The notes under the pieces are model-generated. The model searched no databases, had not been told where the DNA came from, and saw only the letters and a program-made list of their open reading frames with translations. Position numbers and translations under genes: made by a program. Source: Chitinophaga pinensis (lineage in GTDB: Bacteria > Bacteroidota > Bacteroidia > Chitinophagales > UBA10324). From it: 38,056 nt of DNA. The stretch lies in assembly GCA_945903305.1 (NCBI GenBank), contig CAMDOA010000020.1, positions 1-38,056 on the forward strand, given 5' to 3'. Below are positions 1 through 38,056 of this stretch, piece after piece; within the stretch, counting starts at the first letter, position 1; every line of letters begins with the position of its first letter.

Positions 1-30
1 GCCTTCTGAAATTTCAGAAGGCTTTTTTTT
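1..30 (+). terminator. Rho-independent terminator of a gene left of the window
   Basis: Bases 1-22 are a perfect palindrome (left arm GCCTTCTGAAA) followed directly by eight T residues. This is a classic intrinsic terminator for plus-strand transcription entering from outside the window. It lies 27 bases from the stop codon of the minus-strand gene at 58-438. Any A-tract needed for minus-strand use would be outside the window, so two-way action cannot be judged. Confidence 0.85.
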
Positions 31-57
31 ATCAATACTTTAATTTTATATTTTCTC

Positions 58-438
58 TTACAATACTTTTGAGAAAAATTTTAAACAATCATCTCGGAGC
101 TCGTTGAATAAATATTCAAACCGATCGACTGCCGATAGGTGTTCAGCAAAATCTGGGTCAGGGTTCAAATCAGATTTTACCATGTTTTCTTTTACGCTTG
201 ATTCCAATTTATTTTCGTACTGCTTAATGTTATGGCGCAGAGTATCCATTTCGTTTCGTTGAATGATAATCTGATTTTGAAAATGCTCAACCATCGCCAA
301 CACATCGTGATTTGAGTTTTTTGTCGCGACTTCTGATAATCTGTTTTTAAAAATTTTTAATTCGTCTTTAAAAAATTCCAATTTGTTTAACCATGTTTTG
401 TATTCATGGTGTGTTTGAATTGAATCTAATGTTATCAT
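58..438 (-). CDS. Conserved hypothetical coiled-coil protein
   Basis: This 126-residue protein has no signal peptide or membrane segment and is probably cytoplasmic. It is rich in Leu, Glu, Lys and Asn, with heptad-like spacing of hydrophobic residues over roughly residues 15-75, which suggests one long helix or a coiled coil. The segment around residues 38-60 (KNSNHDVLAMVEHFQNQ) resembles a conserved hypothetical family I associate with Bacteroidota; that is recollection, not a search. The ATG at 438 is the only good start. No function can be assigned. The next minus-strand gene upstream lies 117 bases away, so it probably has its own promoter, but no exact TAnnTTTG box was found. Confidence 0.75.
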   Translation of the reverse strand: MITLDSIQTHHEYKTWLNKLEFFKDELKIFKNRLSEVATKNSNHDVLAMVEHFQNQIIIQRNEMDTLRHNIKQYENKLESSVKENMVKSDLNPDPDFAEHLSAVDRFEYLFNELRDDCLKFFSKVL

Positions 439-555
439 GGGTTTGTGAATTTTGATTAGTGAAAATTAATTCAATTTTTTACAAATTTCAATTTTCCGCA
501 AAAAAATTTTTATGATTAAAATCACAGATGTTAATAAACAGGTTTAATTCAAACC

Positions 556-903
556 CTATTTCAATAATTCCAATACTCTTTCAGGTGGCCGCCCGATTAT
601 TGCTTTTCCATCTTTTATAAGAATTGGTCGTTCAATTAAAATCGGATTTTTCGAAAGAACTTTTATCCATTCAGCATTCGATAATTTTTTACCTTCATAT
701 TTTTCTTTGTATAAATGTTCCTTCTTCCTAACAATTTGCTCTGCTTTTAAACCAAGCATTTTCAATACATCGCGAATATCATTTTGTGTTGGAACGGTTA
801 CCAGGTACTCAAACAATTCTATTTTTTCTTTTGTGTTTTGCTTCAGCAACTTCAATGTGGTTTGACAAGTAGCACAATTTGATTTGAAATAAATTTTGAG
901 CAT
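556..903 (-). CDS. ArsC/Spx-family thioredoxin-fold protein (arsenate reductase-like)
   Basis: The 115-residue length is usual for the glutaredoxin-type ArsC/YffB family. Cys10 and Cys13 form a CxxC near the N terminus (NCATC), and the C-terminal NPILIERP...GRPPE signature is present. Arg59, Arg92 and Arg105 fall where the substrate-binding arginine triad of E. coli ArsC (Arg60, Arg94, Arg107) would be. The family reduces arsenate with glutathione or acts as a redox protein. No ars operon genes are adjacent, so true arsenate reduction is not supported by context and a general thiol-redox role is equally possible. It is likely cytoplasmic. Confidence 0.85.
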   Translation of the reverse strand: MLKIYFKSNCATCQTTLKLLKQNTKEKIELFEYLVTVPTQNDIRDVLKMLGLKAEQIVRKKEHLYKEKYEGKKLSNAEWIKVLSKNPILIERPILIKDGKAIIGRPPERVLELLK

Positions 904-958
904 TTAATAGAATTTGTGTTTTAAAGTCAACGACTTTATTGTGTATGACTGAAAATGA

Positions 959-986
959 AAAGAGCGGAGAATAAAATCCGCTCTTT
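959..986 (-). terminator. Hairpin terminator of the choice-of-anchor V gene
   Basis: Two perfect 10-base arms (AAAGAGCGGA and TCCGCTCTTT) flank an 8-base loop. Read on the minus strand the stem ends in UUU and continues into a U-rich stretch. It sits 22 bases past the stop codon of the gene at 1009-3129. The plus-strand side is followed by CCCAG rather than T residues, so minus-strand use is favoured. Confidence 0.6.
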
Positions 987-1008
987 CCCAGTTCTACTTT
1001 TAGTTTAT

Positions 1009-3129
1009 TCAGTTTTTTACTACGACTTTATAAATAATTTCCCTCTGTGATTTTAACTTCAATAAATATATTCCTGCACTTAATGCAGAAGTATTTATTA
1101 TTTCATTTTTCGAAGCAACCGTTTTCCTGAAAATTATTTCTCCCTCCACATTTAATAATTCAATTTCATTTTCACTATTCAGATTTTCAACAGAAATAAA
1201 ATCAATAAATGGATTTGGAAAAATTACAGGTACAGAATTAGCTAATAAAGAAATTCCACTTCCCAGATAATTGAATGGCAATGATTGACTTTCACAAGCC
1301 GATGAATCAGCAATAATGACTGTGTAACTTCCGGTTTGTTGCCCTGCATCGTAGTTGGCATTGGTTGCACCGTTAATAATATTCCCATTAAAATTCCACT
1401 GATAGGTTAATGCAATTGTGGAATTAGCAGTTAAAATTGCACCAGCTTGTGTGATAACGGGTATCGGTGGCGCCGGAATCACATTCACCAGCACTGAAAC
1501 TGATGTTGTACAATTGTTGAGAGTTGTCGCGGTCATAGTATAAGTTGTTGATATTGCCGGGAAAAGCGAGACAGACATTCCGGTTACAGCTCCCGGATTC
1601 CATTCGTAAGTCCATAATGTATCGCCTGTTGCACTGGCGATAAGACTTTGGCCACTGCAAACATTTGATGGAACAACATTTATTGAACAAACAGGTGTAT
1701 CGGCAACAGTTGTAATAACCGAATTTGAAATACCTGTGCATCCGTTTACATCTGATACATCAACCGAAAATGTTCCGGCCGTATTCACAATAATGGTTTG
1801 GGTTGTGTTTCCATTCGACCAATTGTAAGTATTAAATCCACTGCCGGCATCAAGCGTTATAGAACTTCCCTGGCAAATAGTATCAGAGCCACTTGCATTT
1901 ATAGTTGGTGTTAATGTGGACCCAATGGTAGTCGTTAGAGAAGCGCTTGCGGTACATCCGTTAGAGACTGTAACTGTTACAGAAAATATAGCGGCGGTAC
2001 TAACTGAAATTGTTTGGGTAGTTGCACCATTCGACCAAGAGTAATTGCTATAACCGCTGCCGGCATCAAGAATGGTATTAGAACCTGGACAAATAGTTGA
2101 TGAGCCTAATATTGACAGATTCGGTAATTGGTAAACGGTTACTACTGTTGTGAGCGATGAGGCGCTGCATCCGGTGGCATTGGTAATGGTTATATTATAA
2201 TTCCCCGATCCTGTTACATTAATTGATTGAGTGGTTTCACCGGTTGACCAGAGATACGAGGTTGCCCCTGCTGTGGCGCTGAGGTTGACATTTTCGCCTT
2301 CACAAAAAGTAGTAGCACCACTTGGTGTGATAACAGGAACGGCTGGAGCAGAATTTACAATTACATTAGGCGAAGCGGCCACGGCAATGCAGCCACTGAC
2401 ATCAGTAACTGTTACAGAATATACTCCAGCGATTGCCACGGATATGGTTTGTGTGGTTGCACCATTCGACCATAAATAGGAATTGAAACCGCTGCCGGCA
2501 TCGAGTGCAACACTACCTCCGGGACAAAAAACAGTCGGTCCGTTTGCATTTATGGTTGTGCTTAAATTGCATGGTGAAACTAAAAGAGTGGAAGTATAAA
2601 TATGATCGCCTGATGCACTGTTATTACTATTTGAACAATTAAAAGCACCATAAAAAGTTACATCGCCTGTACCTGCAGCCGGAGCAATCCAATCAAATGT
2701 CCAGGTATGAAAACCGGAAGAGCCAACGGTACCGGCTGCTTTCTGTTCAATGTACTTGGTTCCCACAATTTGTGTAAGTGTGGGTGATGTAACAACCAGC
2801 GTTCCTAAATAAGTGCCTGTTAAACTTTGCGGCGAAATTTGGAAACCAAATTTAATGCAACCTGCTTGTGTGGCTGTTGCAGATATTGTATAGATCTGTC
2901 CTGGAACATAACCTGTTAGAGGGACAGTACTTGTGATCCAACCAATTGCAGGGGTAGTTGCCATTCCTGTGTGGCAACCGTTGGTATTGCAGGTAATCCC
3001 ATTATCACCTGGAGAACCGGTATGACTAGCCGGTGGTCCTCCACCCCAAGTCATTGCTTCTTGGGTTATAGAAGTAAGTATTATGATTAAAAGGAAGGAA
3101 CTAATAACAGCGAGTAAATTTCTGTTCAT
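1009..3129 (-). CDS. T9SS-secreted multidomain surface protein with choice-of-anchor V (Reeler-like) domain and Ig-like repeats
   Basis: A 706-residue exported protein. Residues 1-25 form a signal peptide. Residues about 30-188 match the Bacteroidota choice-of-anchor V/Reeler-like domain, beginning with a Gly/Pro-rich GDNGITC...CH segment. Four Ig/PKD-like repeats of about 70-75 residues follow (roughly 189-480). Each has an LDAGSG or LSATAG strand, a W-S-[NT]-G motif, TTQ[ST]I and a closing NGC or SGC. Two more divergent repeats precede the C-terminal type A sorting domain (last 80 or so residues, IFPNPF...GIYLLKL). It is probably exported by Sec, then T9SS, and anchored to the surface. The likely role is adhesion or matrix binding; no catalytic motif was seen. 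The ATG at 3129 fits the signal peptide. Confidence 0.85.
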   Translation of the reverse strand: MNRNLLAVISSFLLIIILTSITQEAMTWGGGPPASHTGSPGDNGITCNTNGCHTGMATTPAIGWITSTVPLTGYVPGQIYTISATATQAGCIKFGFQISPQSLTGTYLGTLVVTSPTLTQIVGTKYIEQKAAGTVGSSGFHTWTFDWIAPAAGTGDVTFYGAFNCSNSNNSASGDHIYTSTLLVSPCNLSTTINANGPTVFCPGGSVALDAGSGFNSYLWSNGATTQTISVAIAGVYSVTVTDVSGCIAVAASPNVIVNSAPAVPVITPSGATTFCEGENVNLSATAGATSYLWSTGETTQSINVTGSGNYNITITNATGCSASSLTTVVTVYQLPNLSILGSSTICPGSNTILDAGSGYSNYSWSNGATTQTISVSTAAIFSVTVTVSNGCTASASLTTTIGSTLTPTINASGSDTICQGSSITLDAGSGFNTYNWSNGNTTQTIIVNTAGTFSVDVSDVNGCTGISNSVITTVADTPVCSINVVPSNVCSGQSLIASATGDTLWTYEWNPGAVTGMSVSLFPAISTTYTMTATTLNNCTTSVSVLVNVIPAPPIPVITQAGAILTANSTIALTYQWNFNGNIINGATNANYDAGQQTGSYTVIIADSSACESQSLPFNYLGSGISLLANSVPVIFPNPFIDFISVENLNSENEIELLNVEGEIIFRKTVASKNEIINTSALSAGIYLLKLKSQREIIYKVVVKN
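1735..2565 (-). repeat. Tandem Ig-like domain repeats visible at DNA level
   Basis: Within the surface-protein gene, near-identical DNA segments recur at about 1840, 2057 and 2492 (plus-strand core CTGCCGGCATC). Each is followed by a conserved block encoding the WSNG-TTQTI strand. Spacing is about 217 bases between the first two copies and about 435, twice that, to the third; a more divergent repeat lies in between. This indicates expansion of the Ig-like module by duplication. Confidence 0.7.
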
Positions 3130-3294
3130 GTATTTTAGTGTTTGGGTGCAATATAGAATATCCGTTTATAATTTTAATCATTACAATTTCAGAGGCGGAA
3201 AATTTTTGACAGACAATGAAAGATATAATTGAAGCGAGTGGATTTATTACATAACAACTCTATACTGCTATTTTTATAATCACTTACAAAAAAG

Positions 3295-3960
3295 CTACTC
3301 CTTTACAAATCTTCTAACCTCCACATCGCCATTAGCCAATTGCACTTTAACAAAATAGATACCGGAAGAAAACAATTGACAATTGATAATGGATAATTGA
3401 GAATTGGTTGGCTGCGAATAAATTTCTCTTCCGAATACATCGGTGATGATGAGGTTGGTTGCAGTTTCTGCATTGAGTAATTGCACAGTCAACTCATTGG
3501 ATGCAGGATTCGGGAATATATTAAAATGAGATTGGTTACCAGGTTCCGTTATACTTTCAATAACCGGTATGGTGAAGCAAAGTGTATCTGTATCCAAAGC
3601 AACTACTCCGCTATCGTTTAAATTATAAAGGATTGTGTAATGACCGGGACTGAAATTGTTTCCGAGTATAAGTGTATCTGCTGAATTGCAGATAGCAGCT
3701 AGCATTCCCATCATGTGGTAGGCTTGAACAGTAATTAAAGTGTCAGTGATACTTACCGATGAATCAATCATGAAACAAGAACTATAACCAAAAGTGGCGA
3801 AACACGATACTTGTACAGTACTAGTTGTTGTTGGATTCGCAGGAATTATTTTCAAACTATCAATGAAAATCCATCCTTGGGCTTTTGTGTTTGTGGTGGA
3901 AAACACCATGAACAGTACTAGTATAATTAGAACAGTAACTGATTGAATTTTATTTTTCAT
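3295..3960 (-). CDS. Small T9SS type A cargo protein, function unknown
   Basis: A 221-residue exported protein with a signal peptide at residues 1-27 (hydrophobic core VTVLIILVLFMVF, cleavage near TKAQG). The central region of about 115 residues has two or three cysteines and a predicted beta-rich composition without a recognised domain. The last 80 residues are a clear type A sorting domain (NIFPNPASNEL through VRRFVKE). The sorting domain is closely related to that of the neighbouring gene at 4051-4623, except for the linker, which is a heptanucleotide-repeat tract (3373-3407). The ATG at 3960 is well placed. It is probably a secreted or surface-attached protein of unknown role. Confidence 0.8.
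   Translation of the reverse strand: MKNKIQSVTVLIILVLFMVFSTTNTKAQGWIFIDSLKIIPANPTTTSTVQVSCFATFGYSSCFMIDSSVSITDTLITVQAYHMMGMLAAICNSADTLILGNNFSPGHYTILYNLNDSGVVALDTDTLCFTIPVIESITEPGNQSHFNIFPNPASNELTVQLLNAETATNLIITDVFGREIYSQPTNSQLSIINCQLFSSGIYFVKVQLANGDVEVRRFVKE
3373..3407. repeat. Heptanucleotide repeat tract, CAATTGA family (5 units)
   Basis: Five consecutive 7-base units (CAATTGA, CAATTGA, TAATGGA, TAATTGA, GAATTGG) fill 35 bases of the sorting-domain linker. They encode the Ser/Gln/Leu/Ile/Asn-rich stretch NSQLSIINCQL on the minus strand. The flanking DNA aligns with the sorting-domain DNA of the next gene, where the same interval holds an unrelated heptamer family. Confidence 0.75.
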
Positions 3961-4050
3961 AGTCGTGGATTTGTGATGTATAATTATTTCAAATCAATTA
4001 ACTACGCTAAGCGTTTAATTGCTGCATGCAATTTCATTATTCGCATTCTC

Positions 4051-4623
4051 CTATTCCTTCACAAATCTTTTCACCTCCACACTCCCGTTTTGCAATTGCA
4101 CTTTAACAAAGTAGATACCTGAAGAAAAGGATTTCAGATTTATGATTTCAGATTTGAGATTGGATTGCTGCGAATAAATTTCTCTGCCTAACACATCGGT
4201 GATGACTATCGTGTTCATGATTTGATTGTTGCTGGATATGGTGAGTTGCTCCGTGGCAGGATTTGGGAAGACTGTTATCTGCATACTGCCTACTGTCAAC
4301 TGTTCTATTCCATTTACAATACTGTTGGTAGCATAGTTGGGAATAACCGCAGGGTTGTAATCGAAGAAGATAGATGCTTTGTTTTTAATTTCTGTTCCGA
4401 ATGGTAGGTTGGTTTTCACTTTTATTTTGAACATCACGAAACCCTTGCTGGCGGGTTCGTTGGTGGTGCTATCGGGGAGGAAGAGCGGATTAAAAACCCA
4501 TTTTAATATTCCGGTTCCGGATATGGTGAACTCACTGAACGATGCGCTTGATGCAAGATTCACTACCGTAGTTGGGTCGAGTGATGATGGCAGTGTATAA
4601 ATAACGATTACACTAATAAGCAA
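4051..4623 (-). pseudogene. 5'-truncated T9SS cargo gene (DUF7619-like C-terminal domain plus sorting domain)
   Basis: The open frame begins at a TTG codon and encodes 190 residues. Residues about 8-105 match the C-terminal end of the DUF7619/DUF11-like beta domain found in very large Bacteroidota surface proteins (key pieces LPDSTTNEPASKGFV and NKASIFFDYNPAV). The last 80 residues are an intact type A sorting domain. No convincing start codon, ribosome-binding site or signal peptide with a basic n-region precedes it. An in-frame stop lies about 40 bases upstream, and the next gene ends at 4690. I read it as the surviving 3' end of a larger gene. A small functional protein is possible but less likely. 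The sorting domain is a close paralogue of that in 3295-3960. Confidence 0.65.
4130..4164. repeat. Heptanucleotide repeat tract, GATTTCA family (5 units)
   Basis: Five consecutive 7-base units (GATTTCA, GATTTAT, GATTTCA, GATTTGA, GATTGGA) encode the linker NLKSEIINLKS in the sorting domain of the truncated cargo gene. The tract occupies the position of the CAATTGA-family tract at 3373-3407. The total linker length is identical (39 bases between the shared flanks GAAGAAAA and CTGCG). Confidence 0.75.
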
Positions 4624-4689
4624 GTGATGAAATTTGTGGCGGAGAGATAAAAATAATTTTAGTTAACCGATTGATTTAAAATATAAAAC

Positions 4690-5115
4690 TCAATTCTTTA
4701 AAAAATGCAACTCTTCATCATTCGAAGAAGAGTCCTCATCAAAAATTAATTCACCATCCGATTTCAAAATCAGCAACCAGCTTTTACTCAATTGTGTTAA
4801 TGGTGCAGTTGACCCTATTGAAATTTCAAATTGTATGGTGGAAGAATTATAAGTCCATGAACCGGTTTCGACAATGCTGTTATGTGTTGCAACAAGTGAA
4901 CTGTCGTTATTAAACACAAAAGAATAACCATTAAAATCATTGGTGTGGTCAACAGAACCAATATGGTAATAACTCACACGCCAGCTACCCGCAATTTCAA
5001 AATCAGGTGGAGGAACATCTTTCTTTTTGCATCCTGAAATAATAATCAATACAAATAGTACAAGCAAAAAAACAAGTCCCCACTTAGCAATATGAGTTGA
5101 GACAATCACACTCAA
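4690..5115 (-). CDS. Small lipocalin-like lipoprotein, hypothetical
   Basis: About 141 residues. A strongly hydrophobic segment ends in the lipobox ISGC (Cys29 counted from the TTG at 5115) and is followed by KKKD, so it is a probable lipoprotein. The body begins IAGSWRVSYY and contains GSWTYNSSTIQFEI, the repeating short-strand pattern of Bacteroidota lipocalin-like or META-like lipoproteins. There is no ATG in the frame: the candidates are TTG at 5115, a further TTA/CTG-rich stretch upstream, or GTG at 5109. The start is therefore uncertain, although the lipobox is firm. Function is unknown. It is transcribed away from ftsK. Confidence 0.7.
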   Translation of the reverse strand: MSVIVSTHIAKWGLVFLLVLFVLIIISGCKKKDVPPPDFEIAGSWRVSYYHIGSVDHTNDFNGYSFVFNNDSSLVATHNSIVETGSWTYNSSTIQFEISIGSTAPLTQLSKSWLLILKSDGELIFDEDSSSNDEELHFLKN

Positions 5116-5262
5116 ATTTAACAGAAGAGTTTAAATATTTATTCATCACACACAATATTTCATTCAATAGACACTCCCTTTCCGGTCTGTTGAAACAACA
5201 TACCATCAACCAACAATCATCGTTATACATTTCACACTTAATTACATTAACCATTTAACACT

Positions 5263-7899
5263 ATGGCAGAACGAACTTCGAACAGATTAAAACCTGCGAA
5301 AGAAGAAATAGATTTGGATATTGATGATCAGTTTATGGAATTGGCCGATCAGGTTGAAGAGGAGATTGAAGAAGAAGATATGGATGAAGTGGTAGCTCCA
5401 AAAACAATAAAGAAAAAAGCAGTACGCGAAAAAAAACCTGTTGAAGAGAAGGAGAAGAAATCTAAGGAGAAAAAAGAAAAAACACCCTCTGTATTTTCCA
5501 AAACCATTCTGTTTATTCGCAGCGACCGGTTTAAAAAACTAAGTGGATTATTCTTAATGTTATTCACGGTGTTTTTGGCAGTGTCATTTGTATCCTACCT
5601 TTTTACAGGCGCGTTTGACCGATCATCTATTTATCCTTTCAGTTGGGCAATATTTTCTGATGCCACAATAAAAGCCGCTAATCACATGGGCAAATTGGGC
5701 GCCTATGTTTCGCACTTGTTCATCTGGAATGGTTACGGCTTAACCGCTTTTCTCACCTTGCCTTTTATATTTTCTTATGGAGTAAATCGTTTGTTTCAGT
5801 ATAAATTAATTCCAACTGCAAGAATTTTCAAACACTGTTTTGCACTCACAATCATTCTTGCCCCTTCATTGGCTTTCATCTTTCAGAATAGTTCATTTCC
5901 TTTCGGTGGTGCATTCGGCATTTATATAAACGATATTCTTTTGAGTTACCTCGGACAAATAGGTACCGGCACTTTAATGGCTTTCAGCATTCTGGGTTAC
6001 CTCGTGACCGTTTTTAATTTTAATTTTAAAAAGAAGGAAGCAGATACTGTTATTGATGAGAATAAAAATGAAAACGCTTATTCAATTGTAACAGCCGATA
6101 AATCAAATGCGTTTACCATAGTTCCAACTCAGGCTACTCCAGCGCTTAGTGAAGCCACCAATAAAATGAAAGCGGAAACTGAAAACGAATTTTCATTATC
6201 AAATACTTTCACCGGTGCGCCGGTTATTTCTTCTCAGGAATTAGAAGTAAATCAGGTTGAAGAAAATTATTCTGATCAAACTGATGAACCTTTAAATCCT
6301 GATTACGATGAAGATTTAGAATTAGACATAGTGGAAACACCGGTTGAAGAAATGGCTGAAGAAGTAGATAATTCTCCACTCGGTTTGTATGACCCTACTT
6401 TGGATCTGAGTAATTATAAATATCCCGAATTGGATTTATTGGAATTTTATGGAAGTGAAAAAATTAAAATTGATACTGAAGAATTAGAGCGGAATAAAAA
6501 TCAGATTATAGGCACGCTTCAGAATTACGGAATAGAAATTCAAAAAATAAAAGCAACCGTTGGACCTACTGTTACCTTGTATGAAATCATTCCGGCACCC
6601 GGTGTGCGAATCAGTAAAATAAAAAATCTGGAAGATGATATTGCTTTGAGTTTAGCGGCTTTGGGCATTCGAATCATTGCACCTATTCCCGGAAAAGGAA
6701 CCATTGGCATTGAAGTTCCGAACATCAACAAAGAAGTGGTGAGCATGCGTACTTTGCTTGCCTCAGAAAAATTTCAGAACACTACTTACGATTTACCAAT
6801 CGCACTTGGTAAAACAATCAGCAACGAAATTTTTATTGCCGATTTATCTAAGATGCCTCACTTGCTAATGGCGGGTGCTACCGGTCAGGGAAAATCAGTT
6901 GGTATTAATGCACTTTTGGTTTCGCTGTTGTATAAAAAACATCCATCGCAATTAAAGTTTGTGCTCGTTGATCCTAAAAAAGTAGAGCTGAGCTTGTACA
7001 GTATTATTGAAAAACATTTTCTGGCAAAACTTCCGGGTGAAGAGGAACCAATTATTGTTGATACAAAAAAAGTAATCAATACTTTGAAAGCACTTTGCAT
7101 TGAAATGGATATGCGCTACAATTTATTGAAGGAAGCCGGTTGCAGAACTATAAAAGAGTACAACGAAAAATTTATTTCCCGTCGCCTCAATCCAAATAAA
7201 GGTCATCGCTTTCTTCCATACATCGTTCTGGTAATTGATGAGTTTGCCGATTTGATTATGACCGCCGGAAAAGAAATTGAAACACCTATTGCACGGTTAG
7301 CACAGTTAGCTCGTGCAATAGGTATTCACTTAATCATTGCAACTCAAAGACCATCAGTAAACATTATTACAGGAACCATCAAAGCAAATTTCCCTGCCCG
7401 TATTGCATTTAAAGTTTCATCAAAAATTGATTCAAGAACTATTTTAGATACCGGTGGAGCCGATCAGTTAATTGGTCGTGGTGATATGTTGATTTCAATT
7501 AATGGTGAAGTCATTCGATTGCAGTGTGCTTTTGTTGATACGCCTGAAGTTGAAAAAGTAACCGAGTTCATTGGTCAGCAACATGGCTATCCTGATGCAC
7601 ATTTATTACCTGAAGTTATTGATGAAGAAGCTGAAGGAGGTGATGAAGGATTTAATCCAAACGAAAAAGATGAAATGTTTGAAGAAGCTGCACGATTAAT
7701 TGTTCAGCACCAGCAAGGTTCCACCTCTTTAATACAGCGCAGAATGAAATTAGGATACAATCGTGCGGGAAGATTAATGGATCAGTTGGAACAAGCCGGA
7801 GTGGTGGGCCCCAATCAGGGAAGTAAGGCGCGCGAGGTTTTAATTAAGGATAGTTACGCATTGGAACAGTTCTTGAATAACCTCGGAGAGAAAGTATAA
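5263..7899 (+). CDS. ftsK: DNA translocase FtsK
   Basis: An 878-residue chromosome-segregation translocase acting at the division septum. The N terminus is highly charged (residues 1-85). It is followed by about four membrane segments (roughly 88-250, FtsK 4TM domain) and an acidic linker (about 265-380). The alpha domain comes next, then the RecA-like motor with Walker A at residues 537-545 (AGATGQGKS) and Walker B at 655-660 (VLVIDE). The C-terminal winged-helix gamma domain (about 795-878, QGSTSLIQRRMKLGYNRAGR) normally reads KOPS-like DNA sequences. All parts are present, and the length is typical of Bacteroidota FtsK. The ATG at 5263 is the first in frame. The next gene follows after 13 bases and is probably co-transcribed. 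Confidence 0.97.
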   Translation: MAERTSNRLKPAKEEIDLDIDDQFMELADQVEEEIEEEDMDEVVAPKTIKKKAVREKKPVEEKEKKSKEKKEKTPSVFSKTILFIRSDRFKKLSGLFLMLFTVFLAVSFVSYLFTGAFDRSSIYPFSWAIFSDATIKAANHMGKLGAYVSHLFIWNGYGLTAFLTLPFIFSYGVNRLFQYKLIPTARIFKHCFALTIILAPSLAFIFQNSSFPFGGAFGIYINDILLSYLGQIGTGTLMAFSILGYLVTVFNFNFKKKEADTVIDENKNENAYSIVTADKSNAFTIVPTQATPALSEATNKMKAETENEFSLSNTFTGAPVISSQELEVNQVEENYSDQTDEPLNPDYDEDLELDIVETPVEEMAEEVDNSPLGLYDPTLDLSNYKYPELDLLEFYGSEKIKIDTEELERNKNQIIGTLQNYGIEIQKIKATVGPTVTLYEIIPAPGVRISKIKNLEDDIALSLAALGIRIIAPIPGKGTIGIEVPNINKEVVSMRTLLASEKFQNTTYDLPIALGKTISNEIFIADLSKMPHLLMAGATGQGKSVGINALLVSLLYKKHPSQLKFVLVDPKKVELSLYSIIEKHFLAKLPGEEEPIIVDTKKVINTLKALCIEMDMRYNLLKEAGCRTIKEYNEKFISRRLNPNKGHRFLPYIVLVIDEFADLIMTAGKEIETPIARLAQLARAIGIHLIIATQRPSVNIITGTIKANFPARIAFKVSSKIDSRTILDTGGADQLIGRGDMLISINGEVIRLQCAFVDTPEVEKVTEFIGQQHGYPDAHLLPEVIDEEAEGGDEGFNPNEKDEMFEEAARLIVQHQQGSTSLIQRRMKLGYNRAGRLMDQLEQAGVVGPNQGSKAREVLIKDSYALEQFLNNLGEKV

Positions 7900-7912
7900 A
7901 TTCGCTACCTTC

Positions 7913-8569
7913 ATGAAATTAATAACCTCACTCCTACTCTCCGCTGCATCAATATTATTTGCTACAACTGTTTCAGCGCAAATTCCAGATTCAAAAACTG
8001 CCGTAACCATATTAACTGGCGTAAGTGCAAAATATAAAACTTATACAGCAGTAAAAGCAACCTTCACGATGAAAACGGAAGGGAGTAACAACAAAGTAAC
8101 CGAAACGCAAACCGGAATTGTATCAGTAAAAGGAAACAAGTACAAATTGGAATTAACCAATCAGGAAATAATTTGCGACAATATTACTATTTGGACATTT
8201 TTAAAGGATGCCAATGAAGTGCAGGTTAATAGTTACGAAGCCGACGAGGATGCTATTACTCCGACACAGATATTCACTATTTATGAAAAGAATTTTTTAT
8301 GTGGTTATGTAGAAGAACAAACCATTAACGGAAAAATTTATCAGGTGATTGATATGACGCCCAACGATAAAACAAAGTCTTACTTTAAAGTTCGGTTGTT
8401 GATTGATAAAGTCGGGAAAACCATCTACTCAGCAAAATTTTTTGATAAAAACGGAAACCGTTATACTTATGAGATTACAAAGTTTACCCCTAATCCAGCT
8501 TTAATCGATACTTATTTTTCGTTCAATACAAAAGATCATCCGGGAGTTGAAGTAGTTGATTTAAGGTAA
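7913..8569 (+). CDS. lolA: LolA-like outer-membrane lipoprotein carrier protein
   Basis: A 218-residue periplasmic protein with a cleavable signal peptide (residues 1-22, ending VSAQ). The body matches the LolA/LolB fold: amphipathic early strands (VKATFTMKTEG), then KGNKYKLEL, the ICDNITIWTFLKDANEVQVNSY segment, and a hydrophobic C-terminal half. LolA shuttles lipoproteins from the LolCDE complex across the periplasm. The gene starts 13 bases after ftsK, an order I recognise from many Bacteroidota, and an intrinsic terminator follows at 8595-8624. Lipoproteins of this window (4690-5115, 26217-26639) are potential clients, which is inference only. Confidence 0.85.
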   Translation: MKLITSLLLSAASILFATTVSAQIPDSKTAVTILTGVSAKYKTYTAVKATFTMKTEGSNNKVTETQTGIVSVKGNKYKLELTNQEIICDNITIWTFLKDANEVQVNSYEADEDAITPTQIFTIYEKNFLCGYVEEQTINGKIYQVIDMTPNDKTKSYFKVRLLIDKVGKTIYSAKFFDKNGNRYTYEITKFTPNPALIDTYFSFNTKDHPGVEVVDLR

Positions 8570-8594
8570 ATAATTTTCAATAAAAAATTTCAGG

Positions 8595-8624
8595 AAAGAC
8601 TTGCTTATGTAAGTCTTTTTTTTT
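8595..8624 (+). terminator. Intrinsic terminator of the ftsK-lolA unit
   Basis: Arms AAAGACTT (8595-8602) and AAGTCTTT (8611-8618) enclose an 8-base loop and run into nine consecutive T residues (8616-8624). The terminator lies 26 bases after the lolA stop codon and before the lpdA start region. Confidence 0.85.
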
Positions 8625-8650
8625 GAATTTAATAAAAAACTTTTTCTGTT

Positions 8651-8658
8651 TACCTTTC
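8651..8658 (+). promoter_or_regulatory. Candidate -7 box of lpdA
   Basis: TACCTTTC matches the Bacteroidota -7 consensus TAnnTTTG except for the last base. It sits 25 bases before the lpdA ATG and just after the upstream terminator. A clear -33 TTTG at 19-21 bases spacing was not found, so the call is tentative. Confidence 0.4.
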
Positions 8659-8683
8659 GCCCGGATTTAAATCTATAGAATAA

Positions 8684-10072
8684 ATGAACTTTGATTTGAT
8701 AGTAATTGGAAGCGGCCCTGGCGGATATGTTGCAACGATTCGTGCATCACAACTTGGATTAAAAACTGCCATAATTGAAAAAGAAAATCTGGGTGGTATT
8801 TGTTTAAACTGGGGCTGTATCCCGACAAAAGCATTATTAAAAAGTGCGCAGGTTTTTGAATACATACAACATGCATCTGATTACGGAATAACTGTAGGAA
8901 ATTCAAATGCTGATTTTAATTCCATTATAAAAAGAAGTCGTGATGTGGCTACTGGAATGAGTAAAGGGGTTCAGTTTTTAATGAAGAAAAATAAAATTGA
9001 AGTCATTAACGGAACAGGAAAAGCAATGCCTGGAAATAAAGTTGAAGTGACAGATTCAACCGGAAAAAAAACGGAATACACTGCTAAGAATATCATCATC
9101 GCAACAGGCGGACGATCAAAAGAACTTCCGAACCTGAAACAGGATGGAAAAAAAATTATCGGGTATCGCGAAGCTATGAATTTACCGTCGCAACCCAAAT
9201 CAATGGTAGTAGTTGGTGCCGGCGCCATTGGAATTGAATTCGCGTATTTCTATAATTCTATCGGAACAAAAGTTACTGTAGTGGAATTTCTGCCAAACAT
9301 TGTTCCAATAGAAGATGAAGATATTTCTAAGGAATTAGAAAAAATTTATAAAAAGAAAGGAATCAATATAATGACCAATGCCTCGGTTGAAAAAGTTGAC
9401 ACAACTGGAACAGGTTGCAAAGTCACTATTAAATCAGCAAAAGGAATTGAAGTAGTTGAATGTGATATTGTACTATCAGCAGTTGGAATTTCCACTAATA
9501 TTGAAAGCATTGGATTAGAAGCATGTGGAATTAAAACTGAAAAAGGCAAAGTTGTAGTCGATGATTTTTACCAAACAAATATGAAAGGATATTATGCAAT
9601 TGGTGATATTGTAAAAGGTCCTTCGTTAGCGCATGTTGCATCGGCCGAAGGAATAATATGCGTTGAAAATATTGCCGGAAAAAAACCGCACGCGCTTGAT
9701 TATAATAATATTCCGGGATGCACTTACTGTCAGCCTGAAATTGCATCAGTAGGCTTAACGGAAAAAGCAGCAAAGGATGCAGGGTATCAGATAAAAGTTG
9801 GAAAATTTCCATTCTCTGCATCAGGAAAAGCAAGCGCAGCAGGAACAAAAGAAGGTTTCATCAAAGTTATTTTCGATGCAAAATATGGTGAGTGGTTAGG
9901 CGCTCACATGATTGGTGCAAATGTTACAGAAATGATAGCTGAAGTTGTTGTTGCAAGAAAATTAGAAACAACTGGTCACGAAATAATAAAATCAGTACAT
10001 CCGCACCCAACAATGAGCGAAGCAATTATGGAAGCTACCGCTGCAGCTTATGGTGAAGTCATTCATTTGTAA
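8684..10072 (+). CDS. lpdA: Dihydrolipoyl dehydrogenase (E3)
   Basis: A 462-residue cytoplasmic FAD-dependent disulfide oxidoreductase that reoxidises dihydrolipoamide in the pyruvate and 2-oxoglutarate dehydrogenase complexes and the glycine cleavage system. The FAD dinucleotide motif GSGPGG is at residues 9-14. The redox-active pair Cys40/Cys45 lies in GGICLNWGCIPTK, the NAD-binding GAGAIGIEF is near residue 178, and the second FAD motif (YYAIGD) is near 305. The active-site His441-Pro442 with Glu446 is at the C terminus. All catalytic residues are present and the length is standard. lipA (16334-17218) and sucC (29565-30758) in the same window belong to the same pathways but are not in this operon. 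Confidence 0.97.
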   Translation: MNFDLIVIGSGPGGYVATIRASQLGLKTAIIEKENLGGICLNWGCIPTKALLKSAQVFEYIQHASDYGITVGNSNADFNSIIKRSRDVATGMSKGVQFLMKKNKIEVINGTGKAMPGNKVEVTDSTGKKTEYTAKNIIIATGGRSKELPNLKQDGKKIIGYREAMNLPSQPKSMVVVGAGAIGIEFAYFYNSIGTKVTVVEFLPNIVPIEDEDISKELEKIYKKKGINIMTNASVEKVDTTGTGCKVTIKSAKGIEVVECDIVLSAVGISTNIESIGLEACGIKTEKGKVVVDDFYQTNMKGYYAIGDIVKGPSLAHVASAEGIICVENIAGKKPHALDYNNIPGCTYCQPEIASVGLTEKAAKDAGYQIKVGKFPFSASGKASAAGTKEGFIKVIFDAKYGEWLGAHMIGANVTEMIAEVVVARKLETTGHEIIKSVHPHPTMSEAIMEATAAAYGEVIHL

Positions 10073-10093
10073 CTATAAAAAAAGTTAAAACTT

Positions 10094-10513
10094 ATGCTTT
10101 CAAAAAAAGCAAAATACGGGTTGCAGGCTACCATTTACCTGGCTAAAGTAGAAAGAAAAAAAAATGGCCCTGTACAAATTGCTGAATTGGCTGCACATGA
10201 AAAAATTCCTAAAAAATTTCTGGAAATTATTTTACTCGAATTACGGAAACATGGTATTCTGCATAGCAAATTAGGGGCTGGAGGTGGTTACAGTATGGGT
10301 AAATCAGTTGATAAAATTACGATTGGACAAATTGTTAGAATACTTGATGGCCCAATAGCCTCAATCAGTTGTGTTAGCAAAACCGCCTACCGAAAATGCG
10401 ATGAATGCAAGGATGAAAAAACCTGCGAAATCAGAAAAATATGGAAAAAAGTATATGATTCAACCGTTAAAATATTAGATGGAACCACGCTGGCAGACGC
10501 TATGAAGAAATAA
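10094..10513 (+). CDS. Rrf2-family transcriptional regulator
   Basis: A 139-residue winged-helix regulator. The N-terminal HTH reads LSKKAKYGLQATIYLA followed by VQIAELAAHEKIPKKFLEIIL, and the wing contains GAGGGYSM, both typical of Rrf2 proteins. Cys93, Cys102, Cys105 and Cys111 form a four-cysteine cluster in the region where IscR/NsrR-type members bind an Fe-S cluster, so metal or redox sensing is plausible. It lies 21 bases after lpdA and may be partly co-transcribed. A perfect 17-base inverted repeat follows it in the promoter of the next gene and is a candidate binding site. Confidence 0.9.
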   Translation: MLSKKAKYGLQATIYLAKVERKKNGPVQIAELAAHEKIPKKFLEIILLELRKHGILHSKLGAGGGYSMGKSVDKITIGQIVRILDGPIASISCVSKTAYRKCDECKDEKTCEIRKIWKKVYDSTVKILDGTTLADAMKK

Positions 10514-10551
10514 TTATCTGAATATAAAGTCTTTTGTAAATTTTAGTAAAT

Positions 10552-10568
10552 TCTATTAAACTAATAGA
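10552..10568. promoter_or_regulatory. Palindromic candidate operator for the Rrf2 regulator
   Basis: TCTATTA and TAATAGA are perfect 7-base inverted arms separated by AAC. The palindrome lies 22 bases before the ATG of the DUF2061 gene and 38 bases after the Rrf2 stop codon. It is upstream of a probable -7 element (TTACTTTG, 10579-10586), in the -33 region, where a repressor would block the RNA polymerase. Assignment to the adjacent Rrf2 protein is inference from position. Confidence 0.55.
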
Positions 10569-10578
10569 CAATATCGTT

Positions 10579-10586
10579 TTACTTTG
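10579..10586 (+). promoter_or_regulatory. Candidate -7 box of the DUF2061 gene
   Basis: TTACTTTG differs from TAnnTTTG at one position and is followed by CACC and then the ATG at 10591. Only four bases separate the box from the start codon, so transcription would begin at or next to the ATG (a near-leaderless mRNA). Confidence 0.45.
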
Positions 10587-10590
10587 CACC

Positions 10591-11055
10591 ATGAAAGAAT
10601 CTCATTTAAGAAGTGTCATTAAAGGAATAACCTGGCGCATAATCGGAACAGCGGATACCATATTTCTTGCCTGGCTATTTACCGGAAATGTGAATACTGC
10701 ATTAAAAATTGGTTTCATTGAATTGTTCACTAAAATTGTTTTGTATTATTTCCATGAAAGAATATGGCTCGTTTTTCATATTGGCCAAATCAAACTAAAC
10801 ATCAATACAAAATCGGTCGATAATAATCCGCCACATTTTATTGATAAACATTGGCGAAGTTTAGTAAAAGGAATCAGCTGGAGATTCTTCGGAACTCTCG
10901 ATACTATCATCATTTCATTTTTTGTTACCCAAAATTTTGCCAAAGCATTTACTATAGGATTTGCTGAAGTTTTTACAAAAATTGGTTTGTACTACTTACA
11001 TGAAAGACTTTGGTTGACAATAAAATGGGGAAAGAAAAAAACGGAACCGAAATAA
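10591..11055 (+). CDS. Duplicated DUF2061 small membrane protein
   Basis: A 154-residue inner-membrane protein made of two DUF2061 units, about residues 6-60 and 86-145. Each begins LRS[VL][IV]KGI[ST]WR, continues with a G-T-x-DT segment and two hydrophobic helices, and ends LYY[FL]HER[IL]WL. The two halves are clearly homologous, an internal duplication. The biochemical role of DUF2061 is unknown. In other Bacteroidota I associate Rrf2-DUF2061 pairs with sulfate-assimilation genes, but none follow here: the next gene is convergent and ends 7 bases away. Regulation by the adjacent Rrf2 protein through the palindrome at 10552-10568 is plausible. Confidence 0.88.
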   Translation: MKESHLRSVIKGITWRIIGTADTIFLAWLFTGNVNTALKIGFIELFTKIVLYYFHERIWLVFHIGQIKLNINTKSVDNNPPHFIDKHWRSLVKGISWRFFGTLDTIIISFFVTQNFAKAFTIGFAEVFTKIGLYYLHERLWLTIKWGKKKTEPK

Positions 11056-11062
11056 ATATTTG

Positions 11063-13342
11063 TTATCGAAGCAAAGTAACATTTCCTTCCCTCCTATATA
11101 AATTATTATCGCCTGCAATTTTATAAACAATAACAAAAGCATAAACACCCAATGAACAGGGTTTGCCATCTAAATTATTTCCATCCCAGTTCAAATAAGG
11201 TTGACGATAAACAATTTGTCCCCATCTGTTTAATATCTGCACATCCTGAAGTGATACAACTTCCCCTTTTATTAATTCAAATAAATCATTAAATCCATCC
11301 CCATTTGGGCTAAAGGCATTTGGAATAAAAATATAAGTAGTTGGCAATACATTTACTACTAAGCTATCGATATTAGTACAACCACTACCAGCTTCTACTA
11401 CCGTAATTGTAAAAGTGGTTGTTACCGTTGGACTAACTAAAGCGGTACTGAAATTAGGATATTCTATAAATTCATCGGGAATCCATGAATAAGAATAATT
11501 TCCATTTTGAAACACATTAACACCAATTATAGTGCTGTTCTCATTTATGATGGTAGTGTCGCCATAAGCATTAACATAAAATAAATCATTGGCAAAAACC
11601 GTACTTCCGGCTGTAGCTGTGCATCCATTTGCATCTGTAATTAATACATCATAATCACCAACTACAAGATTTGAAGCCAAGGCTGTTGTTTGGCCACTAG
11701 CATTTACCCAAATGTAATTATACTGCGGAATGCCTCCTGATGGCAAAGCCATCGCCTCCCCATCAGCTGATAATGGGCACGATGTATTAGTGGTAACAAC
11801 TGTTACCGCTAAAAGAGTTGGTTCTCCAACCGTAGCGCTTGAATTTCCTGTGCAACCATTTATGTCAGTTATTGTAACATTATAATTTCCGGGTACTAAA
11901 TTTTTAATCGTATCAAATGGAAATGCTCCCGGCATCCATATTGAATTTATGGGAAGTGTTGCATTTTGGTGTGTAAAGGTTATCCATCCATCAGAAAACC
12001 CCTTGCAACTAACATCGCGCGGATAGGTAGTAACTATTATGCCCTGTGGTTGATTTACTGTGCCGGTACCAAGCAATGTACAGCCGTTAGCATCTGTTAC
12101 AGAAATATTATAACTGCCTGCACACAATCCGGCTATTGATGTTGAAGTTGAATTATTAAACCACAATAAATTATATGGTGAAGTACCTAAAGTTACTTGT
12201 GCAGTTAAGCCGCCATCGCATCCGCCCATACATGTGGTAATGTTGGAAATCATACTGATGTTCATTCCGGCAGGTTCAGTTACAATATAAGAACTTGAAA
12301 CTGTACAAAAATTTGCGTCAGTAACGGTTACATAATAAATGCCTGCGCATAAATTTATTTGATCAGGCATAGTAGGTAACCCTCCGCTCCATTGATAAGT
12401 AAAAGGTGATGCACCGCCAATTGTAGAAATTGAAATAGTGCCATTACAATAACTTAAACAAGAGGCATTAAATATTGAATCGGCTAGCGTAAATGAAGAC
12501 GGTAGTACCAAATTTATTGAATCCGTTGTTTCACAAAAATTTGCGTCTGTAACTGTAATTACATATAATCCGGGTAATAAATTATTTATTGCCGGAGTTA
12601 AAGCTCCGGAACTCCATTGATAATTAAATGGCAATGTTCCAGCGGTAACTGTTGAAGTAATACTGCCGTTATTAGCAAGGCAATTTGGATTAGTACCAGA
12701 AACATTTACTTCGAAACCAGTACAATATGCTATGCAAGTTGCATTACTTAATTGAAATGGAATGCCCGGGCAATCATTAAAAACCCAACTACCCACCATG
12801 CCATCACCAGCTGCAGTTACAAATACTGATAAATCTGAGTTTGCACAAGTTGGATTTACTTTTACAGAAAAACATAAATCCCATTGACATGTGCCGGTAA
12901 CTGTAAAATCGCCAAGATCATTGCCGGGTACTGTATCGAAAAATCCAAATGCGTCATATGAGTCGAAATAAAATCCGGGACCAAATGTTAATCCGGTGGC
13001 AGTACTTGTTACACTTTGATAAAAATCCCAATATCCAAATGCTGAACATGAATTGGGTGTTAGTATTGGGGTAAGTGAAGAAGCATCCCAACCATTACCT
13101 AAAGTTATTATAAATCCATCCACCCAATTACTTCCGTTCTGAAAAAAACCATTTAACGAATAGCAAAAAGTTATTGTTGAATCAACCGGATATGCATTTC
13201 CAGCAACGGGCAATGGATTAGATGTAAAGGTTTCTAAAACCGCACATTGCGAATATGACTTACCCGCTCCTACTATCGATAAAACAGCAAGAATTAGTAT
13301 GAATTTAATATTTGCAATTTTTGATATTGTTGCGGTTCTCAT
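11063..13342 (-). CDS. SprB-repeat adhesin-like protein with T9SS type B sorting domain
   Basis: A 759-residue surface protein. The signal peptide is residues 1-32 (ending SYSQC). A beta-rich N-terminal domain of about 170 residues (CSAFGYWDFYQS...DLCFSVKVNPTC) precedes about five SprB-type repeats between residues 210 and 590. Each repeat carries a conserved C-x-G start, a Y-x-W-S strand and a closing [YV]xVTDAN[FG]C. The C terminus (about 670-759, IPNAFSPNGDGFNDLF through WDGNNLDGKPC and GVYAFVI) is the type B (gliding-motility type) sorting domain. SprB repeats occur in gliding adhesins, so adhesion or motility is a fair guess. Whether the organism glides cannot be told from this window. 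Confidence 0.9.
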   Translation of the reverse strand: MRTATISKIANIKFILILAVLSIVGAGKSYSQCAVLETFTSNPLPVAGNAYPVDSTITFCYSLNGFFQNGSNWVDGFIITLGNGWDASSLTPILTPNSCSAFGYWDFYQSVTSTATGLTFGPGFYFDSYDAFGFFDTVPGNDLGDFTVTGTCQWDLCFSVKVNPTCANSDLSVFVTAAGDGMVGSWVFNDCPGIPFQLSNATCIAYCTGFEVNVSGTNPNCLANNGSITSTVTAGTLPFNYQWSSGALTPAINNLLPGLYVITVTDANFCETTDSINLVLPSSFTLADSIFNASCLSYCNGTISISTIGGASPFTYQWSGGLPTMPDQINLCAGIYYVTVTDANFCTVSSSYIVTEPAGMNISMISNITTCMGGCDGGLTAQVTLGTSPYNLLWFNNSTSTSIAGLCAGSYNISVTDANGCTLLGTGTVNQPQGIIVTTYPRDVSCKGFSDGWITFTHQNATLPINSIWMPGAFPFDTIKNLVPGNYNVTITDINGCTGNSSATVGEPTLLAVTVVTTNTSCPLSADGEAMALPSGGIPQYNYIWVNASGQTTALASNLVVGDYDVLITDANGCTATAGSTVFANDLFYVNAYGDTTIINENSTIIGVNVFQNGNYSYSWIPDEFIEYPNFSTALVSPTVTTTFTITVVEAGSGCTNIDSLVVNVLPTTYIFIPNAFSPNGDGFNDLFELIKGEVVSLQDVQILNRWGQIVYRQPYLNWDGNNLDGKPCSLGVYAFVIVYKIAGDNNLYRREGNVTLLR

Positions 13343-13433
13343 TTTTCGAAATATAAAAGTAGTTTTTGACTTTAGTTATTCTAATTTTATTTTCAATAGT
13401 TATTACTCTTTCTTTTCAACATTGTTTAATAAA

Positions 13434-13468
13434 AAATTCCCTTTTCTAAAATTCAGAAAAGGGAATTT
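13434..13468 (-). terminator. Strong hairpin terminator of the beta-propeller gene
   Basis: Fourteen-base perfect arms (plus strand AAATTCCCTTTTCT at 13434-13447 and its complement at 13455-13468) enclose a 7-base loop. Read on the minus strand, the stem ends in U residues that continue past it. It lies 16 bases beyond the stop codon of the gene at 13485-16223 and isolates it from the SprB-repeat gene downstream. Confidence 0.8.
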
Positions 13469-13484
13469 GAAAATTTTTACTGTT

Positions 13485-16223
13485 TTAATGCGCAACAATT
13501 ATTTTAGAAACTGATTGACTGCTTCCTGAAATAACTTGCAAAATATAATTTCCTGAAACCACATCTTTAACATTCATTTTAAGTGAATAAATGCCAACAG
13601 GCAATTTCCCGTAGTTTTCTGATTTTACAATTCGCCCTTTCATGTCAAGTAAATTTGCTTGAACGCTCGTGCTACCCCATGAAAGTTGAGAAATGAAACT
13701 AAATTCATCAGTAGCAGGATTTGGGAAGATTTTTAAATCTGATGAGGTGTTGTTACTTGGTTCATGAGTTGAAACTGCAGAATTAGTAAACGACCTCCAA
13801 ACTCCATTACCATAGGTACTTGCGTAAAGAACATTTAAATAGTTTCCAACCGGAACCTGACGAAGCTTTGTCACCGGAACTCTTGCCATCGTATTATTTT
13901 CTTCTACCCAGGTTGATCCACCGTTTTCGGTAGCCCATATTCCTAATTCAGTTCCAATAACAATTGTATTTGCATCTACCGGATCAATGGCCGAACAATA
14001 AACCGGCATCTTAGGTAAATTACCTGTGATACTTGTAAATGTTGCTGTTGTTATCGCGTCAGTTGATTCATAAACATAAGCAGTATTGCTATAATTGCCC
14101 AATGTTACAACTACATGGTCTCCATTGTTTTTATCCACTGAAATGCCGGTAATAAATCTGCCTGCGAAACTTTCAATAAGTGTAGTGGTTACACCATTTG
14201 GAATTACTACATCCAAAGAATCACGAGTGAATGTAGTATCTAACCCATCAATTCTATACAAATTTCCACCTTCAGTTCCGGCAAAAAGTGATTTGCCATC
14301 AGGTGTTATTGCAAGAGAAATTACAACGCCACCTATACCACTACTAATTTTAAACCAAGCAGGAACAACAGAAAAATTCATTGCCTGTTGTGTCATCCAA
14401 ACACCATTATAAGTACCAAGAAAAAATTTACTGTATTTATTTAAATCAGCCGCCATTGCCACATTTTCATAAAGTAAGAAGGGAGCAATAAAAGCTGCTC
14501 CATCATCTGGTTCTCCATCTGTGTTATTCGTTGGTAAATTATCAATATGTGTATCAAAAAATCCAGCGAATGATTGCCCGTTATTTAATGTCCTCTCTAC
14601 TGACCCATTAACATATTCAGCAAAAATTGCATTAGGATTCATCTTACTTACCTGCACATCACCGCCATCGCCTCCTTTTATTTCTACGCCTGTTCTTGTT
14701 GTATTTCCGGTGAAATCCACTCTGAAATTTCCATTGTCTTGTGAACCACCTACAAATATGCCGCTGTTTTCGCGCACATCACATGAATAAAATTGAACGG
14801 TGTTAAACCCTAAATTCCGAGTACCGAAATAAGGCTGAACGGCTGATGAGTTTGTTGTTAAACTAAAACCACCATCAGAACCAACAAACATTAATTCTGG
14901 ATTTGTTGGATGAAAAATAAATGAATGAATATCAGCATGGGTATATAAAGAAGACCAAGGAGCATAATTCCATTTACTAATTTTTTTCCATCCGTAACTG
15001 CCATTTGTTTGTAAATCATATTTGTAACAATCTAATCCCCCAATGAAAACCACATTTGGATCGGCGGGTGAAATTCCAATTGCCAGTGCATAGGTACCTT
15101 GTGTAACGGGGCTCCAGTTAACACTGTTATTATCAGTTTGTGTTGGACCTACCTGAACAAAAGTTAAACCACCGTCGGTTGATTTATAAACTCCTTTTAA
15201 TAAATCACCTGTACTTGTACTGTGAGTTGCAATAACATAAACATAATTTGGATCGCTTGGCGCAACAGCTACAGCCATTCTGCTTGTGCCTGTTGGTAAT
15301 CCTGTAACACCTGTGTTGTCGAAAGCTATACCATTTGACGACCTCATATACTTGCTTGCAACAATTGTATAAACATATCCATTAGAAGCAACTGCTACTG
15401 ATTTTCCAACACCGGCTATTCCTGTACCTGTACAATTTAACCAGTTTGTACCTCCGTCTTCTGAATATACTAAACCGGATGTTGAACCACCACCCTTTAT
15501 TGTTGCATATACCCGATTAGGATAAACTGATCCACCCGCCTGTATACTTGTTACAAAAGCCCATGCTGCTGAAATTGAAGGATTAGTTGAACCTGATGAT
15601 TTAACATGTGTCCATGATGCGCCATTATCAGTAGATTTCCATATCCCGTCGCCCGGAAAACCAGTGCCTCCTCCAACTACTGATGTTTCAAAAAAACCAA
15701 AATATTCTCCGGTACCAACATAAATATCACCATTAACAGCTTGTGTAATACATGATATATTTTGGTTTGTCCAAATCGATGCGTCGTTAAATCCATTAAT
15801 GCGAGTCCATGATTGGCCAAGGTTTTGTGATTCCCATAATCCGCCGCTCACTCCGCCGGCTATTACATGATTTGGGTTTGCGTTATCAAATATTAATGCC
15901 CTTGCACGACCTCCAACATTATCAGGGCCTAAATCTTCCCATTGCAAACCAAGTGCACGATTTTTATTAGCTAACATTTCATTCGCTTCATTACGCGCAT
16001 CGAGTACATCATTTATGTTAATTGTATTAGTTACCTGGTTCGCACGGATACTATTCCACCACTTTGCAGCGGCGCCAAATTCTTTCTTTTCTTTACTGGC
16101 TACTTTAGTAACATGACTATTTGTCGAATTTTTCTTTTCGTAATTCGGCATATTAAAAAAGCTACCAATTGCAATAGTTACAACTGAAAAAGCGAGGGCA
16201 AAGTGTTTTACTTTCTTATTCAT
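13485..16223 (-). CDS. Secreted sortilin/BNR-type beta-propeller protein with T9SS sorting domain
   Basis: A 912-residue exported protein. A signal peptide lies at residues 1-24, followed by a basic pro-like segment. Residues about 95-800 form repeated VPS10/BNR propeller blades, with recurring GLW[EK]S.N.G.SWT, GVYKSTDGGLTF and IWATENGGSTW motifs (Asp-box-like). The first blade begins WEDLGPDNVGGRARAL, an opening I know from many Bacteroidota exo-sialidase-like propellers. The last 80 residues are a type A sorting domain (KIFPNPATDEF...SVSKIIVAH). No sialidase catalytic set (Arg triad, Tyr/Glu pair) is evident, so a binding or scaffolding role is as likely as hydrolysis. The terminator at 13434-13468 closes its transcript. 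Confidence 0.88.
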   Translation of the reverse strand: MNKKVKHFALAFSVVTIAIGSFFNMPNYEKKNSTNSHVTKVASKEKKEFGAAAKWWNSIRANQVTNTININDVLDARNEANEMLANKNRALGLQWEDLGPDNVGGRARALIFDNANPNHVIAGGVSGGLWESQNLGQSWTRINGFNDASIWTNQNISCITQAVNGDIYVGTGEYFGFFETSVVGGGTGFPGDGIWKSTDNGASWTHVKSSGSTNPSISAAWAFVTSIQAGGSVYPNRVYATIKGGGSTSGLVYSEDGGTNWLNCTGTGIAGVGKSVAVASNGYVYTIVASKYMRSSNGIAFDNTGVTGLPTGTSRMAVAVAPSDPNYVYVIATHSTSTGDLLKGVYKSTDGGLTFVQVGPTQTDNNSVNWSPVTQGTYALAIGISPADPNVVFIGGLDCYKYDLQTNGSYGWKKISKWNYAPWSSLYTHADIHSFIFHPTNPELMFVGSDGGFSLTTNSSAVQPYFGTRNLGFNTVQFYSCDVRENSGIFVGGSQDNGNFRVDFTGNTTRTGVEIKGGDGGDVQVSKMNPNAIFAEYVNGSVERTLNNGQSFAGFFDTHIDNLPTNNTDGEPDDGAAFIAPFLLYENVAMAADLNKYSKFFLGTYNGVWMTQQAMNFSVVPAWFKISSGIGGVVISLAITPDGKSLFAGTEGGNLYRIDGLDTTFTRDSLDVVIPNGVTTTLIESFAGRFITGISVDKNNGDHVVVTLGNYSNTAYVYESTDAITTATFTSITGNLPKMPVYCSAIDPVDANTIVIGTELGIWATENGGSTWVEENNTMARVPVTKLRQVPVGNYLNVLYASTYGNGVWRSFTNSAVSTHEPSNNTSSDLKIFPNPATDEFSFISQLSWGSTSVQANLLDMKGRIVKSENYGKLPVGIYSLKMNVKDVVSGNYILQVISGSSQSVSKIIVAH

Positions 16224-16333
16224 GATTTTGTAATTTTATTATTATGGGATTAAAATTAAAAATGAAAACTGCTTTTCAATTTTAGTTTTAACAATTTGAC
16301 AAAAATGTGACTTTATCTGACAACTGCAAGTTT

Positions 16334-17218
16334 TTATTTTAAATGTTTTTCAGCATGATAAGATGAACGAACTAAAGGCCCGCTTTCAACAATTTGAAAT
16401 CCTTTTTTCATTCCCTCATCATGATAGCATGAAAAAACATCGGGGTGAATCCATTCTTTTACTTCCAGATGATTTTTTGTTGGCTGAAGGTATTGACCTA
16501 TTGTCATCACATCGCAACCATTTTCAACTAAATCATCCATTACCTGAAGCACTTCTTCTTTTTGTTCACCCAGCCCAACCATGATTCCTGATTTGGTTCT
16601 CATTCCTCCCTGCTTCAATTGATTTATCACTTTCAATGATCGTTCGTACTTTGCTTGTGGACGAACCTGCTTGTACAATCTTTTAATTGTTTCCATATTA
16701 TGCGAAACAACTTCAGGTGCCACATCAATTATTTTTTCAACACTCTCAACGCTTCCTTTAAAATCAGGAATGAGTGTCTCCATTGTTGTGCCAACGCTGA
16801 TTTCCCTGACAGCATTTACAGTGGCTGCCCAAATTGCTGCTCCTCCATCCTTCATCTCATCGCGATTGACAGATGTGAGAACTGCATGTTTTACTTTCAT
16901 TAATTTTATTGCTTCTGCCACTCTTCGTGGTTCATCCCAATCCAATTCAGTTGGCATGCCGGTTAACACGGCACAAAATCCGCAACTTCGGGTACATACA
17001 TTCCCAAGAATCATAAATGTGGCAGTACCAGCTCCCCAGCACTCGCCCATGTTGGGGCAATTTCCACTTTCACAAATTGTATGAAGTTTGTATTGATCTA
17101 CCAATCCGCGTACATGGCGATATCCTTCTCCCGTTGGAAGTTTCACGCGCAACCATTCAGGTTTTCTCCTTCTCTCTTCAGGTTTTGCTTCGGCAGTTTC
17201 ACTCATTTCTTTACTCAC
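16334..17218 (-). CDS. lipA: Lipoyl synthase
   Basis: A 294-residue radical SAM enzyme that inserts two sulfurs into octanoyl groups on lipoyl domains. The auxiliary [4Fe-4S] cysteines are Cys49, Cys54 and Cys60 ([12 protein letters not shown]), and the radical SAM cysteines are Cys75, Cys79 and Cys82 (CTRSCGFC). The C-terminal RSSY motif is present ([10 protein letters not shown]). The frame opens with GTG at 17218, overlapping the upstream stop by four bases (GTGA). An ATG four codons further in is an equally possible start. The overlap implies translational coupling to the 17215-17973 gene. It serves the same cofactor system as lpdA in this window. Confidence 0.97.
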
Positions 17219-17973
17219 GACTTTTTTCCAAATTCAAACCCAACATAAATTCCAGGGTAAAATTGCTGCCTTTTTTCAATAAGCATTATTTGTGTGTTCT
17301 TATAATACACATTTAGAAATACACCTGCTTCAATGGCTTTAATATATTCATCATAAACTGCATAGTCAAATTGAAAACCTAATTTAGAATGTACTCCGGG
17401 TATAAATTTTATTTCGGTAATTCCCTGAGTAAAATTTCCTCCTCCATAAATTGAATTGATATCTAAAAAATAATTTTTATTAGCATCGGAATATTTTTCA
17501 TACTCAAGATACCCTGATGAATTATCAATAGGATAAATCAAAACCAGGTAATATGGTTTTAATATTCCAAGCGAAATTCCTCCTGCTGCTTTCATCCCAA
17601 CACTAACCCCTGATCGCTCTGCTCTCCGACCCAATTCTTTATAAATACCATACGAAACATTTAAATTAAAAAATGAATATTGTTTCCCATAAACAAATGG
17701 TTTAGGGTTCGGAACATTTGTGGGCTGAAATAAATTTTCCCGTGTTTGTTTATATTCCTTTGGATGATGAATGGAGGCAAACTCAATTTCATAAAATTTA
17801 TAAGTTTTAGCGTTTGGAATTATGCCACGCGTATAATTAAAATTATATCCGCTATTTGTAATATTTAATCCAGCTGACCAAAAATTTTCGTACAACATGT
17901 TATTACTTGGTGTTTGACCAGTAGCACTTTGTAGGGCAAACAAAATCAAAGTAATTGTAAACGCTTTTTTCAC
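17215..17973 (-). CDS. Exported protein of unknown function, translationally coupled to lipA
   Basis: A 252-residue protein with a signal peptide (residues 1-19, cut near ATGQT). The rest alternates short aromatic-rich strands ([33 protein letters not shown]) and ends with an aromatic strand [13 protein letters not shown], the pattern of a small outer-membrane beta-barrel. The start is GTG (17973) followed by AAAAAAGCG. Its stop overlaps the lipA start, so the two genes form an operon. I recall similar proteins upstream of lipA in other Bacteroidota, but a link to lipoate metabolism is not evident from the sequence. No catalytic motif was recognised. Confidence 0.75.
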
Positions 17974-17986
17974 AGCTCAATATTAA

Positions 17987-17994
17987 TACTTTTG
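17987..17994 (+). promoter_or_regulatory. -7 box upstream of osmC
   Basis: TACTTTTG is an exact match to the Bacteroidota -7 consensus TAnnTTTG. It lies 37 bases before the osmC ATG, in the divergent gap between osmC and the 17215-17973 gene. No good -33 TTTG was seen at the expected spacing. Confidence 0.5.
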
Positions 17995-18031
17995 ATTCGC
18001 TTTAAAAATGATGCATTAAAATAGAATAAAC

Positions 18032-18433
18032 ATGACAACAGAAATTGTTTACAAGGGAGAATTGCGTTGCGAAATGAAACACTTGAACTCAGGCGAACTG
18101 GTTATAACTGATGCACCAATTGATAATCATGGAAAAGGCCAAGCATTTTCACCAACCGATATTGTGGCGGCTGCTTGCGGAAGTTGCGCTTTAACAGTGA
18201 TGGGAATTGCTGCAAGAACGCATAATATTTTATTAGATGGAACAAAAGTTACTGTGTTAAAAGTGATGACCAGCAATCCACGAAAAATTTCGGAAGTGCA
18301 CTTGGATTTTTATTTTCCATCAAATAATTATTCGCAAAAAGAAAAAGATATTCTGGAACATACAGCCAAAACTTGTCCGGTGTTATTGAGTTTGAATAAG
18401 GAATTAAAACAGGATTTGAAATTTCATTATTGA
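18032..18433 (+). CDS. OsmC/Ohr-family peroxiredoxin-like protein
   Basis: A 133-residue cytoplasmic protein of the OsmC family, which reduces organic hydroperoxides by a two-cysteine mechanism. Cys49 and Cys52 lie in the helix AAACGSCALTVMG, and Cys115 is in HTAKTCPVLLSL. Cys52 and Cys115 match the family's peroxidatic and resolving pair by position. The TDIVAAACGSC motif places it with the YhfA-like/OsmC branch rather than classical Ohr. It is transcribed alone from a promoter with an exact TAnnTTTG box, and its stop is one base from the stop of the convergent TonB receptor gene. Confidence 0.9.
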   Translation: MTTEIVYKGELRCEMKHLNSGELVITDAPIDNHGKGQAFSPTDIVAAACGSCALTVMGIAARTHNILLDGTKVTVLKVMTSNPRKISEVHLDFYFPSNNYSQKEKDILEHTAKTCPVLLSLNKELKQDLKFHY

Positions 18434-18434
18434 A

Positions 18435-20807
18435 TCAGAATTCCAACACAATACCAATGCTTGGAAGAAGTGTTCCGGTTTGATTTTTTACAAAGTAGGT
18501 ATTGTAACGAAGCATATCATTTTGATTGATTAGCGGATTGCCTGATCCATCTCTGGCAACATCCAAGTAGGGTTGCAATTCAGCTTTGAAATTGTAGGCA
18601 TTCTGAATATCAATGTATGTGTTCAGGTTAAGTTTTTTGAAGAAGAATTTTTTATCAATTCTGAAATCTAACTGATGAAATGATTTTATCCGCTGACTGT
18701 TCAGCTGTGAAAAATCCAGCAATCCTCTTCCTGTAATATCCCAAACAGTAATCAACGAACTACGCGAAACATCGTAAGGTGTGAATGGTGCTCCTCCACT
18801 GTAGCGCCACTTCGCTCCTATTTCCCATGTCTTGCCAATTTTTTTTCCGGCAGTAATTGCAATCACAATTTGATTGTCCCATGATGATGGAATGAGTTTT
18901 TTATTTCGGTCGTCAAACAAACTTCTGTATAGTGTTACGGCCAACAATCCATAAAACCCTTTAAAATATTTTTGTTGGATTAATAATTCCACTCCATAAC
19001 TTTTTCCTTTCGAAGAAGAAAGGGCAGGTTCATTTCCAACCACACCAAAATCGCCTCCCATATTTGCAAGCGAAACAGAATCGCTGGTGAGAAAAGGATA
19101 ATTGCCATATAATTTATAAAATCCTTCAATTGCAAATCGAGTGTTTGTTTTGGTATTATATTCAGTACCAATAACAAGGTGCTTGCACGAAATATATTTT
19201 ATGCGGTTTTGTTTATTCACCAAAGTATTTGCTGAATCTCGATAACCAAGCACAGTATATGCCGGTATCTGATAATAAATTCCAGAATTAAAGTTCAATG
19301 AAATTTTTTCTGAAAGATTATAAGTGAATGAAACTCTCGGTGAAATTTGCTTCACTGGATTATTCATCTCATTCGAATAATCATTAATATCTGTTCGTGC
19401 TCCAAGTGAAACAATAAACCGCTCACCCGAAAATCCTTTTGTTGCCTGAGTGAATATCGAGAATTTACTGAACGCCAAATCTGAATTAAAATCAATCAAC
19501 TGTAATCCAAATGGTGTAGAAATCCGATTGAAAGTTTTGTTTTTGTACTGAACAAATTCATAACCTGCACCATAATTTATTTTCAACCCATTATGGTTGT
19601 AAGTATTTTCCAATCGCAATTTATTTTCAATTTCTTCTGATGAATATTTTAAAATCAGGAACTGAGACTCGTCGTTATTAAAATATTTTGTTGCCGTGTT
19701 TTTCAAATGATTTCGGCTGGCAACAATGGTTTGATAACTGTTGTTGGAAAAATGTTTATAGACAATTCCACCTGTGTAACTCCATTGTTCATTCGTTGGC
19801 AGGTATCCTAAAATATATTTCTGTTCGGGAGTAGAATCAGCAGAAAGATTCAAGGCAAAATTATCAATGGCACCTAACCCGATTAATGTGATTTCATTTT
19901 TTGTATTCAGTTTAATCCGTTGCTTATATTGAAAATCATTGTAGGTGGGAAGAAACGGTAATCCCAAAGTCTTAAATAAAAACTGCAGGTACGACCGTCG
20001 AACTGACAGTAAAAAAGTTGACTTCTTTGTTATTGGTCCTTCCAATGTTAAACCAATATCACTTGAACCAACAGTGGCAGTAAATCCAAGATGGTCGCTT
20101 CGTCCATCCTTTTGAGTGAAATTAAAAACCGAACTCAAAGTGTTTCCACGATTGGCCGAAAAAGCACCCGAATAAAATTCAACCTCTTTAATAAAATCAA
20201 CATTTATCATTCCAACCGGACCGCCCGACGAACCTTGCGTGGCAAAATGATTGATGTTCGGAACCTCTACACCATCCAGATAAAAACGATTTTCATTTGG
20301 TGCTCCACCTCTTATAATTATATCATTTCTGAAACTTACAGTATAAGACACACCTGGAAACGACTGAATCACTTTACTGATATCACGATTACCACCGGGG
20401 TTTCGTTGAATTTCATTTACTCCAATTGTTCGCAACGAAACCGGGCTCTCTTCTGATTTATTATACGAGCTTCCTAGCACCACCACTTCATTCAGTTCGT
20501 TCACAGTTTCCTCTAAACCAACATCAACTACAGCAGGTTTCGCATTGGTCACTTGAATTTCCAGAACAGATTTCTTTTTAAAACCTACATAACTTATTTC
20601 TAAGTTATAAAGGCCGGGCGCTAGATTTTTCAATTCGTAATTTCCATTCTCATCGGTTTGAATTCCATTAGTAGTGCCTGAAATTGCTACAGTTGCAAAT
20701 TCAATTGGCTGATTGGAAGTATTGTTAAATATTTTGCCTTTTATAATTCCGGATTGCGCAAAAAGATTTAACGGAAAAATTAACAAAGCGAAAAGAAATT
20801 TATTCAT
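18435..20807 (-). CDS. TonB-dependent outer-membrane receptor
   Basis: A 790-residue active-transport barrel. The signal peptide is residues 1-17 (NLFAQS). A carboxypeptidase-regulatory-like domain follows at about 20-105 (GIIKGKIFNNTSNQPIEFATV...YVGFKKKS), then a plug domain at about 120-235 (NPGGNRDISKVIQSFPGV, DIIIRGGAPNENRFYLDGVEVP). The beta-barrel runs to a C-terminal Phe (SIGIVLEF). The length is typical of receptors without a signalling domain. No SusD partner, siderophore gene or sigma/anti-sigma pair is adjacent, so the substrate is unknown. An exact -7 box (TATGTTTG, minus strand, 20857-20850) precedes the ATG by 42 bases. Confidence 0.95.
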   Translation of the reverse strand: MNKFLFALLIFPLNLFAQSGIIKGKIFNNTSNQPIEFATVAISGTTNGIQTDENGNYELKNLAPGLYNLEISYVGFKKKSVLEIQVTNAKPAVVDVGLEETVNELNEVVVLGSSYNKSEESPVSLRTIGVNEIQRNPGGNRDISKVIQSFPGVSYTVSFRNDIIIRGGAPNENRFYLDGVEVPNINHFATQGSSGGPVGMINVDFIKEVEFYSGAFSANRGNTLSSVFNFTQKDGRSDHLGFTATVGSSDIGLTLEGPITKKSTFLLSVRRSYLQFLFKTLGLPFLPTYNDFQYKQRIKLNTKNEITLIGLGAIDNFALNLSADSTPEQKYILGYLPTNEQWSYTGGIVYKHFSNNSYQTIVASRNHLKNTATKYFNNDESQFLILKYSSEEIENKLRLENTYNHNGLKINYGAGYEFVQYKNKTFNRISTPFGLQLIDFNSDLAFSKFSIFTQATKGFSGERFIVSLGARTDINDYSNEMNNPVKQISPRVSFTYNLSEKISLNFNSGIYYQIPAYTVLGYRDSANTLVNKQNRIKYISCKHLVIGTEYNTKTNTRFAIEGFYKLYGNYPFLTSDSVSLANMGGDFGVVGNEPALSSSKGKSYGVELLIQQKYFKGFYGLLAVTLYRSLFDDRNKKLIPSSWDNQIVIAITAGKKIGKTWEIGAKWRYSGGAPFTPYDVSRSSLITVWDITGRGLLDFSQLNSQRIKSFHQLDFRIDKKFFFKKLNLNTYIDIQNAYNFKAELQPYLDVARDGSGNPLINQNDMLRYNTYFVKNQTGTLLPSIGIVLEF

Positions 20808-20849
20808 GTTTGAAGAATACGATTAAAGTGAAAAATTATTTTATTCCGG

Positions 20850-20857
20850 CAAACATA
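20850..20857 (-). promoter_or_regulatory. -7 box of the TonB receptor gene
   Basis: Read on the minus strand this is TATGTTTG, an exact TAnnTTTG match, 42 bases upstream of the receptor ATG. It lies back to back with the -7 box at 20891-20898 of the divergent methyltransferase gene. The -33 element is weak. Confidence 0.55.
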
Positions 20858-20890
20858 ATTGACGCGGTTAGAATTAACAGATCGCCTTTA

Positions 20891-20898
20891 TACTTTTG
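20891..20898 (+). promoter_or_regulatory. -7 box of the methyltransferase cluster
   Basis: TACTTTTG matches TAnnTTTG exactly and lies 16 bases before the ATG at 20915. Its position argues that translation starts at 20915 and not at the TTG at 20810, which would put the promoter inside the coding region. Confidence 0.6.
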
Positions 20899-20914
20899 TC
20901 CACTTAAATTTGGT

Positions 20915-21649
20915 ATGAAACAAGAGTGGTTTGAAAGCTGGTTCGATTCGCCCTACTATAAATTATTGTATCGTCATCGCGATGAAACAGAAGCGGCTGC
21001 TTTTATAAAAAAATTACTTGAAGAAATTCATTTAGAAAAAGGTGCTAAAATTTTAGATATGCCTTGTGGCAATGGCCGGCACGCATTAGTGATGGCTGAA
21101 ATGGGCTACGATGTAACTGGCACAGACTTATCGGAACGGAATATTTCGGAGGCCTTACTGAATACTCTGCCCAACCTTCATTTTTTTGAGTACGACATGC
21201 GAAATCAACTTAATTCAAATGAATTTGATTTAGTCATGAATCTGTTTACAAGCTTTGGTTATTTTGAATCAGAAGAGGAAAACAGAAGAGCTATGCAATC
21301 ATTAGCGCAGTCATTAAAGCAAGGTGGAGTTTTAGTGATAGATTTTTTTAATGATAATTCGCTGCGGAAAAATTTAAAATCATCAGATTTTACAGCTTTT
21401 GAAAATATTGAATTTTTTATTGAACGGAAAATCGAAAATAATTTTGTAGTAAAATCAATTATAGTAAAAGATGGAAACTTTAAATATAATTTTGAAGAGC
21501 GGGTTCAATTATTAGAGTTAAAAGATTTCGAACAATTTTATTCACCATTCGGATTGGTAACTGAAAATCTTTATGGCGATTACCAGTTAAATCCATTCGA
21601 TGAAAATTCAGAACGATTAATAATCATAGCAAGAAAAAAAAATGATTGA
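20915..21649 (+). CDS. Class I SAM-dependent methyltransferase
   Basis: A 244-residue cytoplasmic methyltransferase with a Rossmann fold. Motif I is ILDMPCGNGRHA (about residues 46-57), with the acidic residue Asp71 at the end of strand 2 (VTGTDLS). The post-motif region contains DLVMNLFTSFGYF and GGVLVIDFFN, typical of the Methyltransf_11/25 group. The open frame extends upstream to a TTG at 20810, but those extra 35 codons look non-coding and contain the -7 box at 20891-20898, so the ATG at 20915 (MKQEWFESWF) is chosen. The substrate is unknown. Its stop overlaps the next gene by 8 bases, and it is the first gene of a five-gene cluster. Confidence 0.88.
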   Translation: MKQEWFESWFDSPYYKLLYRHRDETEAAAFIKKLLEEIHLEKGAKILDMPCGNGRHALVMAEMGYDVTGTDLSERNISEALLNTLPNLHFFEYDMRNQLNSNEFDLVMNLFTSFGYFESEEENRRAMQSLAQSLKQGGVLVIDFFNDNSLRKNLKSSDFTAFENIEFFIERKIENNFVVKSIIVKDGNFKYNFEERVQLLELKDFEQFYSPFGLVTENLYGDYQLNPFDENSERLIIIARKKND

Positions 21650-22220
21650 TTGGTTGATTGAATTGGATAAAAAATTATTTCTGCTCATTCACAATGGAAT
21701 GAGCAATTCGTTTTTTGATTTCATAATGCCATGGATTCGCAATAAATATTTCTGGATTCCCATTTATATAGTATTCATTTTATTGATGATTTATTATTTC
21801 AGAAAAAAAAGTTGGTTAGTTATCCTTTCAGCTTTTGCAGTTGTTGGTATTGCTGATTTCATCAGTAGTGGAATTTTAAAACCAATGTTTCATCGCTTGC
21901 GTCCGTTTCATAATCCTGATTTGATTTCACACATTCATCAAGTAATTTCATTTGGTTCAGGTTTCAGTTTTGTTTCATCGCATGCTGCAAATCATTATGC
22001 CCTTGCCGTTTTTATTGGCATAATATTCAAAGAAAAAATAAACTGGTTGTTTCCGGTTCTGCTTTGCTGGGCCACACTTATTTGTTTTGCTCAGGTATAT
22101 GTTGCCTATCATTATCCTGCTGATATTGTTGCTGGTTCGGTGGTTGGAATAATTCCTGCAACATTTGCAGCATACATAGTTAATTATTGGTTAAAGAAAT
22201 CATCTTCGCATCTGAAATGA
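21642..22220 (+). CDS. PAP2-family membrane phosphatase
   Basis: A 192-residue inner-membrane protein with about five membrane helices. The PAP2 motifs are Lys80-x6-Arg87-Pro88 (KPMFHRLRP), SSHA at 112-115 with catalytic His114, and AQVYVAYHYPAD at 150-161 with His157 and Asp161. The usual SR of the third motif is AQ here, so the motif-3 Arg is replaced by Gln151; I recall this replacement in other Bacteroidota members. Members dephosphorylate undecaprenyl diphosphate, phosphatidylglycerol phosphate or lipid A. Which substrate applies is open. The start overlaps the methyltransferase, and its stop overlaps the next start (ATGA). Confidence 0.9.
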   Translation: MIDWLIELDKKLFLLIHNGMSNSFFDFIMPWIRNKYFWIPIYIVFILLMIYYFRKKSWLVILSAFAVVGIADFISSGILKPMFHRLRPFHNPDLISHIHQVISFGSGFSFVSSHAANHYALAVFIGIIFKEKINWLFPVLLCWATLICFAQVYVAYHYPADIVAGSVVGIIPATFAAYIVNYWLKKSSSHLK

Positions 22221-22927
22221 ATCATCTGTTCGAAATATTTATTTTGTTTATCGCCCCAATCATAGGCGCTATCGTTGCGTTATTCATCAAGCGAAACGAC
22301 GATGCTTATTTTAAACTTGTGCTTGCTTTCAGCGGCGCATTTTTATTCAGTGTGATGTTGTTACATCTGCTTCCTGAAATTTATCAAAGTCAGGGAATAA
22401 CAGCCGGAATTTTTATGCTGATTGGTTTTTTTATTCAGGTAATACTTGAACAGGCAACTCGCGGAATTGAACATGGTCACTTTCATCATCACAGTGAAAG
22501 CAATTCATTTTTAATTTCACTTTTTATTGGGTTAAGTGTTCATTCATTTTTTGATGGAATACCAGCTACACATATGCATAGCGACGATCACCAGCATTCT
22601 TCGCTGCTTTATGGCATTGCATTACACAAAGTTCCGGAGGGTTTCGCCCTGGCAAGTATTTTTCTTTTTTCAAAATTCTCTAGAAACAAAACATTTATTA
22701 TCGTTTTGTTGTTTTCATTAATTGCGCCATTTGGTTCAGTTGTTTCTTCATTCATTCAGGAAAATAACAGTAGTTATTATCCGCTCTTGCTTGCAGTTGT
22801 TGCGGGTTCACTTTTGCATGTTTCAACAACCATTTTATTTGAATCGGAAAGTGGTAAGCATGCTTTTACTTTTAAAAAAATTCTGGCTATTTCATTCGGC
22901 GTCATGCTCGCTTTACTCTCACTTTAA
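22217..22927 (+). CDS. ZIP-family metal transporter
   Basis: A 236-residue inner-membrane protein with about eight helices. Hallmarks are HSFFDGI (His109, Asp113) in helix IV and LHKVPEG (His137, Glu141) in helix V, the metal-binding pair of ZIP transporters. A His-rich loop (about 86-127, HGHFHHH and HMHSDDHQH) resembles the metal-sensing loop of the family. Zn2+ or another divalent cation is the likely substrate. The ATG at 22217 overlaps the PAP2 stop (ATGA) and gives a proper first helix. A start 10 codons earlier is possible but would extend into PAP2. No metalloregulator site was found. Confidence 0.9.
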   Translation: MNHLFEIFILFIAPIIGAIVALFIKRNDDAYFKLVLAFSGAFLFSVMLLHLLPEIYQSQGITAGIFMLIGFFIQVILEQATRGIEHGHFHHHSESNSFLISLFIGLSVHSFFDGIPATHMHSDDHQHSSLLYGIALHKVPEGFALASIFLFSKFSRNKTFIIVLLFSLIAPFGSVVSSFIQENNSSYYPLLLAVVAGSLLHVSTTILFESESGKHAFTFKKILAISFGVMLALLSL

Positions 22928-22939
22928 TAAAAATGTAAA

Positions 22940-23719
22940 ATGTCATTCGAATTCATCATTGTAAATCCGCAGGCCGAAAAACAGGTTGCGCTCATTCAAC
23001 TCAATCGACCGAAAGAATTAAATGCGTTGAACCTGCAACTCATGGGCGAATTGCGCGATGCTTTAAAAGAATTAGATTCCAACGATGAAGTGCGCGCCAT
23101 TATCATCACCGGAAACGAAAAAGCTTTTGCTGCCGGTGCTGATATAAAACAGATGGCTGGTAAAACAGCCATTGATATGATGAACATTGATCAGTTCAGT
23201 ACCTGGGACCAGATAAAAAAAACGAAGAAGCCAATTATTGCAGCCGTTTCAGGTTTTGCGTTGGGAGGTGGTTGTGAATTAATGATGCATTGCGATATGA
23301 TTGTTGCCGCTGAGTCAGCACGAATAGGTCAGCCCGAAATCAAAATCGGTGTGATGCCCGGTGCCGGGGGAACACAACGATTAACGCGCGCTGTTGGAAA
23401 AGCGCTCGCCATGGAAATGGTGCTAGCCGGAAAATTTATTACTGCTGATGAAGCTTTGCGAGCCGGTTTAATAAATAAAGTAGTGCCGAACGAAATGTAT
23501 TTGAAAGAAGCGTTTTCATTGGCAAAACAAATTGCCGATAAATCGCCCATTGCAATAAAACTAGCAAAAGAAGCTGTACTTGCTGCATTCAATACTTCAT
23601 TGGATGAGGGATTAATTTTTGAGCGGAAAAATTTTTATTTGTGCTTTGCATCAGAAGATCAGAAGGAAGGCATGAACGCATTTATTGAAAAAAGAAACGC
23701 CTTGTTTTCCGGAAAATAA
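22940..23719 (+). CDS. Enoyl-CoA hydratase/isomerase family protein
   Basis: A 259-residue crotonase-fold enzyme, about the usual length. It has the oxyanion-hole segments AFAAGADI (62-69) and FALGGGCEL (106-114). The catalytic glutamate pair Glu113 and Glu133 is spaced 20 residues apart, as in rat enoyl-CoA hydratase (Glu144/Glu164). The signature continues with GVMPGAGGTQRL. It probably hydrates trans-2-enoyl-CoA in fatty-acid or amino-acid breakdown. It lies 12 bases after the ZIP gene and can be co-transcribed. A dienoyl-CoA-reductase-like SDR is encoded close by on the other strand (24490-25356), consistent with an unsaturated fatty-acid beta-oxidation theme. Confidence 0.93.
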   Translation: MSFEFIIVNPQAEKQVALIQLNRPKELNALNLQLMGELRDALKELDSNDEVRAIIITGNEKAFAAGADIKQMAGKTAIDMMNIDQFSTWDQIKKTKKPIIAAVSGFALGGGCELMMHCDMIVAAESARIGQPEIKIGVMPGAGGTQRLTRAVGKALAMEMVLAGKFITADEALRAGLINKVVPNEMYLKEAFSLAKQIADKSPIAIKLAKEAVLAAFNTSLDEGLIFERKNFYLCFASEDQKEGMNAFIEKRNALFSGK

Positions 23720-23748
23720 ATAGTCAAAACCATTTCATAAAACATACA

Positions 23749-24480
23749 ATGAAACAAGCTATTAAAAACGCTTTTAAAAAAATAATCCGGCTATCAGGTA
23801 AAACATTTTTACCCATTAATACTTATCAGGAATCATTGGAATTGGTAAAATATGATTGGCTTAAGAATAAAAACATAAAAACAATTTTGGATATTGGTGC
23901 CAATGACGGTGGTTTTATCAGACGGTATCGGGCCGTATTTCCTGATGCTATGATTTACGCTTTTGAAGCAATGCCGGACCCATTTAAAAGATTGAACGAA
24001 AAACTTGTTTCTGATAAAAAGTTGAAAACATTTAATGTAGCCTTATCAAATTATAAAGGTGAAGTTGATTTTTATGTTTCATCCAATGAAGGTTCAAGTT
24101 CGTTGCTGCAAATGGAAGAAGTTCATAAAATCAATTTTCCATCTTCGGCAAAAAATCATTTGATTAAAGTAAAATGCGATTTGCTCGACAATTTTCTGAC
24201 GGAATTGAACATTGAATCTGCTGTGATGATGAAATTGGATGTACAGGGAGCTGAAAAATTAGTGTTGGAAGGTTCAACAAAAACACTGGAAATGGTGGAT
24301 GTAATTTACAGCGAAGTAAATTTTGTAGAATTATATAAAGATGCTGTTTTGGTAACTGATTTAATTCTGATATTAAAAAAATACAAATTCAATTTCGCAG
24401 GAATTGAAAATACTTTCCAGAGTTTAATTGATGGAAGTTTTACTCATGGCGATGCCATATTTGTTAAGGAAAAAAAATAG
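23749..24480 (+). CDS. FkbM-family methyltransferase
   Basis: A 243-residue protein with the FkbM domain: motif I ILDIGANDGGF (residues 46-56), AFEAMPDPFKRL near 75, the Ser/Thr-rich EGSSSLL stretch near 117, and MKLDVQGAEKLVLEG near 163-177, where FkbM proteins read KxDxEGxE. FkbM enzymes O-methylate sugars or polyketides, so a role in modifying surface glycans is plausible. It lies 29 bases after the enoyl-CoA hydratase gene and is the last gene of the plus-strand cluster. Only ten bases separate its stop from the convergent SDR. Confidence 0.9.
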   Translation: MKQAIKNAFKKIIRLSGKTFLPINTYQESLELVKYDWLKNKNIKTILDIGANDGGFIRRYRAVFPDAMIYAFEAMPDPFKRLNEKLVSDKKLKTFNVALSNYKGEVDFYVSSNEGSSSLLQMEEVHKINFPSSAKNHLIKVKCDLLDNFLTELNIESAVMMKLDVQGAEKLVLEGSTKTLEMVDVIYSEVNFVELYKDAVLVTDLILILKKYKFNFAGIENTFQSLIDGSFTHGDAIFVKEKK

Positions 24481-24489
24481 AATATATTT

Positions 24490-25356
24490 TTAGCTTTTTT
24501 CTTTCCGCATTTGCTCCCACATATCCCACGCCTCCTTTGGTATTATATTAAAGTGAGTGAACTGCCCTGCGTTGTATAGCCATTCGCCGCCATCAATCAC
24601 CACCACCTCACCATTTATATATCCTGAGAAATCAGAAATTAAATACGAAGCAAGGTTGGCAAGTTCTTCATGATTGCCAACTCTCTTCAAGGGTAATCGC
24701 TGCATTGGATCAATAATTTTTTGTAGTGGCTCGGGAAACAATCTGGTCCATGCACCTTCTGTAGGAAAAGGCCCAGGCGCAATGGCATTGCTTCTGATAT
24801 TATACTTTGCCCATTCTGCTGCAAGTGATCGTGTGAGAGCCATTACACCCGCTTTTGCACACGCTGATGGAACTACAAAACCGGAACCTGTAAATGCATA
24901 AGTGGTTACAATGTTCAGCATGTTGCCCTCACATTTATTTTCAATCCAGTATTTTCCAAAAGCCAACGAACAGTTATAAGTTCCTTTCAAAACAATATCA
25001 ACTACAGTATCAAACGCTTTGGCTGATAACCTTTCTGTAGGGCTGATAAAATTTCCAGCAGCATTGTTTAACAAGGTGGTCACTTTCCCAAACTCCGATA
25101 CTGTTTTTTGCAACATATTTTCAACCTCCTCATACTTGCGCACATCGCACACTATCGGCAAAACTTTGTTTCCTGAAAGAACTGAAATATCATTCGCAGT
25201 TTTTTCAAGTACTTCTTTTTTTCTGCTGGTGATAACTACTGAAGCACCAAGTTGCGAAAGCATCTCACTTATGCTTTTTCCTAACCCAGTTCCACCTCCT
25301 GTCACAACAATTACCTTACCCTTTAACGCATCTTCGCGTAACATCAAGTTTTTCAT
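24490..25356 (-). CDS. SDR-family oxidoreductase, 2,4-dienoyl-CoA reductase-like
   Basis: A 288-residue Rossmann enzyme. The cofactor motif TGGGTGLG is at 19-26 and NNAAGNF at 97-103. The Tyr of the classical YxxxK pair is absent: the site reads S164-A-C-A-K168, as in peroxisomal-type 2,4-dienoyl-CoA reductases, whose NxAAGNF motif it also shares. The C-terminal GPFPTEGAWTRLFP and DGGEW segments fit that group. It probably reduces 2,4-dienoyl-CoA with NADPH during breakdown of unsaturated fatty acids, complementing the enoyl-CoA hydratase next door. The 138-base gap behind its start holds no exact TAnnTTTG box. Confidence 0.87.
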   Translation of the reverse strand: MKNLMLREDALKGKVIVVTGGGTGLGKSISEMLSQLGASVVITSRKKEVLEKTANDISVLSGNKVLPIVCDVRKYEEVENMLQKTVSEFGKVTTLLNNAAGNFISPTERLSAKAFDTVVDIVLKGTYNCSLAFGKYWIENKCEGNMLNIVTTYAFTGSGFVVPSACAKAGVMALTRSLAAEWAKYNIRSNAIAPGPFPTEGAWTRLFPEPLQKIIDPMQRLPLKRVGNHEELANLASYLISDFSGYINGEVVVIDGGEWLYNAGQFTHFNIIPKEAWDMWEQMRKEKS

Positions 25357-25494
25357 GAACAGAAATTTTATTTTTTTAAATGAAATTAAAAGTCAAAGTA
25401 AATCAAAGATTTATTTAATAGTCGATGTAAAAATGTATTTCAGCTTTGCTCAATCGTATTACTTATAACAAGAAATCAATAACTAATAACATTC

Positions 25495-26058
25495 TTAATT
25501 CAATGATGGATCATCTGGCAGGTTGGATAATAATTTAAATTTTTCTCCCATATTTTTTAATACTGCTCTCCACATATTACCGGCTTCTGAAGAAAAAATA
25601 TAATCGCTGCTTGCCTCAACAATAATCCAGGCTTTCTCATTACACTCCAAATCCAATTGTCCTTCATCCCAGCCACTGTAGCCAAGAAAAAATTTTACTT
25701 CATTTTCTTTTATCTGCTTGGTGTCGAGCAATACTTTTAGCTGCTCAAAATCGCCGCCCCAAAAAACACCATTTATCACCTCAATACTATCTTCAATTAA
25801 ATCGCCGCGGCAATGTAAAAAGTGTAGCGTGTCGTTTTGCACAGGACCTCCTAAAAACAATTGCGCTTTTAATTCCGGAAAATCCTGCACCGCCTGATTA
25901 ATAGTTAAATCCAATGGCCGGTTCAACACAAATCCAAAGGTTCCGTTCTCATTGTGTTCACATAAAAATAAAACGGATGAACGAAAATTATCATCAGCCA
26001 TGTACGGTTCTGATAAAAGAAAACAGCCAGCCTCCGGAATTGATAATTGTTTTTGCAC
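25495..26058 (-). CDS. YqgE/AlgH family protein
   Basis: A 187-residue cytoplasmic protein of the UPF0301 (YqgE/AlgH) family. The N-terminal motif GCFLLSEPYMADDNFRSSVLFL, then FGFVLNRPL, FLGGPVQND and GYSGWDEGQL are all diagnostic. The molecular function is unknown; AlgH was linked to alginate regulation in Pseudomonas, which says little here. The frame starts at GTG (26058). A candidate -7 element (TATTTTCG, minus strand, 26070-26063) ends only four bases upstream, so the mRNA may be nearly leaderless. It is likely monocistronic. Confidence 0.92.
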   Translation of the reverse strand: MQKQLSIPEAGCFLLSEPYMADDNFRSSVLFLCEHNENGTFGFVLNRPLDLTINQAVQDFPELKAQLFLGGPVQNDTLHFLHCRGDLIEDSIEVINGVFWGGDFEQLKVLLDTKQIKENEVKFFLGYSGWDEGQLDLECNEKAWIIVEASSDYIFSSEAGNMWRAVLKNMGEKFKLLSNLPDDPSLN

Positions 26059-26062
26059 TTGG

Positions 26063-26070
26063 CGAAAATA
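26063..26070 (-). promoter_or_regulatory. Candidate -7 element of yqgE
   Basis: On the minus strand the sequence reads TATTTTCG, one base off TAnnTTTG. The same octamer occurs before the lipoprotein gene (26188-26195) and sucC (29535-29542). The GTG start codon is only four bases away. Confidence 0.35.
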
Positions 26071-26187
26071 AATAATCCAGTCTTTATTTCGTGTTGCTGA
26101 ATAAAATTATTTCAGTTGATTACTCTGATATTTTCCTTTCCATAAAAATTCATTTTGGTTCAACCCAAATAATTAATGGCAGAATAT

Positions 26188-26195
26188 TATTTTCG
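26188..26195 (+). promoter_or_regulatory. Candidate -7 element of the lipoprotein gene
   Basis: TATTTTCG, a one-mismatch TAnnTTTG box, lies 21 bases before the ATG at 26217. An imperfect inverted repeat (ATTTTGGT and ACCCAAAT, around 26152-26170) lies upstream and could be a regulatory site or chance. Confidence 0.35.
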
Positions 26196-26216
26196 CATTC
26201 TAAAAAAAACAGACCC

Positions 26217-26639
26217 ATGAAAAAAAATTTTCTAAATTCAGTATTCATTGCTTTTTCTATCACTCTTCTTTTTTCAGGTTGCTCCAAATCACCGAATAAG
26301 ATTCTTCCGAAAAAAGATGGCATTTGGAACGGAGCTTCAGTTACAATCATAACTGTTGGAGGTGCATCAAGTACACAACCAGCAAATTTTGCATTCACAT
26401 TTAAAGACGATGGAACGGGCTCAATAAATGAAGCCGGTACAATATCAACTTTTACCTGGGTTTACAGTAAAGAAAACAAAACCATCACCTTTACACAGCA
26501 AGGCGCTTTGAGTTCTGTTGTATATAATGTATCAGAATTGAAATCGAAATCAGAAAAATGGACTTATCAAACAACTTATCAATTAGGCGGAATCACTTAT
26601 GTAATTGATCAAACAATTAACTTAACTAAAGTTGATTAA
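26217..26639 (+). CDS. Small lipocalin-like lipoprotein, hypothetical
   Basis: A 140-residue protein beginning MKKNFLNSVF at the ATG at 26217. The frame is open for 42 codons further upstream, but those look non-coding and contain the candidate -7 element. The signal peptide ends in the lipobox LFSGC (Cys22). The body (GIWNGASVTII...FTFKDDGTGSI...TFTWVYSKENKTITFTQ) is the short beta-strand pattern of Bacteroidota lipocalin-like lipoproteins, with FTW and KWTY strands like those of the lipoprotein at 4690-5115. Function is unknown. It ends at a strong terminator shared with the convergent gene. Confidence 0.8.
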   Translation: MKKNFLNSVFIAFSITLLFSGCSKSPNKILPKKDGIWNGASVTIITVGGASSTQPANFAFTFKDDGTGSINEAGTISTFTWVYSKENKTITFTQQGALSSVVYNVSELKSKSEKWTYQTTYQLGGITYVIDQTINLTKVD

Positions 26640-26660
26640 TCCTACTGCAGTTGAAATATT

Positions 26661-26696
26661 AAAAACCACTCCGATAAATCGGAGTGGTTTTTTTTT
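26661..26696. terminator. Bidirectional terminator between two convergent genes
   Basis: Fifteen-base perfect arms (AAAAACCACTCCGAT and its complement) surround a two-base AA loop. The plus-strand end runs into about nine T residues and the minus-strand end into five U residues. It terminates the lipoprotein gene and, from the other side, the HsdR_N-domain gene, whose TAA stop overlaps the T-tract. Confidence 0.88.
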
Positions 26697-27147
26697 AATT
26701 CACTTTCGGAAACTCACTGAGAAATTCAAACTCTTTATCTTCCCAATAAATTTTACAGCAATAAGTTTCATCGCCGTTGCTTACTACCAGGTACGGAACT
26801 TTTAAAGTGAGATTATACATGGCCGCCTGATCAAAAACTTCCTGTGTAATTTTTACACTTGGCGATTTGCATTCCAATATCATAAATGCTGAACCTCCTC
26901 TGTCGTACACCACAATATCCATTCGGCGTGGATTTCCATTTACATTTAATCCTTTCTCCACTCCTATTAATCCCTTTGGATATTGCAAATCAGCTATGAG
27001 GTAGTTGAGTAATTGCTGCCGAACTTTTTCTTCAGGAGTTAATGCAACAAATTTTTTTCGTAAAGTATCAAACACTTCATCCTTGCCTGAGCGTTTCCGA
27101 AAACGAAAAGTATATTCCTTAAATTTTAACTGCAAAGGTTTCATCAT
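26695..27147 (-). CDS. Stand-alone HsdR N-terminal (PD-(D/E)XK nuclease) domain protein
   Basis: A 150-residue cytoplasmic protein containing only the nuclease domain of type I restriction HsdR subunits. The PD-(D/E)XK core is visible: Glu64 in the first helix, Asp77 (RRMDIVVYD), and Glu92-x-Lys94 (MILECKSP). A following Gln107-x3-Tyr111 (DQAAMYN) matches the QxxxY motif of RecB-like nucleases. No helicase domain, HsdM or HsdS is near, so it is not a restriction enzyme. It lies divergently 80 bases from the AMP nucleosidase-holA unit; I recall this arrangement in other Bacteroidota. A role in DNA metabolism is a reasonable guess, untested. Confidence 0.85.
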   Translation of the reverse strand: MMKPLQLKFKEYTFRFRKRSGKDEVFDTLRKKFVALTPEEKVRQQLLNYLIADLQYPKGLIGVEKGLNVNGNPRRMDIVVYDRGGSAFMILECKSPSVKITQEVFDQAAMYNLTLKVPYLVVSNGDETYCCKIYWEDKEFEFLSEFPKVN

Positions 27148-27227
27148 GCGGCGAAGCTAAGCATACATAAGCAAGCAACAATTTTTAATCATTGTATTCA
27201 TTACTTTTAGCCATTGAAATTTTATAA

Positions 27228-27998
27228 ATGAAAACAAAAAAAGAAATAGTTGACAATTGGCTCCCGCGATATACAGGCTTGGAGTTAAGTGAATTCAGCA
27301 AGTATATTCTGCTGACCAACTTTAGTAATTATGTTGAGCTGTTTGCCAAGTGGAATAAAGTGGAAGTGAACGGGAAAGACCGCGCCATGCAAAACGCAAC
27401 CGCCGAAGGTATTACGATTATCAATATTGGAATGGGAAGTCCGAATGCTGCAACCATAATGGATTTACTTAGTGCAGTACAACCAAAAGCAGTTTTGTTT
27501 TTAGGGAAATGTGGTGGACTGAAAAAGAAAAATAAACTCGGTGATTTAATTCTTCCCATTGCTGCAATAAGAGGCGAAGGAACTTCAAATGATTATTTTC
27601 CGGTTGAAGTGCCTGCGCTTCCGGCATTTGAATTACAGAAGGCAATAAGTACTTCTATTCGCGATAATAAACAGGACTACTGGACCGGAACTGTTTACAG
27701 CACCAACCGTCGGGTTTGGGAACACGATGATGTTTTTAAAAAATACCTGCAAAAAATAAGAGCAATGGCAATTGACATGGAAACTGCAACAATATTTATT
27801 ACCGCATTCGCCAATAAAATTCCATCGGGTTCATTGTTATTAGTAAGCGATCAACCAATGGTTTCGGAAGGTGTAAAAACTGAACGGAGCGATAAATTAG
27901 TAACCGAAAAATTTGTAGAGAACCATTTAAAAATCGGAATTGAATCATTAAAACAATTAATAAACAACGGTCACACAGTAAAGCATTTGAGATTCTGA
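27228..27998 (+). CDS. amn: AMP nucleosidase
   Basis: A 256-residue cytoplasmic enzyme of the nucleoside phosphorylase superfamily that hydrolyses AMP to adenine and ribose 5-phosphate. Visible motifs are GITIINIGMGSPNAATI (phosphate-binding loop), FLGKCGGL, GEGTSNDYFP, the substrate-binding IDMETATIF, and the VSDQP loop. The length corresponds to the short Bacteroidota form that lacks the regulatory N-terminal domain of E. coli Amn. A possible -7 element TACTTTTA lies a little upstream. The gene is followed after four bases by holA, so the two are co-transcribed. It is probably involved in purine salvage or energy-charge control. Confidence 0.93.
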   Translation: MKTKKEIVDNWLPRYTGLELSEFSKYILLTNFSNYVELFAKWNKVEVNGKDRAMQNATAEGITIINIGMGSPNAATIMDLLSAVQPKAVLFLGKCGGLKKKNKLGDLILPIAAIRGEGTSNDYFPVEVPALPAFELQKAISTSIRDNKQDYWTGTVYSTNRRVWEHDDVFKKYLQKIRAMAIDMETATIFITAFANKIPSGSLLLVSDQPMVSEGVKTERSDKLVTEKFVENHLKIGIESLKQLINNGHTVKHLRF

Positions 27999-28002
27999 TT
28001 GT

Positions 28003-29013
28003 ATGAAGAAGGAGTTTGCAGAAGTAATGCGCGAATTGAAAAGTAAAATTTATCACCCTATTTATTTTCTGGAAGGTGAAGAAGGATACTACATTGACAG
28101 TATCAGTAATTATATTGAACAGAAAGTTTTAAACGATTCGGAAAAAAGTTTTAACCAGTTTATTTTATATGGAAAAGATACTTCCATCAATCAGATAAAT
28201 GATTACGCGCGTGGTTATCCAATGATGGGAACTTACCAGGTAGTGATTGTGAAGGAAGCACAGAATTTTAAAGCAGATGAATGGGAGAAACTACTTCCCT
28301 ATTTTGAAAAGCCTTTGAAATCAACCATACTGGTTATTTGCCACAAGCATAAAAAATTAGATAAGCGAAACAAGAGCGTAAAAAAAATTGTTGACCATTC
28401 GGTATTTGTAACTGCCGATAAAATTTACGACAGTAAATTACCGCAGTGGATTATCACTTTTATAAAAGACGAAGGTTATAAAATAAGTGACCCTGCTGCA
28501 GCTTTAATGGCCGAATTTGTTGGCAACGATTTAAACCGAATTGTGACTGAAGTGGAGAAATTAATCATCAACATTCCGAAAGAAAAAGCCATTGATGTGG
28601 ATGATATCACCAAGAACATTGGTTTATCACGCGAATACAATTCATTTGAATTAACCAGAGCATTAGGGTTTCGTGATGTTATGAAAGCTAACCGCATCAT
28701 TAACTATTTCGCATCGAATGCAAAAAATAATCCGGCTCTTTTGGTCACTGGAACCTTGTTTGCGTATTTTCAAAAAATTTATGTTGCGCATTCTTTCGGA
28801 GCGCGTGATAAAAACACCGTAGCCTCAGCCATTGGCATCAATCCGTTTTTTGCCGATGAATATTTAATGGCTATGAAAAACTATCCTCCCAAAAAAACGG
28901 AAATGGTTTTGCAGACTATCGGTGAATATGAAATGAAATTTAAAGGGGTGAATACTGCTTACGCATCACAGGATGAATTGATGAAAGAAATGATTTTTAA
29001 AATTTTACACTGA
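28003..29013 (+). CDS. holA: DNA polymerase III subunit delta
   Basis: A 336-residue clamp-loader subunit. The N-terminal AAA+-like region contains PIYFLEGEEGYYIDSI (residues 18-33), the degenerate P-loop region typical of HolA, and RGYPMMGTYQVVIVKEAQNF near 68-87. The C-terminal collar contains FELTRALGFRDVMKANRIINYF and the NPALLVTGTLFAYFQKI segment. Delta opens the beta clamp and loads it onto DNA. The length is typical for the family. It starts four bases after the AMP nucleosidase stop, and its stop overlaps the next gene's start (TGATG), so the genes are translationally linked. Confidence 0.93.
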   Translation: MKKEFAEVMRELKSKIYHPIYFLEGEEGYYIDSISNYIEQKVLNDSEKSFNQFILYGKDTSINQINDYARGYPMMGTYQVVIVKEAQNFKADEWEKLLPYFEKPLKSTILVICHKHKKLDKRNKSVKKIVDHSVFVTADKIYDSKLPQWIITFIKDEGYKISDPAAALMAEFVGNDLNRIVTEVEKLIINIPKEKAIDVDDITKNIGLSREYNSFELTRALGFRDVMKANRIINYFASNAKNNPALLVTGTLFAYFQKIYVAHSFGARDKNTVASAIGINPFFADEYLMAMKNYPPKKTEMVLQTIGEYEMKFKGVNTAYASQDELMKEMIFKILH

Positions 29014-29477
29014 TGATAAAATATTTATTAGTTCTGCTTACGGTTACGCAAATAAGTAAGTGCAATCAATCAACTACTTCAACTTCAAAACCTGAATTGA
29101 AAATTTATTACGGAACTGCGCAATCCTGGTCAGGTGGGGCAATGGGCTCAGGCAAGGGAACCAATTATCTTTTTTATCTCACTCAAGCTGATTCAGTTTA
29201 CAGTTTCGATTCTATTTGGATAAATGGATATCGTCTTGCATTGAATAAAAGAAATGATTACAGTTCAAAAGACACTTTAGTATTAAGTGCCTCTGCTTTT
29301 TTTCCGGGTAACCGACCGTATGCACCCGAAGGAGCTATTGAAAAAAAAGGTCCCGATCAGGAAGCAAAACCCTGTTGCGAAGAATCCACTTTTGTTATCA
29401 GATATATTTTAACCGGGAATAAAATTTTTCTTTCATCCACCTCACTAAAAATTCTTCCCAAACTGAATTATCCGTAG
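29013..29477 (+). CDS. Exported hypothetical protein coupled to holA
   Basis: A 154-residue protein with an N-terminal hydrophobic segment (MIKYLLVLLTVTQISKCNQS), so exported. Cys17 does not sit in a standard lipobox (preceding ISK), and lipid attachment is uncertain. The mature part is rich in Ser, Tyr and Gly with a Gly-rich WSGGAMGSGKGTNY stretch and a Cys-Cys pair (KPCCEES). No domain was recognised. The ATG overlaps the holA stop by one base, which implies translational coupling but not shared function. The 87-base gap after it contains a heptanucleotide tract and the sucC promoter. Confidence 0.72.
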   Translation: MIKYLLVLLTVTQISKCNQSTTSTSKPELKIYYGTAQSWSGGAMGSGKGTNYLFYLTQADSVYSFDSIWINGYRLALNKRNDYSSKDTLVLSASAFFPGNRPYAPEGAIEKKGPDQEAKPCCEESTFVIRYILTGNKIFLSSTSLKILPKLNYP

Positions 29478-29486
29478 TTCAATTTA

Positions 29487-29514
29487 TTTAATTTTTAATC
29501 TTTAATATTTAATC
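29487..29514. repeat. Heptanucleotide repeat tract, TTTAATC family (4 units)
   Basis: Four consecutive 7-base units (TTTAATT, TTTAATC, TTTAATA, TTTAATC) lie in the gap between the 29013-29477 gene and sucC. This non-coding copy shows the same 7-base period as the coding tracts at 3373, 4130 and 35528 but a different unit sequence. Confidence 0.65.
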
Positions 29515-29534
29515 TCTCTTTCCACTTCTGCAAT

Positions 29535-29542
29535 TATTTTCG
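29535..29542 (+). promoter_or_regulatory. Candidate -7 element of sucC
   Basis: TATTTTCG, one base off TAnnTTTG, lies 22 bases before the sucC ATG. It is the same variant octamer as before the lipoprotein gene and yqgE. Confidence 0.35.
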
Positions 29543-29564
29543 CCGCACGAAAAATTAATCACTC

Positions 29565-30758
29565 ATGAATCTTCACGAATATCAAGGCAAGGAACTACTA
29601 AAGAAAAACGGTGTACCCATTCAGGAAGGAATTGCTGTTGCCACTTTGCACGATGCAGTGGAAGCTGCTGAAAATTTAAAACAAACTACCGGTACAACTT
29701 GCTGGGTAGTGAAGGCACAGATACATGCTGGTGGTCGTGGGAAGGGTGGCGGAGTAAAGGTTGCTACTTCAATGGATAAGCTGAAAGAGAAAGTCACTGA
29801 TATTTTAGGAATGACTTTGATTACTCCACAAACCGGACCAGCCGGAAAAAAAGTGAACAAAGTTTTAATTGCCCAGGATGTTTATGGTGGTGAACCCGAA
29901 CAGCGCAAAGAATTTTACATGAGCATTCTGCTCGACCGTGAAAAAAAACAAAATGTAATTATTTATTCTACCGAGGGGGGAATGGAGATTGAAGAAGTGG
30001 CTGACAAACATCCTGAAAAAATTCAGAAAGAGTGGATTGATCCGAAAGGAATGTTGCAGGCTTTCCAGGCACGGAAAATTGCCTACAACCTTGGATTGAG
30101 TGGCGATGCTTTTAAAAATATGGTGAAGTTTGTTGGAAATTTATATTTAGCATACATCAACAGCGATGCTGCCATGCTCGAAATAAATCCTGTATTAAAA
30201 ACACACGACAATCGCATTATTGCTGTAGATGCAAAAGTGAGTATTGATGACAATGCAATTTATCGGCACCCGCATTATCCGGAGTTGCGCGACATAACTG
30301 AAGAAGACCCAACAGAAGTGGAAGCCGGTAAATACAATCTGAACTTTATAAAATTAGATGGTAATGTTGGCTGCATGGTGAACGGTGCTGGATTGGCAAT
30401 GGCCACTATGGATATGATAAAATTAGCAGGAGGTTCGCCTGCAAACTTTTTAGATGTTGGTGGTTCTGCCAATGCAAAAACTGTAGAAGCCGGTTTCAGA
30501 ATTATACTTTCAGACCCGAGTGTTAAGGCAATATTGATAAATATTTTTGGAGGAATTGTTCGTTGCGACCGAGTTGCACAGGGAGTTGTGGATGCTTATA
30601 AAAATATTGGTGAAATAAAAATTCCTATCATCGTTCGCTTGCAGGGAACTAATGCAGAATTGGGAAAAGAACTGATTGATAACAGCGGATTGAAAGTTCA
30701 CTCCGCTATTTTATTGAGTGAGGCAGCAGAGTTGGTTAGTCAGGTGGTGAAAAGTTAA
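29565..30758 (+). CDS. sucC: Succinyl-CoA synthetase beta subunit (ADP-forming)
   Basis: A 397-residue ATP-grasp subunit that, with SucD, converts succinyl-CoA, ADP and Pi into succinate, CoA and ATP in the TCA cycle. The N terminus MNLHEYQGKELLKKNGVP is diagnostic. ATP-grasp residues occur in KAQIHAGGRGKGGGVKVA and MLEINPVLK, and the C-terminal CoA-ligase part has GAGLAMATMDMIKLAGG, NFLDVGG and NIFGGIVRCD. The length is standard. sucD is not next to it, so the two subunits are encoded apart, which is common in Bacteroidota as far as I recall. Its stop codon abuts the stop of the convergent glycosyltransferase without a single base between. Confidence 0.97.
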   Translation: MNLHEYQGKELLKKNGVPIQEGIAVATLHDAVEAAENLKQTTGTTCWVVKAQIHAGGRGKGGGVKVATSMDKLKEKVTDILGMTLITPQTGPAGKKVNKVLIAQDVYGGEPEQRKEFYMSILLDREKKQNVIIYSTEGGMEIEEVADKHPEKIQKEWIDPKGMLQAFQARKIAYNLGLSGDAFKNMVKFVGNLYLAYINSDAAMLEINPVLKTHDNRIIAVDAKVSIDDNAIYRHPHYPELRDITEEDPTEVEAGKYNLNFIKLDGNVGCMVNGAGLAMATMDMIKLAGGSPANFLDVGGSANAKTVEAGFRIILSDPSVKAILINIFGGIVRCDRVAQGVVDAYKNIGEIKIPIIVRLQGTNAELGKELIDNSGLKVHSAILLSEAAELVSQVVKS

Positions 30759-31709
30759 TTATACTTTTATCAAATTGTAATTTCTAAACCCTCCAAGCTC
30801 TCGACCTCTTACAATATGTTGTTCTAACCAGGTGACAATTCGGTATTTCAGTTTTTCGTGCTTGTATAATTCACGGCCAGGGAATTTATTTCCTGTGTAA
30901 TCAAGCAATTCTTTCCAGTCGAATTTTTTTATCCAATCATTCATCACCTCAGGATGTGTTTCAGAAAAGATTTTTATTCTTTTCATCGGGCCATAATCAA
31001 AATAGTTTTTTTGAGTGTTATATAATTCTTCTACTTTCTTTTCACCTTTGTGAATGGTGTCTAATGATTTTTTTTTCTTCTGCATTAATTGCGGCGGACG
31101 AACCCAACCGTAGTGATAAACTTCAGCATCAACCGTTGCCACATTCAATTTATATGTTCCGGTGTGCTGGCGATAATCTTTATAATCAAATTCAGGAATC
31201 CGGCGGAATGATTGCGCTGATTCCCATGAATGAATTTCTTTATTGTTGCGAATGACTCTTATTTCGTTCGGATACCAGCCGTGTGATAAAAGATAATGAT
31301 CATAATCGCCCCAGAAATGTTTGTAACGAAAAAGCAAGCCTTCAATTCGCGAATCGTTCAGCAATTGATTGCAACGATTCACAATGCTGTTATGGTATTT
31401 TTCGTGAATGACTTCATCGGCCTGCAGATAAAAAAGCCAGTCGCCTGTGCAGGCTTCTTTTGCTATATCTGTTTGATGTGCGTTCTCAGTACCTCTCGAA
31501 TATTTTTCCAAATCCCACTTGGTTCGAATGATTTTAATTTTATCGGAGTTAATGGATTGAATTCTTTCCAACGAACAATCATCTGCATCATTATCTCCAA
31601 TAGCAACCACAAATTCATCAACAATAGAAAGAATGGATTCAATACTTTCTTTAATCGGATAATATAATTTATCCGCATTCTTCGCCATCGTGAATCCACT
31701 GATTTTCAT
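30759..31709 (-). CDS. Family 2 glycosyltransferase
   Basis: A 316-residue cytoplasmic or membrane-associated GT-A enzyme. The nucleotide-sugar region is seen in MAKNADKLYYPIKESIESIL and VVAIGDNDADDCS (35-45), with the metal-binding QADE at 96-99 (WLFYLQADEVIH). An extended C-terminal part (GWYPNEIRVIRNN, HYGWVRPP) is characteristic of a Bacteroidota GT2 subgroup. Acceptor and sugar are unknown; surface glycan synthesis is likely. It is the third gene of an operon with the isoaspartyl peptidase (9-base gap) and the TMTC-like glycosyltransferase. Confidence 0.87.
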   Translation of the reverse strand: MKISGFTMAKNADKLYYPIKESIESILSIVDEFVVAIGDNDADDCSLERIQSINSDKIKIIRTKWDLEKYSRGTENAHQTDIAKEACTGDWLFYLQADEVIHEKYHNSIVNRCNQLLNDSRIEGLLFRYKHFWGDYDHYLLSHGWYPNEIRVIRNNKEIHSWESAQSFRRIPEFDYKDYRQHTGTYKLNVATVDAEVYHYGWVRPPQLMQKKKKSLDTIHKGEKKVEELYNTQKNYFDYGPMKRIKIFSETHPEVMNDWIKKFDWKELLDYTGNKFPGRELYKHEKLKYRIVTWLEQHIVRGRELGGFRNYNLIKV

Positions 31710-31718
31710 CTGTCGTTT

Positions 31719-32657
31719 TTATTTATAAATCGCAATCAACTCCTTTCCATTGGAAGTTTTATAACCACGATACATTCCATCTGAATTAAATGGCAGCTCA
31801 ACATTTCCGTTTTTGTCAATGGCAATCAATCCGCCTTCACCGCCGAGTTTTACTAATTTGTTATTGACAACTTCTTTGCATGCTTGTTTTAATGTCATGC
31901 CTTTGTATTCCATAAGGCACGAAATATCATAAGCCACAACAGCACGGATAAAAAATTCGCCGTGACCGGTGCAGGATATCGCACAGGTTTTATTATTCGC
32001 GTAAGTGCCTGATCCGATTATCGGACTGTCGCCAATTCTACCGAATCGCTTGTTGGTCATTCCGCCGGTTGAAGTTGCAGCTGCCAGATTTCCATTTACA
32101 TCCAACGCAACTGCTCCAACTGTTCCGATTTTTTTTTCTTTCACAGTAATGCTGTGGTCAAGGTGAGCGCCTTCTTCATTTATAACTTCCTGCAATTGCT
32201 TGTAGCGTGCATCAGTAAAAAAATAATTTTCCTTTTCTAATTTTATTTTTCTTATTCGCGCAAACTGCTCCGCTCCTTTTCCTGAAAGCAAAACATGTTC
32301 TGAATGTTCCATTACTTCTCGAGCCAACACAACCGGATTACGGACATGATTTACGCAGGTTATAGCTCCTGCTTTTAATGTTGCCCCATCCATAATTGCT
32401 GCATCCATTTCATGTTTCCTATCATGATTGAAAACAGAACCTTTCCCAGCGTTGAACAACGGAAAATTTTCCAATTCATAAACAGCGGCTTCAACCGCAT
32501 CAACAGCAGTTCCACCTTCTTCTAGAATATCGTAGCCAACTTCCAATGCAATTGCCAATGCTTTTTTATACAATTTTTCTTTTTCAGCAGTCATCATCTT
32601 TTTTATAATGGTTCCTGCTCCGCCGTGCACTGCAATAGCAACTTTTTTCTTTCTCAT
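31719..32657 (-). CDS. Isoaspartyl peptidase/L-asparaginase (Ntn hydrolase)
   Basis: A 312-residue enzyme of the plant-type asparaginase family (IaaA-like), made as a precursor that cleaves itself before the catalytic Thr. Residues VAIAVHGGAGTI (6-17), GGTAVDAVEAAV, FNAGKGSVF and the cleavage site G178-T179 (KKIGTVGAVALD) are present, followed by STGGMTNKRFGRIGDSPIIGSGTYA. No signal peptide is seen, so it is cytoplasmic. It removes beta-aspartyl dipeptides and hydrolyses asparagine. The two-base gap from the upstream TMTC-like gene indicates an operon, although no functional link to glycosylation is evident. Confidence 0.93.
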   Translation of the reverse strand: MRKKKVAIAVHGGAGTIIKKMMTAEKEKLYKKALAIALEVGYDILEEGGTAVDAVEAAVYELENFPLFNAGKGSVFNHDRKHEMDAAIMDGATLKAGAITCVNHVRNPVVLAREVMEHSEHVLLSGKGAEQFARIRKIKLEKENYFFTDARYKQLQEVINEEGAHLDHSITVKEKKIGTVGAVALDVNGNLAAATSTGGMTNKRFGRIGDSPIIGSGTYANNKTCAISCTGHGEFFIRAVVAYDISCLMEYKGMTLKQACKEVVNNKLVKLGGEGGLIAIDKNGNVELPFNSDGMYRGYKTSNGKELIAIYK

Positions 32658-32659
32658 AA

Positions 32660-34537
32660 TTATTTTGAATTTTTTCTTGACACCACTGCATCTAATCCTT
32701 GTTTCGCTTGCTTGTTATTTGGATTTAATTTTAATGAAGTGGCAAAACTTATTTCTGCGCTGTCGAGATTATTGGTTGTAAAATAAGCACCACCGAGGTT
32801 GTACCAATATTCAGTATTTGCGGCATAAATAACAATAGCTTTCCGGATAAAATAAATGGATCGAGTATAATTTCTTTTATTTCCCTCACTCAATCCCATG
32901 TTAAAATATTTATCAGAAATGGTTTTCAGATTTTGGTTTACATAACCGGAATTTGGCTGAAGTAATTGCGCTTTTTTCCAAACTGAAACTGCATTTTCCA
33001 AACTATCCAGTCTTGAATAGGCAAATCCCCACAACATTAAATTGGTGTAAAACTTCGGATATATTTTTTCAGAAATAATACAATACTCAACTGCTTTTTG
33101 CAGGTAGGCTTTTGCTCTAACCTCATCTTTGCAGGTATCAATCAATGAAATATAATTTGCAGCTGCATATGTATTTGCTCTTGCTGAATTAGTTGATGTC
33201 AGCACATCAGTCATACCAAGTCTTTGCCCCGTTCGCCATACTTCATTTCGTGTAATAGTTTTCCAACCTGCCGGAAGTGAAATAAGAATTATACAACCGA
33301 TGCCAATATTTTTTTGAAGCGAAGAATTTACTTTCAACGAATTAAAAATCTTTTCAGATAAAACTACTACTGCCAAACAAAATGCAATGGATGCCTGATA
33401 TAAAAACCTCTCGGCCATTGGCGCACCGATATTGAAAACAACATTTGAAACAATGAACATGCTTGTAAGATAAAACAGTATGCAGTAGGCAAGAATGTTT
33501 TTATTTTTCAAATTGAATAGACAAAACACAATTAGTCCAACATGAATAAAAACAGAAACGATAACCCACACATCAGTAATATCGCAATACGGAATTTGAT
33601 TGTATGAATAATCGTAAGTAAGCGGATGAGGATAGAACAACAATTTAAAATAAAGCAGAAACACAAAAAAGATAGTTGCAAATGTTTGTGAAGTTGTAGC
33701 CAATAAAAATGGATTATCCATTAGTTCAGTAACTTTTTCATTGGAGAACCCAACAATGCTCACTCTCAAATAAATATAAACTGCTATCAGAATAAAGTAA
33801 GGCAAACTCTGTATCACAATTTTCTTTAATGAAAGGTTACTAAAAAAATAAAGTGTAACAGGAATGATAAATAAAAACATTAACCCGTTTTCTTTTGAAA
33901 GCAAGGCAATGAAAAATGAAAGTCCGGCAATGAAAAGCGCATTTGGTTTTCTTTTTCCGTTTGCCACATCCAAAGAAATTAAAACTGTAATCAGCAAAAA
34001 CAAGAGTGATAATATTTCATCACGGCTTTTAATGTTGGTGATGGCTTCGGTATGAACCGGATGCATCATGAATAACAATACAGCTGCAAATGATGCAAAA
34101 GGCTTATTCGGTAATAAATAATTCCGAATGAGTTTTAGTAAAACAAATCCGGTACTTGCATAAAGAATTAAATTAATGAGATGAGAAATCCAGGGAGTTT
34201 GTCCCCACAATTGATTTTCAATGGCGAAGGTGATGAGTGATAATGGTCGCCATCTTCCTCCTGCCAGATTGTAATTGTTTCCGATGGTTCCGTAAAACGA
34301 ATCGTGAAAAAGAATATCCAGAATTCCACCAAACCCATTTTTTACAAACTTGTTATCTATCCAAACTAATCCATCATCCAATGCAAATCCATTAAATAAT
34401 GTGTTTCCATAAAAAACCAATACAACAACGAAAATGATTAAACTCTGTAAACCATAATTCTCAAATGAAAGAAATGGCTTGCTTTCAGTCAGTACTATTT
34501 CAGGAATAAATTTTTCTTCGAGTTTCTTCTTCGCCAT
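32660..34537 (-). CDS. TMTC-like GT-C glycosyltransferase with C-terminal TPRs
   Basis: A 625-residue membrane protein with about ten helices between residues 30 and 440, followed by a TPR region (about 470-625, with SYSRLDSLENAV and NTEYWYNLGGAYF type units). The first loop carries Asp54-Asp55 (NGFALDDGLVW), the GT-C catalytic acidic pair. It is followed by GRWRPLSL and the MHPVHTEAITNIKSRDEIL block of the TMTC/DUF1736-type protein O-mannosyltransferase family. The family uses lipid-linked sugars to glycosylate proteins in a secretory compartment; here this would be periplasmic. The substrate is unknown. The gene heads a three-gene operon. Confidence 0.85.
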   Translation of the reverse strand: MAKKKLEEKFIPEIVLTESKPFLSFENYGLQSLIIFVVVLVFYGNTLFNGFALDDGLVWIDNKFVKNGFGGILDILFHDSFYGTIGNNYNLAGGRWRPLSLITFAIENQLWGQTPWISHLINLILYASTGFVLLKLIRNYLLPNKPFASFAAVLLFMMHPVHTEAITNIKSRDEILSLLFLLITVLISLDVANGKRKPNALFIAGLSFFIALLSKENGLMFLFIIPVTLYFFSNLSLKKIVIQSLPYFILIAVYIYLRVSIVGFSNEKVTELMDNPFLLATTSQTFATIFFVFLLYFKLLFYPHPLTYDYSYNQIPYCDITDVWVIVSVFIHVGLIVFCLFNLKNKNILAYCILFYLTSMFIVSNVVFNIGAPMAERFLYQASIAFCLAVVVLSEKIFNSLKVNSSLQKNIGIGCIILISLPAGWKTITRNEVWRTGQRLGMTDVLTSTNSARANTYAAANYISLIDTCKDEVRAKAYLQKAVEYCIISEKIYPKFYTNLMLWGFAYSRLDSLENAVSVWKKAQLLQPNSGYVNQNLKTISDKYFNMGLSEGNKRNYTRSIYFIRKAIVIYAANTEYWYNLGGAYFTTNNLDSAEISFATSLKLNPNNKQAKQGLDAVVSRKNSK

Positions 34538-34612
34538 AATAATTGCACAAGATTAAAATAATTCCATACTTATTTAAAAGGTTAAACAGAAATCAGCTAA
34601 TTGAATTCAAGG

Positions 34613-35038
34613 TTACTTTTTTCTCACTGCGTATTTCAACAAGAATTCTTCGGCATTCAGAATTTCAATATCGGAGAAATAGAAATCGCCCTTGTCTTCT
34701 GTAACAATGCACTTGCATTTTGAATGAGTGGCTGAATAATATTCCAATCCATCTTCAAAATCATGAATGGATTTGTTTGAATTTACTTTTTTAACAGCAA
34801 CCGAATCAATGGTTGTAATCTTTAATTTCTCAGAAAGCAGTACTAATTTCTTTCTGGCCAACGCATTTCCATTTTTCTTTTCAGCAAAATAATAAGTAAT
34901 TGCCAGACACAACGGAGAAGTAAAAACTTCGAACCTTGAATCGTCACACAAACTTAGCAAGCGTGAACAATTGGTGAATAAGGGATATTCGTTACATGCA
35001 ACGGCCACCAAAATATTGGCCTCTAAAAATACTTTCAC
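34613..35038 (-). CDS. PIN-domain toxin-like protein
   Basis: A 141-residue PIN-fold protein, typically an RNase toxin. The start is GTG at 35038, overlapping the antitoxin stop by one base. The N terminus reads MKVFLEANIL, so the first conserved acidic residue, nearly always Asp in PIN domains, is Glu6 (codon GAG). Further acidic residues are present: Asp93, Glu95 and Asp96 in SIHDFEDGLEY, and Asp115 and Asp118 in TEDKGDF. The protein therefore has a nearly full active site with one conservative change. It is probably the toxin partner of the 35038-35298 gene. Activity on RNA is uncertain because of Glu6. Confidence 0.82.
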   Translation of the reverse strand: MKVFLEANILVAVACNEYPLFTNCSRLLSLCDDSRFEVFTSPLCLAITYYFAEKKNGNALARKKLVLLSEKLKITTIDSVAVKKVNSNKSIHDFEDGLEYYSATHSKCKCIVTEDKGDFYFSDIEILNAEEFLLKYAVRKK

Positions 35039-35298
35039 TATTTCTTAAACTTGGTGAAATATTCTTTGCGCATGTCCTTTTTGGTGCGTGGCTTATGATT
35101 GTAAACCACCTGACCTTCGCTCACCATATTCACCCAATCAGAAACCGGTAGTTCATCCAATGATTTATAGCTTGAACTGGTTACTTTATTCAATAAAAAT
35201 TCAGTAAGCCGCGATAAGCTGATATTGTTCGCATCAGCAAATTTTTTTGCATTCTGAATGACCGCTTCGTTAAAACTTAAAGTGATTTTGGCATCCAT
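35038..35298 (-). CDS. Antitoxin of the PIN toxin (DUF6364-like)
   Basis: An 86-residue protein beginning MDAKITLSFNEAVIQNAKKFADANNISLSRLTEFLL, the short ribbon-helix-helix-type opening of the DUF6364 antitoxin group. Its C-terminal tail is basic (NHKPRTKKDMRKEYFTKFKK) and would wrap the toxin. The gene precedes the PIN gene with a one-base overlap, the standard order for an antitoxin-toxin pair. Two exact 11-base direct repeats at 35308-35318 and 35330-35340 in its promoter are candidate operator sites for autoregulation. Confidence 0.85.
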   Translation of the reverse strand: MDAKITLSFNEAVIQNAKKFADANNISLSRLTEFLLNKVTSSSYKSLDELPVSDWVNMVSEGQVVYNHKPRTKKDMRKEYFTKFKK

Positions 35299-35307
35299 AA
35301 TTTAATT

Positions 35308-35345
35308 TTATACGACAAAGATAAATATCTTATACGACAATCAAA
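35308..35345 (-). promoter_or_regulatory. Toxin-antitoxin promoter with two direct-repeat operators
   Basis: On the minus strand a -33 TTTG (35345-35342) and an exact -7 box TATCTTTG (35323-35316) are 18 bases apart, 17 bases before the antitoxin ATG. The identical 11-mer TTGTCGTATAA occurs at 35340-35330 and 35318-35308, 22 bases apart, so both copies are on the same face of the helix. One copy lies between the promoter elements and the other starts within the -7 box. Confidence 0.75.
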
Positions 35346-35464
35346 ATATTTTTCAATTGTTTTCAACCTTAGAATAGTATGAATCCAATTATTTTCTGTT
35401 GATAATAGCTCTTACTAAATAGCGTTTTGCTTTTCTTTAAATTTAATTTTGGTTTGCAGCATTC

Positions 35465-38056
35465 ATGAATTTCATAAACATTTTTTATCAATTATTTACT
35501 AAGCAAATTATTTTATTTGCTTTGGTTACTATTCATTATTCACTATTCACGATTCATTTTTCTTCCGCACAAACCATTTACGAATTCCGTTCAAAGAAAA
35601 TTATTAAGCCACAATCAATAAACAGCATTGATACGCTGAGCATTGTTCCCGGAAGTGTTTCACTCATTAACTCTTGTAATGGCTCAGCATTTTCCACCAA
35701 TGATTTTATAGTTAATTATTCGTTGAATACTATTCAATTGTTACCTAAAATAAAATGCGATACCATAATTGTGAAGTATAGAGTATTTCCTTTCAATCTT
35801 TCAAAAACAATTTTTCATAAAGATTTTATTACTTATAACAAGCGCGACAGTTTAATGAACGCGCCTTTTTATATTCCGGAAAAACTGAATGATGATATTT
35901 TTAATTTAGGAAGTGTTGATTACGATGGAAATTTTTCGCGTGGAATTTCATTCGGTAATAATCAGGATTTAGTGGTGAACAGCGCACTTAACTTGCAAAT
36001 GAGCGGGCGATTGGCAGGTGATGTAATGCTGAATGCTGCAATATCTGATAACAATATTCCAATTCAACCAGAAGGTAACACCGCACAATTACAGGAATTT
36101 GATAAAGTTTATATTCAGTTAAGCAAGAAACAATCATCACTAACAGTTGGCGATTTTGACTGGAAAATACCTGAAAGTTATTTTCTGAATTATTACAAGA
36201 AGCAACAAGGAGCTGCGATTCAATCTTCCTACAAAGTGAATGAGAAATGGAAAGGAAAAACTTTATTAAGCGCGGCTGCTTCAAAAGGAAAATACACCCG
36301 CAATCAATTTGATGGACAAGAAGGAAATCAGGGACCCTATAAAATGACCGGAGCAAATGGCGAAACCTTCATTATCATTTTGGCTGGAACCGAAAAAGTT
36401 TTTGTGGATGGTGTATTGATGAAGCGCGGAGAAGATGCCGATTATATAATTGATTACAATTCAGGGGAAGTAAAATTTATGCCCCGTAAACTTATTACGC
36501 AGGATTCACGAATCAGTATTGAGTTTGAATATTCTGATAAAAATTATTTCCGTTCCACACTTTCCGGCACTCAGCAAATGGAAAATGATAAATGGAAATT
36601 CACTTTCAATTTTTATTCAGAAGGTGATGCAAAGAATCAACCGCTTCAACAAACACTCGACACGGCACAAAAAAGAATATTATTTAATGCAGGCGACTCA
36701 TTGCAAAATGCGTTCGACCAAAGTGTTGACAGTATTGGCTGGAATGCCGATCGGATTCTTTACAAAAAAATTGACAGTGCAGGTTTCGGAATTATTTATG
36801 TGTATTCAATAAATCCTGACAGCGCAAAATATTCATTGCAGTTTTCATATACAGGCGAACGCAAGGGGCATTATGTGGTTGCGAGTTCTACTGCAAATGG
36901 TCGCGTGTACAAATGGGTTGCTCCATTGCTGGGTGTGTTGCAGGGAAATTATGAACCGCTCATTCCGCTCATTGCTCCACAAAAAACACAAATGTTCACG
37001 CTTGGTGTGAATCGGAAAATTTCCAAATCAGGAATAATAAATTGGGAAGGAGCAATCAGTAATAAAGACCTGAATCTTTTTTCTTCACTGAATGATAATA
37101 ACAATCAGGGATACGCTTCCAGAATTTCGGTTGTCAATGATTTTAAATTGAAAAGGCAGGAAAAAAGTGTTCCTCTATTAAACATAAATGCATCGTATGA
37201 ATATTCTGGGGAAACCTTTACTCCTGTTGAAAGATATCGACCTGTGGAATTTGACAGAGACTGGAATTTAACTTCAACCGACACATCAACAGTTGAACAA
37301 TTTGTAACGGCAGGAACAGGATTAAAATTGCCGAAGAACGGAAGCGTGTTTTACTACTTATCCTTTTTTCAGCGTACTGGTTTTTATTCGGGCATTCGTC
37401 ATCAGTTAAATTCAAATTTAAATTTTAAAGGTTGGCGCTTTAATTCTCAATCAAGTATTCTTCAATCGCAAAGTTCATATACCTCTTCTCAGTTTGTTCG
37501 TCCGTTGCTGGAGCTGAATTATTCAATCAAAAGGTTAAAAGGAATTACCCCCGGAATAAAATGGCAGCGTGAATGCAACAGCATAAAAATCCTGAATGCT
37601 GATTCATTAAGTCCAGCAAGTTTTTTGTGGGATGAATACACAGCAATTATAAAAACATCGGATACCAGCAGATTACATTTTGCATTAGCGGCAAGCGAAC
37701 GCGATGATTACAAACCGGTGCAAAATAATTTTAACTATTCAACAACAGCTTACACCGGTTCATTAAATGGAGAATACAATTCGAAAAAAAATATGCGCAT
37801 CGCTTTGGATTTAACTTATCGTGAATTGCATGTTTCAGATACTTCAATCACGAAACAGAAACCTGACCAGTCGATGCTCGGAAGAACCGAATGGAGTTTT
37901 GTGGTGAAGAAAGGGTTCATCACATCGCAAAATGTTTATGGTGTTGGCAGCGTGCAGGAACAAAAACAGGAATTCGTTTATGTACTTGTTCCTGCCGGAC
38001 AAGGGGTGTACAGTTACGCAGGGGATTTTAATTCAAATGGTGTGAAAGATTTGAAT
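35465..38056 (+). CDS. Large secreted/outer-membrane protein, incomplete at the window edge
   Basis: An uninterrupted frame starts at the ATG at 35465 and runs 864 codons to the last base without a stop, so the 3' end lies outside. Residues 1-35 form a signal peptide (hydrophobic core IILFALVTIHYSLFTIHFSSAQ) encoded partly by a heptanucleotide tract. A domain near residues 293-363 contains GTEKVFVDGVLMKRGEDADYI, DYNSGEVKF and ITQDSRI. I recall similar segments in very large outer-membrane proteins of the Bacteroidota/Chlorobi group. The rest is rich in short alternating strands with aromatic residues, as in a beta-barrel. The visible end (GDFNSNGVKDLN) looks like an EF-hand-like calcium loop. 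The function is unknown. Confidence 0.8.
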   Translation, partial: MNFINIFYQLFTKQIILFALVTIHYSLFTIHFSSAQTIYEFRSKKIIKPQSINSIDTLSIVPGSVSLINSCNGSAFSTNDFIVNYSLNTIQLLPKIKCDTIIVKYRVFPFNLSKTIFHKDFITYNKRDSLMNAPFYIPEKLNDDIFNLGSVDYDGNFSRGISFGNNQDLVVNSALNLQMSGRLAGDVMLNAAISDNNIPIQPEGNTAQLQEFDKVYIQLSKKQSSLTVGDFDWKIPESYFLNYYKKQQGAAIQSSYKVNEKWKGKTLLSAAASKGKYTRNQFDGQEGNQGPYKMTGANGETFIIILAGTEKVFVDGVLMKRGEDADYIIDYNSGEVKFMPRKLITQDSRISIEFEYSDKNYFRSTLSGTQQMENDKWKFTFNFYSEGDAKNQPLQQTLDTAQKRILFNAGDSLQNAFDQSVDSIGWNADRILYKKIDSAGFGIIYVYSINPDSAKYSLQFSYTGERKGHYVVASSTANGRVYKWVAPLLGVLQGNYEPLIPLIAPQKTQMFTLGVNRKISKSGIINWEGAISNKDLNLFSSLNDNNNQGYASRISVVNDFKLKRQEKSVPLLNINASYEYSGETFTPVERYRPVEFDRDWNLTSTDTSTVEQFVTAGTGLKLPKNGSVFYYLSFFQRTGFYSGIRHQLNSNLNFKGWRFNSQSSILQSQSSYTSSQFVRPLLELNYSIKRLKGITPGIKWQRECNSIKILNADSLSPASFLWDEYTAIIKTSDTSRLHFALAASERDDYKPVQNNFNYSTTAYTGSLNGEYNSKKNMRIALDLTYRELHVSDTSITKQKPDQSMLGRTEWSFVVKKGFITSQNVYGVGSVQEQKQEFVYVLVPAGQGVYSYAGDFNSNGVKDLN
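35528..35562. repeat. Heptanucleotide repeat tract, ACTATTC family (5 units)
   Basis: Five consecutive 7-base units (ACTATTC, ATTATTC, ACTATTC, ACGATTC, ATTTTTC) span 35 bases of the signal-peptide coding region of the gene starting at 35465 and encode TIHYSLFTIHFS. The length equals that of the two sorting-domain tracts. Confidence 0.72.

Follow-up and report, generated by a model that had tools for sequence, protein, structure and literature searches.

Two neighboring sorting domains and their heptamer cassettes

The window analyzed here, the whole stretch of 38,056 nucleotides, is contig C20 of a single 3.12-Mb draft genome. It carries on its minus strand two neighboring coding regions, P0001 and P0002, that end in T9SS type A sorting domains (CTDs), each containing a tandem array of degenerate heptamers, and it holds three further heptamer arrays. 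The features are as follows.

3295..3960, minus strand: P0001, 221 aa, with a signal-peptide-like N-terminus, a short passenger and a T9SS type A sorting domain at residues 148-220
3298..3519, minus strand: T9SS type A sorting domain (CTD) of P0001 (TIGR04183, E 5.9e-12)
3370..3406, minus strand: cassette A, coding strand AATTCTC AATTATC CATTATC AATTGTC AATTG
4051..4623, minus strand: P0002, 5'-truncated remnant of a DUF7619 and T9SS-sorting-domain protein, intact in the related genome G015 (L099)
4057..4272, minus strand: T9SS type A sorting domain of P0002 (TIGR04183, E 3.6e-14)
4129..4167, minus strand: cassette B linker, coding strand AATCTCA AATCTGA AATCATA AATCTGA AATCC
4279..4306, minus strand: third, weaker heptamer array, AGAACAG TTGACAG TAGGCAG TATGCAG, at the passenger/sorting-domain junction of P0002 (15/21 lag-7 matches)
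29484..29517, unstranded: intergenic heptamer array of the TTTAATN family, found by TRF and by the period-7 scan and belonging to the population spread through the genome
35526..35558, unstranded: heptamer array of the CTATTCA family, near the 5' end of a long open frame and probably ahead of its true start

The C-termini of P0001 and P0002 match PF18962 (Por_Secre_tail) and TIGR04183 with 45.9-56.1 bits, the curated cut-offs being 23 and 27. Orthologues of P0001 are present in G015 (66% identity at the amino acid level), G014 (58%) and G012 (49%). The original prediction spoke of two adjacent genes, which does not apply to the second: the DUF7619 match of P0002 starts only at profile position 38, and an intact counterpart adjoins the P0001 orthologue in G015, a member of the same genus, so that P0002 is a 5'-truncated remnant. 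In both copies, exactly 39 nt separate the shared flanks GAAGAAAA (3365-3372 and 4121-4128) and CTGCG (3412-3416 and 4168-4172), and both linkers (3373-3411 in P0001, 4129-4167 in P0002) are in frame. The linker of cassette A, which is built of AATTRTC-type units, codes for residues 184-196, PTNSQLSIINCQL; cassette B, built of AATCTGA-type units, codes for (QS)NLKSEIINLKS in an identical register. TRF reported a period of 7 at both places, with 5.0 copies (ACAATTG) at 3372-3406 and 4.6 copies (GATTTCA) at 4130-4161. The sequence and TRF thus confirm that two neighboring sorting domains carry different heptamer arrays of equal 39-nt length with the frame kept. The claim of five heptamers in each needs correction; period-7 arrays are present, but on the coding strand each consists of four full units plus 5 nt.

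The position of the cassettes within the domain was assessed on an AlphaFold2 model of P0001, in which most of the CTD has a pLDDT above 90 and the remaining protein is poorly modelled. Residues 146-220 form seven strands in this model, giving the seven-stranded Ig-like sandwich seen in translocon-bound sorting domains, and the best structural matches of the modelled CTD are 8gl6 and 8gl8, which are T9SS CTDs bound to the translocon. Residues 189-193 are modelled as a β-strand preceded by a turn; since residues 184-196 cover both, the cassette segment is predicted to be a turn plus a strand rather than a loose linker. The spacing between the GR motif and GxY is most commonly 23 residues (26 of 106 domains in this genome). 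It is 23 in 19 of 22 array-bearing hairpins over all genomes examined, an excess that we set aside as statistical evidence, since the entries tested are not independent of one another. A single register is common to all 25 array-bearing hairpins, which place Ile-Asn codons at the Ile-Asn of the domain consensus, and cassettes A and B both keep the Ile-Ile-Asn position. Because of this modal spacing, the fold and the shared Ile-Asn register, the equal length, frame and register have an explanation at the protein level, and, judging from the model, the fold accounts better than exchange for the identical length and register. The original prediction took the identical length and the kept frame as marks of a swap; both observations stand, but length and register are set by the fold of the sorting domain and do not in themselves testify to exchange. 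Accordingly, equal length was rejected as a sign of exchange, 23 residues being the modal hairpin spacing set by the fold. The common register of A and B was likewise rejected as proof of common descent, both cassettes placing Ile-Asn codons at the conserved strand position.

Period-7 arrays within and beyond the genome

We scanned 1.203 Mb, or 39% of this genome, and about one third of G015 for period-7 arrays, defined as stretches of at least 28 nt in which 17 or more of 21 positions match at a lag of 7; order-3 Markov shuffles served as the null for the array counts. The comparison of 7-base periodicity with shuffled sequence, which had been proposed as a check, gave a strong enrichment, with 44 arrays in the 1.203 Mb and none in the shuffles. 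Period 7 was the commonest of the periods tested (4-16), the others being period 14 (31 arrays), period 8 (20), period 16 (17) and the remainder with at most 10 each. The arrays fall into several unit families (CAATTGT, GATTTCA, TTTAATN, CTATTCA, AACTGTT, CTGCCTA, ACTGNNT and others), and many of them have zero ORF cover. Sorting domains were counted by a TIGR04183 profile search of the genome, which lists 150 matches to T9SS type A sorting domains (CTDs). Nine of the 44 arrays lie inside sorting-domain spans, which account for 2.6% of the sequence and would be expected to contain 1.1 (P 1.5e-6). Within the 106 domains used for the period analysis, period 7 occurs at two sites only, namely the hairpin ahead of the conserved GxY (4 domains at ≥17/21 lag-7 matches) and the passenger/domain junction (11 domains at ≥15/21). 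No period-7 arrays were found in the upstream control zone of these 106 domains, and each of the other periods from 5 to 11 occurs in at most one of them. As one part of the joint reading that we favor below, we consider it probable that most heptamer arrays are intergenic and that those in coding sequence sit mainly within secretion signals.

The junction arrays are of several unit families and lie directly ahead of the FPNP motif, for example at C5:61933, C8:52252 and C27:16226 of this genome. Heptamer arrays also contribute codons to signal peptides at the N-terminus or to lipoprotein signals, such as FFIIYHLSFSCSAQ and LLLLLAQLSIINYQLSIVFAQ; such signal-coding arrays lie at C1:55847-55878 and C4:3816-3853 of this genome, at C5:58723-58755 of G015 and at L319:1693-1724 (minus strand).

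The fate of orthologous arrays was followed by comparing this genome with G015, to which it is linked by 338 reciprocal best hits with a median identity of 82%. Most testable arrays stay in place with point changes (C7:19495, C5:30626, C12:17389, C2:117093, C8:52252), and the intergenic array at C1:41702-41735 differs from its G015 orthologue by a clean 7-nt, one-unit indel, a single case and between species. A few arrays are present in only one of the two genomes or cannot be aligned. The intergenic array at C12:17389 had appeared to be absent from G015, a candidate that we rejected as a threshold effect, the alignment showing conservation. The hairpin of the C27 gene has no array in this genome and an AATCTGC array of equal length in G015, and the junction segment differs too; this gene is a second cassette-like case. 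The proposed check of orthologues for cassette-like as opposed to gradual change thus gave a divided answer, most of the divergence consisting of point changes and indels of one unit and a few changes being cassette-like. Because most orthologous arrays diverge in the former way, exchange is not frequent, and on these sequence comparisons cassette exchange appears to be real but not common.

The AATTRTC family extends well beyond this genome. Allowing at most 2 mismatches, it was found in 33 of 395 Bacteroidota genomes, compared with 1 for the reversed control, and a GTDB scan returned at least 120 stretches. The matches listed include Bacteroidales, Flavobacteriia, Sphingobacteriia, Cyanobacteria, Clostridia, a Sumerlaeota bin and a Treponema bin, a breadth to which contamination may contribute because many of the listed genomes are metagenome bins. 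Among the GTDB matches listed, 105 of 130 AATTRTC arrays lie outside called ORFs. Short tandemly repeated repetitive (STRR) sequences are a feature of filamentous cyanobacteria; the cyanobacterial matches listed here (Sphaerospermopsis, Anabaena and Oscillatoriales) form a set defined by the AATTRTC pattern and not by published STRR units. AATTRTC cassettes are also found in frame within CarB, RecG and PurL, at L292 (Oscillospiraceae), L307 (Treponema bin) and L279 (Bacteroidaceae). Relative to the E. coli enzyme, the CarB cassette is a 13-residue loop insertion; the RecG cassette is in frame, and the insertion is not cleanly placed in the PDB alignment.

Relationships and probable origin of cassette A

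Loci for the comparison of cassettes were found through pattern and protein searches. Cassette A is 92-97% identical over 36 nt, variant order included, to hairpin arrays in G015:C11, G014:C10, C2:114679 of this genome, G011:C2 and G012:C203, with the proviso that pattern searches favor high linker identity and leave the flanks unselected. The flanks in these pairs are only about 44-72% identical, and the host sorting domains are unrelated. Against its own paralogue and its orthologue, P0001 is 89% identical in the upstream flank and 47-50% identical in the linker; its downstream flank is 83% identical to the paralogue and 65% to the orthologue. In orthologous sets (G011C9/G012C351/G015C64 and ownB/G015B), linker and flanks diverge at similar rates. 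Because orthologous cassettes diverge about as their flanks do, 97% identical cassettes between strongly diverged flanks point to transfer of the cassette only. At the P0001 linker, G015 has a decayed array of the AATCTGA type (NQNSEIINIKS) and G014 reads SKSVTINLES, and G015 retains the linker of P0002 (SLKSEIINLKS, 92% identical); by parsimony, cassette A is therefore probably the derived state in P0001.

The combination of unit variants seen in cassette A occurs in 8 of 8 exact pattern matches among the loci of the family, some of which are one locus fetched twice. Elsewhere it occurs in 1 of 130 AATTRTC-family arrays among the matches listed, that one being a long array outside sorting domains. 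We built a tree of 23 array-bearing sorting domains with the cassette left out (61 columns, mostly weak forks). Types A and B interleave on it, with 6 type changes compared with a mean of 6.8 after shuffling, and a single clade for A is rejected (p-AU 0.0004), so that cassette type is not congruent with the domain tree. In G012, three cassettes lie within C203:6535-11243, one of type B at 6535 and two of type A at 8779 and 11215, and at least the first two are in related sorting domains. A supported pair of the tree on this contig combines the two types, one per domain, as in the window, and the upstream spacing differs there. The original prediction that one array had replaced another, as opposed to point divergence, holds for 3370-3406, which is 92-97% identical to arrays in unrelated domains and 47-50% identical to its own paralogue and orthologue and is of a type that does not follow the domain tree.

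A passenger-less sorting-domain remnant with a near-copy of cassette A lies at about 114679-114707 of C2 in this genome.

We consider it probable, as a joint reading, that heptamer cassettes became codons of the turn and strand of the sorting domain, that they belong to a genome-wide population of degenerate heptamers of the STRR or long-simple-sequence-repeat kind, and that the cassette of P0001 was replaced by short-tract copying. On the line leading to this genome, an A-type copy from another sorting domain would have replaced the P0001 cassette over some 36-40 nt, a possible donor being the lineage of the remnant at C2:114679 or its relatives. The route would be short-tract, non-reciprocal copying, by gene conversion or template switching, that starts within the repeats and a handful of conserved adjoining bases; such an unusual short-homology route would be needed because ordinary homologous recombination does not work on flanks as diverged as these (40-70% identity). 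Under the proposed selection, only exchanges that keep the spacing and the Ile-Asn codons at the conserved strand position would survive, which would account for the same length, frame and register.

The main rival to short-tract copying, which we regard as unlikely, is that whole sorting domains were exchanged by homologous recombination and that the flanks then diverged faster than the cassette. Sorting domains are indeed many (the 150 matches listed) and paralogous, and because the downstream flank of P0001 is nearer to the paralogue (83% vs 65%), some domain-level conversion probably occurs. However, orthologous cassettes and flanks diverge alike, 97% identical cassettes in flanks of about 55% do not result from uniform divergence, and the upstream flank of P0001 stays with its own paralogue and orthologue, only the linker having changed. 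Convergence would instead start from the strand consensus Ile-Asn-Leu, which is near one or two heptamer units, and let slippage and point mutation build arrays independently. The B unit AATCTGA does code for parts of the consensus INLxxL, the fold sets register and length, and the 7-nt indel at the intergenic array shows a single-unit change between species; yet the variant order of cassette A is rare elsewhere in the AATTRTC family (the 1 of 130 among the matches listed), the identity extends to synonymous sites and the periodicity reaches codons beyond the consensus motif, which makes an independent origin distinctly unlikely.

Two further explanations concern what drives the cassettes. A dedicated mobile-element machinery might insert them at many loci, with sorting domains as tolerant targets, and the occurrence of the AATTRTC family in Bacteroidota, Cyanobacteria, Clostridia and a spirochaete bin, together with the in-frame cassettes in housekeeping genes such as CarB and RecG, is in line with this. 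We hold it to be very unlikely, given that the arrays and flanks read showed no terminal repeats, target-site duplications or enzyme, that the change in the sorting domain is length-neutral and that this genome and G015 mostly have their arrays at the same inherited positions. Selection of cassette diversity for a function, such as recognition of particular cargo by the translocon or variation of the surface, would fit with a segment that, in the model, codes for a whole β-strand of the sorting signal. This explanation is hardly plausible, as the Ile-Ile-Asn position is identical in both cassettes, orthologous cassettes change largely at synonymous sites and one of the two copies in the window sits in the gene remnant P0002.

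A more far-reaching reading, which we put forward tentatively and consider possible but doubtful, is that heptamer cassettes are cross-phylum micro-mobile DNA with a copying process of their own, which repeatedly overwrites or enters coding sequence in frame and is kept most often in T9SS sorting domains and signal peptides. If so, the cassettes would be mobile, as the original prediction proposed alongside recombination, and a repeat family would supply ready-made structural codons for secretion signals. Bacterial heptamer repeats have been on record for decades, and to our knowledge there is no agreement on how they move or on what role they have. Here the repeats sit at a fixed place in a domain of known structure that is present about 150 times in the genome, and exchange can for this reason be read against flanks and fold. 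The question of how heptamer repeats move becomes directly testable by strain comparison, and the locus offers a case of a repeat that supplies codons of a secretion signal.

Comparison with known heptamer repeats

The original prediction that there is no established account for Bacteroidota stands only in part. TAACTGA heptamer repeats have been described from Beggiatoaceae, Cyanobacteria and five Bacteroidetes species (MacGregor 2015, PMC4679880); no account was found in the open-licence literature of T9SS sorting domains whose structural codons are heptamer cassettes, or of the exchange of such cassettes. Like the arrays studied here, the TAACTGA repeats are heptamer direct repeats with a patchy distribution over the same phyla, accompanied by further heptamer repeats in the same intergenic regions, and a role in rearrangement has been suggested for some (PMC4679880). 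They differ in having one unit sequence and lying mostly upstream of start codons, and we found no description there of coding cassettes or sorting domains. GGGAATC and GGGGATT heptamer repeats are known from Xanthomonas and Nostoc (PMC4692102, which also cites three tandem heptanucleotides of Calothrix). These too are degenerate, commonly of about four units, and vary in length and sequence between relatives at conserved gene pairs, but they are G-rich, potentially quadruplex-forming and mostly intergenic (PMC4692102).

Both host domains in the window are members of the T9SS type A sorting-domain family (PF18962/TIGR04183), and the fold, as modelled for P0001, matches the solved translocon-bound domains, with the difference that the strand-coding segment is here a heptamer-repeat cassette. 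Rickettsia palindromic elements are in-frame selfish repeats in coding genes. They resemble the cassettes in being short repeats in frame at tolerant sites of protein-coding genes, but they are longer and palindromic, and they are neither heptamer tandem arrays nor length-neutral replacements. Heptamer repeats as such are known from cyanobacteria, Xanthomonas, Nostoc and Beggiatoaceae; coding cassettes in T9SS sorting domains are, as far as we found, apparently new. The likeness to cyanobacterial STRR sequences drawn in the original prediction is borne out: in both cases degenerate 7-base units form head-to-tail arrays of several unit families per genome, enriched, scattered and mostly intergenic, and by pattern match the AATTRTC family is found in Cyanobacteria as well. 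In contrast to the STRR sequences, the arrays described here are short (4-5 units), some of them serve as in-frame structural codons, and they appear to have been exchanged between paralogous domains.
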